The position numbers were made by a program, and so were the translations under genes. DNA of 64,000 bases from an uncultured Anaerolineales bacterium (GTDB taxonomy: Bacteria > Chloroflexota > Anaerolineae > Aggregatilineales > Aggregatilineaceae). Shown here piece after piece: positions 1-64,000 of this stretch (positions are counted from its first letter, which is position 1; the number at the start of each line of letters is the position of its first letter). The notes beneath the pieces were generated by a model. It did no database searches, was not told the DNA's origin, and saw only the letters and a list, made by a program, of their open reading frames with translations. The stretch is taken from the NCBI GenBank assembly GCA_937135955.1, contig CAKZOB010000041.1, positions 1 through 64,000 on the forward strand. The letters are read 5' to 3'.

Positions 1-90
1 TGAGGTCAACCAGAAGATCACACCTGAGTTTACTTCTGCCCATGGTTCTGCTGGCCGGTTTTGGTGCAATTACGCTGAGGGAGAATGGCG
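1..90 (+). repeat. Dispersed palindromic repeat, copy 1 (cut by window edge)
   Basis: This is the right-hand half of the repeat seen complete at 15061-15260. The first 60 bases, TGAGGTCAACCAGAAGATCA onward to the GCCCATGG stretch, match the reverse complement of the 15.1 kb copy with only scattered changes, and the match continues weakly to about base 90. The left half lies outside the window. Confidence 0.75.
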
Positions 91-120
91 CGCGCGGCTT
101 GCTGCGCTATACTTCGCGAC

Positions 121-1563
121 ATGAACACGCGCCGAACTCTTGCTCTTGTTCTCAACGGGGTGCTGACCCTGATTGCTACGTTGCTGGTCGCCTGCGGCCC
201 GGTGACCGATGTCATCGGCGAGCGCGAAGCGCCGACCGTCACCCGTCCCCCCTTGCTGACGGCTACCCCTGGTGGTCGTCTGTCGGTGTGGCTGGTGACG
301 CCCACCGGTCAATTCGCCGTCCCGACCACGCCCGCGCCAGGGGGGAGCGCGCCGGGCAATCCTGTAGGACCGAACGCCACCGCTACTGCCGCCGTCGCCA
401 CCATTCAGGCGGCCACGCAAACCGCCGCTGCGCCGCCTCCCGCGCCCTACTATCAGCCGAATCAGTGTCCACAGCCCGGCGCACCCGTCCCGCCCGCGCG
501 TCCAGAGAGCTTCAACGACTACAGCGTGGCTATTGGGCGCTTCCTGTCGGCGGGGGGCGCGCCCACCGTGCTCGAAGCGACTCTGCGCGACTGGGGCGCG
601 CTCACGGATAAGGGCGGCGTCGTGCAGGCGGACACCGATCTGACAGGCGACGGCATCCCCGAAGTGATCGTCACGCTCTACAACCCGGCCACCTACAACC
701 CAGAAGCGCCGCTCAATGCCGGGCAGTTGCTGGTCTTCGGCTGCGACGCGGGCGGCTATCGCCTGCTCTATCAGACGGTCTTCAACCCGGCCATTGCCCT
801 GCCGGAACTGGTGCGCGTGGGCGATATGAACACCGATGTCAAGGCTGAACTGGTCTTCTTCACCGAGACCTGCAGCGGTTCAGCCTGCTTCAAGGAAGCC
901 AAAATTCTGAGCTGGAACGCCATCGTCGGTGTGTTCGAGGAGCTGAACAACGGGCAGATCGTCGCTATCAACGGGCGTGTGAGCGTGCTGGACGTGGACG
1001 GCGACGGGGTGCTGGAACTGACCGCTGCCATCAACCCGCCTGGCACGGCAGCGACCGGCCCACAGCGCAGCGTGGTAGATACGTGGGACTGGAATGGCCA
1101 GGACTACGTGCTGGCGCTGCGCGAAGAGGTGCCCGGCGCGCGCTATCGCATTCACGCCATCTACGACGCCGATGATCTCTTGCGCCAGGGACAATGGCGT
1201 CCGGCTATCCTGGCCTATGACGAAGCGCGCAAGAACAGTTCGTTGCTGGCCTGGAATGTTGCCGGAGAAACCGAAGCGCTGCGGGCCTATGCTGCCTTCC
1301 GCATTATGATCACCTATGCCCGGCTGGGCAACGCCCGCGCTGAGACCTGGTTCAACGTGTTGATGGGCGAGAATCCGCCCGGCACCCCTGGCTATGGCTT
1401 TGCGCAGATGGGGCAGGCGTTCATGGACAATTTCCGGGCCACCGGCGACGCACGCGCCGCCTGCGCAGCCGCTATCGCCAGCGGAGCCAACGTGCTGGGC
1501 GTGCTCAACAGTTACGGCTACAGCAACCGCGCCTATACCCTCAACGACGTGTGCCCCTTCTGA
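121..1563 (+). CDS. Secreted lipoprotein with FG-GAP-like repeats
   Basis: 480 aa. The ATG at 121 is preferred over the upstream in-frame ATG at 85 because it begins directly with a lipoprotein signal peptide: MNTRR, a hydrophobic core, then lipobox LVAC with Cys25. A low-complexity Ala/Pro/Thr linker follows (about residues 55-120). Residues about 170-330 hold three DxDGDG-type calcium-loop segments (TDLTGDGIPE, GDMNTDVKAE, DVDGDGVLEL), as in FG-GAP/VCBS beta-propeller repeats. The C-terminal part is helical and without a recognised family. It probably sits on the outside of the membrane; its ligand is unknown. No Shine-Dalgarno is visible, but TATACT at 108-113 lies 7 bases before the ATG, which would fit a leaderless mRNA. 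Confidence 0.7.
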   Translation: MNTRRTLALVLNGVLTLIATLLVACGPVTDVIGEREAPTVTRPPLLTATPGGRLSVWLVTPTGQFAVPTTPAPGGSAPGNPVGPNATATAAVATIQAATQTAAAPPPAPYYQPNQCPQPGAPVPPARPESFNDYSVAIGRFLSAGGAPTVLEATLRDWGALTDKGGVVQADTDLTGDGIPEVIVTLYNPATYNPEAPLNAGQLLVFGCDAGGYRLLYQTVFNPAIALPELVRVGDMNTDVKAELVFFTETCSGSACFKEAKILSWNAIVGVFEELNNGQIVAINGRVSVLDVDGDGVLELTAAINPPGTAATGPQRSVVDTWDWNGQDYVLALREEVPGARYRIHAIYDADDLLRQGQWRPAILAYDEARKNSSLLAWNVAGETEALRAYAAFRIMITYARLGNARAETWFNVLMGENPPGTPGYGFAQMGQAFMDNFRATGDARAACAAAIASGANVLGVLNSYGYSNRAYTLNDVCPF

Positions 1564-1649
1564 GACGGGTGTGGCACGAGCTATCAGCCGTCAGTTATCG
1601 GCGACAGCCTGCCTGTTGCTGATGACAGGTCAGGGCGAGCAATGATGAG

Positions 1650-1673
1650 GGACGATGTCGGTCGGCATCGTCC
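1650..1673. terminator. Hairpin between convergent genes
   Basis: GGACGATG (1650-1657) and CATCGTCC (1666-1673) form a perfect 8-bp stem with an 8-nt loop. It lies between the stops of the lipoprotein gene and the convergent oxidoreductase gene, where a terminator is expected. There is no T-run on either side, so intrinsic termination is doubtful. Confidence 0.3.
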
Positions 1674-1807
1674 GCTGGCCACTGAGCAATCATAACGGCA
1701 GAGTACAACTCCCTGTGGCTGAAGTTCGCACCCCACCCCTGGGACACTGGCAGGATGCGCCCGGGTTTGCGGACAAGAGACCGTCGGGTGAGCAGGTCGG
1801 GCAAAAA

Positions 1808-2848
1808 TCAGGGAATCTCGATGACAATCTTGCCGAAGTGCTGTCCGGCTTCGAGCAGGCGATGGCCCTGATGAATTTCGCTGAGTGGCAACACTGTATC
1901 CACAACCGGCAACAGACGCCCTTCCTCGGCCAGCTTCAGGGCGGCGGCCAGGTCTTGATAGGTGCCGCCGTTGGAGCCGAGGATTCTCAGTTGGCGGTGA
2001 TAGACTTGGGTGATGTCCAGCGTGAAGGTCGTGCCCGAATGCGAGCCACAGGGCACCAGGCGGCCCCCGCGAGCCAGCGCACGCAGCGACTGCGCCCAGG
2101 TTGCGCCGCCGACGTTATCCTGCACCAGGTCAACCCCGCGCCCGCCGGTAGCTTCCAGGACTCCCTGCACCCAGTCCTGCTCGCGATAGTTGAACACCTG
2201 CTGTGCACCGAGCGCCGCTGCTCGCGCCGCTTTTTCGGGTGATGAGGTCGTGGCGAAGACCTGTGCTCCGGCCAGGCGGGCGATCTGAATGCCCATCGAG
2301 GCGACACCGCCGCCTGCGCCCAGGATCAGGACACGCTCGCCGGCGCGAAGCTGTCCCACAGTGATGAGCATGTGCCAGGCGGTCATGGCAACCACCGGCA
2401 GCGCCGCCGCCTCCACGAAAGTCAGGCGGGACGGCTTGCCCAACAGATTGCGCGCCGGAACGACCGTATATTCCGCCAGCCCGCCGTTGACATGTTCGCC
2501 GATGATGCGATGATGCGGGCAGATGGTCGGCTCACCGCGGCGGCAGTATTCGCATTCCCCGCAGGTCAGCAGCGGATAGACCACTACTTCGTCGCCTACC
2601 TGCCAGCCGCTCATCTCGTCGCCAAGGGCATCCACCACGCCGCAGATATCGCCTCCGCCGATCAGCGGCAGGGGCACTGCGCCGAATTTCGGCCCCTGGC
2701 GTATGCCCACGTCCAGCCAGTTGAGGGCACAGGCTCGCACTCGCAGGCGCACTTCGCCCCGGCCAGGTTGGGGAATGGGCACCTGTTGCAGCGCAATGGC
2801 GTCCAGGTCGCCGTGCCGTTGCAATACTGCCGCGGTCATCGTGCTCAT
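1808..2848 (-). CDS. MDR-family (zinc-type alcohol dehydrogenase/quinone reductase-like) oxidoreductase
   Basis: 346 aa. The start is the ATG at 2848 because GGAGGAG lies just upstream and it overlaps the stop of the preceding ABC gene (ATGA, 4 nt). A GroES-like N-terminal domain carries the structural-zinc cysteine cluster CGECEYCRRGEPTIC (about residues 94-108). The catalytic-zinc cysteine position reads CALNWLD, as in quinone-reductase-like members. The Rossmann motif LGAGGGVASMG (about residue 167) predicts NAD(P)H binding. It is the last gene of the IclR/ABC operon, so it probably reduces or oxidises a product of the imported compound. The substrate cannot be read from the sequence. Confidence 0.85.
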   Translation of the reverse strand: MSTMTAAVLQRHGDLDAIALQQVPIPQPGRGEVRLRVRACALNWLDVGIRQGPKFGAVPLPLIGGGDICGVVDALGDEMSGWQVGDEVVVYPLLTCGECEYCRRGEPTICPHHRIIGEHVNGGLAEYTVVPARNLLGKPSRLTFVEAAALPVVAMTAWHMLITVGQLRAGERVLILGAGGGVASMGIQIARLAGAQVFATTSSPEKAARAAALGAQQVFNYREQDWVQGVLEATGGRGVDLVQDNVGGATWAQSLRALARGGRLVPCGSHSGTTFTLDITQVYHRQLRILGSNGGTYQDLAAALKLAEEGRLLPVVDTVLPLSEIHQGHRLLEAGQHFGKIVIEIP

Positions 2849-4983
2849 GAAAGGCTCTCCTCCATTGGTTCGGGCAGACGGGGCGAAGCGGCATGTTCCC
2901 CATACAGATGACACAAGACCTGATGCTGTTCGCTGACTTTGATCGCCGGCGGGAAGACGTTGCGGCAGACTTCCATCGCCTCGGGGCAGCGCTCCACAAA
3001 CGGGCAACCAATCGCCTGCTGCGTGGGGCGCGGTACCCCCTCACGGATGCGCAGAGGCGGGTTGGGCAGGGCTGGGTCGGGGACGGGCACGGCTGAGATC
3101 AGGGCCTGGGTGTAGGGGTGGCGCGGCTGACTGATGATGTCTTGAGACGGGCCGATCTCCACGACGTGGCCCAGGTACATGATGGCGATGCGGTCGCAGG
3201 TATACTGCAGCAGAGACAGATCGTGCGAGATGTATACCGTTGTCAGGCCCAGTTCACGGGCCAACCCTTTCATGGTGTTGAGGATGCCCGCGCGCACCGA
3301 CACATCCAGCATCGAGACCGGCTCGTCGGCGATCAACAGATCAGGGCGGAGCACCAGCGCCCGCGCCAGCACCACCCGTTGGAGTTGCCCGCCGGAGAGC
3401 TGATGGGGATATTTGTCCAGAAACGCTTCTGCCGGGCGCAGGTTGACGTATTCGAGCGTCTCGATGATGCGCGCCCGGCGCTGTGCCTTATCACGCCAGC
3501 CGTGAATGATCAACGGCTCGGCCAACGAGCGATAGAGGGTGAAACGCGGGTTGAGCGCTTCGAACGGGTTTTGGAACATTAACTGCACCCGTCGGCGAAA
3601 CTCGCGCAATTGCCGGCGCGACAGCCCCGCCGTATCCTGTCCGTCGAAAATGATCTGCCCGGCGCTTGGCTCCAGCAATTTGACCAGCAACTTGCCCGTT
3701 GTGGTCTTGCCGCAGCCAGACTCGCCCGCCAGGCCCAGGCTTTCGCCGCGCTGCAGGTTGAACGAGACATGATTGACGGCGTACACAGTCTGCGGTTTCT
3801 GTCCGCGCAACAATCCGGCCAAGCCGCCGCCAATGTGATAGCGCTTGGATAGTTCGCGCACCTCGACCAGCGGTTGGGCCGCGGCGACCTGAGCGGTGGG
3901 CAGCGTCTTCACCTCTCTGTCATGATGGTTGCCGGAGAAATGTCGGCCATTGCCGTTGGCGGATTGACGCGCGGCCTGCGTCTTCAGCCAGACCTGCGGG
4001 TCACCTGCCTGCTGGCGCAGGCTGTCCATTTCTTCCGCGCGCAGGCACGCCGCCCAATGCTGAGGCGCGATCTCCTCGAGCGCAGGGGACTGTTGATGGC
4101 AGCGCGGCTCGGCAAAGGGGCAGCGCTCGGCAAAACGGCACGCCTGGGGCGGGTGATGCAAATCGGGCGGGTAGCCCTCGATGGAGATCAGGTAGTCTTT
4201 GGGCCGGACCAGATGAGGGAAAGCGTGTTGCAGGCCCAGACTGTAAGGATGCCCCGGCGCGTTAAAAAATTGCTCGGCGGAAGAGCGCTCGACAATTTGC
4301 CCGGCATACATCACTGCCACCGAGTCGCAGAGCTGAGCCACCACCGAGATATCGTGGGTGATCAGCAGAATGGTCAGGTTGAGTTCGTGCTCAAGCTGAC
4401 GCAGCACTTCCAATACCTGGAACTGTACGATCACGTCCAGGGCAGTCACCGGTTCGTCGGCAATGAGCAGGCTTGGTTGCAGGGCCAGGGCCATGGCGAT
4501 GACCGCACGTTGCTTCATCCCGCCTGAGAACTCGTGCGGATAGTGTTCCAGCCGCTCGGTGCCCAGCCCCACCATCTCGAAGAGTTCGACAGCGCGCCGC
4601 CGGGCAGCCGCGCGATCGAGTTTGCCGCGCACGGTGAGCAACTCTTCGAGCTGACGACCCACGCGCTGCACAGGGTTCAGGGAGTCCATCGAGGCCTGCG
4701 GGATCATGGCGATCTCGCGCCAGCGGAGTTGACGCATCTCGCGCTCGGAGAGTGTCAGCAAGTCGCGCCCTTTGAAGAGAATCTGGCCCGCGGTGATCTT
4801 GCCGTTGCGAGGCAGTACACGAATCAGGGCGCGTAGCAGCGTAGTCTTGCCACACCCGGACTCGCCGATGATGCCTAGGTGTTGGGCCTGATGCATTTCG
4901 AGCGCAACCCGATCAACTGCCTGCACAGTGCCCTGCTGGGTGCGGTAGATCACGCTTAAATCGCGAATCTCTAGCAGCGTCAT
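2845..4983 (-). CDS. Fused double ATPase of a peptide-type ABC importer (DppD-DppF fusion)
   Basis: 712 aa containing two complete ABC ATPases in one chain. Half 1 (about 1-330) has Walker A GESGCGKTT near residue 39, signature FSGGM and Walker B LLIADEP. Half 2 (about 370-700) has a second GESGCGKTT near 421, signature LSGGQ and another LLIADEP. Each half ends in the oligopeptide-transporter C-terminal domain with a cysteine cluster (ERCPFAEPRC; ERCPEAMEVC). In most dipeptide/oligopeptide systems these are two separate proteins; here a roughly 50-residue low-complexity linker joins them. It powers the DppB- and DppC-like permeases encoded just upstream. Confidence 0.95.
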   Translation of the reverse strand: MTLLEIRDLSVIYRTQQGTVQAVDRVALEMHQAQHLGIIGESGCGKTTLLRALIRVLPRNGKITAGQILFKGRDLLTLSEREMRQLRWREIAMIPQASMDSLNPVQRVGRQLEELLTVRGKLDRAAARRRAVELFEMVGLGTERLEHYPHEFSGGMKQRAVIAMALALQPSLLIADEPVTALDVIVQFQVLEVLRQLEHELNLTILLITHDISVVAQLCDSVAVMYAGQIVERSSAEQFFNAPGHPYSLGLQHAFPHLVRPKDYLISIEGYPPDLHHPPQACRFAERCPFAEPRCHQQSPALEEIAPQHWAACLRAEEMDSLRQQAGDPQVWLKTQAARQSANGNGRHFSGNHHDREVKTLPTAQVAAAQPLVEVRELSKRYHIGGGLAGLLRGQKPQTVYAVNHVSFNLQRGESLGLAGESGCGKTTTGKLLVKLLEPSAGQIIFDGQDTAGLSRRQLREFRRRVQLMFQNPFEALNPRFTLYRSLAEPLIIHGWRDKAQRRARIIETLEYVNLRPAEAFLDKYPHQLSGGQLQRVVLARALVLRPDLLIADEPVSMLDVSVRAGILNTMKGLARELGLTTVYISHDLSLLQYTCDRIAIMYLGHVVEIGPSQDIISQPRHPYTQALISAVPVPDPALPNPPLRIREGVPRPTQQAIGCPFVERCPEAMEVCRNVFPPAIKVSEQHQVLCHLYGEHAASPRLPEPMEESLS

Positions 4984-5034
4984 GAGGCCAATCCTTCCCG
5001 GCGGTGATCCTGGACGTGCACACCATCCCCCGCC

Positions 5035-5994
5035 CTACTGACGGCGCAGGCGTGGGAAGAGAATCTCTTCGTAACCGCGGCCAATGAAGAAGCCTGCCAT
5101 CACCGTGAGCATGATGCAGACGCCCGGCGGGATGAACCAGTAGAAAGCTCCCCGCGACAACGCCTGCGAAAGGAAAGCATCCTGCAACATGTAGCCCCAG
5201 CTAACCACATTCGGATCGCCGAAGCCCAGAAAGCTGACGCTGGCTTCGGTGAGAATCGCCCAGCCAATGGCCAGCGAGCCATAAAGGAAGGTGAGCGGTA
5301 GAATGCTGGGGGCAATGTACAGAAAGACGATGCGCAAGTGGCCCGCCCCCGATACTTTGGCGGCGCTGACGAAAGCCTGCTCGCGGATGACCAGCACCTG
5401 GGCGCGGATGACGCGGCTGCTATCGCGCCACAGCAGGGCGGCCATGGCCAGCACCACATTCCAGATGCTGGGGTCGAGAAAGGCCGAGAGCACAATGATG
5501 AAAGGCAGAAAGGGGATGCCGAAGGCGACATCGGCCAGGCGCATGAGCAACGCATCTACCCAGCCGCCGAAGTAACCGGCGAGCAACCCCACCAGAGTGC
5601 CAATCATCGAGACGGCGATTGCCGCGGAGAAACCCACCAGCAACGCCGGACGCGCCCCATACACCAACTGAGAGAAAATGTCGCGCCCCAGATTGGTCGT
5701 GCCCAGGATGAATTGATCGGACGGCTTCTTGTTGGAAAGCCAGATGCCCTCCTGCTCGATCACCTCCGTCGGCCCATAGGGTGCGATCAGCGGGGCGAAG
5801 ATGGCCACCACCACAAAGAACAGCAGAATGATCAGGCCCAGCAGCGCCAGAAAGTCGCGCTGAAAGACCTCAAAGTTAGTGCGCAGGAACTGCCCCAGCC
5901 ATGATCCGCGCGGACCGCCCGCAGGGGCGACAAGCACCGCTGGCAGGTCTAGCTTGCTCCCCGTTTCCACGGCTTCCTCCTCTGAACGACCCAC
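5035..5994 (-). CDS. Peptide ABC transporter permease, DppC-like
   Basis: 319 aa. The GTG start at 5994 directly abuts the stop codon of the preceding permease gene (5995-5997), so translation is probably coupled. After a roughly 35-residue cytoplasmic tail there are about six membrane segments. The BPD_transp_1 coupling region includes GRDIFSQLVYGAR and, further on, RVIRAQVLVIREQAFVSAAK (the EAA loop). The N-terminal extension and the loop after TM1 (about residues 80-110) match the OppC/DppC family. It forms the inner-membrane channel with the DppB-like protein. Confidence 0.95.
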   Translation of the reverse strand: MGRSEEEAVETGSKLDLPAVLVAPAGGPRGSWLGQFLRTNFEVFQRDFLALLGLIILLFFVVVAIFAPLIAPYGPTEVIEQEGIWLSNKKPSDQFILGTTNLGRDIFSQLVYGARPALLVGFSAAIAVSMIGTLVGLLAGYFGGWVDALLMRLADVAFGIPFLPFIIVLSAFLDPSIWNVVLAMAALLWRDSSRVIRAQVLVIREQAFVSAAKVSGAGHLRIVFLYIAPSILPLTFLYGSLAIGWAILTEASVSFLGFGDPNVVSWGYMLQDAFLSQALSRGAFYWFIPPGVCIMLTVMAGFFIGRGYEEILFPRLRRQ

Positions 5995-6996
5995 TCAAGA
6001 GATGCGTGCCTGCTCGGAAGCTCCCACACGCGGATCGAGCAGCCCATAGAGCACATCGGCCACGAAATTGAGCACCACGATGATCAGCGCGATCATGAAG
6101 AATGCGCCCTGCACCACCGGATAGTCGGAGGCGGAGACGGCGCGCACCAGCAGACGACCAATGCCCGGCCAGCCGAAGACGTTCTCCACCACCACATCGC
6201 CTCCGATGGAATAACCGATCCCCAGAGTCAGCGCGGTGAGAACAGGCAACAGGGCATTGCGCGCTGCGTGACGTAGCATCAGCCGCCAGCGCGAATAGCC
6301 GATCAGGCGGCCCATGGTGATGAAATCCTGATCCAGAATTTCCAACATGCTGGAGCGCATCAGCAGCAGGGGCAGCCCGTGCAGATAGAAGGCCAAAGTG
6401 GCAGTGGGGAGAATCATATGCTCCCAGAAGTCCTTGGAAGTGAGCTTTTCCAGTTCGCTTTTGTAGATGGTGCCCGGCGAACTGGTGCCCGAAGAGGGCA
6501 GCCAGCGCAGTTCGAAGGCGAACACAGCCAGCAGGAACATCCCCACCCAGAATTCGGGCGCGGCGCGGGTCATCAGGGTGACGGTGATGCCCGCCTGCTC
6601 CAGGAAGCGTCCCCGTATAGAGGCCAGGACAATGCCCCCGATCACGCCAATAACATAGGCCACGAACAACGAGGCGAAGCTGAGGTAAAGCGTGTTGGGC
6701 AGCATTTCGAGCACGAGTTCGGCGACTGACTTGCTGTAGAAGAAGGAGTCGCCCAGGTCGCCCTTGACCAGGTTCGCCAGATAGATCACGTATTGCTCGT
6801 GCAAGGGTTTGTCCAGCCCAAAGCGCGCCCGCAGGGCCTGTTCCTGTTCCTCGGTGAACGAAGGATCAATGAACGCAACCGTTGGGTCGCCAGGAGCCAG
6901 GCGGAACAGAAAGAACAGGATGGTGGCAATGGCCCACAACACCAGCAGGCTTTGCAGCAGCCGGCTGCCGATATAGAGCATGATCCCTCGCCGCAC
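5995..6996 (-). CDS. Peptide ABC transporter permease, DppB-like
   Basis: 333 aa. The GTG at 6996 is chosen over the ATG at 6981 because GGAGGAGG sits 6 nt before the GTG but 21 nt before the ATG. It opens with the typical first membrane helix (LLQSLLVLWAIATILFFLFR), followed by the DppB-type segment RLAPGDPTVAF. The rest shows five more membrane segments and the EAA coupling loop (RWRLMLRHAARNALLPVLTA). The length is normal for the family. It pairs with the DppC-like protein translated immediately after it. Confidence 0.95.
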   Translation of the reverse strand: MRRGIMLYIGSRLLQSLLVLWAIATILFFLFRLAPGDPTVAFIDPSFTEEQEQALRARFGLDKPLHEQYVIYLANLVKGDLGDSFFYSKSVAELVLEMLPNTLYLSFASLFVAYVIGVIGGIVLASIRGRFLEQAGITVTLMTRAAPEFWVGMFLLAVFAFELRWLPSSGTSSPGTIYKSELEKLTSKDFWEHMILPTATLAFYLHGLPLLLMRSSMLEILDQDFITMGRLIGYSRWRLMLRHAARNALLPVLTALTLGIGYSIGGDVVVENVFGWPGIGRLLVRAVSASDYPVVQGAFFMIALIIVVLNFVADVLYGLLDPRVGASEQARIS

Positions 6997-7071
6997 GGGT
7001 CACCTCCTCCTGGGCGAGGGGGAAGGAGCGCCGTCCGCCCCCTCCCCCGTCCCTTGCTGTGCGATGCCGGG

Positions 7072-8721
7072 CTATTCCGCCGGGTAGAGCAAGCGCCCGT
7101 CGCTGTCCCAGCTATAACCGGCATCGGCCAGCAACTGCCGTGCCGCCTCGATGTTGTACTCGTACTGCGGCAGGTTCGGGTTGTGCCAGTAGTCAATCGC
7201 TATCGAGACGTAAGAGTCCGCTGGCACGGCGAACCCCTTGTAGATATTGGCGATGATCGCGTCGCGCGGCAGGGCATGTGCCACAGCGCGGCGCAGCACG
7301 GGGTCGTCGAACGGTTCGACGCGCAGGTTGAACGCAAAGAAGCGGAAGCCGAGGTCTGGGCTGGCGAACAGCTCGATATCGGGGTCGGAGTCGGCCACCT
7401 GCTTCAGAATCTCGGCGTCACCTTCCCATTCGCGCAGGAAATTCAACTCGCCGGTTTGAATCTGCCCCAGCGCCGATTCCTGGGTGGGGATGATGCGCAG
7501 AATCCACTTTTCGGCCTTGGGCGGCTGGAAGTGATCGGGATTGGCCTCCAGGATCACCGACTCGCCGGGTTGCCAGGCCACGAAGCGGAAGGGGCCGGAG
7601 CCGATGGGCACTTCTTCCTGATAGCTCTCGGCGTTGGCGTCGCTACCGGCCAGATCGGCCAAGATCGGTTCCCAGATGTGCTTGGGGATCAGGTTGAGCT
7701 TGGCCAGCGAAGCGGTCTCAAAGGCCGACCAGGGCTTGTTGAGGGTGAAGCGCAAAGTGCGCTCGTCCAGAATGTCAATGCTCTCGATGGCGGCAACGAA
7801 CTTGGCATACATGGGCACTTCGCCGGACTTGGGCGCTTCGAAGGAGAACTTGACATCCTCTACCGTCACGGGCTGACCGTCGTGCCACTTCATGCCTTCG
7901 CGCAGCGTCACCAGCACATGCAGGTTATCTTCCCACACCACGGACTCCGCCGCCCAGGGCTTGGGCAGGCCGTCTGGCCCGATGCGCATCAGGCGATCCC
8001 AGATCAGCTCGGTGATGCGCGAGTCGGCATCGCCAGAGATGTACAGGGGGTTGATGGCCTGAATCTGGTCGCCCGTGTTGGTGATGATGGACTTCTGGCC
8101 GCCCAGCGGCGTCAGCCCGATCCACGTCCAGAAGTTCTGGATACCGATACCCTGGGCGTCCACGACCGAGTTTCTGTCCCAGACGTCCGTGCGCACCAAC
8201 TGCGGCAGGCTCGGATGGGCGACGTAGATATAGGGCACGTCGCGGGCGATGATCTCCTGCGCCTTGAAGATCAGTTCGCGGCGCTTTTCGGGATCGGTCT
8301 CGGCACGCTGTGCGTCAGCCAGTTCGTCGTACTCTGGATTGATGTAGCCAACGAAGTTGTAGCCAGACTCGGCTGTATCCGAATGGAACAGGTTGACCAC
8401 GAACTCATCGGGGTCCATACGTTCCGGGCGGGCAACCATGCGCCAGGCGGTCAGTTGCCAGTTGGTGCGCTCGTACCACACCAGATCGGCCTGCTGTTCC
8501 CAGGGCATGGCGCGGTGCTCTACGTCCAGGCCCAGTTTGCGCATGTTTTCGACCAGCAGGCGTGCCGACTCGAACTCGATCGGGTCTGCGCCCTGCACGT
8601 TGGAGAGCACCACTACCTTGGGCACGGGTTGACCGCCTTGCTGAGCCACTACCCCGCTGGTTGCCAGGGCCGAGAGGATCAGCACGACAGCCAAGAGAAA
8701 AGAGAGTCGTTTGAGCTTCAT
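7072..8721 (-). CDS. Family-5 extracellular solute-binding protein of the peptide-type ABC importer
   Basis: 549 aa. The ATG at 8721 is preceded by GGAGGAA and starts a Sec signal peptide (MKLKRLSF, hydrophobic core, probable cleavage after GVVA). There is no lipobox cysteine, so this protein is not a lipoprotein unless anchored another way. The body is SBP_bac_5 type (GSGPFRFVAWQPGES; LREGMKWHDGQPVTVEDVKFS is split here as LREGMKWHDG then QPVTVEDVKF). The binding protein captures a peptide, opine or similar ligand outside the cell and delivers it to the two permeases encoded downstream. Confidence 0.95.
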   Translation of the reverse strand: MKLKRLSFLLAVVLILSALATSGVVAQQGGQPVPKVVVLSNVQGADPIEFESARLLVENMRKLGLDVEHRAMPWEQQADLVWYERTNWQLTAWRMVARPERMDPDEFVVNLFHSDTAESGYNFVGYINPEYDELADAQRAETDPEKRRELIFKAQEIIARDVPYIYVAHPSLPQLVRTDVWDRNSVVDAQGIGIQNFWTWIGLTPLGGQKSIITNTGDQIQAINPLYISGDADSRITELIWDRLMRIGPDGLPKPWAAESVVWEDNLHVLVTLREGMKWHDGQPVTVEDVKFSFEAPKSGEVPMYAKFVAAIESIDILDERTLRFTLNKPWSAFETASLAKLNLIPKHIWEPILADLAGSDANAESYQEEVPIGSGPFRFVAWQPGESVILEANPDHFQPPKAEKWILRIIPTQESALGQIQTGELNFLREWEGDAEILKQVADSDPDIELFASPDLGFRFFAFNLRVEPFDDPVLRRAVAHALPRDAIIANIYKGFAVPADSYVSIAIDYWHNPNLPQYEYNIEAARQLLADAGYSWDSDGRLLYPAE

Positions 8722-8817
8722 TGTTTTCCTCCTGCTATGACTGACCTGCCACCATGAACGATTGAATAGATGCGGTACGACCACTGTCCCTCCCTCCTTT
8801 GCTTCAACTGACCAGGC

Positions 8818-10167
8818 CTAAGGCAAGGTATGGAAGCGATCCAGGATGTAGACCAGGTGAGCAATTCCCTGGTAGAAGTCGTCCACGCGGATGTTTTCGT
8901 TGGGGGCGTGATTGCGCGAACTGGCATTGCCGACACCCACCGACACCGCAGGGATGCCAAAACGCTGACACAGGTCATACATGGGGCCGCTGCCAGGAAT
9001 AAGCGGATAGATCACCGGCTCGTGGCCGTATGTCTCGCGTACGCCCTGGATGACCAGTTGGGCAAAAGGATGATTGGCAGCCGTGCGGGCCGGATGCAAC
9101 GCTGCTGACAGCTTGATGTCAATGTCAGCGAAGCCCTGGGCTGCCAGGTATGCTTTGAGCTGATCGAACAGCTTATGTGGGTTCTGATTGGGCACCAGCC
9201 GAAAGTCAATCTTGCAACGCGCCTGGTGTGGCAGCACGGTCTTGAGACCTTCGCCGGTGTAGCCGGTCTCTAAGCCGCAGATGTTGCAGGTGGGTTGAAA
9301 GACGTATTTTTCGCGCAGCGGCGGGCCGGTCAGGTTGTTGATGAAGGCGCGCAAACCGAGTTGTTGGCGGCGCGCGTCCTCGTCGAAGGGCATATGCGCC
9401 AGCGCTTCCAGGTCGGCGGGCGAGGGCGGCAACACGTCGTCGTAGAAGCCAGGGATCAGCACGCGATCCTGATCATCTTTGAGGGTGTTCAAGGCGCGCA
9501 CCAGGTGCCAGGCCGCGCTGGGCACAATGGCCGCCCACATCGAGTGCAGATCAACGTTGGCTTGCTGAGCCGTCAATTCGACATAGAGGATGCCCTTCAG
9601 CCCCAGGTAGACTTCGCGGTGCCCTTCGACATCGCTGTAACCGGCTTCCCAGATGCAACCGTCGGCCTGGATCAGGTCCTGGTGTTGCTCGGCGAACGCA
9701 GCCAGGTTGGGGCTGCCGATCTCCTCTTCGCCCTCGAAGATGAACTTCACATTGACGGGCAGCCTGCCCCGCGCGCGCAGATAGGCATCTACCGCGGCCA
9801 GCCGGGCGACCAGATTGCCTTTGTTGTCGGCCACGCCGCGGGCATAGAAGACGCCATCGCGGATGGTCGGCTTGAACGGGTCAGAGAGCCACTCGGCGAG
9901 CGGTTCGGGGGGCTGCACGTCGTAGTGATTGTAGAACGAGAGGGTCTTGTGCCCCGCGCCGCCCACTTCGCCATAGACGACCGGATAGCCAGCCGTCGGA
10001 ATCTGGCGCGCGCTGGCCCCTATGTCCGTCAGCAGGCGCTCGACCAGACGCGCGGTCTCGTCCATGCCCACATTCTGCGCCGCGATGGAAGGTTGCTGGC
10101 AAAGCTGCACCAGCCAGTCCAGGTAGACAGCGCGCCGTTCTTCGACTACCTGCAGGATGTCGTCCAT
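8818..10167 (-). CDS. M20-family metallopeptidase (dipeptidase/carboxypeptidase type)
   Basis: 449 aa. The di-zinc site motifs are visible: YNHYDVQPPEP (His and Asp ligands), ARGVADNKGN (bridging Asp) and FEGEEEIGSPN (catalytic Glu followed by a ligand Glu). A dimerisation domain is inserted between about residues 200 and 320. It likely cleaves dipeptides or N-acyl amino acids in the cytoplasm. The gene lies 9 bp after the amidohydrolase gene and before the binding protein, so it is co-transcribed with the importer. Substrate specificity cannot be read from the sequence. Confidence 0.92.
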   Translation of the reverse strand: MDDILQVVEERRAVYLDWLVQLCQQPSIAAQNVGMDETARLVERLLTDIGASARQIPTAGYPVVYGEVGGAGHKTLSFYNHYDVQPPEPLAEWLSDPFKPTIRDGVFYARGVADNKGNLVARLAAVDAYLRARGRLPVNVKFIFEGEEEIGSPNLAAFAEQHQDLIQADGCIWEAGYSDVEGHREVYLGLKGILYVELTAQQANVDLHSMWAAIVPSAAWHLVRALNTLKDDQDRVLIPGFYDDVLPPSPADLEALAHMPFDEDARRQQLGLRAFINNLTGPPLREKYVFQPTCNICGLETGYTGEGLKTVLPHQARCKIDFRLVPNQNPHKLFDQLKAYLAAQGFADIDIKLSAALHPARTAANHPFAQLVIQGVRETYGHEPVIYPLIPGSGPMYDLCQRFGIPAVSVGVGNASSRNHAPNENIRVDDFYQGIAHLVYILDRFHTLP

Positions 10168-10176
10168 CGCTGACCT

Positions 10177-11397
10177 CTACAAGAGATGCTTTTCCGAAGG
10201 CGGCCAGACGCACACCCCGCCCTGATAGACGGCCTCTACCGCGCGCACATGGCTGATGTGCTCTACAGGGTTGGCGGAGAGCAGCACGAAATCGGCCAGC
10301 TTGCCCGGCTCCAGCGTGCCCAGCTCGTTTTCCCAGCGCAGGATGCGCGCGTTGTTGCGGGTGACGATGGTCAGCGCTTCCAGAGGCGAAAAGCCGTGAT
10401 CAACCAGCAGTTCCAGTTCCCTGGCCATGCTGAAGTTATGTGGGGCCAGGGGGTTGCCGCCCGCATCGGAACCAGCGCCAATGAACACGCCCTTCGCCCG
10501 CGCGATCTGCACCGACTCGCGCATGCGCGCGCTCAGCGTACCAAGCACGCTCTCCAGCCGTCTGGCTTCGGCCTGCGCCGCCGGAGGCACATCGGTCAGA
10601 TCGGGGTTGGCGACGCCCAGCGTCAGCACCAGAGCGGTGCCGCGCTCGACCATCATCTGCGCTGTCTCTTCGTCCAGGTATGTCCCATGCTCGATCGAGT
10701 CGATCCCTGCCAGCACCGAGTTCTTGATCCCGCCGGTGCCATGACAGTGTGTGGCAGTGGTACGCCCCAGCGCATGAGCGGCCTGCACCGCCGCGGCCAG
10801 CTCTTCGACGGTGAACTGACTGGCCATCACGTCCTGGCCGGGGGTGGCCGCTCCGCCGGTGGCCATCAGCTTGACGTTGTCTGCGCCAGCCTTGATTTGC
10901 TCGCGGGCGGCCTTGCGCACCTCGTCCGGCCCGTCTGCTTCGCGGGCGATGAAGTAGCCGTGTCCGCCCGTCATGGCGATCACTTTGCCCGATGTGCGCA
11001 TCCGCGGCCCGGCGATAAAACCAGCGTTGATCGCCTTGCGCAGCGCCATTTCGACGTAGTCGTGCCCGCCGATGTCGCGCACAGTCGTCGTGCCAGAGGC
11101 CAGGATACGCCGCAGCGTCTTGACCGCTTCCAGCACGATCAGATCGCGGTCGCGTTTGACCAGCTCCAACACACTTTCGCGCCCATTCCAACAGACGTGC
11201 ACGTGCGCGTCAATCAGGCCGGGGATGATGGTCCGCCCGGACACATCCTGGTCAGGCACCTGACGGGCCTCAGCAGGCAGCGCAGCAAGCGGGCCAGCCC
11301 AGGCAATGCGTCCGTCCCGCACCCACAGCGCCGCATCGGGGAGGGGGTCTCGCCCTGTGCCGTCAATCAGGGTGGCATGAGTGAGCAGGTACTCCAT
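10177..11397 (-). CDS. Metal-dependent amidohydrolase (imidazolonepropionase/prolidase-like)
   Basis: 406 aa. Amidohydrolase-superfamily landmarks are present: IPGLIDAHVHV (HxH metal ligands), DNVKLMATGG (position of the often carboxylated Lys), THCHG and DSIEHGT (metal His residues), and the catalytic Asp in GSDAGGNP. This set resembles the Xaa-Pro/Xaa-Arg dipeptidase-like amidohydrolases of the Sgx9260/Cc2672 type. It is spaced 12 bp after the racemase gene and 9 bp before the M20 gene. Likely role: hydrolysis of an imported cyclic amide, carbamoyl or dipeptide compound in the cytoplasm. Confidence 0.9.
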   Translation of the reverse strand: MEYLLTHATLIDGTGRDPLPDAALWVRDGRIAWAGPLAALPAEARQVPDQDVSGRTIIPGLIDAHVHVCWNGRESVLELVKRDRDLIVLEAVKTLRRILASGTTTVRDIGGHDYVEMALRKAINAGFIAGPRMRTSGKVIAMTGGHGYFIAREADGPDEVRKAAREQIKAGADNVKLMATGGAATPGQDVMASQFTVEELAAAVQAAHALGRTTATHCHGTGGIKNSVLAGIDSIEHGTYLDEETAQMMVERGTALVLTLGVANPDLTDVPPAAQAEARRLESVLGTLSARMRESVQIARAKGVFIGAGSDAGGNPLAPHNFSMARELELLVDHGFSPLEALTIVTRNNARILRWENELGTLEPGKLADFVLLSANPVEHISHVRAVEAVYQGGVCVWPPSEKHLL

Positions 11398-11409
11398 GGC
11401 GTTTCCCTC

Positions 11410-12171
11410 TCAGGCGTGCAACAGCTCGGCTGCCGATTTGACTTTGCCCATCGCCAGCTTGGGCGGCACATGATAGGCGCGGCGCGAATGCGTCAGGCCA
11501 GCGCCCACCAGCATCTCGGCGAACTTGAGCGACACCCGTGCCGGATTGAGGAAGGGCACGCCCAACTGTTGCCCGGCGGCTTCGGCGATTTCCAGGAAGC
11601 CCATGCTCATGCAGCCTACGATGAGCACGTCGGCGCGGTCTTGCTCGATGGCCCGCCGCCCCTGTTCCACGGTGGCGCGGATGGTGCGCTCGCGGTCGTG
11701 ATGCAGTTCCAGCACCGGGATGCCCACCACTCGCACGCTGGCCAGCTTTTCGCCCACCCCCACGTTGCGCATCTGCCGCTCGGTGGGGGCGATCACGCTT
11801 TCGGTGATGGTGATGATCGAGAAGCGGTGTCCCAGCGACGCCGCAATCAGAGCGGTCGCCTCGCCAGGGCCGATGACGGGGATGGAGACCAGTTCGCGCA
11901 GGGCATCGAGGCCGGGGTCGCCGTAGCAGCCCAGGATGATCGCCTCCCATCCCTCCTGTTCGAGTTCGACAGCGCGCTGCGCGGTGGCCGGGATCGAGAG
12001 GTATTCCTCATACATGCTCTCGATGGAAGCTGGGCCTTGCGGCACGTCCTCAATGCCCACTTCAACACCAGGGGCCGCATATTTCTTGAGCAAAGCGCCC
12101 CGCCGCGCCAATTCGGCTTGCCCTTCTGGGGAGCGCCCCATCGGGCCAGGCACCAGATAGACGATCTTCAT
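11410..12171 (-). CDS. Asp/Glu/hydantoin racemase family protein
   Basis: 253 aa. The two cysteines expected of this cofactor-independent racemase family are present: GCYGDPG (about Cys81) and VGCMSMGF (about Cys194). The segment after the first cysteine (IPVIGPGEA) resembles hydantoin racemase (HyuE). It could invert a stereocentre so that the peptidase and amidohydrolase of the operon can use both forms. Alternatives are maleate isomerase or arylmalonate decarboxylase activity, because both share the fold; two cysteines argue for racemase or isomerase. Confidence 0.88.
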   Translation of the reverse strand: MKIVYLVPGPMGRSPEGQAELARRGALLKKYAAPGVEVGIEDVPQGPASIESMYEEYLSIPATAQRAVELEQEGWEAIILGCYGDPGLDALRELVSIPVIGPGEATALIAASLGHRFSIITITESVIAPTERQMRNVGVGEKLASVRVVGIPVLELHHDRERTIRATVEQGRRAIEQDRADVLIVGCMSMGFLEIAEAAGQQLGVPFLNPARVSLKFAEMLVGAGLTHSRRAYHVPPKLAMGKVKSAAELLHA

Positions 12172-12250
12172 CTCTGCCTCTCCTCAACCTGCCACGACCG
12201 ATTGCCCATCGCCCCCGTCCACGAGCGCAAAACAGGGCACGGGCTTGTTG

Positions 12251-14029
12251 TCAGACCCCCATGTGTGCCAGCGCGCGTTGTGCGGCCTGTGTGGCGCACT
12301 CAAACGCCCAGGTGACGCGATTGATCCCGCGCACCAGGTGCGTGCGGATGACCCGCCGCTGATGCCCTGTAGCCTGGGCCAGCATAGTGGCCGGCTCCAA
12401 ATCGGGCAGGGGCGGTATCTTGACAGCCGGCTCGGTACGGAAGCGCCCCTGACGGGTGAAGTTAATCGGGATCAATTCGCGCCCCAGTTCCAGGATGGCG
12501 TCGTTGAAGGCGCGCACTGCCGGGTCGGTCACGCTTCGTCCGTTCAGGCCAGCCGCCCGTTCATAGAGGGTGTCCAGCGTGGTACGCAACTCGTCCAGCG
12601 CCTGGAAGGCTGGGTTGAAATCCACTTCGCCCTGTGCGGCAGCGGCGTATGTGGTGAGCGTTTCGTGGAACTCCGCCCCCAGCTTGCGAAAGTCAAAGGG
12701 GTGCAGGGGGTTATTGAGCACGCGCTGCAGGGTAGCCACGTAGACGCGCAGATCGCGCATGAGGTTGTCTTTGTCGGCGATCTCCAGCGTGTCGTTTTCA
12801 GTATGCCAGGCGATGTTGCCTCCGCAGCCGCCCACCGGATAGTAGTCCTTTTCCTTGAGCAACTCTTTGGGCATGGTGGAGAGCAGCATGAAGAAACCGG
12901 AGATGCCGATGTTGTTGAACGAATAGTCGCCAGCCTGGTGCGGACGCTCGCCCTGGGCCTGTTTGCCAGTGACTTCCTGGATAGCCTGCACGCAGAAGTC
13001 CTCGGTCTCCTTCATCCACGACACGTCGTAGTATTCGGTGGCCCAACGGCACCCCGGCGAGTCAATGTTCACCTGAGCCACGCAGTTGCGGGCCAGTTCC
13101 AGGCCGAAGGTGTCGGCGAACCAAGTCGAACCGGCGTAACGGCCCGTCGAGTGTCCCGGCCACCAGGCGATCTTGAGACTGCGCGCTAGCCGGTCGCGGT
13201 GTTTGTAGAACACGCGGGCGAGTTCTAGCAGGGTGGCGTTACCCACTGCATTGTCGCCGATGCCCACATCCCAGGAGTCATAGTGCCCGTGCACCAGCAC
13301 GAAACGCTCCGGTTCTTGCTGACCGGTGATCTCGGCCACCACCAGCGGGCAGGGGAACCACCCTTCTTTCAACTCGGTGAACAGGGTGACTTCGAGCTTT
13401 CCGGCTGCCTGCAATTGCTGCAACAGTGCTTCACCATCGGGGCGGTTGATGGAGATCACCGGCGTGCGCGGCTGCCGGTGCGCGTTGTCCAGGTCGGGCG
13501 CGCCCCAGATGGTGGTGCAGATGCCCCAGTGAATGTCTACGCCAGGGTTGATGTAAATCTGCCCGATCGCGCCCAGTTGCTCAAAAGCGCGCACCGGCGC
13601 AGGCCCGCCGAAACCGTCCACGATCACGATTTTGCCCTTCACGTCCACGTCAACGGCGGGCGTGATGTCGAACAGGTCAACACTGCGCGGAGAATACAGG
13701 CTGGGAATCGCCACCAGTTCGCCGGTGAGGCCCTGCGAGCCGGTGTTGGCCGAAAAGGCCGGACTCTTGGCGCGGATGGTCTTGTCGCCCACTTGCAGCG
13801 AAGACTTGACCGGCACGCTGAGGAATAGCTCCGGCTCGTAGACCTTGTGTGGGATGCCGAACTCGCTGAGCCGGTCGGCGATGTAGCGGGCGGCTTTGCG
13901 CTCGTCTTCGCTGCCGGATTCGCGCACCAGCGTGGCAAAGTGCTCGATCAAAGCCCAGGGCACATCGAGCGAAAGCTCTTTCAAAAGAGACTCTTCCAAC
14001 GTGGCCTCAGCGGCCTGATAAAGCGTCAT
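12251..14029 (-). CDS. M28-family aminopeptidase-like protein with PA-type insert
   Basis: 592 aa. The start is the ATG at 14029 (AGGAGG 9 nt upstream), not the longer ORF beginning at 14173. Order: an N-terminal cap, a PA-like domain (about 90-230), then the M28 metallopeptidase core with HGHYDSWDVGIGDNAVGN (zinc His and bridging Asp), PGHSTGRYAGSTWF in place of the usual GEExG motif, NIDSPG and the final HTENDT. The catalytic Glu position is therefore altered, which may mean a different reaction. No signal peptide is seen, so it is probably cytoplasmic. It is the first enzyme gene after the IclR regulator. Confidence 0.88.
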   Translation of the reverse strand: MTLYQAAEATLEESLLKELSLDVPWALIEHFATLVRESGSEDERKAARYIADRLSEFGIPHKVYEPELFLSVPVKSSLQVGDKTIRAKSPAFSANTGSQGLTGELVAIPSLYSPRSVDLFDITPAVDVDVKGKIVIVDGFGGPAPVRAFEQLGAIGQIYINPGVDIHWGICTTIWGAPDLDNAHRQPRTPVISINRPDGEALLQQLQAAGKLEVTLFTELKEGWFPCPLVVAEITGQQEPERFVLVHGHYDSWDVGIGDNAVGNATLLELARVFYKHRDRLARSLKIAWWPGHSTGRYAGSTWFADTFGLELARNCVAQVNIDSPGCRWATEYYDVSWMKETEDFCVQAIQEVTGKQAQGERPHQAGDYSFNNIGISGFFMLLSTMPKELLKEKDYYPVGGCGGNIAWHTENDTLEIADKDNLMRDLRVYVATLQRVLNNPLHPFDFRKLGAEFHETLTTYAAAAQGEVDFNPAFQALDELRTTLDTLYERAAGLNGRSVTDPAVRAFNDAILELGRELIPINFTRQGRFRTEPAVKIPPLPDLEPATMLAQATGHQRRVIRTHLVRGINRVTWAFECATQAAQRALAHMGV

Positions 14030-14067
14030 GGTACAGCCAACCTCCTGTGAGTGGAGTAGGCACCCCC

Positions 14068-14859
14068 TCAAGCAGGCTGTCCGGGCAGGATGCCGACCGG
14101 CACGCAGTAGCCTAGCGCCTGCGAAATCTCCAGGGCTGCCTCCTGAACCAGTTGGATATAGCGCTGAATGCATTCCTCGGTGAAGCGATGGGAGGGACCG
14201 GCTATCGAAATGGCGGCGATAACCTTCCCCTGCGCGTCGCGGATGGGAGCTGCGATCGAGTGCGCACCTATGTCCAGTTCATCGGCGATCACGGCGTAGC
14301 CCTGCTGACGAATGAGGGCGAGCGACGCTTCCAGTTTTTGCGGGTCGATCGCCACCCCCGCCATCCCCGGATCGCGTTGGAAGTGCTCGATCAGGGTGCG
14401 GCGCTGGGCTTCGGGCAGGTGAGCGAGCAGCACCTTGGGCACACCCCCGCTGTGAAGAGGAGCGCGCCGCCCCACCTGGGCAAACAGCCGGATGGACTGA
14501 GGCGATTCGCGGGCTTCTACACACAGTGCCTCGCGGCCACTGATCACGCCCACAAAGATGCTCTCGCCGGTTTCGGCCACCAGCCAGTCCAGCGTACGCT
14601 GGCACGCTGTGATCAGGCTGGTCTGACTGCGCACGTGCTGGGCCAGTTCCAGCAACCCCAACCCCAGCCGATAGTGCCCCTGCTCGTCGCGCTCGACCAG
14701 GTGATGCTTTTCCAGCGTGTAGAGGATGCGGAAGACCTTGTTCTTCACAAAGCCAGAGGCCGCCGTGATCTCGGCCAGGGTCATACTTTCGCGGCGGCTT
14801 TGCAGCACTCTCAGAATACTGATGGCATCTTCCAGGACAGCGACGGTGTAGTCAACCAA
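14068..14859 (-). CDS. IclR-family transcriptional regulator
   Basis: 263 aa from a TTG start at 14859. This start is chosen because GGAG lies 7 nt upstream and the longer ORF (to 14925) would run through the -10 box and operator. The N-terminal winged helix-turn-helix (about 5-75: LAEITAASGFVKNKVFRIL) is followed by the IclR effector domain (about 85-250) with ISGREALCVEA and GAHSIAAPIRD. IclR proteins usually repress or activate a neighbouring catabolic operon in response to a small-molecule intermediate. It is the first gene of the ten-gene operon and is probably autoregulated. Confidence 0.93.
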   Translation of the reverse strand: MVDYTVAVLEDAISILRVLQSRRESMTLAEITAASGFVKNKVFRILYTLEKHHLVERDEQGHYRLGLGLLELAQHVRSQTSLITACQRTLDWLVAETGESIFVGVISGREALCVEARESPQSIRLFAQVGRRAPLHSGGVPKVLLAHLPEAQRRTLIEHFQRDPGMAGVAIDPQKLEASLALIRQQGYAVIADELDIGAHSIAAPIRDAQGKVIAAISIAGPSHRFTEECIQRYIQLVQEAALEISQALGYCVPVGILPGQPA

Positions 14860-14887
14860 TGTGCTTCTCCGAGATCGTTTTACTCTA

Positions 14888-14925
14888 TATAACGGCGTTA
14901 TAGAAATATCGAACTGATCGTACAA
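14888..14925 (-). promoter_or_regulatory. Promoter and palindromic operator of the IclR/ABC operon
   Basis: On the minus strand TTGTAC (14920-14925), a 17-bp spacer and TATAAC (14897-14902) form a sigma70-type promoter. The -10 box is the left arm of a perfect 15-bp palindrome, TATAACGCCGTTATA (14888-14902), so a bound dimer would cover the -10 element. This layout fits autoregulation by the IclR protein encoded right after it; that link is inferred. Confidence 0.7.
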
Positions 14926-15060
14926 TAATTTTCGAGGTATTGCCTATGTGACAAATGCACAAATCAGCGAAGCCGCCAGGAAGGGACGCGGCCCCTGGCT
15001 TGCATGAGACCTGAGGCAAGCTTTCGTTGCGAGGACATGGGGCAGGTCGAGCCATAGCAA

Positions 15061-15260
15061 ACGCCAGGGTAATAGCATCAAAATCAGCCAGCAGAGCCAT
15101 GGGCAGAAGTAAGCTCAGGTGTGATCTGCTGGTTGACCTCACCCCCGCTCGGCGCTGACGCGCCTCGCGCCCCCTCCGCGTCGGAGAGGGGGCAAGCCGA
15201 GCGAAGCGAGGCTGGGGGTGAGGTAAAACGGCAAGCGGTTTGATGCGATCCCCCTGTAGC
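15061..15260 (-). repeat. Dispersed palindromic repeat, copy 2 (longest)
   Basis: Read on the minus strand it contains the full consensus: GCATCAAACCGCTTGCCG, TTACCTCACCCCCAGCCTCG, an extra inner hairpin insert, AGCGCCGAGCGGGGGTGAGG, and a right tail ending TTCTGCCCATGG. The CCTCACCCCC and GGGGGTGAGG arms are inverted repeats. The surrounding 14872-15405 stretch shows no gene apart from spurious ORFs inside the repeat. Confidence 0.85.
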
Positions 15261-15405
15261 AAACGCCATATGGCGAGCGCCCGACTAAGGGGTATCTTCA
15301 CGGTCAATGGGGACGAACCGGGGCTGGAGGCGAGGTCAGACGGCGCGCGCGTTTCTGGCGCTCAGGTGTTGCCCTTCTGCCGGGCATATCAGCACAGCCT
15401 GAAAC

Positions 15406-15448
15406 AAATCGTAGGGGCATATTGCCATACGCCCCTACGATTTTTCTA
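15406..15448 (-). terminator. Strong hairpin terminator after the subtilase gene
   Basis: A 13-bp perfect stem, AAATCGTAGGGGC (15406-15418) with GCCCCTACGATTT (15431-15443), and a 12-nt loop lie 20 bp past the stop of the minus-strand subtilase gene. The T-rich flank is better on the plus strand (five T from 15441), but the stem position fits the end of the minus-strand unit. Confidence 0.6.
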
Positions 15449-15465
15449 CCGCACTGGCAATCGAT

Positions 15466-18400
15466 CTACTGCGGCGGGTAGCCGGTAGACGGCAGCAGAC
15501 TCACCCCCGCGACCGTCGCCTGCGCCCGCTCCAGGATGACGGTGCCACCCTGTCCATCGGGCACGGGGATGATCGCCTCGTTGACGAACTGCCCATCAGA
15601 CGGGCTGCTGATTACCGTCGTGACGATCTGCATCTGCACGGTCTCGCCGGGGCCAATGCTGTCTATGGTGAAGGTCACCGTCTGGCCGGAGATGCTCACC
15701 GTGCCCCTGGAGGTGGTGGCGCTGTCAATGCGCAGGGCAGCGGGCAGCGTGTCCACGACCGGGATATTGGTGGCTGTGCCTGTGCCGGTGTTGGTCAACA
15801 GGATCGTCCAGGTGATCTGCTCACCGGGCAGGCCGATGCCGCCAGGTTGCAACACGCCGACCTTGCTCAGGGCGGGGTCGAACAGGCTGAGCGCCGCTCC
15901 ACCCGCTGCGCCTCCGCCGCCCGGCCCACCGACCAGGATATCCACCGACGCGGTGTTGTCGGCGGGGTTGGCGTCCACGCCCACGCTGCCGGTGATGGTG
16001 GCCGTGTTGGTGATGGTCTGGCCGTCCGTGCCCGTCACCGGATAGGCGACGATCTCCAGGGTGGCCGAGCCGCCCGGCGGCAGGATGCCGACTGCCCATT
16101 CGCCGCTGATCTCGCTATAGCTACCCTGGCTGGCACTATGCGACACATACTGCAGGTCGGCGGGCAACAGGTCTTCGACGATGGCCGACACTTGCTGGTT
16201 GAGGTCGTTGTTGGTGGCGGTGATGGTGAAGACGACTGGCTCCAGTTCCTCCGGGTACGGATTGTCTACCGTCTTGGTCACGCCCACATCGTAGGAGACA
16301 TTAGCCTGCAGGCAGACCGTTTCGGCGCGCAGGCTGGGCACGTTGTGATGGTGCAGCAGCAACACACATGGCGGGTTCGGCCCCACGTAGACCGACCAGT
16401 CGTAGCGCACAGGCACAGATGGCCCGACACTATCGAGCCAGACCGGCGCACCAGGATAGTCGTTCGCGCCGTCGGTGGAGAAGTCCACGCCCTGGGCCAG
16501 CATGTTGTAGGTCATCAGGTCGCTGACGTCTACCAGCGTGCCATCGAGGTACCAGCTTGCCACCCAAAAGTCGAAGGTGGCATCGCTATCGTCCAGGCCC
16601 AGCAGCCCCGCCCAGGTGCCCATGAACAGCACGCTGTTCTGGAAGGGCACCGTGTCGTAGACATCTGCCTCGATATCGTTCACGACGTCTCCATACCAGC
16701 TCGACTCGTTCGCACCGAGGTCATCCACGATGACGATGAAGACATCGTTCGAAGCGCCGAAGAAGGGATTGCCCAGGTTCCAGTTCCACAGGCGGTAGTC
16801 GGGGTTGCCGTCCTGATCTGCGTCAATGTAGACCTCGAACCACACTTCTTCGGAGAGCGACGACCAGTTGCCATAGGTGGAAATGCCGAAGTAGAGGCGG
16901 CTGTTGTCGTAGAGCGTGCCGCCCAGGTTGCGCACCGCGTTGTAGTCGCTGGTGACGCCGACGTATTGCAGGTCGCCCGAATCGTAGACGCCTTCATACA
17001 CCGGATCGTCTTCGCTCTCGTCGTAGAGTTCGAAGGCCGAGACCAGCGAATACTCGGCATAGGGCGGCATGCCGCCGGTCAACACCCCTTTGCCCGCCAT
17101 GCTGATGGCGTTCAGGCCGGTCATGCCCGTCACGGGCAGCGGATCGGTCGTCGCCTGCAGGGTGGAGGCCGGGCGCACCGCCGCGTAGATGGGTACCCAC
17201 AGCTCTATATCCTGCGCTGCGCTCTGCAATTGTAACAGGCCAGACTCTTCGCTCAGCCAGTGGCGGGGGAAGCCATTCTGCGTCTGGGCGACGGTCGGGT
17301 CGTGGCTGTGTGGCGCGTTCCAGGTCGCATGATCGGTGAGGGTCAGCGTCACCTGGACGGTCGCCGTGCTGCCCGCGGGCACATTCACCGTGGCCGGAGA
17401 CACGCTCACGCTCACGCCATTGATGTCCGCCAGCGGGATATAGTTCACGTCGAAGCTGGCTGCTGCGCTGCCCTTGTTCTCGACGGTGACGTTGCGCACC
17501 AGGGTCGCCGGAGCGCTGGCATCAATGATGCCGAAGGACACGCTGACCAGTTCCGGGGCGGCAGCGTTGTAGGCGATCACTTCGCTGCCAGAAGCATTGG
17601 TCAGGTCAAGCCGCCCGACTCCCGCCCGCGCCGGGCCGTAAATGGGCGGCGTCTGGTTGTTGCCCTGGTAGATGTGATGTGCGGCGGTGTTCATCACCAG
17701 CGCCTTGATCTCGGCCACGCTCCAGGTGGGGTGTAGCTGGCGCAGCAGCGCCACCGCGCCCGCCACATGCGGCGATGCCATCGAAGTGCCACTATAGGAG
17801 ACGCTGCCGTTGCCGGTGCCCAGCGCGGTCGAGGTGATGCCAGAGCCGGGCGCGGTGATGTCGGGCTTCAGGCCTACGTTTGCGCCGTCCGGCTCGCGTT
17901 GCGGCCCGCGCGACGAGAAGCTGGCCAGCGTGTCCGCCGTGCCGCCGTAAACGATGGTGTTGTCCATGCGCACGGTCACGCTCGCGCTGCGCAGCGCCTG
18001 TCCAGCGGCATACTGGATCATCACTGAGGGGATGGTGATGGTCGGGTCAGAGCCACCCAACCCGCCGAACGTACCGGTGGCCGAGTTGGCGATGAGCACA
18101 CCCGCCGCACCGGCGGCCTGCGCGTTGGCAACCTTGGTGGTGAAGGTGCAGGTTCCGCGGTCGATCAGGGCGATAGCGCCAGCCGGGAAGCTAATAAGCG
18201 GCTGACAGCCGTCGGTCACTGTACCCGTCCCATCGTTGACCAGCACCAGGGGGGCCGTGACGTTATAGGTGGACGGGCCGAAGCTGGCTGCCGCGGCTTC
18301 GTAGATGCCCAGCAGGGCAGGATTCGAAGATGCAGTCACCTCGATGCCCAGGCTGCCATCCACCGACGCGGCCACACTGATTGCCCAATCAGCGGTGGCG

Positions 18401-19574
18401 GGGTCGCCCTGGATGAAGTAGACATCGCCAGAGTTGCCCGCCGACGACACAACGACGATGCCGGCCATAGCCGCGTTATCTGCTGCCGCTGCCCAGCCAA
18501 TGTTGGGGTTGCCGAAGTCGCTGCCGACGGACATGTTGACTACATCTATACCGTCGAGCACGGCCTGTTCCAGCGCCAGGATCGCGGCGGCCTCAGATAC
18601 GTAATTGGAGGCCGAACCGATCTTGTAGGCGTAGAGCGTTGCTTCGGGCGCGACGCCGGGGCCAATGTCCATGCTAGAGAAGGGCGTCGCGGCGTTCCAG
18701 GGGCCGGTGTAGGTGGCCCCGCCCAACACGCCATAGCCCGCCGCCGTACCGGCCACGTGCGAGCCGTGCCCGTTCTGGTCGTAGGGATCGGCGTCGGGGA
18801 CGAGCGCCGGTGACGAGACGGGGTGCCAGCTATCGCCCACGAAGTCGTAGCCGCCCGCGACCTTGGCGGAGGGGAATTCGCTCGCTTCGGGCACGCCGTC
18901 GCCGTCGCCGCCGAAGTTGACGTGATCGTAGTCAATGCCGGAGTCAATGATGCCGATGGTCACGCCCTGGCCCGTATAGCCCGTGCCCACCTGCCACAGC
19001 GCAGGCGCGCCGACAAAGGGCACGCTGGTTGAGTTGTCCAGCTCGACGATGCGCTCCGGATAGGCGGCCTTCACGCCGGGCAGGTTGCGGATGGCGGCCA
19101 GTTGCGCCCCGTCCGCCCGCACGATCACCGCGTTGAGCACGCGCTTACTGACGCCGACTAGCTGATAACTGATGCCAGCGTTGTTCAGCGCGCCCAGCAA
19201 CGCCTGCTGCGACGTCTCTACACGGCTCACCTGCGCTTCCATGGCAGCGGCGGCCTGCGCCTGACTCATGCCCGGGCGCACGCCCGCTTCGATGGCCGCC
19301 GGAGTGCTCAGCTCGACAATGAGGTTGACCGGCCCTGCTTCGCCAGGTTGTAGAGCAGAGGATCGGTACCCGCGGGCACGATCTCGCGCAGCGGCGTATC
19401 GAGGGTGCGCGAAGCGGGCCGCGCAGAAAGAGGAAACTCGGTGAGTTTACGCGGCGCACCCGGCCCCTGTGCCTGTACGGCGGCGGGTGGTATCAGAATG
19501 GACAGAAGCAGGGTGACGACTAGACTGACGAACAAAATCCCGTGCAAACATGTTTGGCGCGTCTTTTGGTTCAT
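15466..19574 (-). CDS. Large secreted subtilisin-like protease (S8, PA insert, two DUF11) with N-terminal frameshift
   Basis: The reading frame is broken once. From the ATG at 19574 a signal peptide and propeptide start are read (MNQKTRQ, hydrophobic core, AAVQA cleavage), reaching YNLAKQG. The frame then changes near 19329-19335 and resumes as VNLIVELSTPAAI. One extra base in the GGCCGG run would restore it, so this is either a real mutation or a sequencing error. The 1271-residue remainder has an I9-like propeptide, catalytic Asp (IGIIDSGIDYDH), His (NGHGSHVAGTAAG) and Ser (SGTSMASPHVAG). A PA domain lies between His and Ser, followed by beta-sandwich regions and two DUF11 repeats. The last residues are LLPSTGYPPQ, an LPXTG-like end without a membrane anchor. 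It is an extracellular endopeptidase. Confidence 0.85.
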
Positions 19575-19740
19575 GAAACCCACCCTTGGTGCGAAAAATG
19601 TAGCTCATACAAAAACGCTGGCGAACGCCGGAATGGCAACGCTCGCAGCGAGAAAAAACAGACCAGGTCCCCCTCTGGCGCGAAAGATTGTATTGTGGGA
19701 GACGGCGACTGTCCGCAGCCAGTGCTCGTCGCCCGCCGGT

Positions 19741-20385
19741 TCAGTAGACCCTTGCCTCGTCGGGTCTGCCGGGCGCAACCGGTGCGACGGGGATGGGTTT
19801 GGCCGGGCTGAGCGGCCCTGGGACAGGCGCGCTCTCCGTCAACTGTGCAATGCGCAGCGGACGCACGGCGATCACGCCGGGCAGATAGCGGATAGCGTCC
19901 AACTGCGCCGCGTCCACGCGAATCAGAATGCTGTTAAGCGTCCACTGCGTGCGGCCCAACACCGTAGCGTTGATGGGAGGGGCGGTGAGGGTGACGATTA
20001 AGATATTTTGGGCTGCGTCCAGACGCTGACCATAATCGCTGGCCAGCGCGCGAGCGACCGCTTCGGGCAAATGCAGGGCCGTTTTTGCCAGCGCATAGGC
20101 TCTGGCCGCGGGCGGATCGCTCAGTTCGACCGCTACATCAATCAGACCTGTGCGCGGCAGTGTATCTGCGCGCGGCCCCACGACGAAACCGCCTTCTGCT
20201 GGGGGCAGCGCGATCGGTCCGGCCCGCCAGGGTACTGCTGGTTTTATCACGCCTGAGATGGGAGTAGGGGTTGGCCCCTGCACTGCGCCGACAGGGCCAG
20301 GGTGCACAACACCGCTCACTATCGCCAACAACAGCAGACCAGCAGTCATGCCCCCCAACGCCCGGCCTCTGGGCGGCGCGATCAT
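19741..20385 (-). CDS. Secreted free-standing propeptide/I9-inhibitor-like protein
   Basis: 214 aa, with SD GGAGAAGG before the ATG at 20385. After a signal peptide (hydrophobic stretch LLLLAIVSG, residues about 14-34) and a Pro-rich linker, residues about 80-195 resemble the propeptide of the neighbouring subtilase. Its RVDAAQLDAIRYLPGV aligns with RADGAQLAAIRNLPGV there, and the following RIAQL aligns with RIVEL. There is no protease domain after it, and the tail is Pro/Ala-rich. It lies just upstream of, and in the same direction as, the subtilase gene, so it may fold or inhibit the protease in trans. It could also be the remnant of a second protease gene. Confidence 0.65.
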   Translation of the reverse strand: MIAPPRGRALGGMTAGLLLLAIVSGVVHPGPVGAVQGPTPTPISGVIKPAVPWRAGPIALPPAEGGFVVGPRADTLPRTGLIDVAVELSDPPAARAYALAKTALHLPEAVARALASDYGQRLDAAQNILIVTLTAPPINATVLGRTQWTLNSILIRVDAAQLDAIRYLPGVIAVRPLRIAQLTESAPVPGPLSPAKPIPVAPVAPGRPDEARVY

Positions 20386-20442
20386 TTTTTTGCCTTCTCC
20401 GGCGCTTTGGTGTGACCAGAGTACCAGCGAACGGTTCGCTTT

Positions 20443-20470
20443 ATTTTAATCCATTTGAAGAGCCTGTCAA
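20443..20470 (-). promoter_or_regulatory. Sigma70-type promoter for the I9-like/subtilase genes
   Basis: On the minus strand TTGACA (20465-20470), a 16-bp spacer and TAAAAT (20443-20448) lie about 58 bp before the ATG at 20385. This is one of the closest matches to consensus in the window. Confidence 0.7.
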
Positions 20471-20530
20471 AACGTTGTTTTGTGCACTTCAGATGAAATG
20501 TCTACCGGTGACCATAATTCTTAGCGGATG

Positions 20531-21013
20531 CTACGACAGGCCGGGTGAAAAACGGCAGTGAGGCCACACCTCACCCGCGGCGATCAGTCCGGCCCGCAAC
20601 GGGGCTTCGCGCAATTGTTGCAAAGTTCGGTGTAGCTGGGCTGGGCTGTGCAACCAGGTGCAATGAAAGCCGCTCTGCCACAGGCGGTAGAGCGCCCCGC
20701 CCCACACCGGATTAAAACGCAGCACAACATCCAGCAGGTCGGGGTCTTCGGCACGACGGATAAGGGGGAGCACCCGCGCGGTTGTCTGCGCCTTGACCCG
20801 CGTCACAAAGAGGCTCAGGGCGGTCTCTTCGCAGGGACCGAGCACCAGACGGAGCGAGTCGGGCAGGGCGACATAGCCCCACAGGCGGCCTGGCGCGGCA
20901 GGGGTACAGGCCTCCAGTCCTTCACAGCTCGCTCGTGCCACAGCCGGGATCGCCAGCAGGGGCTTGCGCCCCGGTACAGTGAGCATCACACTGGCGTACA
21001 GCATTGCCTTCAT
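20531..21013 (-). CDS. RAYT/IS200-like transposase relative without catalytic motif
   Basis: About 160 aa; the start is uncertain (ATG 21013 or 21004, no clear SD). The pattern follows REP-associated tyrosine transposases: GYVALPDSLRLVL stands where these have a motif like WVLLPDHLHCLW, then FVTRVKAQTTARVL, LWQSGFH and the C-terminal LREAPLRAGLIAAGEVWPH. The HUH metal-binding pair is replaced by Ser and Arg, and no tyrosine follows in the FVTRVKAQ helix, so nuclease activity is unlikely. It may be a decayed or domesticated copy. Dispersed palindromic repeats in this window make the relationship interesting. No other function is evident. Confidence 0.55.
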   Translation of the reverse strand: MKAMLYASVMLTVPGRKPLLAIPAVARASCEGLEACTPAAPGRLWGYVALPDSLRLVLGPCEETALSLFVTRVKAQTTARVLPLIRRAEDPDLLDVVLRFNPVWGGALYRLWQSGFHCTWLHSPAQLHRTLQQLREAPLRAGLIAAGEVWPHCRFSPGLS

Positions 21014-21091
21014 CAACAAGGCGGCCCATTTTTACGGGGCAGGTGGGGCGTTATCCTCATTCTTCTATCAGCGTACGCGCGCATTTTTTGC

Positions 21092-21120
21092 TTGACAAGA
21101 GGCATGTTCGGGCGGATAAT
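21092..21120 (+). promoter_or_regulatory. mgtE promoter
   Basis: TTGACA (21092-21097), a 17-bp spacer and GATAAT (21115-21120) form a near-consensus sigma70-type promoter. The predicted transcript starts near 21127 and has a leader of about 170 nt before mgtE, unusually long for this window. Confidence 0.8.
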
Positions 21121-21185
21121 CGCGGCGGTTACGCCAAGTGACGTTGAAGGAAGCGATGAACGACAGCGACGTACCTGATCCGCGT

Positions 21186-21292
21186 CCCCTCAGAGCAGGG
21201 GTAGCGACCACCATCAACCGCATACTCTCTCCCCTGCGGTAGGTCGCTCTGCTCGGCGGGCGCCTCCGCCGGGGTGTAATGGAAGGAGGCGC
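21186..21292 (+). promoter_or_regulatory. Structured mgtE leader with an SD-sequestering hairpin (riboswitch-like)
   Basis: Two stacked stems, GAGCAG 21193-21198 with CTGCTC 21249-21254 and AGCGACC 21203-21209 with GGTCGCT 21242-21248, enclose a smaller hairpin (ACCGCA 21217-21222 with TGCGGT 21235-21240). CCCCT 21186-21190 can instead pair with AGGGG 21197-21201, breaking the outer stem. Downstream, GCGCCTCC 21260-21267 can pair perfectly with GGAGGCGC 21285-21292, which contains the SD. A competing hairpin (GGCGG 21255-21259 with CCGCC 21266-21270) would free it. The pairings are read directly; control by Mg2+ is inferred from the gene. Confidence 0.55.
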
Positions 21293-21297
21293 TCGTC

Positions 21298-22647
21298 ATG
21301 GAACCTCTCGTCCTCGATGACATCCTTGCCCAGCTACGTGTCGTCCTTGAGCGCGGCGATATCAACACGGCTACTGCCATCATCGAAGGGTTACGCCCGG
21401 CGGATCAGGCAGACGTGTTCTCCGAACTGGAAGACGAGCATCAGATCGCCCTGTTACCCGAACTCGACCCGACCGACTCGGCGGACATCCTCGAACGATT
21501 GGATGAGCAAGAAGTAGCCGAACTGGTCGCCGACCTGCCCACCGATACGCTCATCCGCATTGTGGATGAAATGGAGCCTGACGAAGCTGCCGACCTGCTG
21601 GGCGACATCTCTCCGGAACAGGCGCAGGTCGTGCTGCAAGGCCTGGAAGATGCCGAGGAAGTGCGCCCCCTGTTGTTGCACCCGGACGACAGCGCGGGCG
21701 GCCTGATGACTTCCGACTTCCTGGCTCTGCGCCGCCGCATGACAGCTGGCGAGGCGCTCAAAGCCATTCGCGAGTGGCAACCGGAATCCGAGACGGTCTA
21801 CTGGCTGTTCGTGGTGGACGGACAGGGGATTCTGTGCGGAGTGGTCAACCTGCGGCAACTGATCATCGCCGACCCGGCAACTCCCCTGGCCGATATCATG
21901 GATCCCAACGTGATCGCGGTCAACGTGGGCACCGACCAGGAAGAATGCGCGCGCATCATGCTGCGCGAAGACTTGCTGGCGCTGCCGGTCGTGGACGCCG
22001 AAAAGCGGTTGGTGGGGGTGGTGACGCTCGACGACGTGGCCGACGTATTGGTAGATGAGGCCACCGAAGACATTCAGCGCATGGGTGGTGCGCAACCTCT
22101 GGGGCGTTCTTATCTCGACACAAACGTCTTCATGGTGATGCGCAAACGCATCAACTGGCTGTTGCTGCTCTTCCTGACCGAAAGCCTGACGGGTACCGTG
22201 CTGCGCCATTTCGAGAGCGAGTTGGAGCAGGCAGTGGCGCTCGCCTTCTTCGTGCCTCTGCTGATCGGCACGGGCGGCAATGCTGGTTCGCAAACCACCA
22301 GCACCATCATCCGCGCGCTGGCCGTGGGCGACCTTGACCTGGGCGACGCCCTGCGCGCGCTGTGGCACGAGTTTCGGGTGGGTATCCTGCTGGGGCTGGG
22401 CATGGCTGTCGTGGCCTATGTGCGCGCCCTGACCTGGGGATCGTCGGCGTCGCTGTCGCTGAGCGTGGCGCTGGCGATCATGACCATCGTGGTATGGGCC
22501 AACATTCTGGGGTCGGTCTTGCCTTTGCTGGCGACGCGCCTGCGCATTGACCCAACCGTTGTCTCCGGCCCGGTGATGAGCACGCTGGTAGACGCGACGG
22601 GGCTGTTCATTTACTTCACCATCGCCGGTATGGTGATGGGGCTGTAA
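21298..22647 (+). CDS. mgtE: Magnesium transporter MgtE
   Basis: 449 aa, the normal length for MgtE. The SD GGAGG lies 8 nt before the ATG. Domain order: MgtE_N superhelical domain (about 1-125, many Asp/Glu), a CBS pair (about 130-255, including GVVTLDDVADVLVDEA), a connecting helix, then five membrane segments (about 275-449). The pore region shows PLLIGTGGNAGSQTTST, the conserved GGNxGxQ-type motif, and later VVWANILGSVLPLLA. MgtE is a Mg2+ channel of the inner membrane gated by Mg2+ bound to the N and CBS domains. The gene stands alone behind its own promoter and leader. Confidence 0.97.
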   Translation: MEPLVLDDILAQLRVVLERGDINTATAIIEGLRPADQADVFSELEDEHQIALLPELDPTDSADILERLDEQEVAELVADLPTDTLIRIVDEMEPDEAADLLGDISPEQAQVVLQGLEDAEEVRPLLLHPDDSAGGLMTSDFLALRRRMTAGEALKAIREWQPESETVYWLFVVDGQGILCGVVNLRQLIIADPATPLADIMDPNVIAVNVGTDQEECARIMLREDLLALPVVDAEKRLVGVVTLDDVADVLVDEATEDIQRMGGAQPLGRSYLDTNVFMVMRKRINWLLLLFLTESLTGTVLRHFESELEQAVALAFFVPLLIGTGGNAGSQTTSTIIRALAVGDLDLGDALRALWHEFRVGILLGLGMAVVAYVRALTWGSSASLSLSVALAIMTIVVWANILGSVLPLLATRLRIDPTVVSGPVMSTLVDATGLFIYFTIAGMVMGL

Positions 22648-22681
22648 GAAAGGACGATCGGGACAGGGCGCGCCTCTAGGA

Positions 22682-24145
22682 TCAGCGCTTGCCCCGCCCT
22701 TTCTTTTTGCTCTTTCTGCTCCCGCCGTAATGCGGCTCGCCGACCGGGTCCATCTTCACCAGGCGCGGATAGAACTCCGCCAGCGCCACCACCAGGTCGG
22801 ATTGCAGGGCCATCACCTCGCGGATGTCCTTGTAGGCGTCGGGGGCCTCGTCCAGCCCGCCGGAGAGTAACTCGACGCCCTGACTGGCCAGGAAACGCCG
22901 CACATCTTCCCAGTTGAAGCGCGAGAGCGCCTCTTTGCGGCTCATGCGGCGACCTGCGCCGTGCGCTGCGCTGTTCAGCGAGTCCGGGTTGCCCAGGCCG
23001 CGCACCACAAAGCCCGGCGCGCTCATGCTGCCGGGGATGACGCCCAGCACGTCCTTGCTCGCGGGAGTCGCGCCCTTGCGGTGTACAACGGCTTCCTGCC
23101 CGTCTACTTCTTCCTTCCAGGCGAAGTTGTGATGATTCTCGATGCTGCCCAGCACAGGGATGCGCAGCACGTCGGCGATCTGGCGGTGAATGATGGCATG
23201 GTTGGCGCTGGCATACTTCCCGGCCAAGGTCATGGCTTCCCAGTATTCCGCGCCGGCTTCCTCGTCCAGTTCCAGCCAGGCCAGGTGACGAAAGTCTTTG
23301 GGCAGCGCCGCGCGCAGGCTCATGGCGACCTTGGTATAGTGATCGGCCATCTCGTAGCCGAAACGGCGGCTGCCGCTATGGCTGAGCAGAGCCAGGTAGG
23401 TGCCCGGCGGGACACGCCCCGCAGGTGTGTCCAGGGTCGAATGCACGTGCAGCGCGCCGAACTCCACGAAGTGATTGCCGGAGCCGCTGGTGCCCAGTTG
23501 CCGCCAGGCTAGGTCGCGGAAACGGCGAGCGACCGGGTGCTCGTTCCAGGCCGGGTCTTCCAGCACCTTGTGATCGCGCGGCGGATCCCATTCCGCGCCC
23601 GTGCCAAAGCGGGTCTGCTCTTCGAGCACTTCGCGGAAGAACTCGCGGCGCTGATCGAGGATTTGCGGCGAAGCGTTGAAGACAGTCATGCGCATCCGGC
23701 AGGCGATATCCACGCCCACCGCGTAGGGGATGACACTGTTGTGCGTCGCCAGCACGCCGCCGATGGGCAGGCCGTAGCCCTGGTGCGCATCCGGCATCAG
23801 CGCGCCTTTGATCGCTACCGGCAGGCGCACCGCGCGTTTCATCTGTTCGAGCGCTTCCGGCTCAATACCTGCTGCGCCCCAGACGCGATAGGGCGCGGCG
23901 TTGCTCAGGTCATACCCGGCAGCAGGTTGCTCGCGGCGGCGCTGTTCGGTGATCAGTTCGCTGGCGACGGGGCCGTAGATCGGATCGCCGGCGTAGTCTT
24001 CCGGCGCAGCCAGCACGTCGGCCAGCTCTTCGAGCACGTCCGCTTCGGAGACGCCCTCAGTCAGCGCCTGTTCGGCAGCGCGCAGAGCCAATCCTACCGC
24101 CTTGCCGGGCGGGTAACCGAGTTGCAGGATGGTGTTACCGTCCAC
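22682..24145 (-). CDS. rtcB: RtcB-family RNA ligase
   Basis: 487 aa. The GTG at 24145 is preferred over the ATG at 24175 because AGGAAGG lies 6 nt before it. RtcB landmarks: DAHQGYGLPIGGVLAT, GVDIACRMRM (metal-binding Cys), GSGNHFVEFG, LSHSGSRRFG, ENHHNFAW, HRKGATPA (His that forms the GMP adduct) and GSMSAPGFVVRG. RtcB joins RNA 2',3'-cyclic phosphate and 5'-OH ends using GTP and Mn2+. No archease gene is seen next to it. The tail is Lys/Arg-rich (SRKSKKKGRGKR). It converges with mgtE across a 34-bp gap. Confidence 0.95.
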   Translation of the reverse strand: MDGNTILQLGYPPGKAVGLALRAAEQALTEGVSEADVLEELADVLAAPEDYAGDPIYGPVASELITEQRRREQPAAGYDLSNAAPYRVWGAAGIEPEALEQMKRAVRLPVAIKGALMPDAHQGYGLPIGGVLATHNSVIPYAVGVDIACRMRMTVFNASPQILDQRREFFREVLEEQTRFGTGAEWDPPRDHKVLEDPAWNEHPVARRFRDLAWRQLGTSGSGNHFVEFGALHVHSTLDTPAGRVPPGTYLALLSHSGSRRFGYEMADHYTKVAMSLRAALPKDFRHLAWLELDEEAGAEYWEAMTLAGKYASANHAIIHRQIADVLRIPVLGSIENHHNFAWKEEVDGQEAVVHRKGATPASKDVLGVIPGSMSAPGFVVRGLGNPDSLNSAAHGAGRRMSRKEALSRFNWEDVRRFLASQGVELLSGGLDEAPDAYKDIREVMALQSDLVVALAEFYPRLVKMDPVGEPHYGGSRKSKKKGRGKR

Positions 24146-24421
24146 GTGCGGCCTTCCTCTTGCGCTCTTATGCACTCAGAAGCTCACGCGGGCTGGGCTG
24201 GAAGGAAAGCGGTCTGTGCAAGAAGGAGCCAACACCCACAATCCCCTGCCGTGCATAGGACTTCCTACACAGACCGCCCCGAAACATGCACAGCCCGACG
24301 ATGCTTCTGCTGGATATTCGGTTGGTAAGCTGATGATGCCCCTGTGATCCCTCAGCGCGCGACAATACCACTACTCATCCATACACCCGTCGCGGCGCGG
24401 TTGTATTCCAATACGGTGGGG

Positions 24422-24571
24422 CTACTGTCCAATGATCTCGTGACGATGCTGTTCGGTGGAATGGCATCCGCCATCCCCCGATCGTGTGTTGCCTACGGTC
24501 TGAGGGGACGGATGCGAAGCGGTCCGCGCAATGCACGGCTCGACGAAGTCGGCGGCAGACGGTTTCACCAT
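24422..24571 (-). CDS. Candidate small ORF, 49 aa
   Basis: ATG at 24571 with GGGAG five bases upstream. The ORF overlaps the end of the 47-codon ORF before it (ATGGTGA arrangement), which would allow coupled translation. The product starts MVKPSAADFVEPC and is rich in His, Ser and Thr. No family is recognised. It lies in a roughly 1.1-kb region without established genes, so it may be chance. Confidence 0.25.
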   Translation of the reverse strand: MVKPSAADFVEPCIARTASHPSPQTVGNTRSGDGGCHSTEQHRHEIIGQ

Positions 24572-24708
24572 GTTTCTCCCTCGCTGTGCTGGCACAGGCC
24601 AGCGTCTGCCACGCGCACACAAGCGAGTGCCGCGCCTTGCCCGCCTGCGTAAAGCGGATAGAGCGCGCTCATCGTCGCCTGGGTGCTGGTCGAAATGACT
24701 TGCAACAT
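24565..24708 (-). CDS. Candidate small ORF, 47 aa
   Basis: ATG at 24708 with a strong SD (GGGGAGG, about 7 nt upstream). The product begins MLQVISTSTQATMSALYPLY and has two cysteines in a moderately hydrophobic middle. About 70% of third codon positions are G or C, slightly below the long genes nearby. The good SD and the 7-nt overlap with the next small ORF are the only arguments for it being real. No family is recognised. Confidence 0.3.
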   Translation of the reverse strand: MLQVISTSTQATMSALYPLYAGGQGAALACVRVADAGLCQHSEGETW

Positions 24709-24785
24709 GCTCGCACCTCCCCTGTGGCGCTATGCAACCAATACCAGGAATACCCCTTTGTCCCTTGCGCGTCCTGGCGATCCGC

Positions 24786-24825
24786 GCAAAAAGCGGGGCG
24801 TGAAGCTTATGTCTCACGCCCCGCT
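24786..24825 (-). terminator. Rho-independent terminator of a minus-strand unit
   Basis: A perfect 12-bp stem (AGCGGGGCGTGA 24792-24803 with TCACGCCCCGCT 24814-24825) with a 10-nt loop is followed on the minus strand by TTTTT. No known minus-strand gene precedes it; the only candidate is the unit transcribed from the promoter at 25160-25188. Confidence 0.8.
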
Positions 24826-24859
24826 AGCGGGTCGAAGTCGGTGAGGCAGAGGTCGGCCC

Positions 24860-25060
24860 CTAGGGACATCCCTCCGCCTGGCGCAGGGCGTGAGCGTGCC
24901 AGGCCGTGCTAACAATACTGTCAAAGAGCGAATGGTCTCCAGCGAGCCAGCGCCGGCTCTGCCAGGATTCAGCGTGACCCAGGGATAGCGCCATGGGCTG
25001 CCCCTGCTCGCAGCATATGCTGCCTGTCTCGCCGCTGTTCACCGGTGAACCGGATTGCAT
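24860..25060 (-). CDS. Candidate small protein, 66 aa, or part of a non-coding RNA
   Basis: This lies inside the unit bounded by the promoter at 25160-25188 and the terminator at 24786-24825. A 66-codon ORF (MQSGSPVNSGETGSICCEQG start) begins at 25060 with AGGT close upstream and stops 35 bp before the terminator hairpin. The transcript, from about 25153, could equally be a structured RNA: GACGC/GCGTC pairs near its 5' end, and the 14-bp palindrome GTTCACCGGTGAAC (25037-25050) is the strongest element. It does not match what I know of tmRNA, RNase P, SRP or 6S RNA. Confidence 0.3.
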   Translation of the reverse strand: MQSGSPVNSGETGSICCEQGQPMALSLGHAESWQSRRWLAGDHSLFDSIVSTAWHAHALRQAEGCP

Positions 25061-25159
25061 GCTACCTGCCCTTCCGCGGAGATGCTCCCGCTCTCGATGC
25101 GGTGCGGACGCCACAGCGTCACACCACCATTGCGCCAGCCAGACCGCTGACGTTTGTTC

Positions 25160-25188
25160 AGTGTATCATGACCGAGGGGGAGAGTCAA
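25160..25188 (-). promoter_or_regulatory. Promoter facing an apparently gene-free region
   Basis: On the minus strand TTGACT (25183-25188), a 17-bp spacer and TACACT (25160-25165). The transcript would run for about 365 nt to the terminator at 24786-24825. Confidence 0.6.
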
Positions 25189-25266
25189 TGGCTGCCAAGT
25201 TGCCCAGCCGCGCCACACACGATATAACCGTGACCGCATCGGGATACCGCGTGCCAAGGAGCCAAC

Positions 25267-25518
25267 ATGGATCGCAGCGAAGTGCGCGAGCGGCTACGGG
25301 CCTTTGTGCTCAACAACATGATCCGTATGCCGACATATGACCTGCAAGACGACGAGCCGTTGATCACCGGCGGGCTGGTGGACTCCTTCTCGCTGGCGCT
25401 GTTCGGGGTCTTTGTGCAGGAACAGTTTGGCATCTTCATCCCCGACCCCGACCTGACAGTCGAAAACCTGGATACGCTCACACAGATGGTCGAGCGGGTC
25501 ATGCGCGACCTGGCCTAG
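25267..25518 (+). CDS. Stand-alone acyl carrier protein
   Basis: 83 aa, SD AAGGAG 6 nt before the ATG. The PP-binding fold has the attachment motif GGLVDSFS, with Ser40 as the likely 4'-phosphopantetheine site, and an acidic surface (DLQDDE, PDPDLTVENLD). It carries an acyl or aminoacyl group as a thioester in the cytoplasm. It is not next to fatty-acid synthesis genes, so it probably serves a specialised acyl or amino-acid activation step rather than bulk lipid synthesis. A solute-binding lipoprotein gene starts 44 bp after it in the same direction. Confidence 0.88.
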   Translation: MDRSEVRERLRAFVLNNMIRMPTYDLQDDEPLITGGLVDSFSLALFGVFVQEQFGIFIPDPDLTVENLDTLTQMVERVMRDLA

Positions 25519-25562
25519 CGCTGTCATCCTGCCAGGTCGCTGCGGCCTGAGGAGCAAGACAC

Positions 25563-26906
25563 ATGTCACGACAGATCGTGACCTTCACCGCCCTGGCAAC
25601 GCTGCTCGCGGTAGGGATCGCTGCCTGTGGCGCGAACCTGTTGTCCTCGGCTCAAAGCACCGCCACTGCCACGGCTGCGCCCTCCCTCACGGTTGTGCTG
25701 ACGGACTTCACGCCCGAAACGGAAGCGCAGCGCGCCCCCCGGCCTGCCAGTGCGTCCATACAGATCACGCCCGCCCCTGCCCCCGAAGTCGTGCGGGTAT
25801 GGTGGCCGGACGAACTCTATCCCCAGGATGATGAGCTGGCGCTGGAGACACTGCGGGCACAGTGGGACGGGTTCGCTGAAGCGTACCCCATGCTGACCCT
25901 GGAAGTGCGCCGTAAGCGTAGCAGTGGTCTGGGAGGGATTCTGCCCACCCTGCGCACGGCGGAGCCTGTCGCGCCCAGCGTGCTGCCCGACCTGACGCTC
26001 ATGCGCCGCGCCGACATGATCACCGCCGCCAACGAGGGATTGATCGTGCCTCTCGACGACTGGCTGCCCGCCGACCTGGCCAACAACAATCTGTTGCCAG
26101 GAGTGCGCTCCCTGGGCGAGATCAACGGCGTGCTGTACGGCGTGCCTTATGCGCTCAATGTGGTGCACGCCGCCTACCGCCCGGCGGCTCTGTCTGTGCC
26201 GCCCACCTCTTTCGAAGAAATTCTGGCAACCAGGACGCCGTATCTCTTTCCGGCAGGGGCCATTCCTGTCAGTTGGACGTTGCTGCTGCAATATTTCGCC
26301 GCGGGAGGGCGACTGGTAGACGAGACAGGCGCAGCCGTCCTCGACGCGCAGCCGCTGCTCGATGTGCTCGAATTCTACGCACAGGGAGTGCAGATCGGCC
26401 TGTTTGGCCCTGCCTTGCTGCAGTATGTGCGCTACGAGGACTACTGGAATCGGTTCGTGGCCGCTGCCAGCAACCTGGTGGCGGTAGATACTTCCACGTT
26501 CCTGGGGCGGCGTGACAGCGTCCCCAATGCCCGGCCCGTGTCCATTCCCACCCCGGATGGCACGCCCATCACTGCCCTGGACGGCTGGATGTGGGTGGTC
26601 GCGACCCAGGACCCGGAGCGTTATCAACGGGTGAGCGCCTTCCTGGCCTGGATGATGCGCGTGGGCCAGCAGAGCCTGTTCACCGAAGCATTCGGTATGC
26701 TCCCCTCACAGACGCGCGCCTTGCGCCTGTGGGACGACCGCGAGTATGCTCAATTCGCTCAGGACTTGCTGGCGACGGCGATCCTGGTGCCAGAGGCGCA
26801 GCGCAATAACAATGCCAGTCTGGCGCTCCAGGAAGCGCTGGTGGCTGTGTTGGAAGGGACTGCGCCGGACATAGCCGCCGACAACGCTCTGGCGCGTTTC
26901 GAATAG
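25563..26906 (+). CDS. Solute-binding-protein-like lipoprotein (family 1)
   Basis: 447 aa. The lipoprotein signal peptide ends in lipobox GIAAC (Cys22). A Thr/Ala/Pro-rich linker (about 30-80) leads to a family-1-type binding-protein fold: DLTLMRRADMITAANEGLIV, PLDDWLPA, the GVPYALN region, and DGWMWVVATQDPERYQRVS near residue 345. No permease or ATPase gene is adjacent, so it is an orphan binding protein or works with a transporter elsewhere. SD GAGGAG lies upstream. It is probably in one unit with the ACP gene. Confidence 0.8.
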   Translation: MSRQIVTFTALATLLAVGIAACGANLLSSAQSTATATAAPSLTVVLTDFTPETEAQRAPRPASASIQITPAPAPEVVRVWWPDELYPQDDELALETLRAQWDGFAEAYPMLTLEVRRKRSSGLGGILPTLRTAEPVAPSVLPDLTLMRRADMITAANEGLIVPLDDWLPADLANNNLLPGVRSLGEINGVLYGVPYALNVVHAAYRPAALSVPPTSFEEILATRTPYLFPAGAIPVSWTLLLQYFAAGGRLVDETGAAVLDAQPLLDVLEFYAQGVQIGLFGPALLQYVRYEDYWNRFVAAASNLVAVDTSTFLGRRDSVPNARPVSIPTPDGTPITALDGWMWVVATQDPERYQRVSAFLAWMMRVGQQSLFTEAFGMLPSQTRALRLWDDREYAQFAQDLLATAILVPEAQRNNNASLALQEALVAVLEGTAPDIAADNALARFE

Positions 26907-26944
26907 CTACAGCACGTCATCCCCGCTGCGGACTCCTGCCAGCC

Positions 26945-27820
26945 ATGTACCCGCTCCATCGCCGCGACCGGCGTCCCCAGGGCCAGCCTACCCGTGGCAA
27001 AACCGCGCGTAACCGCTTGCGGCGCGTGGACAATTTCCTGCTGATCTACGCTGGCTCGCTCATTCGCCGCACCGATGGTCTTTTCGCCGCGGCGTTCTTC
27101 GTAGACCTGGGCTACGGGGCCGAGCCATTCACCACCCTGGAGAGTGCAGCCCGTCTGCGCCGCGCCAACCCGCGCCTGCCGGTGCTGGGTGTGGAGATCG
27201 ATCCCGAACGGGTGGCGCGCGCGCTGCCCTACGCCGACGAACTCACGCAATTCCGCCTGGGCGGTTTCAATCTGCCGTTGCAGGCGGGCGAGACGGTGCG
27301 GTTGATCCGCGCCTTCAACGTGCTGCGCCAGTACCAGGAACACGAGGTGCGCGGGGCATGGTTGACCATGGGCTGGCACCTGTTGCCGGACGGCCTGCTC
27401 ATCGAGGGCACCTCAGACCCCCATGGCCGAACATGGGTGGCCAACCTGTTGCGCCGCACGCCGGACGGTCTGCGCTACGAAGGGCTGCTCTTTGGCACCA
27501 ACTTTCGCGGGGGGTTCGCGCCGGAGCTTTTTCAGCCGGTGTTGCCGAAGAACTGCATTCACCGCGTGATCCCCGGCGAGCGCATCAATGACTTCCTGGA
27601 TGCCTGGAAGCTCGCTGCCCGCCAGACAGTCGCCTACCGCGCCTGGGGGCCGCGCCAGTGGTTCTCCGCCAGCGCGCGAGAGCTGGCCGCGCAGGGCTGG
27701 CCGGTAGATGTGCGCCGTCGCCTGCTTTACCAGGGCTATCTGCTATGGAAAGACAGCCCCGGCGAAAAGTTTCTGCCTTTTGAGTTCGGGCCTTGGCCTG
27801 ACCTTCTTCCCTATTCCTGA
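26945..27820 (+). CDS. Class I SAM-dependent methyltransferase-like protein
   Basis: 291 aa. A basic N-terminus (about 1-35) precedes VDLGYGAEPFTTLES, which matches motif I of a methyltransferase subfamily with DLGxGxxPxTTxE. The next strand ends VLGVEIDPERV, the acidic residue that would hold the SAM ribose. Later segments (WHLLPDGLLIEGTSDPHGR) fit the family. The C-terminal 100 residues contain an Arg-rich helix and WFSASARELAAQGWPVD. The substrate is unknown. No SD is visible before the ATG. It follows the lipoprotein gene by 38 bp. Confidence 0.72.
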   Translation: MYPLHRRDRRPQGQPTRGKTARNRLRRVDNFLLIYAGSLIRRTDGLFAAAFFVDLGYGAEPFTTLESAARLRRANPRLPVLGVEIDPERVARALPYADELTQFRLGGFNLPLQAGETVRLIRAFNVLRQYQEHEVRGAWLTMGWHLLPDGLLIEGTSDPHGRTWVANLLRRTPDGLRYEGLLFGTNFRGGFAPELFQPVLPKNCIHRVIPGERINDFLDAWKLAARQTVAYRAWGPRQWFSASARELAAQGWPVDVRRRLLYQGYLLWKDSPGEKFLPFEFGPWPDLLPYS

Positions 27821-27881
27821 TCAACGAGTTCGGGCAGACATCGAGCCTGGCAGGCAGCGGTCGCCGCCGTTTGGCTTTCGC

Positions 27882-29027
27882 TCAGCCGGACAGTTGCGGC
27901 AGGCTGATGCGGAACACGCTGCCCACGCCAACCTTGCTGCGGGCGCGGACATGACCCCCATGGCGCTCAACGATGGTCTTGACGATGGACAGTCCCAGGC
28001 CGCTGCCATCTACGTCGGAAGCGTGACCGCGATTCACACGGTAGAACGCATCGAACAGGTGCGGCAAGTCCTCTGCCGGGACGCCAATTCCCGTGTCCGC
28101 CACTACAATCAACGCCCGACCATCCCATCCCCTGGCCCGCACTGTCACCCGCCCGCCAGGATGGGTATAGTTCAGGGCGTTGACCAGCAGATTGTCAATG
28201 ACGCGCGTCATGGCGTCGGGGTCTACCAGCACGACCACATCTTGCGCGGGTGGGACATACGTCAGGGCAACTTCCCGCTGCTCCGCCAGCCGATGGAATG
28301 AGCCAACCACCCGGGCCAGAAAGTCGCTCAGCGACACTGTGGTGGGCCGCAGGTGCTCGCCAGTTTCCATTTGCGCCAGGTCCAGCATGTCGGTGACCAG
28401 GCGGCGCATCTTCTCCACATTGCTGCGGATGGCCTGCCGGGCTTCCTCCATTAGCGGGCGGTGCTCCTCGGCAACGGCGATATGTTCCAACACAGTGGTG
28501 TAGCCAAGGATCACGTTGAGCGGGTTGCGCAGATCGTGCGTGGCCATGCGGATGAACTCGTCTTTCATCCGGCTGAGCGATTCAAAGGTCTGCCGATCCT
28601 GGCGGCGTAGCGCTTCGATTTCGCGGCGCTGACGAACCAGCGTGATCTGACCGGCCACGCGCGCCCGCACCTCGCGGAACCTGAAGGGTCGGGTGATGTA
28701 ATCCACGCCGCCGACCTCAAAGCCCCTGACGATATCCTCGGTTTCGGTCAGAGCGCTGATGAAGATGATCGGGATGTCACATGTGCGCGGGTCGGCCTTG
28801 AGCACCTGGCATACCTGGTAGCCGTCCATGATCGGCATGGCGATATCGAGCAAGATCAGATCGGGCTGCAGCGTTCGCGCTATCTCCAGGGCTGCCGGAC
28901 CGTTCGTGGCTTCGTACACGGAGTAGTGGTGGGTCAACAACATGTCAGCCAGCAGGCGTAGGTTGGCATGATTGTCATCCACCACCAGAACACTGGCATG
29001 AGCCTGATTCTCCGCCTGATCGGACAT
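27882..29027 (-). CDS. Receiver-histidine kinase hybrid
   Basis: 381 aa. The ATG at 29027 has GGAGGGG directly upstream, so the longer ORF is not used. The receiver domain (about 12-130) has VLVVDDNHANLRL and phospho-Asp in LILLDIAMP. A short coiled coil leads to HisKA (H box MATHDLRNPLNVI), then HATPase_c with the N box DNLLVNALNY, G1 DTGIGVP and G2 GSGLGLSIV. No membrane segment or sensor domain is seen, so the kinase is cytoplasmic and probably takes its input by phosphorylation of its own receiver. It converges with the methyltransferase gene. Confidence 0.95.
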   Translation of the reverse strand: MSDQAENQAHASVLVVDDNHANLRLLADMLLTHHYSVYEATNGPAALEIARTLQPDLILLDIAMPIMDGYQVCQVLKADPRTCDIPIIFISALTETEDIVRGFEVGGVDYITRPFRFREVRARVAGQITLVRQRREIEALRRQDRQTFESLSRMKDEFIRMATHDLRNPLNVILGYTTVLEHIAVAEEHRPLMEEARQAIRSNVEKMRRLVTDMLDLAQMETGEHLRPTTVSLSDFLARVVGSFHRLAEQREVALTYVPPAQDVVVLVDPDAMTRVIDNLLVNALNYTHPGGRVTVRARGWDGRALIVVADTGIGVPAEDLPHLFDAFYRVNRGHASDVDGSGLGLSIVKTIVERHGGHVRARSKVGVGSVFRISLPQLSG

Positions 29028-29272
29028 TCCCCCTCCTTGGTTCCCACTCCCGCTTGGCACAGCGCCGGGCAGTCTATCTCTCCCACCGTGCGCTCACCCT
29101 GGCAGTCGGACGTTGGGTGGAATAGTTCTGGCAGAACGAGGTCTCGTCGCTGCCAGTGGCTCTCCGGACACCAAGTAGCCGTAATTTCTAACGGATCAGT
29201 ATAACAGAGACCGAATAGCGCGCCAGAGCGGTGGGGTGTGCAGGATGTGTCGGGCTATTGGCTGCACTTTGG

Positions 29273-29333
29273 TTGACCTCATCCCCAGCCTTGCTGCGCC
29301 TGGCTCGCCAGCGCCGAGCGGGGGTGAGGTCAA
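29273..29333 (+). repeat. Dispersed palindromic repeat, copy 3 (core hairpin only)
   Basis: TTGACCTCATCCCC (29273-29286) and GGGGGTGAGGTCAA (29320-29333) pair in 13 of 14 positions around the GCGCC-rich core seen in the other copies. The rest of 29028-29491 holds no gene; it has a short stretch (about 29240-29266) repeated on the minus strand near 31280-31305 and the terminator at 29430-29462. Confidence 0.75.
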
Positions 29334-29429
29334 CGCTCCCCGTGTCAAGCGGAGTCGCCAATACCCTTGCACACCTTCCTATCGGCCTGCTTTCTGCGCA
29401 CGGAGCCGTGCTCTCTGTCGCGTCATGGC

Positions 29430-29462
29430 AAAAAAGCGCCGTTGGCTGGGCGGGACGGCGCT
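29430..29462 (-). terminator. Rho-independent terminator of the BTAD regulator gene
   Basis: AGCGCCGT (29435-29442) and ACGGCGCT (29455-29462) form an 8-bp stem; on the minus strand it is followed by six T (29430-29435). It lies 30 bp past the stop codon at 29492. Confidence 0.85.
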
Positions 29463-29491
29463 CTTCTTGACCTGGTGAGATAGGCAATGTC

Positions 29492-30763
29492 TCAGCGCGA
29501 GCGGATAGACTCCAGCAGGCGGCGCGTCTGTTCGCCAGGCGCGATCTTGAACATGCGCTGCAGCGTGCGTTCCAGATGCCGGTATTGGGCGATCGCGTCG
29601 TCAATGCGCCCCTGTTGGTGATAGATCGTCATCACGTCACGGTGTACGTCTTCCCAATCTGGCTTTTCGCGCAGCGCGCGCAGCAGATAGCCCAGCGCCC
29701 GGTCGAGTTCGCCGCGGCGCTGATGATAGCGTCCCAGGTTGATCAGCGCCTGCGCATATTTGCTCTGCAGCTCTTCACGACGTTGCTGTACCCAGGGTAC
29801 TTCAATATCGGCCAGGAACGAGGAACGGTAGAGCTGCACGGCTTTGTACCACAGGGCAGGCGCTTCGTCCTCGTATTCGATGGCCGCGCTAAGGGCGGAT
29901 TCGAACAGGCGCGCGTCGTAGTGAATGCGCACCTTGGGCGAGGGCACATAGAAACCCGCTTGATAGCTGGTCAGTTCGTGCCCCAGCCGTTCGGAGACCT
30001 TGCGTTTGGTGACGTGAAAGACGTTCGTCGCCTCTTTGATGCCCATGTGAGGCCAGAACACGCTGAAAATCTGGTTGCGGGTGACCATGGGATGGTCTAC
30101 GAAGAAGTAGAACAGATAGCGGGGCAGCGACCCTTCCCAACTGAGGATTGGTCGCCCGTTCATGTAGACGTGCCCGCCGGACAGGGCGAACACTTCTAGC
30201 TGCGCCCGCCCTTCTTCGTCGCCGAAGATGCCGCCGTTCATCGCCTGGTCATTGCCCAGCACCGCCGCCCGCCCATAGCGCACCAGGTCGCTCCAGGGCT
30301 GCACGTCGAGCAGGCGGGCGTTGATCGCCACCTGGCCCCCGGCAGGCAATTTGTCGGCCAGGGCACGGAAGAAGCGCCCGGCAGCAGTGTCGAACGTCAG
30401 CAGATCGAACTGATCCAGCAACAGCAGAAAAGGTGTGCCCAGCGCCTGTTGCAAGTCGGCGACCAGTGCTGCCGCCAGGTCTTCCGGGCGAGCTTTGGCG
30501 TCGAGCGCGGCCTGCGTCTGCGCGCCGAAGGGCACGGGCAGGGTCACGCCGGTGATCAGATGCCGCAGCCACCCGGTCAACGTCGTGTCTTCCGCGCCCA
30601 GGGAGTAGTACACGACCTGATGGGGATAGCTGTCCAACAACAGCGCCACCAGCGCTGCCCGGCTACGGTGACGCGGATAGATCAACAGAAAAGGGTGATC
30701 GCGAAGTCGCTGCTCAAGGAGTGGACGGGTCGTCTCAGTCAGGATTTCCAGATATGCGGGCAT
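29492..30763 (-). CDS. BTAD-domain transcriptional regulator with degenerate ATPase-like N-terminus
   Basis: 423 aa, SD AGAGG before the ATG at 30763. Residues about 1-180 look like a STAND/MalT-type ATPase (hydrophobic Walker-B-like LLLLDQFDLL), but the P-loop position reads YPRHRSRAAL, so ATP binding is probably lost. An OmpR-type winged helix follows (about 190-275: PRYLFYFFVDHPMVTRNQIF, then FHVTKRKVSERLG), then a BTAD/TPR domain (about 285-420). Such SARP/MalT-like regulators activate a target operon; which one is unknown. It may act with the inverted repeat at 30841-30856 in its own upstream region. Confidence 0.85.
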   Translation of the reverse strand: MPAYLEILTETTRPLLEQRLRDHPFLLIYPRHRSRAALVALLLDSYPHQVVYYSLGAEDTTLTGWLRHLITGVTLPVPFGAQTQAALDAKARPEDLAAALVADLQQALGTPFLLLLDQFDLLTFDTAAGRFFRALADKLPAGGQVAINARLLDVQPWSDLVRYGRAAVLGNDQAMNGGIFGDEEGRAQLEVFALSGGHVYMNGRPILSWEGSLPRYLFYFFVDHPMVTRNQIFSVFWPHMGIKEATNVFHVTKRKVSERLGHELTSYQAGFYVPSPKVRIHYDARLFESALSAAIEYEDEAPALWYKAVQLYRSSFLADIEVPWVQQRREELQSKYAQALINLGRYHQRRGELDRALGYLLRALREKPDWEDVHRDVMTIYHQQGRIDDAIAQYRHLERTLQRMFKIAPGEQTRRLLESIRSR

Positions 30764-31074
30764 GGTTACCTCTTCTGCCTAGGGCGGATACACTATACCG
30801 CCGGCCCCCGGGTCCCCACCCCTGGCATACTAGCGATATTACAAACGATAGTTTGTCTATAGAGAATGGTTAAGCAGTCTGACAACTTAGCATTTTAATT
30901 ATGCCAGTGGTCAAATTCTATGTCAATGGGTGTTTAAGCCAATTTGGCCGCAAACCAGAATGATATAGTAGATCAGGGTGGCCTGACCGTCAACAAACAG
31001 GCGAAAGGGGTGCATTTGGAGATGACAAGTTTACCACGGAAAGTACAGGGGGCATGCAGAAAGATACTGCGTTC
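30764..31074. other. AT-rich intergenic stretch with inverted repeat
   Basis: About 200 bp (30830-31030) is clearly richer in A and T than the rest of the window. It contains the inverted repeat ACAAAC-GATA-GTTTGT at 30841-30856, a possible operator about 80 bp before the BTAD gene. No gene is seen. This is the likely control region of the BTAD gene and perhaps a transferred or relaxed stretch. Confidence 0.45.
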
Positions 31075-31250
31075 CAGGGGGATTGCATCAAACCGCTTGC
31101 CGCTTTACCTCACCCCCAGCCTCGCGCCAGCGCCGAGCGGGGGTGAGGTCAACCAGAAGCTCACACCTGAGCTTACTGCCATGCCGCGGGCGACAGGCGA
31201 TGACCATAGTAAGTCCCCTCGCCCCACGACGCAGTCGCGAGGGAGAAGGG
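31075..31250 (+). repeat. Dispersed palindromic repeat, copy 4, with terminator-like extension
   Basis: 31075-31190 matches the consensus: CAGGGGGATTGCATCAAACC, TTACCTCACCCCCAGCCTCG, GCGCCGAGCGGGGGTGAGGT, CAACCAGAAGCTCACACCTG. The inner insert of copy 2 is missing. At 31214-31250 the stretch CCCCTCGCCCCACGACGCAG is nearly the same as the terminator at 44230-44276 but lacks the T-run. Confidence 0.8.
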
Positions 31251-31403
31251 ATTGAGGGATGAGGGGCAGCAGACTGCAGCAAACTGCCCGACACATCTTG
31301 TACACGCCCGCCGGAGATTACGCCTGTGTTTCTAACCGCGTCTGTGGTAAAAATGGCAACGCTGCCGCCAACCTGACGCGCGGCTGTTCAGCAGGATGAG
31401 ACT

Positions 31404-32036
31404 ATGACCGGGCGAAAATCCCCTCGTCAGTTCAATACCCTGACCGACTACATGCGCTACCGCACCGCGGGGCTTACCTCCGCTGTGGGACGCTGGCTCC
31501 ATGCTCGCGGCGTGCACCCCGACCTGATCACTTTTGTGGGGCTGCTGGTGGTCGCGGTCGCGGCCTACCTGGCTTCGCAGGGTGAGTTCTTCTGGGCGGC
31601 CATCGTCATCATCGCGGGCGCGCCGCTGGATGCTGTAGATGGGGCCGTGGCCCGCGCCATGGGCCGCACCGACAAGTTTGGCGCGCTGTGGGATTCGGTG
31701 CTGGATCGCTATGCCGACGGCTTTCTGTTCATGGCCCTGGCCTACTACTACAGTCAGGCGGGCAATCAGACGGCGATGGTGCTGGCTGTGCTGGCCTTGC
31801 TGGGCACCGAACTGGTCAGCTATGCGCGGGCGCGCGCCGAAGGCATCAACATTGACTGCAAGGTGGGCCTTTTCACGCGCATGGAACGCATGGTGGTCAT
31901 CCTGGCCATGCTGCTGACCGGTTACGTGATCGCCGGGCTGTGGGTGCTGGCCATCGGCACCAACTTCACCGTAGCGCAGCGCGTGTGGCATGTCTATCGC
32001 GTCATTCAACGCCAGAAACAGGAGAAGAGCGCATGA
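31404..32036 (+). CDS. CDP-alcohol phosphatidyltransferase family protein
   Basis: 210 aa with about five or six membrane segments. The CDP-OH-P signature D-x2-DG-x2-AR-x(7,8)-G-x3-D-x3-D is complete (DAVDGAVARAMGR, then GALWDSVLDR). It transfers a phosphatidyl group from CDP-diacylglycerol to an alcohol head group, such as glycerol 3-phosphate or an inositol phosphate; the head group cannot be decided from the sequence. SD AGGATGA precedes the ATG. Its stop overlaps the lgt start by 4 nt (ATGA), giving a two-gene membrane-lipid operon. Confidence 0.92.
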   Translation: MTGRKSPRQFNTLTDYMRYRTAGLTSAVGRWLHARGVHPDLITFVGLLVVAVAAYLASQGEFFWAAIVIIAGAPLDAVDGAVARAMGRTDKFGALWDSVLDRYADGFLFMALAYYYSQAGNQTAMVLAVLALLGTELVSYARARAEGINIDCKVGLFTRMERMVVILAMLLTGYVIAGLWVLAIGTNFTVAQRVWHVYRVIQRQKQEKSA

Positions 32037-32884
32037 CCTTTCACCGCCGCGGCCTGGAGATCGGCCCCTTCAACCTGTTCGGCCTGGAGATCAACCCGAC
32101 CTTTCACTGGTACGGGCTGATCATCGTCGGGGGGATTCTGGCGGCGGCCCTGCTCGTCAGTTGGATGGCCCGTCGCGAGAAGGACAAAGACCCCGCGCAT
32201 GTCTGGGACGGACTGCTGTGGGTGGTGGCCCTGGCGGTGATCTTCGCGCGGCTGTGGCATGTGCTATTCCCCTCGGTGTCGTCGGTCGAGGCCGGGCGCA
32301 CGGCAAAATGGTATCTCACGCACCCCTTCGACCTGCACGACGGCCCGTTCATCATCTGGAGCGGCGGCCTGTCCATCTTCGGCGCGGTGATCGGCGGGGC
32401 GCTGGGGGTAGTGCTCTATGCCCGCAAACACCGCCTCGATGCGCTGGGCTGGCTGGATATGGCAGCGGTCGCCGTGCCGCTGGGACAGGCGATCGGGCGT
32501 TGGGGCAACTACGTCAACGAAGAGCTGTACGGCAAGCCGACCGATCTGCCCTGGGGACTGCGCATCAGCAATCCCCCGCCCGAATACGCGCCGGGCACGC
32601 GCTTTCACCCGCTCTTCCTGTACGAATCCCTGTGGAATCTGGCCGCGACAGCCGTGCTACTGTTCGTCTGGCTGCGCTATCGCGACCGGCTGAAGAAGGG
32701 CGATTTTCTGTTGCTGTATATGATCTCCTACGGCACGGTGCGCTTCCTGCTGGAATTCCTGCGCATTGAGGTCACGCTGGCCGGAGGGGTCAACGTCTCG
32801 CAGGTGGTCAGTGCGGCAATGGTGATCGTGGCGGCGCTTTTGTTGGTCTACCGGCACCGCGTCACTTTGCTGCGCCGCGCCTGA
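32033..32884 (+). CDS. lgt: Prolipoprotein diacylglyceryl transferase
   Basis: 283 aa. The ATG at 32033 is chosen because it overlaps the previous stop (ATGA) and follows AGGAG; the longer ORF from 31940 is a frame artefact. The Lgt signature GRWGNYVNEELYG (about 143-155) carries the essential Arg and the conserved Asn and Glu, and FHPLFLYESLWN contains the HPxxxYE segment. Seven membrane segments are plausible. Lgt moves diacylglycerol from phosphatidylglycerol onto the lipobox cysteine. The window has lipoprotein substrates (at 121 and 25563), and the adjacent phosphatidyltransferase could supply the phospholipid. Confidence 0.97.
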   Translation: MTFHRRGLEIGPFNLFGLEINPTFHWYGLIIVGGILAAALLVSWMARREKDKDPAHVWDGLLWVVALAVIFARLWHVLFPSVSSVEAGRTAKWYLTHPFDLHDGPFIIWSGGLSIFGAVIGGALGVVLYARKHRLDALGWLDMAAVAVPLGQAIGRWGNYVNEELYGKPTDLPWGLRISNPPPEYAPGTRFHPLFLYESLWNLAATAVLLFVWLRYRDRLKKGDFLLLYMISYGTVRFLLEFLRIEVTLAGGVNVSQVVSAAMVIVAALLLVYRHRVTLLRRA

Positions 32885-32939
32885 TATTCAGACAAAATTC
32901 ACACATCGCCCTCTTGGAACAACGCTCCCTGGTTTTACA

Positions 32940-33056
32940 ATCTGAGTCAGGAGTTTTGCGTCTGGAGTTCTGAGTTAGCCAACCGTTGCGTTTGAGACCT
33001 CGCTCAACTCTCGTCTCCAGACTCCCGATTCGCAACTCAGGACTCCAGACTCGCCT
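32940..33056. repeat. Second short repeat family (GTCTGGAGT type), inverted pair
   Basis: GTCTGGAGTTCTGAGTT (left) and the reverse complement of AACTCAGGACTCCAGAC (right) form a near-perfect inverted pair across the gap before the ABC ATPase gene. Related pieces occur at about 44350-44385 and 48560-48595. Confidence 0.55.
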
Positions 33057-34001
33057 ATGATCGAGACGTTCGAACTCACCAAGGACTTCCGCGACTTCCG
33101 CGCCGTGGATCGCGTGACCTTCACCGTCGAGCCGGGGATGATCTTCGCCATCCTGGGGCCAAACGGCGCGGGGAAGACCACGACTGTGCGCATACTCACC
33201 TCCATTCTGCAGCCGACGGCGGGTTGGGCGCGCGTGGCGGGCTACGACGTGGTTGCTCAGCCAACCGCTGTGCGCGCTTCGGTGGGTGTGCTCACCGAGC
33301 AACACGGCCTGTACGAGCGCATGAAGGCCGAAGAATACCTGGACTTCTTCGCCCGCATCTACGATCTGCCCGCCGATGTGCGGCGGCAGCGCCCGCGGCA
33401 GTTGATGGAGCACTTCGGGTTGGGCGACGCGCTCGACAAACGCCTGGGCGAATACTCGAAGGGTATGAAGCAAAAGCTGGCCCTGGTGCGCGCCATGCTG
33501 CACGATCCGCCCGTGTTGCTGCTCGACGAGCCGACTTCGGCGATGGACCCACAGAGCGCCAAGCTGGTGCGCGAGGCGATCAAGGAGCTGCGGCGCGCCG
33601 AGCGCACCATCGCCATCACCACGCACAACCTGATCGAAGCGCAAGACCTGGCCGACCGCATTGCCGTCATCCGGCAAGGGCGCATCATCGCCAACGGCAC
33701 TTTTCGCGAACTGGCACAGCGCTTCGCTGGCACGCCGCTGATGGAACTGCGCCTGACGCAACACCTCAACGGGGCGCTGGAACTGCTGCGCGACATGGTA
33801 ACCGTCGTGGAGACCGGCGATTGTTGGCTGCGCTATCAGGCCTCCGATCCGGCGGCGACCAATCCCCAGGTGATCCGCCGTCTGACCGGCGCGGGTCTGG
33901 ACATCGTCACGCTCAGCGAGGTATCGCGCACGCTGGAGGACGTCTATTTGCAGATCGTGGCCGAAGATGAAGGAATGACCGCGCATGAGCAGTCTGGCTG
34001 A
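33057..34001 (+). CDS. ABC transporter ATP-binding protein (exporter, ABC-2 type)
   Basis: 314 aa. Walker A GPNGAGKTTT (about 34-43), Q-loop region LTEQHGLYERM, signature EYSKGMKQK, Walker B VLLLDEPTSAMDP and the H-loop ITTHN are all present. The C-terminal 90 residues are the extension seen in CcmA/NatA-like exporter ATPases. It works with the permease whose start lies inside its last codons (17-bp overlap). The start has no clear SD and lies directly after a repeat. Confidence 0.93.
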   Translation: MIETFELTKDFRDFRAVDRVTFTVEPGMIFAILGPNGAGKTTTVRILTSILQPTAGWARVAGYDVVAQPTAVRASVGVLTEQHGLYERMKAEEYLDFFARIYDLPADVRRQRPRQLMEHFGLGDALDKRLGEYSKGMKQKLALVRAMLHDPPVLLLDEPTSAMDPQSAKLVREAIKELRRAERTIAITTHNLIEAQDLADRIAVIRQGRIIANGTFRELAQRFAGTPLMELRLTQHLNGALELLRDMVTVVETGDCWLRYQASDPAATNPQVIRRLTGAGLDIVTLSEVSRTLEDVYLQIVAEDEGMTAHEQSG

Positions 34002-35496
34002 GCGACTCGAACGTCCTTCCCTATCCACGGCAACACAACCCCGTCAGACGCGAGGGGTGATCGTCCGCACACTGCGCAATGCCCTGATCGTCACCCGCCG
34101 CGAAGTGCGCGATAGCCTGCGCGACTGGCGTATCATGGTGCCCATCTTCATCCTGACGCTGGTCTTCCCGCTGCTGGCCAACACCCTGACGCGCGTCTTC
34201 ACCGGCTTCTTCGAGGACAACGGGGCGCAAGAATTGCTGCCCGCCCTGCTGCCACTCATGCCGATGGTGGTGGGCTTCTTCCCTGTGTCCATCTCGCTGG
34301 TCATTGCGCTGGAGACGTTCGTCGGGGAGAAGGAGCGGCGCAGCCTGGAACCGCTGCTCTCCACCCCGCTGACCAACACCGAACTCTATCTGGGCAAGAC
34401 GTTCGCGGCCATGTTGCCCCCCTTGCTGGCGAGCTATACCGGCATGGTGATCTACATGGGCGGCCTGATCCTGGGCGAACAGCAGTGGCGGCCTCCGCTG
34501 ATCCTGGTGGCGCAGATCGTGTTATTGACCACTGTGCAGGCGCTGGTGATGGTCACTGGCGCGGTGGTCGTCTCCAGCCAGACCACCTCAACCCGCGCCG
34601 CTAACCTGCTGGCGAGCTTCATCATCATCCCCATGTCCATGCTGGTGATGCTCGAAGCGACCATCATGGTGCAGCCGCACCGCCGTTACCTGCTGTGGTT
34701 CATCATGGTCGGCGTGCTGGTGACGGTGATCCTGCTGGTGCGCATGGGTGTGCGCATCTTCAACCGCGAAGAATTGCTGGGGCGCACCCTGGATCAACTC
34801 AACCTGCGCTGGGTGGGGCGTACCCTCTGGCAGGGTATACGAGGGCCGCTGACAGAGCGCTTTTCGCTGTGGCGCTGGTATCGCGGGGGCGTCTTCCCCG
34901 CCGTGCGCTCGTTGCGGGACAGCCTGATCGTGGTGCTGATCTGCCTGGGGGCCGCCTTCGTCGGCGGATGGATCGCCGCCTATCAGTGGCCGATCTCCCT
35001 CGATCAGTTCGATTCCAACGACGAGACGCTGCTGGACAACCTGCGCACCTGGTTCGACCTGGGGCAAGACAACCCGCACCTGGTGATCATGGCGCTGCTG
35101 CAGAATACCCGCGTGCTGCTGGCGGCAACCATCCTGGGCGTGTTCACCTTCGGCGTGCTGGCGCTGGTGCTGGTCGCCGTGCCGTTCGGCATTCTGGGCT
35201 TTGTGCTGGGTCAGGTGATGCTGTCCGGACTCAGTCCGCTCCCCTTCCTGCTGGCGGTGATCCCGCACGGCGTGCTGGAAGTGCCCGCCATTGTGCTGGC
35301 GGGGGCGGCAGCGCTGCGCCTGGGGAGCATTGTCACCCGCCCACCCGCCGACATGACCGCCAGCGAAGCCTGGCTGATGGCCGCCGCCGACGTGATCAAG
35401 ATCGGCGTCGGTCTGGTGTTGCCCTTGCTGGTGCTGGCGGCTATTCTGGAAGTCTCGCTGACGCCCCGCGTGGTCGAGTTTGTGCTCAGCCTGTGA
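33985..35496 (+). CDS. ABC-2 permease fused to a SpoIIM-like membrane domain
   Basis: 503 aa. The N-terminal half (about 30-270) is an ABC-2 permease with about six membrane helices, and VGEKERRSLEPLLSTPLTNT is the typical cytoplasmic segment. The C-terminal part (about 300-500) has a stage II sporulation protein M signature (PHGVLEVPAIVLAGAAALRL) and four further helices. The two are normally separate proteins; here they are one chain. The cargo is unknown. The 17-bp overlap with the ATPase gene indicates coupled translation. No sporulation genes are in the window, so the SpoIIM part probably has a transport role. Confidence 0.82.
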   Translation: MSSLAERLERPSLSTATQPRQTRGVIVRTLRNALIVTRREVRDSLRDWRIMVPIFILTLVFPLLANTLTRVFTGFFEDNGAQELLPALLPLMPMVVGFFPVSISLVIALETFVGEKERRSLEPLLSTPLTNTELYLGKTFAAMLPPLLASYTGMVIYMGGLILGEQQWRPPLILVAQIVLLTTVQALVMVTGAVVVSSQTTSTRAANLLASFIIIPMSMLVMLEATIMVQPHRRYLLWFIMVGVLVTVILLVRMGVRIFNREELLGRTLDQLNLRWVGRTLWQGIRGPLTERFSLWRWYRGGVFPAVRSLRDSLIVVLICLGAAFVGGWIAAYQWPISLDQFDSNDETLLDNLRTWFDLGQDNPHLVIMALLQNTRVLLAATILGVFTFGVLALVLVAVPFGILGFVLGQVMLSGLSPLPFLLAVIPHGVLEVPAIVLAGAAALRLGSIVTRPPADMTASEAWLMAAADVIKIGVGLVLPLLVLAAILEVSLTPRVVEFVLSL

Positions 35497-35603
35497 TCCG
35501 TGCTATATACTGCTCTACGCGGCCCGATCAGGCATCGCCCATCGCGCTTTCATACCGCCCTGGCTGAGCGCTGACGGCTTAATCGGCTCCACAGGGACAT
35601 AGC

Positions 35604-36365
35604 ATGGCCCGTCTGATCATCCTGGGTTCGGCAGCGGCAGTCTCCGCTGCTGAGCATGACAACACGCATTTCCTGCTACAGGGCGAGCGCGGGCGCGCTG
35701 TATTGGTGGACTGCGGCTCCAATCCGCTGGGTAAGCTGGCGCGGCACGGGGTGCACCATGAGCAACTCACCGATCTGATCCTAACGCACTTCCATCCGGA
35801 TCACGTCTACGGCGTGCCCATCCTGCTGATGCAACTGTGGTTGATGGGGCGGCGCGAACCGCTCCATGTGCACGGCCTGCATCATTGCCTGCAGCGCTTC
35901 GAGACAATGGTGACGGCGTTCATGGTAGAGACCTGGCCGGACTTCTTCCCCCTGCACCTGCATCGCCTGCCAGAGCTGCCCGATACCCCCTTGCTCGACG
36001 ACGCCGATTTCCGCATCCGCGCCTGGCCTACGCGGCATTTCATCCCCACCGTCGGCCTGCGCATCGAGGTCAAGTCGTCAGGACAGGTGATCGGCTATTC
36101 GGGCGACACCGAGCCGATCCCCAACATCATCGCGCTGGCGCAGGGAGCCGACCTGCTGCTGCACGAAGCGACGGGCGCGGGCGAGGGACATTCCAGCGCG
36201 GCGCAGGCGGGCGAAATCGCCGCCCTGGCCGGGGTGCGTCGCCTGGTGCTGATCCACTATCCGGTAGGGGACAATGCCGACCCGGCCCGCCTGGTCGAGG
36301 AGGCGCGGGCGACCTTCGGCGGGCCGGTGCGCCTGGCCCAGGATCACGACGTGTTCAGCATCTGA
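35604..36365 (+). CDS. MBL-fold metallohydrolase (RNase Z/ElaC-like)
   Basis: 253 aa. The metallo-beta-lactamase motif THFHPDH (about 61-67) and the later ligands (GYSGDTEP, LHEAT, HYP) resemble the RNase Z branch. The extended exosite arm of true tRNase Z is not obvious, so the substrate is left open: tRNA 3' processing or a small phosphodiester. It has its own short leader (SD AGGGA) after the ABC operon. It is not coupled to the hsp20 gene downstream, which has its own promoter. Confidence 0.85.
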   Translation: MARLIILGSAAAVSAAEHDNTHFLLQGERGRAVLVDCGSNPLGKLARHGVHHEQLTDLILTHFHPDHVYGVPILLMQLWLMGRREPLHVHGLHHCLQRFETMVTAFMVETWPDFFPLHLHRLPELPDTPLLDDADFRIRAWPTRHFIPTVGLRIEVKSSGQVIGYSGDTEPIPNIIALAQGADLLLHEATGAGEGHSSAAQAGEIAALAGVRRLVLIHYPVGDNADPARLVEEARATFGGPVRLAQDHDVFSI

Positions 36366-36403
36366 TGTCAGATTATCTGCGACAATCTCTATCACGCCTC
36401 TAA

Positions 36404-36432
36404 TTGAGCCAGAGGTACCGCTGTGGTATCAT
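36404..36432 (+). promoter_or_regulatory. Promoter of the hsp20-lon operon
   Basis: TTGAGC (36404-36409), a 17-bp spacer and TATCAT (36427-36432) lie 55 bp before the hsp20 ATG. No CIRCE element or other heat-shock operator is seen. Confidence 0.6.
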
Positions 36433-36486
36433 CTGCATAAACTGAGCGTTATCGCGCGCTGCCAGAGTATTTTTACAGGAGCAGCC

Positions 36487-36965
36487 ATGCCAGACGAAAC
36501 CCCTCTGTACAACGAGCCAGATCAGCCCTCGGTAGACATTAGTTACGAACTGACCGGGGGGATTATGCGACGGTGGGTCGTCGTCCGGCATGCGACCGTC
36601 TGGCGTCCCCCGACGGACGTTTACGAACAGGACGACCGACTGATCGTGGTGGTTGAGATCGCGGGGATGCATCACAGCGACATTCAGGTGATGTTGCAGG
36701 GCCAGCGGTTGATCATCAGCGGGGTGCGCGAACGCCACACGGCCCGTGACTGCGCCTTTCACCAGTTGGAAATTCCCTATGGGGAATTCCGCACCGAAGT
36801 GAGCCTGCCCTGGCCCGTGGTGCGCGACGAGGTGACGGCCAGCTATCGCGATGGGTTTCTGCGCGTGGAACTCCCGCACGCTCCGGCCCAGAAGATACAG
36901 ATAGTCTCAGTGGACGAAGAATTTCCTGGCGAGCGCGACGCTACCGACGATGAGGGAAGCAACCT

Positions 36966-36969
<4 letters not shown>
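36487..36969 (+). CDS. Hsp20-family small heat-shock protein
   Basis: 160 aa from the ATG at 36487, with AGGAGC just upstream; the longer ORF from 36274 runs through the promoter and is not used. The alpha-crystallin domain spans about 45-140 ([20 protein letters not shown] through [11 protein letters not shown]). It ends in an acidic tail, and no IxI motif was found beyond IQIV. It is an ATP-independent holdase for unfolding proteins. The stop overlaps the lon start (ATGA), so holdase and protease are translated together. Confidence 0.93.
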
Positions 36970-39584
<2,615 letters not shown>

Positions 39585-39689
39585 GGGCTGCGTTGACGTG
39601 TGTGCCTGAGGTCAGTTGCCTGGCACCAAACGACCCGCATCTGGCACGCTGGAGCAGGGCAGCGTGCCTGTAGGAAAAGGAAGGTTGGT

Positions 39690-40043
39690 TTGCCCAGAGT
39701 TTTGATCGTGGACGATGAGCGCACGACAGTCAGGTTGCTGCGCACGCTATTGGAACTGGACGGCTTCGAGGTCGTGACGGCATCACGGGGTGAGGAAGCG
39801 CTCGCCCTGGTGCGCGAGCAAGCGCCCGATGTGATGCTACTTGATTATCATCTGGCGGACATGAAAGGGGTGGAAATCGTCGCCCGTTTGCGTGCCGACG
39901 ACCATTTTGCCAGATTGCCTATTGTCATGACCTCCGGCCTGGATCACCAGGAAGAAGCCCTGGCGGCTGGCGCGAACTATTTTCTGATCAAACCCTTTGA
40001 GCCAGGCCGTCTGTCGGCCATTTTCCGCGATCTGATGGGATAA
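39690..40043 (+). CDS. Single-domain response regulator
   Basis: 117 aa from a TTG at 39690; GGAAGG lies 5 nt before it, and the longer ORF (from 39600) adds a sequence without receiver features. The receiver domain has VLIVDDERTT, phospho-Asp in PDVMLLDYHL, Thr in VMTSG and Lys in FLIKPF. There is no output domain, so it passes a phosphoryl signal by protein contact like CheY/Spo0F. The cognate kinase is not adjacent; the hybrid kinase at 27882-29027 is a distant possibility only. Confidence 0.9.
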   Translation: MPRVLIVDDERTTVRLLRTLLELDGFEVVTASRGEEALALVREQAPDVMLLDYHLADMKGVEIVARLRADDHFARLPIVMTSGLDHQEEALAAGANYFLIKPFEPGRLSAIFRDLMG

Positions 40044-40150
40044 AACAGCCTTCTCTACGTCGCAGGAACATTTCGTGCGTTTTGCGGCGCGCCCGGCAGC
40101 GTCTTGACGCCGCCTGAGCGTGCCCCCCAGACGAAGAGAGGCACACTATC

Positions 40151-41893
40151 GTGAACAGTAAATCACGCCGCGCCAGGATGCAGTGGTACCGCGTAGACCT
40201 GCATCTCCACACGCCCGGCTCCGCCGATTACCAGGAACCGGAAGTCAGCTATCTTGATATTCTGCGCCAGGCCGAGGCGCGCGGGCTGGATATCGTCGCC
40301 TTCACCGACCACAACACCGTGGCCGGTTACCGCGCCATGACCGAGGAAATCGAGCAACTGGAACTGCTGGCGCGGCTGAACCGCATTCAGCCCGACGAGC
40401 AACGCCGCCTGGACGAATACCGCCGCCTGTTGGACGCGGTGCTGGTCTTGCCGGGGTTCGAGTTCACCGCTACCTTCGGCTTTCACATTCTGGGCATCTT
40501 CCCGCCCGATACGCCGGTGCGGCAGCTAGAGCATCTGCTGCTCAGCCTGAACATTCCCCCAGCCGTCCTCGACCAGGGCACGTCGAACGTGGGGGCATCG
40601 GCGGACGTGCTCACCGCCTACCGCAAGATCAACGAGGCAGGCGGTATTGTCATCGCCGCGCACGCCAATTCAGCGCACGGGGTCGCCATGCGCGGCTTCG
40701 ACTTCGGCGGACAGACCAAGATCGCCTATACCCAAGACCCCTACCTGCACGCGCTGGAAGTCACCGACCTGGATCGGCGTGGTCGGCACAGCACCGCCCG
40801 TTTCTTCGACGGTTCCAAGCCCGAATATCCGCGCCGGATGCACTGCATTCAGGGATCGGACGCGCACCGGCTGCTGGCCGACCCGCGCAATCCCAAATAC
40901 CTGGGCATTGGCGATCGCATCACCGAGGTCTTGCTGCCGGAGCGCTCCTTCGCTGCGCTGCTGGAAGTGTTCCAGAGCAACGACTTCGCCCGCACCCGCC
41001 CCTATCAGCCCAGCCACGATCCCTACGATCATGTGCAGGCCGCCCGTGAACTGGGGCCGAACATCGTGCAGTCGTTTCACGAGGCTGTCACGCGACGCGG
41101 GGGACGACTCTATGCCATCGTGGCCGATGTGTGCGCCTTCGCCAACACCAACGGTGGCACCGTCTACGTGGGCGTGAGCGCCAAACCCAAAGACAAGCCA
41201 ATCGGCGTGCTCAATGTGACCGAGGCGGTCGAATTGCTGCGCGCCGAGATCGAACACAAGATCACCCCGCCGCTGGACGTAGAAATTGATGTGCTGGAGT
41301 CGCGCGGTAAACAGGTGATCCGCATTCAGGTGCCGCGCGGCGACGACCCGCCCTACGCCCTGGACGACAACAAGGTCTATGTGCGCGACGAGGCCGAGAC
41401 CAACCTGGCTGTGCGCGACGAGATCGTGCAACTGGTCGCGCAGAGCCTGGCTCGCCGCGGGGTCGTTACCGCTGCCGAAAGCCCCGCGGCTGCGTCTGCG
41501 AGTGAGGCGGAAACACCGCTCCCCGCGTCGTCTGAGCCAGCCACCATCGAGCCGCCGCGCACCGGCGTGGAGATCATCGGCTCGGAGCAGCGCAAGGGCG
41601 TGATGTATCACGTGATGCGCGACCTGCGCAACGGCAACGTGGTCAAGAACGTCACGCGCTCGTCGGCGCGAAGGCTGTGGCACTACGCCATCACCGAGAA
41701 AGAATCGAATCCGGTGCAGCCGGACAAGGTCGAGTGGCGCGGCGACATCGGGCTGTGGAAGCGCTACAAGCGCGGTGGGACGGTGCGCTACGACCTGGTG
41801 CAGCGGGTCAATGGCGAGTTGCGCGTCTACTACGGCGTGACCTACGACGGGATGCACGGCCCCTGGCAGGTCTTCGCCGGAGAGGACGAATAG
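40151..41893 (+). CDS. PHP-domain phosphoesterase fused to an AlbA-type (Schlafen-like) domain
   Basis: 580 aa. The start is the GTG at 40151 (GAGAGG about 10 nt upstream; ATG 40178 is an alternative). The PHP domain (about 15-290) shows the metal motifs [22 protein letters not shown] and QGSDAH. A second domain (about 300-435) is like AlbA_2/divergent-AAA proteins ([14 protein letters not shown], then [13 protein letters not shown]). A linker and an unassigned C-terminal domain (about 470-575, with basic and aromatic residues) follow. PHP plus AlbA in one chain suggests a nucleic-acid-linked hydrolase, possibly in defence or stress; no partner gene is adjacent. Confidence 0.8.
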
Positions 41894-41987
41894 AACGCCT
41901 GCCGGTCAATATGCAACGTCGGGCAGTCCCCATACGTAGAAGACAGTAACGTGACAGGCGTGGCAGACTCCACGAAGGAGACAAGCC

Positions 41988-42371
41988 GTGCAGGGAATCA
42001 GGCATATCGGCGGGTTACTGGTCGTGACCATCCTCATTTGGGTTGGGATGGGCATGGTGGAGGCCCTGACCAACAGTCAGCTTATTACCAGCATTGCCGT
42101 GCTGGCCGCTTTTGGTTCGACGCTCTCGTTGTGGTTGGTGTGGGGGCTGAATACCATCGAGCAGCAGAAGCTGGTGGCCCAGGAGCAGAGCAAGGCCAAG
42201 CGCAGCGGTGGCGATGACGCGCGGCTGGCGCTGCTGCTGGCCCTGCTGACCGATGAGGAACGGCGCGCGCTCAAGCAGCGCCTGCTGGACGACCTGGCCG
42301 CCGACGGTGAAGCGGTGTCGCTGGCCGATCTGCTGGACGAAAGCCAGAGCGCGCGGGCGCGGCGCTCATAG
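41988..42371 (+). CDS. Small membrane protein with C-terminal acidic helix
   Basis: 127 aa from a GTG at 41988 (SD GAAGGAG). Two membrane helices fill residues about 8-57 (LLVVTILIWVGMGMVEAL; SIAVLAAFGSTLSLWLVWGL). A cytoplasmic charged coiled-coil-like stretch (NTIEQQKLVAQEQSKAKR) follows, then a DEERRALKQRLL region. No family was recognised. It overlaps the convergent molybdopterin oxidoreductase gene by 6 nt at their stops. Confidence 0.7.
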   Translation: MQGIRHIGGLLVVTILIWVGMGMVEALTNSQLITSIAVLAAFGSTLSLWLVWGLNTIEQQKLVAQEQSKAKRSGGDDARLALLLALLTDEERRALKQRLLDDLAADGEAVSLADLLDESQSARARRS

Positions 42372-44015
42372 CGTGCGCGTCAGGTCGTGATAACCGGTCG
42401 CGCCGCTGGGGAAGGTGCCCGCGCGGGCCTCGATCTGCGGCGTGCCGTCCCCTTCGCGGCAACGCACGGTGAAGGTGTGCCGTCCGGCGACGAACGGCCA
42501 TTCGTAGCGCCACAGCACCCACGTGGTGTCGGAAAGCGGCTGACGTAGCTGCGCGGGCTGCCACGGCCCATCGTCCACGCGCACTTCTACAGCGGAAATC
42601 CCGCGCGCGCCCGCATAGGCTATGCCACCGATGGGCACCAGAGTCATGCCCTCGCGGGTATAGCGCAGGTCGTCGGCCACCACATCAATCACCGCGGTCG
42701 CCCGCACACGAGCTTCTTTGTCCCAGCCGCGAACCACCCAGTAGCCGTCCTCGTCCCCCGCGATGGCCTCGATGGTGGTGATCCACTTGGGCTGTTTCAT
42801 ACCATAGCGATCCGGAATGTACAGGCGCAGCGGATAGCCGTGCTCGTGTAGCAGGGGGATGCCATCCCAGGCGTAAGTGAGCATCAGGCGCGGGTCGTCG
42901 CGCACCAGGTCGAGCGCCACTGTCTCGTAGAAGCCATCCGCACTGCTGATCCGCAGATGCGTCGCTTCCGGCAGCACACCCGCGCGCGCCAGCACTTCCG
43001 CCAGCGGCGCGCCCGTCCAGCGCGTGGTGCTGATCAGGTCGCCGCCGATGGGGTTGGAGATGCACGAGAGCGTCACATAGCGATCAAGCCGCGTGAAGTC
43101 GTTGACGATCTCGTCCAGCGTCAGTTCCAGGGGGCGCTCTACCAGCCCGCCAAGGCGCAGTCGCCAGGTTGCGGCGTCCAGTTCCTGCGGGCGCAGGTTG
43201 ATGTCAATCCGGTAATGATCTTCCAGGGGCGTGTATTCGGGGCGCGTGCCGGGCACGGGGATCACGGGATCGTCGCGGTTGGGCGGGTCTATCTGTCCGG
43301 CGACCGCCGCTGCTGCGGCGCGCCGCTGCTGGACCAATGCCTGATAATTGCGTTCCTCTCGCACTTCCAGGTAGCGCCCCACGGCGGCCCCGATCACGGT
43401 CAGCGTCGCCGAGGCCCCGCCCACGCGGATCAGAAACTCCCGTCGACTCAGCGGACGGGCCATGAGCATCGGGGATACGGCTACTTCGCTGCGTTGCGCT
43501 CCAGGCCAGCGCTCCGCCAGCCAGTACAGCAATGCGCCCCATACCGCAAAGGCCAGCAGCAGCCAGATCGCGATGATCGTCGGCGCAGTGTCCAGGCCGT
43601 CCACGGCCAGGCTGATCGCCACGACAGGCAACCCCACCAGCATCCCCGCCAGCCCACCAGCCCATAGGCCCTGCGACAGACGCCCTCGCCCGGCCAGCCA
43701 ATCGCGGCTGGCCAGCAGAAGCATCGCTGCCAGCACCCCGCCGCCGAAGAAAATCATTAATGCGGCCAGCGTTTCCAACGTCTTGGCTGTGCCAGAGGTT
43801 TCGCCCAGGTCGAGACGGCGGATGAGGTCAACCATCGCCTCGATGCTGCGCACGATGACATCGCCGGGCAACGTCCGCGCCAGCCAGTCGAAGAGGGCAA
43901 AGGGTGGGAAGGGCAGGCCGAACACCTGCTCGGCCAGATAGAAGACGGCCAATAGCGGCGCAGTGAGCAGTGTCCCCAACACGACTCCCTTGAGGAATGA
44001 CCAGGAACGATGCAT
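42366..44015 (-). CDS. Membrane-anchored molybdopterin-dependent oxidoreductase (sulfite-oxidase fold)
   Basis: 549 aa. The N-terminal 180 residues hold four membrane helices. A Tat-like segment (SRREFLIRVGG, then a hydrophobic core) follows at about 190-215, which places the catalytic part outside the cytoplasm. The Mo-cofactor domain (about 270-440) has the conserved cysteine in TLSCISNPIGGDLIS and TRWTGAPL. The C-terminal domain (about 450-549) is the Mo-co dimerisation-type beta domain. The family includes MsrP/YedY and nitrate or sulfite oxidases. No maturation gene is adjacent; the XdhC-like gene at 47.5 kb belongs to another enzyme family. Confidence 0.9.
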   Translation of the reverse strand: MHRSWSFLKGVVLGTLLTAPLLAVFYLAEQVFGLPFPPFALFDWLARTLPGDVIVRSIEAMVDLIRRLDLGETSGTAKTLETLAALMIFFGGGVLAAMLLLASRDWLAGRGRLSQGLWAGGLAGMLVGLPVVAISLAVDGLDTAPTIIAIWLLLAFAVWGALLYWLAERWPGAQRSEVAVSPMLMARPLSRREFLIRVGGASATLTVIGAAVGRYLEVREERNYQALVQQRRAAAAAVAGQIDPPNRDDPVIPVPGTRPEYTPLEDHYRIDINLRPQELDAATWRLRLGGLVERPLELTLDEIVNDFTRLDRYVTLSCISNPIGGDLISTTRWTGAPLAEVLARAGVLPEATHLRISSADGFYETVALDLVRDDPRLMLTYAWDGIPLLHEHGYPLRLYIPDRYGMKQPKWITTIEAIAGDEDGYWVVRGWDKEARVRATAVIDVVADDLRYTREGMTLVPIGGIAYAGARGISAVEVRVDDGPWQPAQLRQPLSDTTWVLWRYEWPFVAGRHTFTVRCREGDGTPQIEARAGTFPSGATGYHDLTRTL

Positions 44016-44229
44016 GGCGGCACCTCAAGCGACATAGCAAACCGACGATGGCGAGGCACCGGAAAACGAGCGCCTGTGTGCAGGTTATAGCAGCACAGGC
44101 GCGCGGGTGACGAGTGAGGAGTTTGAGTTGCGGGTTAGAGCCGAGAGGCTGGGGCGTGTCATGCACGTTTGCTCTCCACGTCCCGCCTTTTCCTCCCCTT
44201 GCGGATGACAGGGTGTGCTTGCGCCATAG

Positions 44230-44276
44230 AAAAAAAGCCCCTCGCCCCGCGACACAGTCGCGAGTGAGACGGGGGC
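44230..44276 (-). terminator. Rho-independent terminator of the cobalamin-protein gene
   Basis: On the minus strand a GC-rich hairpin (inner stem CGCGAC 44248-44253 with GTCGCG 44257-44262, outer GGGGC with GCCCC) is followed by seven T (44230-44236). It lies about 65 bp after the stop at 44342. The sequence is nearly the same as 31214-31250, so it appears derived from the dispersed-repeat pool. The rest of 44016-44341 holds no gene; a 9-bp hairpin sits at 44070-44102. Confidence 0.8.
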
Positions 44277-44341
44277 CAGGAGAGGGCAGGATGCTTTGCA
44301 GGCGTTCAAGATACGCCACCAGAGACCTGGGACATCCCTGG

Positions 44342-46009
44342 TCAGGCCGGACTCGTGCCTACCCCAGACTCCAGACTCAAGATTCGCTGTTCCTCGGTGA
44401 GCGGATGACCGGCGCGATCCACCGCCCACACCGCCCCTGCGATACTGCGCGTGCGCACGCGCCCCGGCGCGTAGGGATTGTTGACCAGTTGCGGCGCGTC
44501 GAGCAGACCCACAGCGACCGCCCGCGCCAGCACGTCCGCATCCGCCAGCGGGTCATCGGAGTCGCTCCCCAGGGCGCGGATGGCGTCTATCAGGCGCTCC
44601 GTCTCGGCGATCAGCTCTTCTTTGCGGCGCTGCACTGCCGGGTCGGCGGTCATGTCTGGATTGCCGCGCAGCGCCGTCTCGATCACGTCCTGGGCCATGA
44701 TCGCGCTCTCGATGACCTCGTCGGCGGTGGCAGCATGATCGGCCTCGGTGTAGCCGACGATGTGCACGATGTGCGGGCGCAAGGCCATCTGGAGCATGAT
44801 GCTTTGCGCCAGGTGCGCCCGCGCGCGCCGTGAGTCCACGGGGTAGCTGAGCAGGCCAGTGCGCGTCTGCCGCCAGACGCGAAACGTCTCGCAGGCAAAG
44901 CGCTCGCTCATCTCCACGATGGCCAGCGCTCGCGCCAGGTCCATGGCATTGGAGAGCTGCGGCGGACTCTCGAACATGTAGGTCAGGATGTAGTCGCGCA
45001 CGCCGTAGTGCCGGGCGTTGTAGGCGTAGAGATAGGCCGAAGCGCAGACCACCACATCGGGCGCGTCGCGCATCCCCCAGTGATAGGACTCGTTGCCCTC
45101 TACCGGGATATTGCGTTCGCCATGCCAGGCCATCAACGCCTGATGCTCGCGAATGGACTGCGCCAGCGACGACGGCCCGCGCCCATCCATGGCGTTGAAC
45201 CAGAACAGCGAGGTGGCACACCAGGCGTTGTGAATGGTGCGCACCAGCAGATCGGCATAGCGCAGATGATCGGCGGTGCCAGAATACGAACGCAGCAGCG
45301 GGTAGTTGCCCCGCCGACTGGCCTCGTACAGACGGCGCAGGTCGTCTTCGCTGCGGAAGGGCACCCCGCCCGCGCCCTTGCTGCGCGGGTCCTGGCGGGA
45401 GGGGCGGAAGAAATTCTCCTGCGCGTCCTGGTCGGCCCCCAGCGAGATCACGTCCAGCACGCCGGCCTCGGCGATCTGCGCGATGCCCTCGACCGTCGGG
45501 TCAATGGTGGGCGCGGGGATGCCGAAGTGATGGCGCAGCAGCGGATAGGGCGCTTTCCAACGGATGCGCTCGACCGTCTGCTGAGGGAAGGCATCCGGCC
45601 CGCGCTCCTCGACAGGGTAGCCATCCAGAACCTGACGCACGCGGTAGGGCGGTTCGTCGCCAGAGAAGACGGCGTCGAAATAGCCCATCTCGCGGGCGAT
45701 GGCTGCTACGGGCGGCGTCCCGCCGAAGAACAGGCGTTTGTGCCCCAGCACGCCCGCCGTTTCCAACATGCTGCGCAGTTCCGTCAGCAGGATGCGCGCG
45801 TTTTCGGGCGTCAGGCGATAGCTGACGCCGATCACATCCGGATCGTAGGCGACAATCGCATCGAGGAAGCTTTCCAGATCGGTAGCCGGGCCGGTGAAGT
45901 GTGTCTCGTAGCCCGCTTCTTCGGCTACGGACAGAAAGCGCGTGACGCCGGCCACATGCACGCAGTCGCCCAGGCTGCCCGCCAGTACTTTGCCAGTCTT
46001 GTGAGACAT
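44342..46009 (-). CDS. Cobalamin-binding mutase-like protein
   Basis: 555 aa. The ATG at 46009 has AGGAGG 5 nt upstream. The N-terminal domain (about 5-130) is a B12-binding Rossmann fold (VLAGSLGDCVHVAGVTRFL, then IGVSYRLTPENARI and FFGGTPP). The usual DxHxxG reads DCVHVAG, with one extra residue. The rest (about 150-480) looks like the TIM barrel of glutamate/lysine mutase-type enzymes (EGIAQIAEAGVLDVISLGAD; DGRGPSSLAQSI; VEGNESYHWG). It may catalyse a carbon- or amino-group rearrangement. It is transcribed after the opine-dehydrogenase-like gene (58-bp gap). The last dozen codons are repeat-derived. Confidence 0.72.
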   Translation of the reverse strand: MSHKTGKVLAGSLGDCVHVAGVTRFLSVAEEAGYETHFTGPATDLESFLDAIVAYDPDVIGVSYRLTPENARILLTELRSMLETAGVLGHKRLFFGGTPPVAAIAREMGYFDAVFSGDEPPYRVRQVLDGYPVEERGPDAFPQQTVERIRWKAPYPLLRHHFGIPAPTIDPTVEGIAQIAEAGVLDVISLGADQDAQENFFRPSRQDPRSKGAGGVPFRSEDDLRRLYEASRRGNYPLLRSYSGTADHLRYADLLVRTIHNAWCATSLFWFNAMDGRGPSSLAQSIREHQALMAWHGERNIPVEGNESYHWGMRDAPDVVVCASAYLYAYNARHYGVRDYILTYMFESPPQLSNAMDLARALAIVEMSERFACETFRVWRQTRTGLLSYPVDSRRARAHLAQSIMLQMALRPHIVHIVGYTEADHAATADEVIESAIMAQDVIETALRGNPDMTADPAVQRRKEELIAETERLIDAIRALGSDSDDPLADADVLARAVAVGLLDAPQLVNNPYAPGRVRTRSIAGAVWAVDRAGHPLTEEQRILSLESGVGTSPA

Positions 46010-46067
46010 GATCACCTCCTGCGTTCAGGTGAAGGGCATTGTGAGGAGGGAGAACGATAGGGCGCGT

Positions 46068-47216
46068 TTAGCGAGCAGATTGCTGATGCCCATCGGCGGG
46101 GGCAGGTTCGCGGTCGGTGCTGCCCGTCTCGACCAGGCGGGTGATCTCGGTCAGCGACAGGCCCACCAGTCCCATGCGCTCCAGCGTGCGCCCACGATAG
46201 CGATAATCCACGCCATCCACCACACAGGCGAGCTGAATCATCGCTTCCATGCCCCAGACTTCCACGCCGAAGCGTTTGCCCAGTTCGGCCATGGGCACCA
46301 GGCTGTAGGGCACATCCTCGAAGATATAGCGATGACGGACGGTGCGCGGCGCTTTGATGCCCCGGTAGCCGGGGTTGTCGTGAATGGCCTGGTGAAGGTT
46401 GTCGCCGTGCGCGGAGTAGGCGCGCGCCAGCCATTCCTGGGCCGTCTGCGCGCGGACGCCCAGTGCCGCCGCAACCGTGACGCGCTCGCGATCCAGGCGT
46501 TCCAGGATGGTTGCCGTCGCCGGAGTGACGCCGTCTATGTAGAACTCGAACTCGCCACCCGTCCGTTCGATCCAGCCCATATTGAGCAGGGTCAACGCCG
46601 GATGAAAGACTGCTCCCATATTGTTCAGGCTGGTGTAAAGCACGTTGGGCGCGGCGATGAATTGGGGGTAGACCTCTTGCAGCACGTTGAGCACGTCGGC
46701 GGTGCGGCTGGCGGGCAGGGCGGCCAGCGGGACGGAGTTCTTGCGCCGGAAGATGCGCGCTTCCGCCGGGCCGTTGCTGCGGCTGGCGAACAGAAATGTC
46801 TCTGTCTCGGCGACGATGACATCCGCGGTGCAGCCCTCCTGCTGCAAGATGTGCCGGAATTCCAGCGCGCCGCCTGTGCGCCCAGGGTTGAGGATGACGA
46901 TCTGCCCATCCTGTAGATGCGGGGCGCAGGCCAGGGCCACGTCGCGGTGCGCCGAGGCAGGCACAACCACCATGATCAGGTGTGCGCCATCGAGCGCCTG
47001 GGCTATGTCGCTGGTCACCACGCGGATTTTGCCGAAGAACTGCTGCCCGTCTTCCATGATGACTTCGATCCCGCAGCGGGCAGCGATGACGTCAATGTGC
47101 TGGTAGGTGCGGTTATAGAGGCGCACGGAATAACCGTGCACAGCGAGGTCAGCGGCCATGGCTTTGCCGCCATGCCCGGCCCCGATCACCGTGATCTGTA
47201 AATCTTTGTCAAACAT
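46068..47216 (-). CDS. NAD(P)-dependent octopine/nopaline-type dehydrogenase
   Basis: 382 aa. The Rossmann motif GAGHGGKAMA is at about 12-21, and the second domain has AVFHPALTLLNMGWIE, where octopine dehydrogenases carry the catalytic His. Opine dehydrogenases join or split an amino acid and a 2-oxo acid by NAD(P)H-dependent reductive condensation. In this pair the cobalamin mutase-like protein may act on the released amino acid. SD AAGGGGA before the ATG, promoter at 47360-47387. The pathway is inferred from gene order only. Confidence 0.85.
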   Translation of the reverse strand: MFDKDLQITVIGAGHGGKAMAADLAVHGYSVRLYNRTYQHIDVIAARCGIEVIMEDGQQFFGKIRVVTSDIAQALDGAHLIMVVVPASAHRDVALACAPHLQDGQIVILNPGRTGGALEFRHILQQEGCTADVIVAETETFLFASRSNGPAEARIFRRKNSVPLAALPASRTADVLNVLQEVYPQFIAAPNVLYTSLNNMGAVFHPALTLLNMGWIERTGGEFEFYIDGVTPATATILERLDRERVTVAAALGVRAQTAQEWLARAYSAHGDNLHQAIHDNPGYRGIKAPRTVRHRYIFEDVPYSLVPMAELGKRFGVEVWGMEAMIQLACVVDGVDYRYRGRTLERMGLVGLSLTEITRLVETGSTDREPAPADGHQQSAR

Positions 47217-47359
47217 GGCGTCCCCTTGTGGTCGCTACAGCCCCCCCTCGGACAAAGGACTTGAGCGCACAACTGGCGCAGCGAGTAGTCTGGCTCTGCT
47301 CCGCAGGTTGGAAGCCGAATCATCAGTGCGGCACGCAAGAGGCGAACGCTGGCGGGGCG

Positions 47360-47387
47360 AGTATAACCGATCGTGAATGGAAAACAA
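47360..47387 (-). promoter_or_regulatory. Promoter of the opine dehydrogenase/B12 protein operon
   Basis: On the minus strand TTGTTT (47382-47387), a 16-bp spacer and TATACT (47360-47365), about 145 bp before the dehydrogenase ATG. No other feature is seen in 47217-47498. Confidence 0.5.
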
Positions 47388-47498
47388 AAACCGCAATGAA
47401 GCAGGGGAATGGGATACGAACGAGAGATGGGGAGAACGGGGCGGATCTATTCATAAATTCGGTTCTGTAGGGGCACTGCTTGCTGCGCGCCAGGAATT

Positions 47499-48551
47499 TT
47501 ACGGATTCTTACCCACTCCCTCGGCGCTCAACATGCTCCCGCACCGTCCGTGACGCACAGCGACAATCTCGGCGATGATGCTCAGCGCCACCTCTTCCGG
47601 TGACTTGCCGCCCAGGTCAAGGCCGATGGGCGTATGAATGGGCGGGAGCTGACCGAGATCGAAGCCGCTCGCGCGCGCCCGCTCGGCCCGCTCGACGGCA
47701 CGTTGACGCTTGCCGATCGCGCCCAGATAGGCGATGCGACGACCGGCCAGCGCGTGCAATAGCGCGTCCTCGAAGCGCGGCTCGTGATTGAGCGAGACGA
47801 CGAACGTCCGCGCGTCCACGCCCACCCGCGCGATCACCTCTTGTGGCCACAGCGCCAGCACCTCGTCAGCGTCGGGGTATTTGTCGCGCGTGGCGAAGGC
47901 GGGGCGGGCGTCGCTGACTACCGTGCGAAACCCCAGGATTTTGGCGAAACGCACCAGTGGCACAGCGATCTGCTCCGCGCCGAAGATCAGCAGCGTAGAC
48001 GGCGGTAACACTGGCTCCAGTAGGGCCACCCGCCCGCCAGGGTAGCTCACTGTCTGTGGTCGCTCACCTTCCAGCGCGGCGAGCGCATCGCGCAGCACCT
48101 CATCGGGCAGGCTGGCCGAGGCAGTGCCATCGGGCCAGACGCTGGCATGTACTGGCCTGGGGTGTAGCGGCTCGTTGGGCGAACACAGCGTGACATTGAC
48201 GCGCGTCGGCGGAGCGGTGAGCTGCTCCAACAATGCCGCATCGAGGCACTCGACCAGCACGTCAATCTGCCCTTCGCAGTTCAGCCCGATCTCGATGAGG
48301 GGGTTTTCGACATGTTTGTAGTGCAGCATCAGCGGACCGTCGCCCGCCAGCACGTCCTGGGCGGCCTCATAGACATCTGTCTCGACACAACCGCCGCTCA
48401 CTGCGCCCACAAAGCGTTCGTGACTGGTGATGAACATGCGCGAAGCCAGTGGCTGGCTCGACGAGCCGCGGATGCGCACGATGGTGGCCATGGCCACTTT
48501 TTCCCCGGCAGCCAGCCACGCTGTTGCCTGGCGGATGAGGTCTTCGTTCAT
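47499..48551 (-). CDS. XdhC/CoxI-family molybdenum-enzyme maturation protein
   Basis: 350 aa. The N-terminal XdhC_CoxI domain has GSSSQPLASRM and GAVSGGCVETDVYEAA (conserved Cys). The C-terminal Rossmann-like XdhC_C domain has LLIFGAEQIAVPLVRFAKIL, FVVSLNHEPRFEDALL and IAYLGAIGKRQR. XdhC-type chaperones insert or sulfurate the molybdenum cofactor of xanthine-dehydrogenase-type enzymes. No such hydroxylase is in the window, so the partner is elsewhere. A weak start context is seen before the ATG at 48551. Confidence 0.92.
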   Translation of the reverse strand: MNEDLIRQATAWLAAGEKVAMATIVRIRGSSSQPLASRMFITSHERFVGAVSGGCVETDVYEAAQDVLAGDGPLMLHYKHVENPLIEIGLNCEGQIDVLVECLDAALLEQLTAPPTRVNVTLCSPNEPLHPRPVHASVWPDGTASASLPDEVLRDALAALEGERPQTVSYPGGRVALLEPVLPPSTLLIFGAEQIAVPLVRFAKILGFRTVVSDARPAFATRDKYPDADEVLALWPQEVIARVGVDARTFVVSLNHEPRFEDALLHALAGRRIAYLGAIGKRQRAVERAERARASGFDLGQLPPIHTPIGLDLGGKSPEEVALSIIAEIVAVRHGRCGSMLSAEGVGKNP

Positions 48552-48634
48552 GGTGTGGTAGCTTAGAGTCTAGAGTAGAGCCTGGAGCCTGGAGTTTACC
48601 ATAAAGCGCCCGGAATGGAGCGCTTTTCCATGCC

Positions 48635-51598
48635 CTACCCTTCATTGGCAGAAGCTGCGGGTACATTGAACTGCGCCCGCTCCTCAGCGGTCAATTCGCG
48701 CACCCGGCAACAGACGTTGGCATAGCGCAGCAAGTCGTCAGTCGCCTGCCAGGTCTGCCAGACTCGCGCTGTGCCGTCACTGCTGGCCGTCACGCTGTGC
48801 AGGCCGTCTGGCGACCAGGCCACGCTGCGCAGACCGTCGCCGTGTCCTTCCAGCACCAGCAGTTCGTTGCCGGTTGTCGCGTCCCACAGGCGCGCCGTGC
48901 GATCCTCGCTGGCGGTCAGGATGCGCTTCCCGTCCGGCGACCATGCCCCGCTGTTGACGGCGTCGGTGTGACCCGCCAGGGTTGCCAGCAACGCGCCGGT
49001 TGCGGCGTCCCAGACCCTGGCCAGGCCGTCGTCTCCAGTAGTCAAGAGCGCCGCGCCATCGGGCGAGGGCGTCACGCTGAGCACAGCCCCGCCATGTGCC
49101 GACAGAGTCATGACCTCAGCGCCAGTGTCAGCATCCCACAGGCGCACCGTCCCATCGCGCCCGGCGGTGATCAGGCGCGCGCCGTCCGCCGTCCAGGCGA
49201 CGTACTCCACCGTACCAGTATGCCCGCTGAGCGTCAGCACGCTGACGGGCGTTGCACCGCTGATGTCCCAGACGGTCGCCGTGCGCCGCACGGCAACGAG
49301 CAGGCGCGTTTCGTCGGGCGACCAGGCGGCGGCGCTCACCTCGCCGCCCAGGTCAGTCAGGACGAAGACGGGCGAGCCATCCGCCGCCGACCAGATGCGC
49401 ACCTGCCCATCGCCCGTCCAGGTGAGCAGGCGCGTGCCGTCGGCGCTCCAGGCCGCCCCATTGACACGCCCGCTGTGAGACAGGGTGAACGACAGTGCGC
49501 CGGTGACGGCGTCCCATACGCGAGCGGTGTTATCCCACGACCAGGTGAGCACCCGCGCACCATCCGGCGACCAACTCGCGCCGGTGATCCAGCCTTCGTG
49601 CCCGGCCAGCGTGAGCAGTACGTCGCCGGTGCTGGCGTCCCACAGACGCGCCATGCCATCGCGCGACCAGGTGAGGACGCGCGTCCCGTCCGCACTCCAG
49701 GCCGCCCCATTGACCCAATCCGCATGGTGCAGGGTGAGCAAGGCGCTGTCCGGACGGGCGTCCCACAGGCGCGCGCTGCCGTCGTCGGCGGCGGTGAGCA
49801 GGCGCGCGCCGTCTGGCGACCAGACCACATCGTTGACATCGTCGGAATGCCCGCGCACGGCGAAGAGCAATTCGCCCGTGGCCGCATCCCAGACGTAGAC
49901 AGCGCGATCGCGCCCGGCAGTAGCCAGGCGCGCCCCATCCGGAGACCAACAAACGCTGGTGACGGCGTTCACGTGCCCGCTCAAAACCAGTTGTTCGGCG
50001 CTGCCGAGCGCCGACAGCGCCCTATCCGGCTGATTGACTGCCGCGCCGACGTTCCACACCCGCGCCGTCTCATCGGCGCTGGCCGTAGCCAGGCGCGCCC
50101 CGTCCGGCGACCAGGCCACGCGGTTGACCGCGCCGCTGTGCCCTTCCAGCACGGCCAGCAGTTCCCCGCTGGCGGCATTCCACAGACGCACCGTGTTGTC
50201 GCGGCTGCCGCTGGCAAGCAAGCTTCCATCCGGCGACCAGGCCACGCTGCTCACCCAGGCCGTGTGCCCGCTCAGTGTACGCAGTAACGCGCCCGTGCGG
50301 GCATCCCAGACCATCACCAGGGAATCCGCGCCCGCGGTAGCGATCTGCGCCCCGTCCGGCGACCAGGCAATGTCGGTCACCCAGTCCGTATGCCCGACCA
50401 GCGTGAGCAGCGGTTCGCCGGTCGCCACGTTCCACACGCGCGCCGTGCGATCCCAACTGGCAGTCGCCAGACGGGATCGGTCGGGCGACCAGGCCACGCC
50501 AGAAACAGCGGCGGTGTGCCCCACCAGGCGGGAGAGCGGCTCCGGCTCGCTGGCGGCTTCCCACAGGGCTACCGTGTTATCAGCTCCGGCGGTGGCGATG
50601 CGCGCCCCGTCCGGCGACCAGACCCCGCGCAGCACCGCGCCGGTATGTCCGCCTAGGATACGCCGCGCCCGGCTGGCCTGCACCGCCGTCCCCAGGGCGC
50701 GATCGGCCTGCCAGACGTAGGGCAGGCGCTCCAGCGCTTCCAACGCCAGCAGCACCCCGCGTTCCGGATACGCGCCGAACAATTCGAGCTGCGCCTGCGC
50801 CGCCAGACCGATGGCCTGGGCGCGGTTGCGGGCCTCTTCGGCGGCCTGACGGGCGACCAGCGCTTCGGCGGCGTTGGCGTCGGCGCGCTGACGGGCGTCT
50901 TCGGCGCGGACGTACAGCACCAGCGACAGCACCAGCAGCGCCACGATCACAGTGACTACGGCGCTGATCACGGCATTGCGCTGTTGGCGGCGGCGCTGAG
51001 CGCGGCGGCTGGCCTGAATGTACTCAATATGCAGATCGGTAGGTCGGTTGCGCTGCTTGGCCAGGCCCGCGGCCAGCCACTCTTCGGCCTCTTTGAGCGC
51101 ATTACCGCTCAGCAAGAGGCTGCGGTCGCGGCGGCGGTCTTGCCAGTTGCGCGCGCGCACCAGCAGGCGCGTGTGCTCGCGCACGTAAGCCAGGTCGGTG
51201 TCCAGCGCATCGAGCAACGCCCCAAAAGCCCTGTCGAAGTCATCCTCTTCGCGGATAAAAACCCAGTTGTGGGCGTTGATGGCCGGGTGCAGACGCTTTT
51301 CGTCCGCCTCCTCGGTGATGGGGCGGTACAGCACCGGCATGATGCGTTTGTGGTGTTGCGCGGCGTAATCAATTTCTTTGAAACAGGTCACCGAACGCGC
51401 CGAGTCTGGACTGATGACGAACACAAAGGCATCCGCTGCCTCAATGCCCGCGCAGATTTCGCGCCACCAGTCTGCTGAGAGGGGGATATCTTCCCAGTCC
51501 ACCCAGGCGTCGCGGCCATGCGCGGCCAGTGCGTCGTGCAGGCGACGCACGAAGTCGGTGTCTTCGCGCGCGTAGGAGATGAACACTTCGCCCGGCAT
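48635..51598 (-). CDS. Membrane TIR-WD40 protein
   Basis: 987 aa, SD GGAGG before the ATG. The TIR domain (about 1-140) starts FISYAREDTDFVRRL and has the CFKE segment with Glu75 where NAD-cleaving TIRs have their catalytic Glu. A basic region leads to one membrane helix (about 209-230). An Ala-rich coiled coil (about 231-280) and 15 WD40 repeats follow (recognisable by WSPDG/WSADG), enough for two seven-bladed propellers. The TIR end and the propeller would lie on opposite sides of the membrane. Likely role: signalling or a sensor-effector with NADase activity; the target is unknown. Confidence 0.9.
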   Translation of the reverse strand: MPGEVFISYAREDTDFVRRLHDALAAHGRDAWVDWEDIPLSADWWREICAGIEAADAFVFVISPDSARSVTCFKEIDYAAQHHKRIMPVLYRPITEEADEKRLHPAINAHNWVFIREEDDFDRAFGALLDALDTDLAYVREHTRLLVRARNWQDRRRDRSLLLSGNALKEAEEWLAAGLAKQRNRPTDLHIEYIQASRRAQRRRQQRNAVISAVVTVIVALLVLSLVLYVRAEDARQRADANAAEALVARQAAEEARNRAQAIGLAAQAQLELFGAYPERGVLLALEALERLPYVWQADRALGTAVQASRARRILGGHTGAVLRGVWSPDGARIATAGADNTVALWEAASEPEPLSRLVGHTAAVSGVAWSPDRSRLATASWDRTARVWNVATGEPLLTLVGHTDWVTDIAWSPDGAQIATAGADSLVMVWDARTGALLRTLSGHTAWVSSVAWSPDGSLLASGSRDNTVRLWNAASGELLAVLEGHSGAVNRVAWSPDGARLATASADETARVWNVGAAVNQPDRALSALGSAEQLVLSGHVNAVTSVCWSPDGARLATAGRDRAVYVWDAATGELLFAVRGHSDDVNDVVWSPDGARLLTAADDGSARLWDARPDSALLTLHHADWVNGAAWSADGTRVLTWSRDGMARLWDASTGDVLLTLAGHEGWITGASWSPDGARVLTWSWDNTARVWDAVTGALSFTLSHSGRVNGAAWSADGTRLLTWTGDGQVRIWSAADGSPVFVLTDLGGEVSAAAWSPDETRLLVAVRRTATVWDISGATPVSVLTLSGHTGTVEYVAWTADGARLITAGRDGTVRLWDADTGAEVMTLSAHGGAVLSVTPSPDGAALLTTGDDGLARVWDAATGALLATLAGHTDAVNSGAWSPDGKRILTASEDRTARLWDATTGNELLVLEGHGDGLRSVAWSPDGLHSVTASSDGTARVWQTWQATDDLLRYANVCCRVRELTAEERAQFNVPAASANEG

Positions 51599-51959
51599 GG
51601 TCGCCTCCGTCTCTTTCCCGCCCTGCGGCGGACGGACGATCGGTGCTGCGCGACGGCGTTTACCCTATTTTGGCGGGATCACCCGTCCGGCGGCAAATCG
51701 CCCGACGGGCGAGAACGCATTTGGGACGGGGAGCAGAACTCACCATAGAACTGATCTTCAGGAAAACTCTGCAAAGCCGCCGGTTTGGCTCACCCCTCCA
51801 TGCAGGGGGAGCCGGGAGGTGAGGTTTCAAACGGTCTCTACCTGAGTTCACTGAGAGCGCAGGGGTCGCAGAGAATGACACAGAGCTTCTGTCATCTTCC
51901 CCCTTGCGGTCTCGGCGTCCTGGCGGTTCAACTCCTGTCCCAACCATGAGATATGGCCC
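51599..51959. other. Gene-free gap with degenerate hairpin repeats
   Basis: No ORF with coding features is seen. CTCACC (about 51790) can pair with GGTGAG (51817-51822), a decayed relative of the dispersed repeat. A second, longer imperfect inverted repeat at about 51846-51932 pairs GAGAATGACACAGAGC with TCTGTCATCTTC and extends outward. The region separates the minus-strand TIR and kinase genes. Confidence 0.4.
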
Positions 51960-54900
51960 TCAGCGCGTGGGCGGAGGCACGCCGCGTGCCGCCAACCCCG
52001 GCGCGGGCCGCCACGACGGACTGTCGTTCCACGAGTTGGTGGGAGTCATGCGCAGCGGATTGCTACCGTCGGCCAGCATGAGGTAGATCGCGCCGACGCC
52101 GTCGCGGTCGGAGATAAAGGCGATCTGCGTCCCGTCCGCCGACCACTCCGGCCACCAGTCGTTCGATGGCGTCGTCGTCAGGCGGCGTTCGCCCGAACCG
52201 TCGGCGTTGATGACGTATACGTCGAACTGTCCATCGCGGTTGGACTGAAAGGCGATGCGCGTCCCGTCTGGCGACCACGCCGGAAAACCATCGTGGCCGG
52301 GGCTGAACGTCAGGCGCACCACATTGCTGCCGTCCGCATTCATGACGTAAATCTCTTCGTCACCAGAGCGCGAGGAATTGAAAGCGATGCGCGTGCCATC
52401 CGGCGACCAGGCCGGACTGCCGCTATTGGACCCTGGGCCGGTCAGGCGCTGCACGTTGGTCCCGTCGTCGTTCATCACGTAGATTTCGCTGCTCCCATCG
52501 CGGTCGGACGCAAAGGCCAGCCGCGTGCCATCCGGCGACCAGGTGGGGTGATACTCGTTGGCGGGGTGACGGCTCAGGTTGCGCACGTCACTCCCATCGG
52601 CATTCATGACGTAGAGATCGTTATTGCCGTCGCGGTCGGAGTAGAAAGCGATGCGCCCGCTCTCTGGCGACCAGGCCGGGTCGCGATCGTTGCTGGAGTT
52701 GTTGGTCAGGCGGCGCGTCAGGCCGCTTTGCACATTCATGGTGTAGATTTCGCGGTTGCCGTCGCGCTCCGACACGAAGGCGATCTCTCCCGCGCCACCG
52801 CCGAAAGGCGTGGCTGTCGGCGGGCCAGCGGGGGTGACGGTCGGCGGCACGAACGGCGTCGGCGAGGGCAGCACCAGGGTCGGGGGTATGGCGGTGGGCG
52901 GTTGCCCGCCGCCCGCGCCAGCGGGGAGGGCAATGCGGAAACCCAGCACGCCAATGGCATAGTCCGGATAGTTGCCGCCCTGGTAGAACGCCCGCGCATA
53001 GCGCGCTTCGTCGTGCCACGAACCGCCGCGCACATTGTGCATGTTGCTGTAGGGCGGGCCGGAGGGATCGCGCGCTCCGTCGGTCAGTGAGGCGTAATAG
53101 TCGCGCCCGTAATAGTCAGCCACCCATTCCCAGACGTTGCCGGCCAAATCGAGCGCACCTACCCACGACGCGCCGGCGGGGTAGCTGCCGACGGGCTGTG
53201 CATCGCCTGTGCAGCCTGTCAGGTTGGCCAGGGCACAATCGGGCGGGGTGTTGCCCCAGGGATAGACCCAGCCCTCCGGCCCTCGCGCCGCGTATTCCCA
53301 CTGTGCCCCGCTGAGCAGCGTCGCGCCGATCCACTCGGCGAAGGCGGCGGCGTCGAACCACGACACCCACACTACCGGATGGTTGGCCAGGGCCGGGTTG
53401 TCGAAGGCTGTGCGGTCGCGCGGGGGTGCGCACGCGCCCGCGTTGACACAGGCGGCATATTGGGCGTTGGTCACCTCCGTCTGTCCGATCCAATAGGCGC
53501 TCAGACACACCTGACGCACCGGCTTCTCGTCTGCGTCTCCTTCCTCGCTGCCCATCAGGAAGCACCCTGGCGGCACGGCAACCACAGAGATACCCCGATA
53601 ATCGCCCACGATGGGTGTCCAGGCGCGGTTGGCGCTGCCCGCAGGGATCAACGTGGCCTCAGGCGGCGGAGGAAAGATGACCGGCAGCCCTGGTGTGAAG
53701 CTCGGCTCCGGCGACGGCGTGACCGTAGGGGTGCGCGTGGCCGAAGGCATAGCAGTAGGCGTTGGGGAGGGGGTGGCGGTCGGTGTGGCGCTGGGCGTAG
53801 GGGTATCTGTCCAGGCTTTAGCGGTCGCCGTCAGCGCGGCGATGGCCAGCGCCTCGACCGTCGCGGCCAGGTCGGGTGTGGGCGTGTCTGTCCAGGCCAA
53901 CGCTGTCTGCGTCAGCCGCTCGGTTACCAGCGCCTGAGTAGTGGCGGCGATATCGGGCGTGGGCGTGTCGGTCGGGCGCGGCGAAGGCGTGTCGGTCGGC
54001 GTGACCGTTGGGCTTGGCGAAGGGGACGGAGTCGGTGTACTGGTGTCGGTCGCCGTTGGAGAGGGGGTGGCGCTCGCAACAGGTTCGGGCGAAACCAGCG
54101 TTTCCGTCACCTGCAGCACCAGTCCGCCCGCGACGGTCGGCGTCTGGCCCGGCGCAACAGTCGTCGCAGCGGGGGACGGGCTGGCGGAGGAAGTGGACGT
54201 CTCGGTCGCCAACACGACCAGCCCGCCCGCGACGGTCGGCGTCTGGCCCGGCGCAGCAGCGATTGCAGTGGGCGAGGGAGACGGCGTACCGGCTGGTGTT
54301 CTCTTTTCCCCACCTCTCAGGACTAACACTCCCGCGGCGACCACAACCGCCATGAGCAGCACCAGCGCGCCCCATACCAGCGAAACCCGCCCGCGTCGGG
54401 CTGCCTCCTTCGCAGGGTGGGGCGCGGGCGGCGTGCGGCCCGGCGTAGAGGGCGGCGGAGATGGGGGGCGCGACGGGGTGGGGGTGAAACGCGCTGGCGT
54501 TGGGCGCAGTTCCAGCGGGGCGGTGAAGAATTGAGTCTCCTCGTCGTGCGGCTGGCCTGCGCTGGCCTGGGCGAAAGCCTGGGCAAAGGCCGTCACCGTG
54601 GGGAAACGGTCGGCGGGAGACTTGGCCATCGCCCGCGTCAGCGTCGTTGCCAAAGCCGCAGGGAGATCGGGCCGCAACAGGTGCGGCGGCGGGGGTGGTT
54701 CGTTGAGATGCTTGTGCATCAGCCCGTAGGGCGTCGGGGCCTGGAAGGGCACCTGACCGGTGAGCAACTGATAGATCGTCACCCCCAGCGCGTACTGATC
54801 GGTGGCTGGCGTGGGCGGCTCGGCGCGCCATTGTTCGGGGGCCATGTAGAGCGGCGTGCCGACGACCGCGCCGGTGGCAGTCAGAGCGCTGGTGTGTTCG

Positions 54901-55400
54901 AGCAGCTTGGCAATGCCGAAGTCCACCAGAAAGGCGTTGCCCTGGTTGTCGAACATGATGTTGCTGGGCTTGATGTCGCGGTGGATCACACCCTGACGAT
55001 GCGCATAGTCGAAGGCGTCGGCGACCTGACTGAGCAACCGCGCGATCTCGCCCAGCGACGGCAACGGTCTGCCGGTGGCCTGGCGCTGCGCCATGCGGTC
55101 GGCCAGCGTGCCGCCCGTCAGCAGGCGCATGACAATGTAGCTGGTGCCACTTTCCACGCCGTAGTCGTAGATGGGGATGATATGCGGGTGTTCCAGGGCC
55201 GCCGCTGTTTCCGCTTCGCGGGTGAAGCGGGCGACATAGTCAGGATCGGCAGCCAGTGCAGCGGGCAACACCTTGACGGCCACAGCGCGCTTGAGCGCAC
55301 GCTGATAGGCCCGATAGACCGCGCCCATGCCGCCCCGACCAAGCAGTTCCTGCAATTCGTATTGGCCCAACACCTGGCCGGAGAGATCATGCGCGTCCAT
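51960..55400 (-). CDS. Ser/Thr kinase - FGE-like - PD40 propeller protein
   Basis: 1146 aa from the ATG at 55400. Kinase domain (about 14-275): Gly loop GRGGMG 21-26, Lys43, HRDIKPSN from His140, DFG 160-162. A Pro-rich stretch leads to one membrane helix (about 350-375). The roughly 200-residue Thr/Pro region holds internal repeats (APGQTPTVAGGLV twice; a 30-residue TDTPTPD unit). A sulfatase-modifying/FGE-like domain (about 600-825: PPGCFLMGSEEGD, VWVSWFDAAAF, GNVWEWV, VRGGSW) lacks both catalytic cysteines, so it is probably a binding domain. A six- or seven-repeat PD40/TolB-like propeller ends it. Kinase inside, sensor domains outside. Confidence 0.92.
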   Translation of the reverse strand: MDAHDLSGQVLGQYELQELLGRGGMGAVYRAYQRALKRAVAVKVLPAALAADPDYVARFTREAETAAALEHPHIIPIYDYGVESGTSYIVMRLLTGGTLADRMAQRQATGRPLPSLGEIARLLSQVADAFDYAHRQGVIHRDIKPSNIMFDNQGNAFLVDFGIAKLLEHTSALTATGAVVGTPLYMAPEQWRAEPPTPATDQYALGVTIYQLLTGQVPFQAPTPYGLMHKHLNEPPPPPHLLRPDLPAALATTLTRAMAKSPADRFPTVTAFAQAFAQASAGQPHDEETQFFTAPLELRPTPARFTPTPSRPPSPPPSTPGRTPPAPHPAKEAARRGRVSLVWGALVLLMAVVVAAGVLVLRGGEKRTPAGTPSPSPTAIAAAPGQTPTVAGGLVVLATETSTSSASPSPAATTVAPGQTPTVAGGLVLQVTETLVSPEPVASATPSPTATDTSTPTPSPSPSPTVTPTDTPSPRPTDTPTPDIAATTQALVTERLTQTALAWTDTPTPDLAATVEALAIAALTATAKAWTDTPTPSATPTATPSPTPTAMPSATRTPTVTPSPEPSFTPGLPVIFPPPPEATLIPAGSANRAWTPIVGDYRGISVVAVPPGCFLMGSEEGDADEKPVRQVCLSAYWIGQTEVTNAQYAACVNAGACAPPRDRTAFDNPALANHPVVWVSWFDAAAFAEWIGATLLSGAQWEYAARGPEGWVYPWGNTPPDCALANLTGCTGDAQPVGSYPAGASWVGALDLAGNVWEWVADYYGRDYYASLTDGARDPSGPPYSNMHNVRGGSWHDEARYARAFYQGGNYPDYAIGVLGFRIALPAGAGGGQPPTAIPPTLVLPSPTPFVPPTVTPAGPPTATPFGGGAGEIAFVSERDGNREIYTMNVQSGLTRRLTNNSSNDRDPAWSPESGRIAFYSDRDGNNDLYVMNADGSDVRNLSRHPANEYHPTWSPDGTRLAFASDRDGSSEIYVMNDDGTNVQRLTGPGSNSGSPAWSPDGTRIAFNSSRSGDEEIYVMNADGSNVVRLTFSPGHDGFPAWSPDGTRIAFQSNRDGQFDVYVINADGSGERRLTTTPSNDWWPEWSADGTQIAFISDRDGVGAIYLMLADGSNPLRMTPTNSWNDSPSWRPAPGLAARGVPPPTR

Positions 55401-55497
55401 GAGTAACCCCACAGGCAATGTGATCTTGATCACTCGGCAATCAGCAGTATAACAAAAAGTTTAGACCATGCCCAACCGGGGTGTCTTCTGGGCAGGA

Positions 55498-55569
55498 AGA
55501 TTGCATCAAACCGCTTGCCGCTTTACCTCACCCCCAGCCTCGCGCGAGCGCCGAGCGGGGGCTATGCAT
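55498..55569 (+). repeat. Dispersed palindromic repeat, copy 5 (left half)
   Basis: ATTGCATCAAACCGCTTGCC, CTTTACCTCACCCCCAGCCT and GCGCCGAGCGGGGG match the other copies; it then breaks off and the GGTGAGGT arm is missing. The region from 55401 to 55778 shows no gene. Confidence 0.8.
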
Positions 55570-55778
55570 TACCCACAAGTCTCCCCTCACCCCTCAATCC
55601 CCTCTCCCAACGCTGTGGACGAGGGGACTTACTTTCTCTCGCCCAGGCGCTCCCCTTCGCCCGCAGCGCGGGGCTGGCGGACAAGGGCCAGAGGCGCTTG
55701 CCCTCTCCCTGGATGGGCGGGCACAGTCAGCCGCCCCGATCTTTACTAGAAAACATCAACTTTTTTACAGCTGCCCGC

Positions 55779-55808
55779 TTGACAGACTATTGTCAATTTT
55801 CCTACACT
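55779..55808 (+). promoter_or_regulatory. WXG100 operon promoter with operator-like palindrome
   Basis: TTGACA (55779-55784), an 18-bp spacer and TACACT (55803-55808) form a promoter. The -35 is one arm of the inverted repeat TTGACA-N6-TGTCAA (55779-55796), a natural place for a repressor dimer. The leader of about 140 nt contains a GGGCAG/CTGCCTG hairpin near 55872-55891. The regulator is unknown. Confidence 0.65.
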
Positions 55809-55952
55809 GAACTCAGTCATGCCGGATAGTTACACAAAGGAGGGATGGGCCAGACGTCACATTTGCACCTTCGGGCAGGGCATCTCTGCCTGACAACTGC
55901 GCGAAGGTAGTCCGCGAGATCGCGCATCAGAGAATCGCAAAGGGAGGTTGAT

Positions 55953-56261
55953 ATGCCTTTCATGGGGAAGATTCAGGCCGACTACGACGAGTTGGCCGCC
56001 ATCAGCAATGAGTTTCTGCAAGAAGCAGCGGGCGTCGAGCAGCTCACCACCCAGATCATGAACCTGGTAGGCCAACTGGAGAGCGGGGGCTGGATCGGGC
56101 GCGGAGCCGATGCCTTTTACAACGAGATGCACGATCTGGTCGAGCCGGGCTTGCAGCGTCTGGCGCGCGCCCTGGAAGATGCGGGCAACGCCGTCCGTCA
56201 GATCAGCAACATCGTCTCGCAGGCCGAGCAGGAAGCCAGCTCGCTCTTTGGGCGACGTTGA
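55953..56261 (+). CDS. WXG100-family protein 1 (WIG motif)
   Basis: 102 aa, SD GGGAGG. Two helices are joined by the hairpin motif GGWIGRGADAF with W47-I48-G49, the defining mark of ESAT-6/WXG100 proteins. The second helix continues into a polar tail (SQAEQEASSLFGRR). No signal peptide. Such proteins form small helical dimers that are exported by, or help drive, type VII secretion. It is the first of four genes with a shared promoter. Confidence 0.9.
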   Translation: MPFMGKIQADYDELAAISNEFLQEAAGVEQLTTQIMNLVGQLESGGWIGRGADAFYNEMHDLVEPGLQRLARALEDAGNAVRQISNIVSQAEQEASSLFGRR

Positions 56262-56275
56262 CGGAGTCGGGAGTG

Positions 56276-56295
56276 GGCGCGCTTAAGCTCGCGCC
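56276..56295 (+). other. Intercistronic hairpin between WXG100 genes 1 and 2
   Basis: GGCGCG (56276-56281) and CGCGCC (56290-56295) form a 6-bp stem with an 8-nt loop 18 bp before the next ATG, short of the GGAGG SD. It could affect mRNA stability or the ratio of the products. Confidence 0.35.
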
Positions 56296-56313
56296 AACGA
56301 CAAGGAGGTCACT

Positions 56314-56610
56314 ATGCCAGACGTACAAATGGATTATGACCTGATGGAAGATATGGCCCGCCTCTTCCGTGAGGGCGCTCAGCACATGGAAGACCTGCGG
56401 CGTTCCATGCAGAATATCGCTTCCAGGCTGGAAGACGGCGCTCTACTGGGTCGGGGGGGCGACGCACTTGCCCAGGCGCTGCGCAACAATCTCAATTCGC
56501 GGATCGCAGCCTTGCAAGACAAACTGGAAGAACTTTCGATGGACGTGTACGGCGCGCTGGTTGACCTGCGCGATGGCGACACGGAAGCCGCCAGCCGGTT
56601 CAAGGGCTAA
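56314..56610 (+). CDS. WXG100-like protein 2 (W replaced by L)
   Basis: 98 aa, SD AAGGAGG. It starts MPDVQMDYD, like protein 4 (MAEVSMDYD), and ends with the same ELSMDVYGALVDLRDGD pattern. The WXG position is L44-L45-G46 in DGALLGRGGDA; the aromatic residue is lost, yet the Gly and helical-hairpin pattern remain. It is probably the partner subunit of a WXG100 heterodimer. The next gene starts 14 bp after its stop. Confidence 0.85.
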   Translation: MPDVQMDYDLMEDMARLFREGAQHMEDLRRSMQNIASRLEDGALLGRGGDALAQALRNNLNSRIAALQDKLEELSMDVYGALVDLRDGDTEAASRFKG

Positions 56611-56623
56611 AGCGAGGTGAGCC

Positions 56624-56947
56624 ATGTCGATCTTTAGCTGTGTCATGGGTGATGTACAGGATGTGGTCAACCAGGTGATCCAGCAGGCCAACCTGGTGGA
56701 AGAGGTCGCCGGGGGCATCCGCAACGGCATGAACCCCATCGTGGGCGGTGCCTGGACGGGCCAGGGCGCGCAGGCGTTCATCCAGGAAGTGCAGACGCGC
56801 CTGATCCCCGAAATCATGGCCCTGATCGCGTCCATCACGGGTTTTGGCGGCGGCATTACCTCGGCGCTGGACATTGTCCAGCAGGCCGATAACGATGTCT
56901 TCAACGTCGTCGGCCAGGTCACTGACATCTTCGACTCGATCTTCTAG
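56624..56947 (+). CDS. WXG100-family protein 3 (WTG motif)
   Basis: 107 aa. The WXG motif is exact: W44-T45-G46 in GGAWTGQGAQAF, flanked by two helices. It differs in sequence from protein 1 and has a hydrophobic Gly-rich stretch (TGFGGGITSALDIV) before the last helix. It lies between two members of the W-less paralog pair, which suggests 1+2 and 3+4 pairing. Confidence 0.9.
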   Translation: MSIFSCVMGDVQDVVNQVIQQANLVEEVAGGIRNGMNPIVGGAWTGQGAQAFIQEVQTRLIPEIMALIASITGFGGGITSALDIVQQADNDVFNVVGQVTDIFDSIF

Positions 56948-56998
56948 CGCCAGCGCCACGGCGGAGCGCATATCAAGAGACCTAAGAAGGAGGATGAT

Positions 56999-57292
56999 AT
57001 GGCCGAAGTATCCATGGATTATGACGCCGTGCAGCGTATGGCCGACGGATTCAGAAACTCTGCCGACACGTTGCAGGCGGTGAGCCGGGCGCTCGAAGTA
57101 GCCATTGCCATCCTGAAAGCCTCGGCTTTCCTGGGGCTGGTGGGCAATATGGCATTGGCGCACTATCTGGAAGGGATCAAACCCAACGTGGATCGCCTGG
57201 CGGCAACTTGCGAAGAGCTGAGCCTGGACCTTGTCGGGGCGATCATCAGCCTGCGCGATGGGGACTATTCCGGCTCGCAGCGTTTCGTCTAG
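56999..57292 (+). CDS. WXG100-like protein 4 (W replaced by F)
   Basis: 97 aa, SD AAGGAGG. It is a paralog of protein 2 (MAEVSMDYD start; ELSLDLVGAIISLRDGD end). The hairpin position reads F44-L45-G46 in SAFLGLVGNMA. It ends the WXG100 operon; the terminator follows 27 bp later. Confidence 0.85.
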   Translation: MAEVSMDYDAVQRMADGFRNSADTLQAVSRALEVAIAILKASAFLGLVGNMALAHYLEGIKPNVDRLAATCEELSLDLVGAIISLRDGDYSGSQRFV

Positions 57293-57319
57293 ACTGTGCC
57301 CTGTGCGCACAAGACCGCG

Positions 57320-57358
57320 ACTGGCGCTCGCCCAAACGGGAGGAGCGCCAGTGTTTTT
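57320..57358 (+). terminator. Rho-independent terminator of the WXG100 operon
   Basis: ACTGGCGCT (57320-57328) and AGCGCCAGT (57344-57352) form a perfect 9-bp stem followed by GTTTTT. Together with the promoter at 55779 it delimits a four-gene transcript of about 1.5 kb. Confidence 0.9.
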
Positions 57359-58422
57359 CAGCCCAGCAACGCCGAGAGCATGATCAACACGACCGTCGCC
57401 AGGGCGAGCAGGACCACCGCGATCAGGATGCGTCGGTTGATGGAGCGTTTCTTTTCCGGCGGGACTTCGCCGAACTTGGTGCGCAGCAGCTTGGCAAAGG
57501 CGCGCACGTCCTGGTAACGTTGCTCCGGCGCGCGCTGAATGGCCATATGCACGATCTGCTGAATGTCCTCGGCCAGGTCGGTGCGTTCCAGAGGTTCGAT
57601 GGCCCCCCCCACCACTTCCTGGCGCACGTCGGCATCCTTGCGCTGAGCGAAACGAAACGCCGGATGCCCCGCCAGCATTTCATAGAGCAATAGTCCCAAT
57701 CCGTAGACATCGGCAGCATACCCCACCGGCCCGTCGCGGGCGATCAGTTCCGGCGGCGTATAGGCGGGCACGGCGAACTTCTGCACCCAGTCTGGGTCAA
57801 CGCCCCCTGGTTCGCCCAGCAGCCCCAGGTCGAGCAGCAGCGGGCGCGGAATGCCTTCTTTGTCCATGCGGACATAGATGGCATCTGGATTCAGATTGAG
57901 GTGCAGCGCGTTGCCCTTCAGATGCATGAAGGCAATCGCATCGGCCAGGCTGATCGTCAGCCAGGCCGCGTGCTGATACCACGGCTGCGGGTTCTGCAAC
58001 AGCAGGTCGCGCAGGAACTCCCCTTCGACGTGCGCGAACACTTCGTAATACTTGCTCTCGTCCCGAAAGACTGTCTTGCCATAGGGGCGCTGCCGGAGGT
58101 CCAGTTGACGGTAGGCGGGCAACAATACCGGTAACATGGGGTGTTGCTGCGCCGACAACCCCAACAACACGCGCGCTTCGCGGCGCAGCAGGTCCTGGCA
58201 ACCAGGGTGCGCCACCTTCAACAACACCGGCTGCCCGTCGCGCTCGGCTTCGTATAGGGCTGCCGTGCGCAATACGCGCAACAGGCGCACGATCTTGATG
58301 TCGCCCAGCCATTCGCCATAGTCGAAGATCAGCGGCATGTTGCCTGCCGGGCAGTCCGGCTCCTGGCACCACAGATTGCCGTCAACGGACACGCGCTGGC
58401 AGACCGTGCAGATACGCTTCAC
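57358..58422 (-). CDS. Tail-anchored pseudokinase of the type VII-like locus
   Basis: 354 aa from a GTG at 58422. An N-terminal zinc-ribbon-like pair (CTVC, Cys5/Cys8, with Cys19 and Cys24) precedes a kinase fold. Lys69 (VLLKVA), an alphaC Glu near 82 and DLG (198-200) remain, but the HRD-KxxN motif reads HLNLNPDA (174-181), so the catalytic Asp is Asn176 and the fold is a pseudokinase. The last 25 residues are one membrane helix (ILIAVVLLALATVVLIML), a tail anchor. EssB/YukC, a core component of Firmicutes type VII systems, is also a pseudokinase with one membrane helix; that likeness is a proposal, not a sequence match. Confidence 0.82.
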   Translation of the reverse strand: MKRICTVCQRVSVDGNLWCQEPDCPAGNMPLIFDYGEWLGDIKIVRLLRVLRTAALYEAERDGQPVLLKVAHPGCQDLLRREARVLLGLSAQQHPMLPVLLPAYRQLDLRQRPYGKTVFRDESKYYEVFAHVEGEFLRDLLLQNPQPWYQHAAWLTISLADAIAFMHLKGNALHLNLNPDAIYVRMDKEGIPRPLLLDLGLLGEPGGVDPDWVQKFAVPAYTPPELIARDGPVGYAADVYGLGLLLYEMLAGHPAFRFAQRKDADVRQEVVGGAIEPLERTDLAEDIQQIVHMAIQRAPEQRYQDVRAFAKLLRTKFGEVPPEKKRSINRRILIAVVLLALATVVLIMLSALLG

Positions 58423-58516
58423 AGCCTCGCTCCCTGTGCGCAGTCTCTGGCGGGACTCTGCTCACGCCAGAGACGTGACGGACGCGAAAAAGGCGGGATG
58501 GCCCCCTTCATCAGTT

Positions 58517-58545
58517 AAGGTACAGCGTTCTCGGATTTGTGTCAA
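58517..58545 (-). promoter_or_regulatory. Promoter of the pseudokinase gene
   Basis: On the minus strand TTGACA (58540-58545), a 17-bp spacer and TACCTT (58517-58522). It faces away from the FtsK gene in a 211-bp divergent region. Confidence 0.65.
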
Positions 58546-58584
58546 ACGCTATTTCAAAATCCGGCATTCGACCTCAGCCTGTTG

Positions 58585-58590
58585 TATAAT
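58585..58590 (+). promoter_or_regulatory. -10 element of the FtsK-like gene
   Basis: A perfect TATAAT lies 43 bp before the ATG at 58634. No good -35 box is found at 16-18 bp, so an activator or divergent control with the pseudokinase promoter is possible. Confidence 0.45.
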
Positions 58591-58633
58591 GGGCTTAATC
58601 ATTACTGCTCCGCCAGTTCCGGAGAGCTGCCCC

Positions 58634-61600
58634 ATGCCTGAGTTCACCAACCGTCCCCCCCGCATTCAGCCCGAACTACCCTATGGCGAGGTGACGATCC
58701 CTTCCCCACCCAGTTCGGAAACGGGCAGCCGTCAGCAGTTGATTCAGGTCGCGCTGCCGATGATCACCATCATCGGTTATGTGATTGTCAGCGCCAGCGG
58801 CCAGGGGCGCAGCCTGTTGTTGCTGATCCCCATGGGCTTATCGGTCGTCGCCTCGACGACGGTCGCGCTGATCGCCTTTGCCCGCGCCGCCCGTGAAGAA
58901 GCGGAGAAGAAACGCGCCTACATCCAGCGATTGGGCGAGCTGCGCAAAGAAATGAGCGCGTCGCACGACATTCAGCGCCGCTTCTACCTGTACAACTACC
59001 CCGAACCGGACACCGTGCTACAGATCGCCAGCGACCGCCAGAACAGGGTCAACGGGCTGCGGCTGTGGGAGCGGCGCACAACCGATAGCGACTTCGGCGT
59101 GATCCGCCTGGGCATCGGCACGCGCCCCTCCACGGTGCGCTATGTGCTCAGCACTGGCGCGGCGGACGAAGATTCGCCGTTGATGAAAGACGCGCTCAAG
59201 CTCCAGGAAGACTCGCGCTTTGTCACCGACGTGCCGATCACCATCCCCCTGCGCCAGTACGAAAAACCCGACGCTCTGCATACTGCCCAGGAAGACGAAG
59301 AAGATGGACAGGAAGCGCGCAAAAGCCCGGCCATGAAGGGGGCCGAAGCGCGCTTCGCCCTGGGCATTGCGGGCAAACACCGCGCCGAGACCTATCACTT
59401 TGTGCGGGCCATGATGGCGCACTATGCCGCTTTCCACGCGCCCACCGACGCGCGGCTCTATGTGGTCGGCTCGCCAGAGGCACGCGCGGAGTGGGAGTGG
59501 GCGCGCTGGCTGCCGCACTGCAACACGTCGCGCAATCAGCAGGGCACGGGCGATCAGCTCTGTTTTGCCAGGGACAAAGTCCGCCGCTTCTGGGACGACC
59601 TGCAGGTGGAACTGGAACGGCGGCAATTGCGCCTGGCCGACCGGGATAACAGCACTGATCCCACCCTGCCTCATCTACTGGTGGTGGTGGACGGCATGGA
59701 CGGCTTCGGCGAGAACTCACCGCTGGCCGAGGTGCAGGCCGAGGCCGCCGTCTCGATCCTGCTCACGCAGGGGCCACGGCTGGGCGCGTCTATTGTCTTC
59801 CTGGTGCCCGACCGCAGCCTGATCCCCAGCGATTGCCGGGCGCTGATCGAGGTCGAGCGCGTGGAAAACGGGCGCGTGGCCTTCCGCTACGCCGAGGTAG
59901 GCGTCAATACGCTGCGCTATGTGGGCACGGCGGATCAACTGGATGCCGTCCGCGCCGAGCGCGACTTCGCCCGCAAGCTGGCTCCACTGGCCGTGCGCAC
60001 CACCTACGGCGCAGACCTGGCCACCGCTGTCAACCTGCTGGAGATGAACGCTGTCGAGACCGTCGAACAAATCCCCATCCTGGACAACTGGCGGCGCAGC
60101 CGGCAGCCGGAAAACGCCGAATGGCTGAGCGTGCCGATTGGCCTGATGCCAGGCAACAAGGTGCGCGAACTCAAGTTCTCAGCGGATGGCGACGGGGTGC
60201 ACGGCATGATCGCTGGCACGACCGGCTCCGGCAAGTCCGAATTGCTGCTGACGCTGATCGTCGGGCTGGCCATCAAGTATGACCCCAGCGTGGTCAACTT
60301 CGTGCTGGTGGACTACAAAGGTGGCGCGGCCTTCGAACCGTTTCGCACGCTGCCGCACTGCGTGGACATCGTCACCAACCTGCAGGGCACGGCGGGGGTG
60401 CGCACCTTCACCGCGCTGCGCTCCGAACTCAACCGGCGCAGCAAGCTGATCGCCGATACCAATGTCAAGCACATCGTGCACTATCGCCAGAAGGGGCTGC
60501 ATCTGACGCACGAACCGTTCCCCTTCCTGTTCATCATCGTGGACGAGTTCGCCGAGATGGTGAAGGAGAATCCGGACTTCAAGGCGCAGCTCGATAGCAT
60601 CACCCGTCTGGGGCGCGCGCTCGGCGTCTCGCTGATCACCGCCACGCAGCGCCCGGCGGGCGCGGTCACCGATCAGATGCGCGCCAACATGAAGTTCCGC
60701 ATCTGCCTGCGCGTCGAGACGATGGAAGACAGCCGCGAACTGCTGCGCCGCTCCGACGCCGCCTTCCTGCCGCCCAACATCCCCGGTCGCGCCTATTTGC
60801 AGGTGGGCAACGAGAATGTCGAACTGATGCAGGTCGCGCGGGCGGGCGGCCCCTACACCGGCCCGCAGATTGACGCCGAGCCGCCGGTGATCTGGCTCAA
60901 CCGACAGAAGCGCACCGCCGCCCAGGCGCGTCCGGCGGGGCCGTTGCAGGAAGCGCCAGCGCTGTCCGACGTGCTGGTGGAGATCATGCATCGTCTGGCC
61001 GAGGACAACCCCGACGTAGCCAAACAACGCAAGCCCTGGCCCGATCCCCTGCCCGCTTACCTGCCTCTGCACGCCACGCAGATCAAGGGCGAAGACCAGG
61101 CCGACCCGCTGCTGCCGCTCAATCCGGCGGTGCTGGCCTGGCTGGAAGGGCGGGGCGGCTGGCGCGGCATCAACTGGGCGACCGAGGCCATGCGCGCGCC
61201 CGTGGGCCTCATTGACAACCCCATCCGCGCCGAGCGTCTGCGCCTGACGCTCGACCTGACGCGCGGCCACGCCGTGATCTTCGGCGCGTCGGGCTGGGGC
61301 AAGACGACCTTCCTGCGCACGGTGATCACCAGCCTGGCCGCCACTCACTCGCCGGACGAACTGCACGTCTATATCCTGGACTTTGGCGGGCGCGGCCTGG
61401 ACGTGCTGGAAGCGCTGCCGCACCGCGCCGCCTCGATCCTGCCGTCGGAAGAAGAGCGCGTGCAACGCCTGTTGCGCCGCCTGGAAAGCATCCTGGAGGA
61501 GCGCAACCGCATCCTCAGCCAGGCGCGCGCCGACAACCTGAGCACCTATAACGCCAACAACCCCGACAAGGTGCTTCCGGCGATTCTGGTGGTGCTGGAC

Positions 61601-62893
61601 AACTTCGCCGAGTTCAAAGAGAACTACGAGAACCTGATGGAGTCGCTGATCGGCATTGCCCGCGAGGGACGCGCCTATGGCGTGCACCTGGTGGTCACCG
61701 CCGATCAGTCCAACGCGCTGCCGGGCAAGCTCTACAGTCTGTTCACCGAGCGCCTCACGCTCAAGCTGGCGGACAAGGCCGAATACGCCAACATCGTGGG
61801 GCGTGGCGTGCCGGGCATTGACGACATTCCGGGGCGCGGCTTCGTCTCGGTAGAACGCAACCCGCTCGAATTCCAGACGGCCTTGCCGGTAGGCATCACC
61901 GAAGAAGAAGAGGCCGAAGGGCTGGACGAGACGGTCAAACTGGAGCAATTCGCGCAGTTGCTGGCCAGCGCCTGGTCGGGCAAGCGCCCCGAAGGCATTG
62001 ACGTGCTGCGCGAGATCATCCCGCTGCGCAGTCTATTACCTCCGCTGGGCCAGGGGCCGGAGCGCGTGCAGACCATCCTGGGCGTGGAAGACCTCAACCT
62101 GGAACCCGCCCTGCTCGACCTGCAACAGCGCGGCCCTCATTTCATCGTCATCGGCCCGCCACTGTGTGGTAAGACCACTGCGCTGCGCTCGTGGGTGATG
62201 GCCCTGGCTCATAGCTACCCGCCAGAGCGCGTGGCGATGGTGCTGATTGACTTTCAGCAGCGCTTCTTCAAGTATGGTGGCAAGCACACCCTGGGCGATC
62301 TGCCGCATGTGTTGGCGACAGTATCGGAAAAAGAGGGCATGGCGCAGGTGCTCAAAAACCTGCAATACGAGTACAGCGCCCGCCCGCCCGACCTGCCCAG
62401 GCCGGAGATTTTCGTCATCGCCGACAACTACGACGACTTCACCAACGTGCTTGGCCCGGCCACCCGCGCCACCGAATACCGCGACCTGGCCGAACTCGCT
62501 CGCAAGTATGGGCCGGAGGGGTTGCACGTCGTGCTGTGCGGCTCGCTGAGCATCATGCGCTCGATGGACGATCTGGTCAAACAGGTCGTCGCGCCGCGCT
62601 ATGGCCTGGGGCTGGATTCGTCCGACGCGCCCAGTGCGTTGGGCGGGCGCGTGCGCGGCGGCGGAGACGAGTTCCCGCCAGGGCGCGGCTATGTGGTCAA
62701 GGCCGGGCGGCTCTCGCTGATCCAGACGGCCATCCCGCACGACGAAAGCGATCTGGAAGGGTCGCTGGATCGCTGGGTGGCCGAGATCGCCAGTCACTAC
62801 CCGCAGCGCGCCCGTTGGTATATCGAGATCAACCCGCCGCCCGAACCAGAACCGGCTGAAGCCGCCGAGAAGACCGGCGCGCCGGCGAAGTGA
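58634..62893 (+). CDS. FtsK/SpoIIIE-type secretion ATPase, EssC/EccC-like
   Basis: 1419 aa from the ATG at 58634 (GGAG upstream; the longer ORF from 58337 runs through the promoter). Two membrane helices at about 36-54 and 60-84 precede a linker domain and three FtsK-type ATPase modules: Walker A GTTGSGKSE (about 527), GASGWGKTT (about 882) and GPPLCGKTT (about 1173). Walker B regions are LFIIVDEFAEMV, AILVVLDNFAEF and EIFVIADNYDDF; only the first is fully canonical. This layout is that of EssC/EccC, the motor of type VII secretion, without the N-terminal FHA domains of EssC. Confidence 0.93.
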   Translation: MPEFTNRPPRIQPELPYGEVTIPSPPSSETGSRQQLIQVALPMITIIGYVIVSASGQGRSLLLLIPMGLSVVASTTVALIAFARAAREEAEKKRAYIQRLGELRKEMSASHDIQRRFYLYNYPEPDTVLQIASDRQNRVNGLRLWERRTTDSDFGVIRLGIGTRPSTVRYVLSTGAADEDSPLMKDALKLQEDSRFVTDVPITIPLRQYEKPDALHTAQEDEEDGQEARKSPAMKGAEARFALGIAGKHRAETYHFVRAMMAHYAAFHAPTDARLYVVGSPEARAEWEWARWLPHCNTSRNQQGTGDQLCFARDKVRRFWDDLQVELERRQLRLADRDNSTDPTLPHLLVVVDGMDGFGENSPLAEVQAEAAVSILLTQGPRLGASIVFLVPDRSLIPSDCRALIEVERVENGRVAFRYAEVGVNTLRYVGTADQLDAVRAERDFARKLAPLAVRTTYGADLATAVNLLEMNAVETVEQIPILDNWRRSRQPENAEWLSVPIGLMPGNKVRELKFSADGDGVHGMIAGTTGSGKSELLLTLIVGLAIKYDPSVVNFVLVDYKGGAAFEPFRTLPHCVDIVTNLQGTAGVRTFTALRSELNRRSKLIADTNVKHIVHYRQKGLHLTHEPFPFLFIIVDEFAEMVKENPDFKAQLDSITRLGRALGVSLITATQRPAGAVTDQMRANMKFRICLRVETMEDSRELLRRSDAAFLPPNIPGRAYLQVGNENVELMQVARAGGPYTGPQIDAEPPVIWLNRQKRTAAQARPAGPLQEAPALSDVLVEIMHRLAEDNPDVAKQRKPWPDPLPAYLPLHATQIKGEDQADPLLPLNPAVLAWLEGRGGWRGINWATEAMRAPVGLIDNPIRAERLRLTLDLTRGHAVIFGASGWGKTTFLRTVITSLAATHSPDELHVYILDFGGRGLDVLEALPHRAASILPSEEERVQRLLRRLESILEERNRILSQARADNLSTYNANNPDKVLPAILVVLDNFAEFKENYENLMESLIGIAREGRAYGVHLVVTADQSNALPGKLYSLFTERLTLKLADKAEYANIVGRGVPGIDDIPGRGFVSVERNPLEFQTALPVGITEEEEAEGLDETVKLEQFAQLLASAWSGKRPEGIDVLREIIPLRSLLPPLGQGPERVQTILGVEDLNLEPALLDLQQRGPHFIVIGPPLCGKTTALRSWVMALAHSYPPERVAMVLIDFQQRFFKYGGKHTLGDLPHVLATVSEKEGMAQVLKNLQYEYSARPPDLPRPEIFVIADNYDDFTNVLGPATRATEYRDLAELARKYGPEGLHVVLCGSLSIMRSMDDLVKQVVAPRYGLGLDSSDAPSALGGRVRGGGDEFPPGRGYVVKAGRLSLIQTAIPHDESDLEGSLDRWVAEIASHYPQRARWYIEINPPPEPEPAEAAEKTGAPAK

Positions 62894-62990
62894 GGGGTCT
62901 TGAGCGAAGGACATCTGGCAGAGCAACTCTCGCAGTGCGGCTATAACTCATGACTCATAGCTCGTCACTCACAACGCTACAGAGGAAGCC

Positions 62991-63638
62991 ATGGATCGCG
63001 TCATCCTGACCATCACCTCCGAGCTATTCGACGAAGCGGATCGCCGCCAGGAAGTGTCGGTGCGCGCCAACCTGACCGTGCGCGCGCTCATCGAGGAGAT
63101 TCGGCGCGAGTTCAACCTGCTAGACGCCGGCTATCGCCTGACCCTGGCCGGGCAGCGCGAGCCGCTCCCACTCGACCGTACCATGGAGCAGCTCGGTTTG
63201 CAGACAGGTGCAGAACTGGTCTTCGCCCGCGACCGACATCGCCTGGATCAACGGGTGATCGCCCGCGGCGGTCAGTACTTCGAGCCGGTCAGTCAGCCGG
63301 GGCGCGCCTTCCTGCGCGAGGCAGCCTCCGGGCAGGTGTTCACCATTGACTGGCAACCGGCAATCATCGGGCGGCCCGATGCGGCCAACCCCATCACTGC
63401 CCAGGCGCTGGCGGTAGATGTCAGCACCCTGGCCGAGGGGCGCACTGTCTCGCGCCGTCACGCGCAGATCACCGAGCGGGGCGGGACGTACTACCTGGAA
63501 GCGCTCAACGAGCGCAACCCCACTCTGCTCAACGGGCAGCCGCTGACGTTGGGCGAACGGCGCGCGCTCTCGCCCGGCGACAGGATTCGCGTGGGGCTGG
63601 TGGAGCTGGAGTTTGGGATGCAGGGCCTGTCGTCCTGA
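62991..63638 (+). CDS. YukD-like ubiquitin fold fused to FHA domain
   Basis: 215 aa. Residues about 1-80 form a ubiquitin-like fold of the YukD/EsaB type (VILTITSELFDEADRRQEV, then AGYRLTLAGQREPLPLDRTM). Residues about 105-210 are an FHA phosphothreonine-binding domain (IIGRPD, VSRRHAQI, NPTLLNGQPL, SPGDRIRVG). EsaB/YukD are small accessory parts of type VII systems, and EssC carries FHA domains; here both are joined in one protein next to the FHA-less motor gene. It is co-directional with the motor gene across a 97-bp gap. Confidence 0.9.
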   Translation: MDRVILTITSELFDEADRRQEVSVRANLTVRALIEEIRREFNLLDAGYRLTLAGQREPLPLDRTMEQLGLQTGAELVFARDRHRLDQRVIARGGQYFEPVSQPGRAFLREAASGQVFTIDWQPAIIGRPDAANPITAQALAVDVSTLAEGRTVSRRHAQITERGGTYYLEALNERNPTLLNGQPLTLGERRALSPGDRIRVGLVELEFGMQGLSS

Positions 63639-63655
63639 GGCGCGCCCGCGCCGAA

Positions 63656-64000
63656 TCATTCTTCGGGCAGACCCTCCAGGGGGACGCGGCGCAATCCAGC
63701 AAGCTGAAGCAGCATATACCACACAAAGAGCGGATTGTAGATCAGATAGCGTCGCCACAGGCGGCGCGGTTCTGTTTTCAGGCGGAACAGCCATTCCAAA
63801 GCGCGCCGCTGCATCCAGCGCGGAGCCTGGGGAATGCGCCCCGTGTGGAAGTCAAACGCCGCCCCCACGCCGATCAGCACCGGCGCGTTGAGTTGGGCGC
63901 GATGCTCTGCCATCCACACCGTCTGCTTGGGGCAGCCCAGCGCCACCCACACTACATCCGGCTCGGCGGCGTTGATCTGCGCGACGATAGCCTCATCTTC
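63656..64000 (-). CDS. WecG/TagA/CpsF-family glycosyltransferase (partial, 5' end outside window)
   Basis: The last 115 codons of a minus-strand gene; it continues past base 64000 without a start. Family motifs: [52 protein letters not shown], the GxPKQExW-like and FRLxxEPxRxxRRY blocks of N-acetylmannosaminyl-type transferases. It probably adds a sugar to a lipid-linked carrier for a cell-surface polymer. It converges on the FHA gene and is not part of the secretion locus by orientation. Confidence 0.92.

Follow-up and report, generated by a model that had tools for sequence, protein, structure and literature searches.

What could bring an opine dehydrogenase (ODH) and a cobalamin mutase-like protein together in neighbouring genes, and is their pairing a local event or the trace of a common pathway? 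The question is raised by a locus in a 64,000-nucleotide stretch of DNA from an uncultured Anaerolineales bacterium (hereafter, the window; positions 1 to 64,000 of contig CAKZOB010000041.1, assembly GCA_937135955.1). A preliminary description of this locus, made from the sequence alone, proposed an unusual salvage route in which an opine is split and the released amino acid is then rearranged.

The Gene Pair in the Window

The two genes are immediate neighbours on the minus strand, at the coordinates given in the preliminary description, with an intergenic gap of 58 bp (the ODH stop is at 46068). The mutase likely starts with the ATG at 46009, which is preceded by AGGAGG; the GTG listed as its start (46015) is less likely. 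The pair is flanked by an XdhC-like gene upstream and a molybdopterin oxidoreductase gene downstream, neither of which belongs to any gene cluster common to other loci. The features of the locus are collected in Table 1.

Table 1. Features of the ODH–mutase locus (window coordinates; residue numbers refer to the respective protein)
Feature	Position	Strand	Basis
ODH, putatively of the acid-preferring (mODH) type, 382 aa	46068..47216	-	PF02317, E 1.7e-49; 1bg6 (ArODH), E 1.8e-75; Arg/Gly signature; His-Asp dyad
Arg36, NADPH-acceptance position (ArODH 35)	47109..47111	-	Alignment; discussion in PMC10787698
Arg113 (= ArODH Ala111 / mODH-582 Arg110)	46878..46880	-	Alignment to ArODH, column counts; function of the position from PMC10787698
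Gly201 (= ArODH Asn198 / mODH-582 Gly198)	46614..46616	-	Alignment, column counts; PMC10787698
His205, catalytic His-Asp dyad	46602..46604	-	Column counts
Asp301, catalytic His-Asp dyad	46314..46316	-	Column counts
Fused B12-binding/glutamate-mutase-like protein, 555 aa	44342..46009	-	Pfam domain, predicted fold, alignments
B12-binding domain, residues about 7-132	45614..45991	-	PF02310; 1y80, Z 16.8
Motif GDCVHVAG with His18, Cys16 where Asp is usual	45947..45970	-	Alignments
Mutase barrel, residues 137-541	44387..45601	-	1cb7_B, Z 32.9, 375 aligned
AGGAGG, likely ribosome binding site of the mutase	46015..46020	-	Sequence
Operon leader	47217..47498	-	No Rfam match, unlike riboswitch-bearing relatives

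The Opine Dehydrogenase and Its Likely Substrate Class

The dehydrogenase matches PF02317 with 168.1 bits (cut-off 30) and carries an N-terminal dinucleotide-binding domain recognised as NAD_Gly3P_dh_N (41.6 bits; cut-off 23.1); its nearest solved relative is ArODH. The catalytic dyad is retained throughout the paired ODHs: the His column is invariant (91/91), and the Asp column holds Asp in 81 and Glu in 10 proteins.

According to PMC10787698, six enzymes from a hot-spring metagenome (which comes from a study with Chloroflexi in its title) form a new ODH subclass, mODH, using L-aspartate, L-glutamate and cysteate together with pyruvate. Two residues were shown there to set the preference for acids, Arg at ArODH position 111 and Gly at position 198, the swap in a double mutant having switched the use of Phe versus Asp, and Arg at position 35 is linked with NADPH acceptance. 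The window ODH shares with the mODHs the closeness to ArODH, the Arg/Gly signature, the Arg at the NADPH position, and the His-Asp dyad; it differs in being known from sequence alone, and in that the accessible part of the mODH paper does not mention gene neighbourhood.

The Arg/Gly signature proved to be a mark of the paired enzymes. It is present in all 91 non-redundant paired ODHs, the window's included (three of them are only 27–28% identical, and their signature columns are less sure), and in 36/36 of a later set. It is found in none of 13 unpaired homologues, which represent the 15 next-best loci after the removal of near-copies; weaker hits and a hit of 48% in genome G192 fall outside this control set, and the latter carries the signature. 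Two signature-bearing ODHs stand without a mutase alongside, one by an Opp importer (G192:C155) and another behind a riboswitch (locus L211 of G305), and in both genomes a mutase is present elsewhere. Judging by its active site, the window ODH should use acidic amino acids.

The Mutase: A Branch of the Glutamate Mutase Fold

The partner protein matches PF02310 with 41 bits (cut-off 32.1; E 2e-10), and the AlphaFold model built on 73 aligned sequences (mean pLDDT 91.4) predicts a B12 fold with high confidence, its first 130 residues matching B12 proteins. The best structural match of the model is the E chain of glutamate mutase (Foldseek E 2.5e-17; rmsd 3.0 over 375 residues of 1cb7_B, VIA), followed by lysine 5,6-aminomutase (Z 30.9) and ornithine 4,5-aminomutase (Z 27.4). 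The likeness of the barrel to glutamate and lysine mutases, as noted in the preliminary description, is thus borne out by the predicted fold. The same cannot be said of the extra residue that it saw in the B12 motif: the alignment to glutamate mutase S is gapless, and Cys16 falls on the Asp of DxHxxG. Among 113 aligned members, position 16 holds Cys in 111 and Asp, as in the textbook motif, in 2, so that no residue is inserted; His18 and Gly21 are invariant (113/113).

The protein stays below the curated cut-off of the MutE family PF06368 (20.2 bits versus 26.6). Glutamate mutase binds its substrate with an arginine claw, which we take to be Arg66, Arg100, and Arg149 in its numbering. The corresponding columns hold His161, Gln197, and Tyr242 in an hhalign alignment to three MutE rows (L193, with 586.7 bits to PF06368, and L194 and L195, 81% and 48% identical to it; E 5e-4), a mapping to be treated only as a lead, since its hhalign probability is 31%. 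All three residues are invariant in 113/113 members, along with Arg148, Arg159, Arg219, Arg240, Arg277, Arg314, Arg383, and Arg462. By this mapping, the mutase would seem to lack the arginine claw of glutamate mutase. No Lys occurs among the positions conserved in at least 97% of the 113 members (the best one, Lys152, is Lys in 101), so there is no sign of a PLP lysine. Taken together, these features suggest a PLP-free carbon-skeleton mutase that would bind an acidic substrate in a way different from that of free glutamate.

Compared with the glutamate mutase system (MutS/MutE with GlmL; Clostridium cochlearium, 1cb7), the common traits are a Rossmann B12 domain with a barrel and, in some relatives of the pair, a fused or adjacent GlmL/MutL. 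The window protein, unlike glutamate mutase, is a single chain with an N-terminal B12 domain, a Cys for the motif Asp, and a sub-cut-off match to PF06368. The lysine 5,6- and ornithine 4,5-aminomutases share a related barrel (Z 27–31), and an Orr-like racemase and a GlmL-like protein accompany the pair in some loci, but the window-type mutases have no invariant PLP lysine, and the dehydrogenase neighbouring the aminomutases presumably belongs to another family than ODH. We found no characterised member of this branch of the fold and, at E 1e-3, no match on plasmids.

Conservation of the Pair

Relatives were sought by a genome scan with a pair of motif patterns, one of them G[ED]CVHVAG, which kept 80 of 422; because of these patterns, the 80-locus sample is biased to that motif. 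Among the relatives with the pair are the cultured Bellilinea caldifistulae and Ornatilinea apprima, neither of whose loci yielded a riboswitch match. A same-strand ODH accompanies the mutase in 77 of these 80 named loci, within 300 nt in 72 and with 1.4–3.1 kb between the genes in five. As for the other three, L065 and L103 end near a contig edge on the ODH side, and L064 has an unrelated gene there. The same arrangement was seen in 15/15 first loci, with repeats included, and recurred in 37 of the 40 loci hand-picked, in a second phylum group, from 85 positive genomes (39 genomes, G502 being represented twice). Some loci bear two numbers: L032 and L034–L038 are L079, L082, L087, L096, L094, and L107, and L190, L191, and L192 are L067, L070, and L072. 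The pair is therefore conserved beyond one phylum group. Among 301 genomes of the phylum, a close mutase occurs in 15, and exactly these 15 have an ODH of at least 57% identity, the window genome being one of them; a distantly related, fused form is present in one more genome, G184. The mutase itself was found in 43 of 100 sampled genomes of the window's class and in 85 of 398 genomes of the second group.

Two opposite gene orders form two parts of the tree, requiring 2 changes versus about 25 in shuffles, with the long L046 branch being unsure; the window has the ODH-first order and lies nearest to a Thermoflexus MAG. The nearest named relatives suggest that its genome belongs to Chloroflexota. 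Across 84 loci, ODH and mutase distances correlate with r 0.85 (0.81 without L046), a value reached in 0 of 999 permutations and partly reflecting shared ancestry. A candidate ODH–mutase fusion in L250 was rejected, the long frame being a mere upstream extension. Overall, the pairing is real and not local. The open-access literature yielded no paper linking an ODH with such a mutase, nor a c-di-AMP switch with a glutamate mutase.

A c-di-AMP Riboswitch Heads the Module in Relatives

The c-di-AMP riboswitch governs salt and potassium balance elsewhere, and c-di-AMP falls under osmotic stress. New here is the presence of this riboswitch (RF00379) at the head of the ODH–mutase module, documented in 20 of the 40 second-group loci and, within or close to the window's class, in six genomes. 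In L098, for instance, the Rfam riboswitch is located 122 nt before a row of ODH, Ddl, MutL, and mutase genes. This locus is labelled Sumerlaeota, yet it is listed under the phylum of G301, which makes the phylum label doubtful.

A survey of 60 genomes, 54 of them with the mutase, gave 25 aptamers above the cut-off in 17 genomes, and the surroundings were read for 21 of them (all except G370:C47, G314:C171, G332:C173, and G315:C32). An ODH or mutase gene follows six of these, in L098, L200, L201, L202, L211 (a lone ODH), and L219 (with its mutase on a separate contig); the remaining 15 stand at the head of other genes. Counted by genome, the switch stands at the pair in only 5 of the 54 with the mutase (G302, G386, G357, G370, and G314, with the mutase of the latter on another contig). 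Thus, within the window's class, the riboswitch is a minority trait.

A covariance model was built from the 21 aptamers and applied to 96 sources (1.35 Mb) and to 54 loci. The former gave only three matches, all at the module: L098, a member of the training set, and L071 and L103, both confirmed by Rfam. The latter gave 21 matches in 20 loci, all from the second group, and none in 14 non-group loci. All 21 are situated 37–492 nt upstream of either the leading module gene or the AsnB-like gene of the module; L256 has two switches, one before AsnB and another before ODH–mutase. A retest with Rfam confirmed 16 of the second-group loci, with L251, L255, L262, and L271 falling outside the retest. 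Since some of the riboswitch loci look like near-copies (L249/L251, L252/L255, and L266/L270/L276), not all of them are independent. Of 8 leaders, 7 contain a candidate terminator-like hairpin, which in six has a good T-rich tail; in the second group, 15/20 contain a candidate, although shuffled controls of GC-rich leaders often give a candidate as well.

Among the other genes headed by the switch are a TrkH K+ transporter gene in G305, where it also heads the lone signature-type ODH mentioned above, an OpuAC gene in G301, and two ORFs in G304 that read like OpuAC. The pair of G301 and that of G304 have no switch ahead of them. Within single genomes, the switch is thus tied to betaine and K+ genes only narrowly. 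No match to RF00379 was obtained in the window or, under stricter filters, elsewhere in the window genome (G000), which encodes a diadenylate cyclase and a cobalamin adenosyltransferase. In five distinct loci, the operon starts with a gene for a c-di-AMP receptor-like protein (L067, the one tested, L068, L070, L072, and L189). Rfam searches of 42 sources revealed no cobalamin riboswitch before the pair. The single cobalamin riboswitch in these sources is situated downstream of the lone ODH of L211.

The relatives thus resemble the known c-di-AMP (ydaO/yuaA) regulon in that their operon is preceded by an RF00379 aptamer, which a terminator-like hairpin mostly accompanies; they differ in the targets, a B12 mutase and an ODH, and the switch is missing from the window genome.

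Genes Accompanying the Pair

Of 100 genomes of the window's class, 8 encode a mutase–MutL fusion and 5 a canonical GlmL-type MutL (>500 bits) about 2.3 kb from the mutase; no mutase-less genome among the same 100 has a canonical MutL. The window's own MutL-like protein (G000:C8) was considered as a dedicated reactivase and rejected, because its divergent type also occurs in mutase-less genomes (for example, G240, G352, and G378) and six genomes with the mutase lack any MutL match (G321, G324, G330, G350, G360, and G283). Together with an importer in one clade (see below), these cases mean that a reactivase or transporter near the pair, as brought up in the preliminary description, exists in some relatives.

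AsnB-like genes were assigned by cluster in 13 of the first 96 loci, where L056, L057, and L074 have theirs inserted between ODH and mutase, and occur within 4 kb in 8 of the 40 second-group loci, 6 of which have the riboswitch; two of the three proteins tested exceed the AsnB cut-off, and that of L074 is below it. Clustering places Ddl-like ATP-grasp genes in 8 of the first 96 loci (two of the proteins were tested); on the same strand within 4 kb, they occur in 3 of the 40, none of them among the eight AsnB-like loci.

A Possible Pathway and Its Alternatives

The leading interpretation, though its chances are somewhat short of even, is a dedicated module in which pyruvate would be joined to an acidic amino acid, with a rearrangement by radical B12 chemistry, often under c-di-AMP control and probably for the sake of an osmotic solute. 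The ODH would condense pyruvate with an acidic L-amino acid, be it aspartate, glutamate, or a closely related compound, at the expense of NAD(P)H, or perform the reverse reaction. The mutase, presumably an adenosylcobalamin carbon-skeleton enzyme with the B12 domain and the barrel in one chain, would have this amino acid or the opine as its substrate. Through the riboswitch, c-di-AMP would control the module in many relatives, where a terminator-like hairpin usually precedes the first gene, and in some relatives an AsnB-like amidotransferase or a Ddl-like ATP-grasp ligase from the same gene row may take part. The most likely purpose would be an N-carboxyalkyl amino-acid osmolyte, or a counter-ion for K+, made when c-di-AMP is low. 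The analysis documents the pairing, the predicted folds, the signature residues, and the association with the riboswitch in relatives; from there we infer the direction of the reactions, the order of the steps, and the product, and suppose that the window organism uses the module alike, though its genome has no such riboswitch. A more specific version, in which an opine-type compatible solute is formed by a B12 radical enzyme acting on the opine itself, under the riboswitch in many lineages and with amidation or ligation by the AsnB- or Ddl-like proteins, is conceivable but lies on the doubtful side.

Several observations weigh against the leading interpretation. The switch stands mostly before other genes (15/21), in G301 and G304 even to the exclusion of the pair, is a minority trait in the window's class, and is missing from the window genome; such switches also control cell-wall genes. 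That betaine and K+ genes share the switch with the module in so few genomes further limits the odds of this interpretation. The idea of a fixed module is also weakened by the two lone signature ODHs (G192 and G305) without an adjacent mutase.

One clade, moreover, looks catabolic and speaks for the salvage proposed at the outset: an imported opine or amide would be cut by hydrolases, the ODH would split the opine, and the mutase would rearrange the freed acid for catabolism. In this clade, an Opp-type SBP_bac_5 importer accompanies ODH, mutase, and MutL, a C45 Ntn hydrolase occurs in several loci, and L188 and L191 contain a gamma-glutamyltransferase and an Orr-like racemase (Pfam on single representatives, the others by BLAST cluster); G192 has an Opp–ODH cluster lacking the mutase. 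These genes are confined to that clade and are seen neither in the window nor in most second-group loci, and the clade has the riboswitch in 0 of 11 loci (L182–L192). No importer stands beside the pair in the gene map of the window, nor in most maps of the relatives and the second group. As a general role, salvage is thus not supported: with the importer mostly missing, the riboswitch in 20/40 loci, and AsnB-like (8/40) and Ddl-like (3/40) neighbours, synthesis fits better. It is still one of two live directions, albeit an unlikely one, and the weight of the context favours a pathway that c-di-AMP governs in many lineages, probably an osmotic one.

A role in the cell wall appears rather improbable. 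Here, the pair would provide peptidoglycan with a modified residue resembling aspartate, which the Ddl-like ligase would attach and the AsnB-like enzyme would amidate. The Ddl-like, AsnB-like, and racemase neighbours are in line with it, and c-di-AMP switches control cell-wall genes as well, according to PMC3766115. Nevertheless, the four Ddl-like proteins tested (L098, L035, L257, and L278) score under every D-Ala ligase cut-off shown, and 29 of the 40 second-group loci lack AsnB-like genes as well as same-strand Ddl-like genes over a distance of 4 kb. A staphylopine-like opine metallophore system, suggested by the ODH with the SBP_bac_5 importer in one clade and its weak match to CntA (89.8 bits versus a cut-off of 800), is highly improbable, as most pairs have no adjacent importer and the radical mutase would be left unexplained.

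Implications

The acid-preferring ODHs, so far described as biocatalysts (PMC10787698), acquire a partner gene and a probable physiological context, and a widespread branch is added to the glutamate mutase fold. The riboswitch-headed loci link B12 chemistry with c-di-AMP control. Together, the pair and the riboswitch point to an undescribed pathway, perhaps one for an osmotic protectant. If a compatible solute is indeed made with the mutase acting on the opine, this would represent a new osmolyte pathway and a new class of mutase substrates.

Genomic surroundings

The L035 pair lies between a Na+/Ca2+ exchanger gene and a DUF5698/DUF2179 gene; of the first 96 loci, 20 contain a gene from the latter's cluster. 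A MutL-like protein of a divergent type is encoded in the window's own genome, where its gene adjoins those of a 1138-aa protein (lacking a Pfam match) and an RnfC_N-like protein; this type is frequent across the window's class, in genomes with and without the mutase alike. In the window, the start of the WD40-repeat protein resembles a TIR domain, judged by eye rather than from a tool match.

Coordinates of the features (window, CAKZOB010000041.1; G000, its genome; C8, contig; L, loci compared)
Location	Feature
Window 40151-41893	Schlafen AlbA_2 fused with PHP-like domain (PHP-like match below cut-off)
Window 48635-51598	987-aa protein, WD40 repeats
Window 51960-55433	Single 1157-aa protein, Kinase + FGE-sulfatase + PD40 propeller
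G000:C8:6060-7412 (L128)	Divergent MutL-like protein
L035 7781-8770	Na+/Ca2+ exchanger gene
L035 12782-13360	DUF5698/DUF2179 gene
L197 2-7397	R/G-type ODH with Opp importer genes
L204 5122-5255	c-di-AMP riboswitch, 52 nt 5' of ORF
L207 6488-6627	c-di-AMP riboswitch
L216 6249-6381	c-di-AMP riboswitch
L211 3669-3933	Cobalamin riboswitch

Riboswitch-led genes and lone opine dehydrogenases

In L207 and L216, the c-di-AMP riboswitch directly precedes a large ORF (~780 aa), and the two ORFs are related to each other. The ORF behind the L204 riboswitch, judged by eye from its sequence, resembles a NuoB/hydrogenase subunit, which would be a surprising c-di-AMP target.

The mutase does not adjoin the L197 opine dehydrogenase (ODH). 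In L211, the lone ODH headed by a c-di-AMP riboswitch is followed on its 3' side by the cobalamin riboswitch and by a gene for a periplasmic binding protein (PF01497), which may together form a B12 uptake set.

What the first reader, a model, noticed from the sequence alone, without database searches (positions are those of the whole stretch)
55779..63638. Compact type VII (WXG100/ESX-like) secretion locus with unusual organisation
Seen directly: four tandem WXG100-family genes with their own promoter and terminator, a tail-anchored pseudokinase, a membrane protein with three FtsK ATPases, and a ubiquitin-like/FHA protein. Established: WXG100 proteins, EssC/EccC ATPases, EsaB/YukD and EssB/YukC are components of Firmicutes and Actinobacteria type VII systems. 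Inferred: this is a minimal type VII variant in a Chloroflexota-like genome with its FHA and ubiquitin parts recombined. EsaA-, EssA- and EccD/mycosin-like genes are not in the window.
Basis: partly seen in the sequence, partly recalled or inferred. Interest (0 to 1): 0.9.

Follow-up and report, generated by a model that had tools for sequence, protein, structure and literature searches.

The report
Chloroflexota type VII secretion variant
This stretch of an environmental Chloroflexota genome encodes a real but so far undescribed version of the type VII protein-secretion machine, known mainly from tuberculosis bacteria and staphylococci; it is built from a reshuffled parts list, and in relatives its motor protein has been extended by repeating the motor unit up to three times.

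Summary
The window holds four ordered WXG100-family genes, a zinc-ribbon pseudokinase with a C-terminal membrane anchor, a full-length EccC/EssC-type ATPase and a ubiquitin-like/FHA fusion.

The ATPase passes the EccCa and EccCb cut-offs and is not an FtsK/SpoIIIE partitioning motor. Even the weakest WXG protein is predicted to fold as an EsxA-like hairpin.

The gene set is conserved in Anaerolineae and a second class. Pseudokinase and ATPase co-occur in 29 of 396 genomes (32 hold each). The ATPase forms its own clade, apart from the Streptomyces/Nonomuraea EccC and Enterococcus EssC references.

A second locus in the same genome encodes a vWA-TM-FHA protein and a PP2C phosphatase. In a same-genus genome these flank the ATPase, while the WXG and pseudokinase genes sit elsewhere.

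Relatives add WXG-tagged putative substrates and an EspG-fold chaperone, neither found in this genome. They also show repeated expansion of the D1-D2 ATPase pair to two or three units, each D1 keeping its active-site motifs.

Most likely this is a phosphothreonine-controlled type VII exporter of folded WXG100 pairs: a new variant of a known kind. Export itself is untested.

The parts
55779..55808 (+). promoter-like site TTGACA-18-TACACT of the WXG operon; its -35 box overlaps the palindrome TTGACA-GACTAT-TGTCAA (55779-55796), a possible operator
   Evidence: 10 of 12; palindrome read from the sequence. Consensus matches only
55953..56261 (+). WXG1: WXG100 protein with intact WIG hinge; also the N-terminal type of the long putative substrates in relatives
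   Evidence: PF06013 E 2e-12, TIGR03930 62.6 bits; orthologues
56314..56610 (+). WXG2: WXG100-like, W replaced by L at the hinge (GALLGRG), conserved C-terminal tail RDGD..A.SRF
   Evidence: PF06013 E 5e-6 (27.0 bits, cut-off 27.3); orthologues
56624..56947 (+). WXG3: WXG100-like with WTG hinge
   Evidence: PF06013 E 3e-4; TIGR03930 E 4e-6; orthologues
56999..57292 (+). WXG4: WXG100 fold without the hinge motif, conserved C-terminal GD..G...RF tail
   Evidence: AlphaFold2 hairpin H8-44/H48-86, pLDDT 84; best Foldseek matches all EsxA/EsxB-type, TM-score about 0.7-0.8 for most
57320..57358 (+). terminator-like hairpin ACTGGCGCTC...GAGCGCCAGT followed by TTTTT, between the convergent WXG and pseudokinase genes
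   Evidence: z -2.5
57358..58422 (-). pseudokinase: N-terminal CxxC...CxxxxC zinc-ribbon-like motif, kinase fold with VAIK Lys and DLG Asp kept but HRD replaced by HLNLNPD, one C-terminal transmembrane helix
   Evidence: PF00069 E 1.6e-13; HRD Asp lost in all orthologues; TM residues 332-350
58634..62893 (+). EccC/EssC-type ATPase, 1419 aa: two TM helices (residues about 36-80), D0 (236-455), D1 (470-790, intact Walker A/B), D2 (800-1130), D3 (1131-1400); no FHA
62991..63638 (+). ubiquitin-like (YukD-type) + FHA fusion; phosphothreonine-binding residues GR, SRxH, N conserved
   Evidence: FHA E 3.6e-13; YukD E 3e-5, 25.1 bits, just under the cut-off of 27; conserved residues
51960..55400 (-). 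probable accessory: active-site-intact Ser/Thr kinase - TM - FGE-sulfatase - PD40 propeller, divergent from the WXG operon; keeps its place beside WXG1-4 in L006 and G600

Best explanation
The locus encodes the core of a Chloroflexota type VII secretion system. EccC (2 TM + D0-D1-D2-D3) forms the membrane pore and motor: D1 hydrolyses ATP, while D2/D3 are non-catalytic and receive the substrate. The four WXG100 proteins most likely form two heterodimers (WXG1+2, WXG3+4), each with one hinge-bearing partner and one partner with a conserved C-terminal tail, and are exported folded. The Ubl-FHA protein would dock on the ATPase base through its Ubl domain and bind a phosphothreonine through its FHA domain. 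The membrane-anchored pseudokinase would be the assembly scaffold, the role EssB plays in T7SSb. An active kinase (51960-55400), a PP2C phosphatase and a vWA-TM-FHA protein that reaches outside the cell (second locus, C55) would set the phosphorylation state and so gate the machine. Shown by sequence: gene set, domains, catalytic-residue state, conservation, co-occurrence, predicted WXG4 fold. Inferred: dimer pairing, export, Ubl docking, phospho-gating, scaffold role.
For: EccC meets the EccCa and EccCb models and its best solved relatives are EccC and YukB. WXG1 passes WXG100 and WXG4 is predicted to fold like EsxA/EsxB. The ordered set WXG1-4 / pseudokinase / EccC / Ubl-FHA recurs in many Anaerolineae and in the second class. 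Pseudokinase and window-clade EccC co-occur in 29 genomes, of 32 that hold each among 396 (Fisher p about 3e-37), also where they lie on different contigs. Complementary splitting of one module in G000 and G600. Relatives carry WXG-N-terminal proteins of 289-453 aa and an EspG-fold partner (VIA Z 15-18 against 4.8 for the next unrelated fold), as expected of dedicated export. FHA residues are conserved and PP2C and kinase active sites are intact.
Against: No export has been shown here for any Chloroflexota system. This genus has no EspG homologue found and no long WXG substrate was found in this genome, so what it secretes beyond small WXG proteins is unknown. No polytopic membrane subunit recurs in the neighbourhood, unlike EccD or EsaA, so pore formation by EccC with single-pass partners is assumed. 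Heterodimer pairing could not be modelled here. No phosphorylated protein has been identified.
Confidence: 0.82

Rival explanations
1. It is a member of an already described subtype, T7SSc (kinase TscD, vWA TscE, PP2C TscF, EspG-like TscG, FHA-less ATPase) or T7SSh (C-terminally anchored kinase-like TshM), that spread to Chloroflexota.
For: The functional parts list of the whole family (kinase, vWA, PP2C, EspG fold, FHA-less EccC, Ubl) matches T7SSc almost one for one, and the pseudokinase topology matches TshM as described in PMC11217815.
Against: Four ordered WXG genes instead of one; Ubl fused to FHA; the kinase at the core is inactive by sequence and has no outer domain, while TscD keeps its active site; vWA is predicted outside and joined to FHA, while TscE is cytoplasmic. 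The ATPase clade is monophyletic with full support on a long branch among the sequences compared, though no T7SSc or T7SSh sequence was available.
Confidence: 0.25
2. It is a genuine EccC/WXG apparatus that no longer secretes: a reduced relic in this genus, kept as a signalling or envelope-stress complex.
For: Neither genome of this genus has an EspG homologue found, unlike 11 of the 14 genomes tested, and this genome has no long WXG substrate found; machinery genes are split over two loci.
Against: The EccC, WXG1-4, pseudokinase and Ubl-FHA genes are intact and well conserved among near relatives (about 80-99% identity) with catalytic D1 motifs kept.
Confidence: 0.1
3. The ATPase is a DNA translocase (FtsK/SpoIIIE or conjugation type) and the small helical genes are unrelated.
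For: Generic FtsK_SpoIIIE Pfam match.
Against: EccC/EssC models score 374-762 bits against 72 for FtsK; the genome has two other FtsK-family matches, at C83 and C91; WXG100 fold and conserved linkage.
Confidence: 0.01

Closest known systems
T7SSc (Paenibacillus, Brevibacillus; Garrett et al. 2024, PMC11217815)
   Same: FHA-less EccC-type ATPase, Ubl protein, membrane kinase-like protein, vWA protein, PP2C-type phosphatase, EspG-like chaperone (the last only in relatives of this genus)
   Different: four ordered WXG genes, Ubl fused to FHA, inactive core kinase with zinc ribbon and no outer domain, vWA protein spans the membrane and carries FHA, ATPase pair D1-D2 repeated in relatives
T7SSh (Paenibacillus; same paper)
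   Same: ATPase without FHA and a kinase-like protein with a single C-terminal TM and no outer domain (TshM)
   Different: single WXG100, stand-alone Ubl, beside Tad pilus genes; TshM sequence could not be compared here
T7SSb (S. aureus Ess, B. subtilis Yuk)
   Same: EssC-like ATPase, Ubl protein, membrane pseudokinase, FHA domains, WXG100 proteins
   Different: no EssB/YukC, no EsaA above cut-off, FHA not on the ATPase, PknB-type rather than YukC-type pseudokinase
T7SSa / ESX (mycobacteria)
   Same: EccC without FHA, WXG100 genes in adjacent non-identical pairs, EspG-fold chaperone in relatives
   Different: no EccB, EccD, EccE or mycosin recognised in the locus; Ubl on a soluble FHA protein rather than on EccD

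Membership tests
Type VII secretion system (broad sense) | EccC/EssC-type FtsK-family membrane ATPase | tested here: met
Type VII secretion system (broad sense) | at least one WXG100 protein encoded with it | tested here: met
Type VII secretion system (broad sense) | ATPase-dependent export of the WXG100 protein | not testable with these tools
   needs a secretion assay
WXG100 family | about 100 aa helical hairpin with WxG hinge | tested here: met
   WXG1 and WXG3 have the hinge; WXG2 and WXG4 are derived, and for WXG4 the predicted fold only is met
T7SSa (ESX) | EccB, EccD, EccE, MycP membrane components | tested here: inconclusive
   EccB and EccD models find nothing in the genome, but rang in no control genome; EccE and MycP not searched
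T7SSb (Ess/Yuk) | EssB/YukC (PF10140) | tested here: not met
   no match in the genome, control rings in B. subtilis; pseudokinase orthologues 0 of 19 match YukC
T7SSb (Ess/Yuk) | EssC with N-terminal FHA pair | tested here: not met
   P0006 begins with two TM helices about 35 residues in and shows no FHA
T7SSb (Ess/Yuk) | EsaA | tested here: not met
   only a 28.8-bit match (cut-off 122) at C55:11990, far from either locus
T7SSc | single WXG100 and stand-alone Ubl protein | tested here: not met
   four WXG100-type genes; Ubl fused to FHA
T7SSc | ATPase phylogenetic clade | not tested
   no T7SSc sequence among the loci that could be fetched
T7SSh | ATPase clade and TshM homology | not tested
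   no T7SSh sequence available
EspG/EsaE chaperone | EspG fold | tested here: met
   in relatives only, on a predicted model; no match in G000 or G600 while 11 of 14 genomes ring

The most novel reading that the evidence does not exclude
A Chloroflexota type VII system in which EccC with only single-pass helpers forms the conduit (no EccD/EccB or EsaA/EssA equivalent), is gated by a kinase/PP2C/FHA phosphothreonine switch read by the Ubl-FHA subunit, and whose motor evolved by repeated duplication of the D1-D2 ATPase pair. The resulting chains carry one, two or three active motors; if the units of a chain fill one ring, 1, 2 and 3 are numbers that would let hexamers, trimers or dimers build the same six-motor ring. 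Stacked rings forming a longer channel are the alternative.
Probability: 0.35. Interest if true: 0.82.

Novelty: new variant of a known kind. Interest (0 to 1): 0.66.

Why it matters
Type VII systems have been dissected almost only in Actinomycetota and Bacillota; Chloroflexota were known to hold WXG100 genes, but their machinery has not been laid out in the papers found. A conserved third-phylum system shows which parts are shared (EccC, WXG100, Ubl, EspG fold) and which are exchanged (EccB/D/E against EsaA/EssA/EssB against pseudokinase + vWA-FHA). It offers a compact set for reconstitution, since the seven core genes span under 8 kb. Natural one-, two- and three-motor versions of the ATPase would let the question of how EccC couples ATP use to translocation be tested with native proteins.

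Tried and rejected
EssB/YukC identity of the pseudokinase: rejected by profile. FtsK/SpoIIIE identity of the ATPase: rejected. Assembly artefact for the repeated D1-D2 units: unlikely, copies differ (D1 61-85%, D2 44-58% identity within a chain) and long frames occur in assemblies of 3 to 7 contigs (G110, G634, G641). EsaA: a weak sub-threshold match far away only. EccB and EccD searches gave nothing but had no ringing control. The general terminator scan missed the WXG4 hairpin, probably because of its loop; it was folded separately. Literature: Chloroflexi are named as WXG100/ESX carriers in passing (PMC3935865, PMC4010439, PMC10765036, PMC3482391), T7SSc-j were described for Bacillota and Actinomycetota only (PMC11217815), and no paper found describes this gene set, a Ubl-FHA fusion or a multi-unit EccC. 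The library lacks most subscription papers.
Full report
WHAT IS THERE. The window's right end carries seven genes over 55953-63638: four small helical genes in a row (WXG1-4, +), a pseudokinase (57358-58422, -), an EccC-type ATPase (58634-62893, +) and a ubiquitin-like/FHA fusion (62991-63638, +). The list of open frames gives a longer frame for the ATPase; the start used here is the one whose N-terminus is conserved in relatives. A promoter-like site begins at 55779, its -35 box inside a palindrome, and a terminator-like hairpin lies at 57320-57358. The genome is a 4.28 Mb assembly in 93 contigs; the window is the first 64 kb of contig C41. The nearest relatives are Anaerolineae MAGs (95% and 88% identical ATPases).

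PROFILES. The ATPase passes EccCa (528.7 bits, cut-off 509.2) and EccCb (374.1, cut-off 346.6) and comes close to EssC (762.2, cut-off 778.4); the FtsK translocase model gives 72 bits. Its best solved relatives are 4nh0 (deposited as an FtsK/SpoIIIE-family protein; an EccC from my own knowledge), YukB and EccC5. It has two N-terminal TM helices and no FHA. D1 keeps Walker A GTTGSGKSE and Walker B VDEF; D2 and D3 have DN at Walker B, so one active motor is expected. WXG1 passes the WXG100 cut-offs; WXG2 (27.0 bits, cut-off 27.3), WXG3 and WXG4 fall under. WXG4, the weakest, is predicted as a two-helix hairpin (pLDDT 84), and its 20 best Foldseek matches are all EsxA/EsxB-type proteins (E 0.05-0.4, TM-score about 0.7-0.8 for most). 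The last gene has FHA (E 3.6e-13) and a YukD-type Ubl domain (E 3e-5, just under the cut-off).

CONSERVATION. Fetching relatives shows the same order WXG1-WXG2-WXG3-WXG4, pseudokinase, EccC, Ubl-FHA across Anaerolineae and a second class. The four WXG genes are four orthologous families: WXG1 and WXG3 keep the hinge Trp, WXG2 has GAL[LV]G in most rows, WXG4 has lost it; WXG2 and WXG4 have conserved C-terminal tails. Inference: two heterodimers with the tail on one partner, as in EsxA/EsxB. In 396 genomes of the class, the pseudokinase profile finds 32 genomes and the window-type EccC 32, with 29 in common (Fisher p about 3e-37; window-type EccC was assigned by me from identity and N-terminal coverage, and the test ignores relatedness of the genomes). 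Two of the three pseudokinase-only genomes are under 80% complete and the third is a weak match (E 3.5e-42).

THE PSEUDOKINASE. All 19 orthologues match Pkinase and none YukC; the profile's best solved relatives are PknB structures. The VAIK Lys and the DFG Asp (as DLG) remain, while the HRD catalytic Asp is replaced in every member (HLNLNP here); a CxxC...CxxxxC motif in nearly all and one C-terminal TM helix are conserved. It resembles EssB/YukC only in part: a membrane-anchored kinase-like protein, but without an outer domain and not of that sequence family. Catalytic inactivity is read from sequence, not assayed.

THE REST OF THE MACHINE. Recurrent neighbours of EccC in relatives are a vWA-TM-FHA protein, a PP2C phosphatase, further kinases, WXG-N-terminal proteins of 289-453 aa and a protein of about 270 aa. 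The last, predicted from 11 sequences (pLDDT 86), is an EspG fold: the 17 best Foldseek matches are EspG chaperones and VIA Z is 15-18, against 4.8 for the next unrelated chain. No polytopic membrane protein recurs among the neighbours apart from an ABC-transporter group in three loci. In the window's own genome the vWA-TM-FHA protein (977 aa) and PP2C (668 aa) sit together at C55:61254-66197. In the same-genus genome G600 one contig has the P0008-type kinase, WXG1-4 and the pseudokinase; another has vWA-FHA, PP2C, a kinase, EccC and Ubl-FHA. The two genomes cut the same module at different points, which ties all parts together. The EspG-fold protein is found in 11 of 14 family genomes but in neither genome of this genus, and in the window's genome the WXG100 model finds only one further gene, a stand-alone WXG1 paralogue at C42.

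PHOSPHO-CONTROL. In the Ubl-FHA family the phosphothreonine-binding residues (G127 R128, S154 R155 x H157, N176) are at least 90% conserved. The neighbouring kinase 51960-55400 has intact VAIK, HRD and DFG motifs, and the PP2C has its metal-site motifs. T7SSb EssC FHA domains have lost these residues, while T7SSd/e keep them (PMC11217815). Gating by threonine phosphorylation is therefore plausible but inferred.

MOTOR AMPLIFICATION. Relatives' EccC chains are N-D0-(D1-D2)n-D3 with n = 1 (window type), 2 (L014, 2198 aa) or 3 (L015 and most others, about 2850-2975 aa). Each D1 copy fetched whole keeps the motifs of an active ATPase (Walker B IDEY in the second copy of the second class); D2 copies lack the catalytic Glu. 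In trees, copies group by lineage in three places, including L014/L015 inside the window's own clade, so n rose at least three times independently, or copies were homogenised. Copies are diverged, so this is not a simple assembly artefact. The T7SS survey in PMC11217815 states four NTPase domains for the ATPases of its new subtypes.

PLACEMENT. A D0-D1 tree puts the window clade (28 rows) together with full support on a long branch, apart from the Streptomyces/Nonomuraea EccC and the Enterococcus EssC references; another Chloroflexota group falls with the Streptomyces/Nonomuraea EccCs. T7SSc and T7SSh ATPases could not be obtained, so a relation to these is open. By parts list T7SSc is closest, by pseudokinase topology T7SSh.

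VERDICT. A real type VII system, new variant of a known kind, with confidence 0.82 for the secretion reading. Steps that remain inferred: heterodimer pairing, export, Ubl docking on EccC, scaffold role of the pseudokinase, phosphothreonine gating.

Noticed in passing
L014 1437-8033; L015 8987-17530; L020 9992-18727; L022 5524-14307; L028 7406-16216 and others: EccC chains with two or three tandem D1-D2 ATPase pairs, D1 copies with intact catalytic motifs; arisen at least three times in Chloroflexota, or homogenised within lineages.
   Followed up: yes
L028 5064-5873, L022 3209-4015, L020 21428-22300 and 8 more: EspG-fold chaperones with no Pfam match for the two scanned, in several cases directly beside WXG-N-terminal putative substrates.
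   Followed up: yes
G000:C55:61254-66197 (L074 11254-16197): vWA-TM-FHA protein and PP2C-TM-SH3 phosphatase: second locus of the system, with divergent ABC-transporter-like genes beside it.
   Followed up: yes
window 48635-51598 (-): N-terminus resembling a TIR domain fused to a WD40-repeat C-terminus (read from sequence, not searched).
   Followed up: no
window 51960-55400 (-): Ser/Thr kinase - TM - FGE-sulfatase - PD40 propeller protein; keeps its place beside WXG1-4 in L006 and G600, so it may be a sensor kinase of the system.
   Followed up: partly
L003 16875-17183 (G000:C42:276875-277183): Stand-alone WXG100 gene, a paralogue of WXG1, with no other type VII gene recognised in the flanking stretch read.
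   Followed up: partly
L048-L066: Other EccC groups in Chloroflexota with the standard four NTPase domains; one of them (L057, L058, L060, L063, L064, L066) groups with Streptomyces/Nonomuraea EccCs, so the phylum holds several type VII lineages.
   Followed up: partly
window 55779-55796: Palindrome TTGACA-GACTAT-TGTCAA overlapping the -35 box of the WXG operon: possible operator.
   Followed up: no
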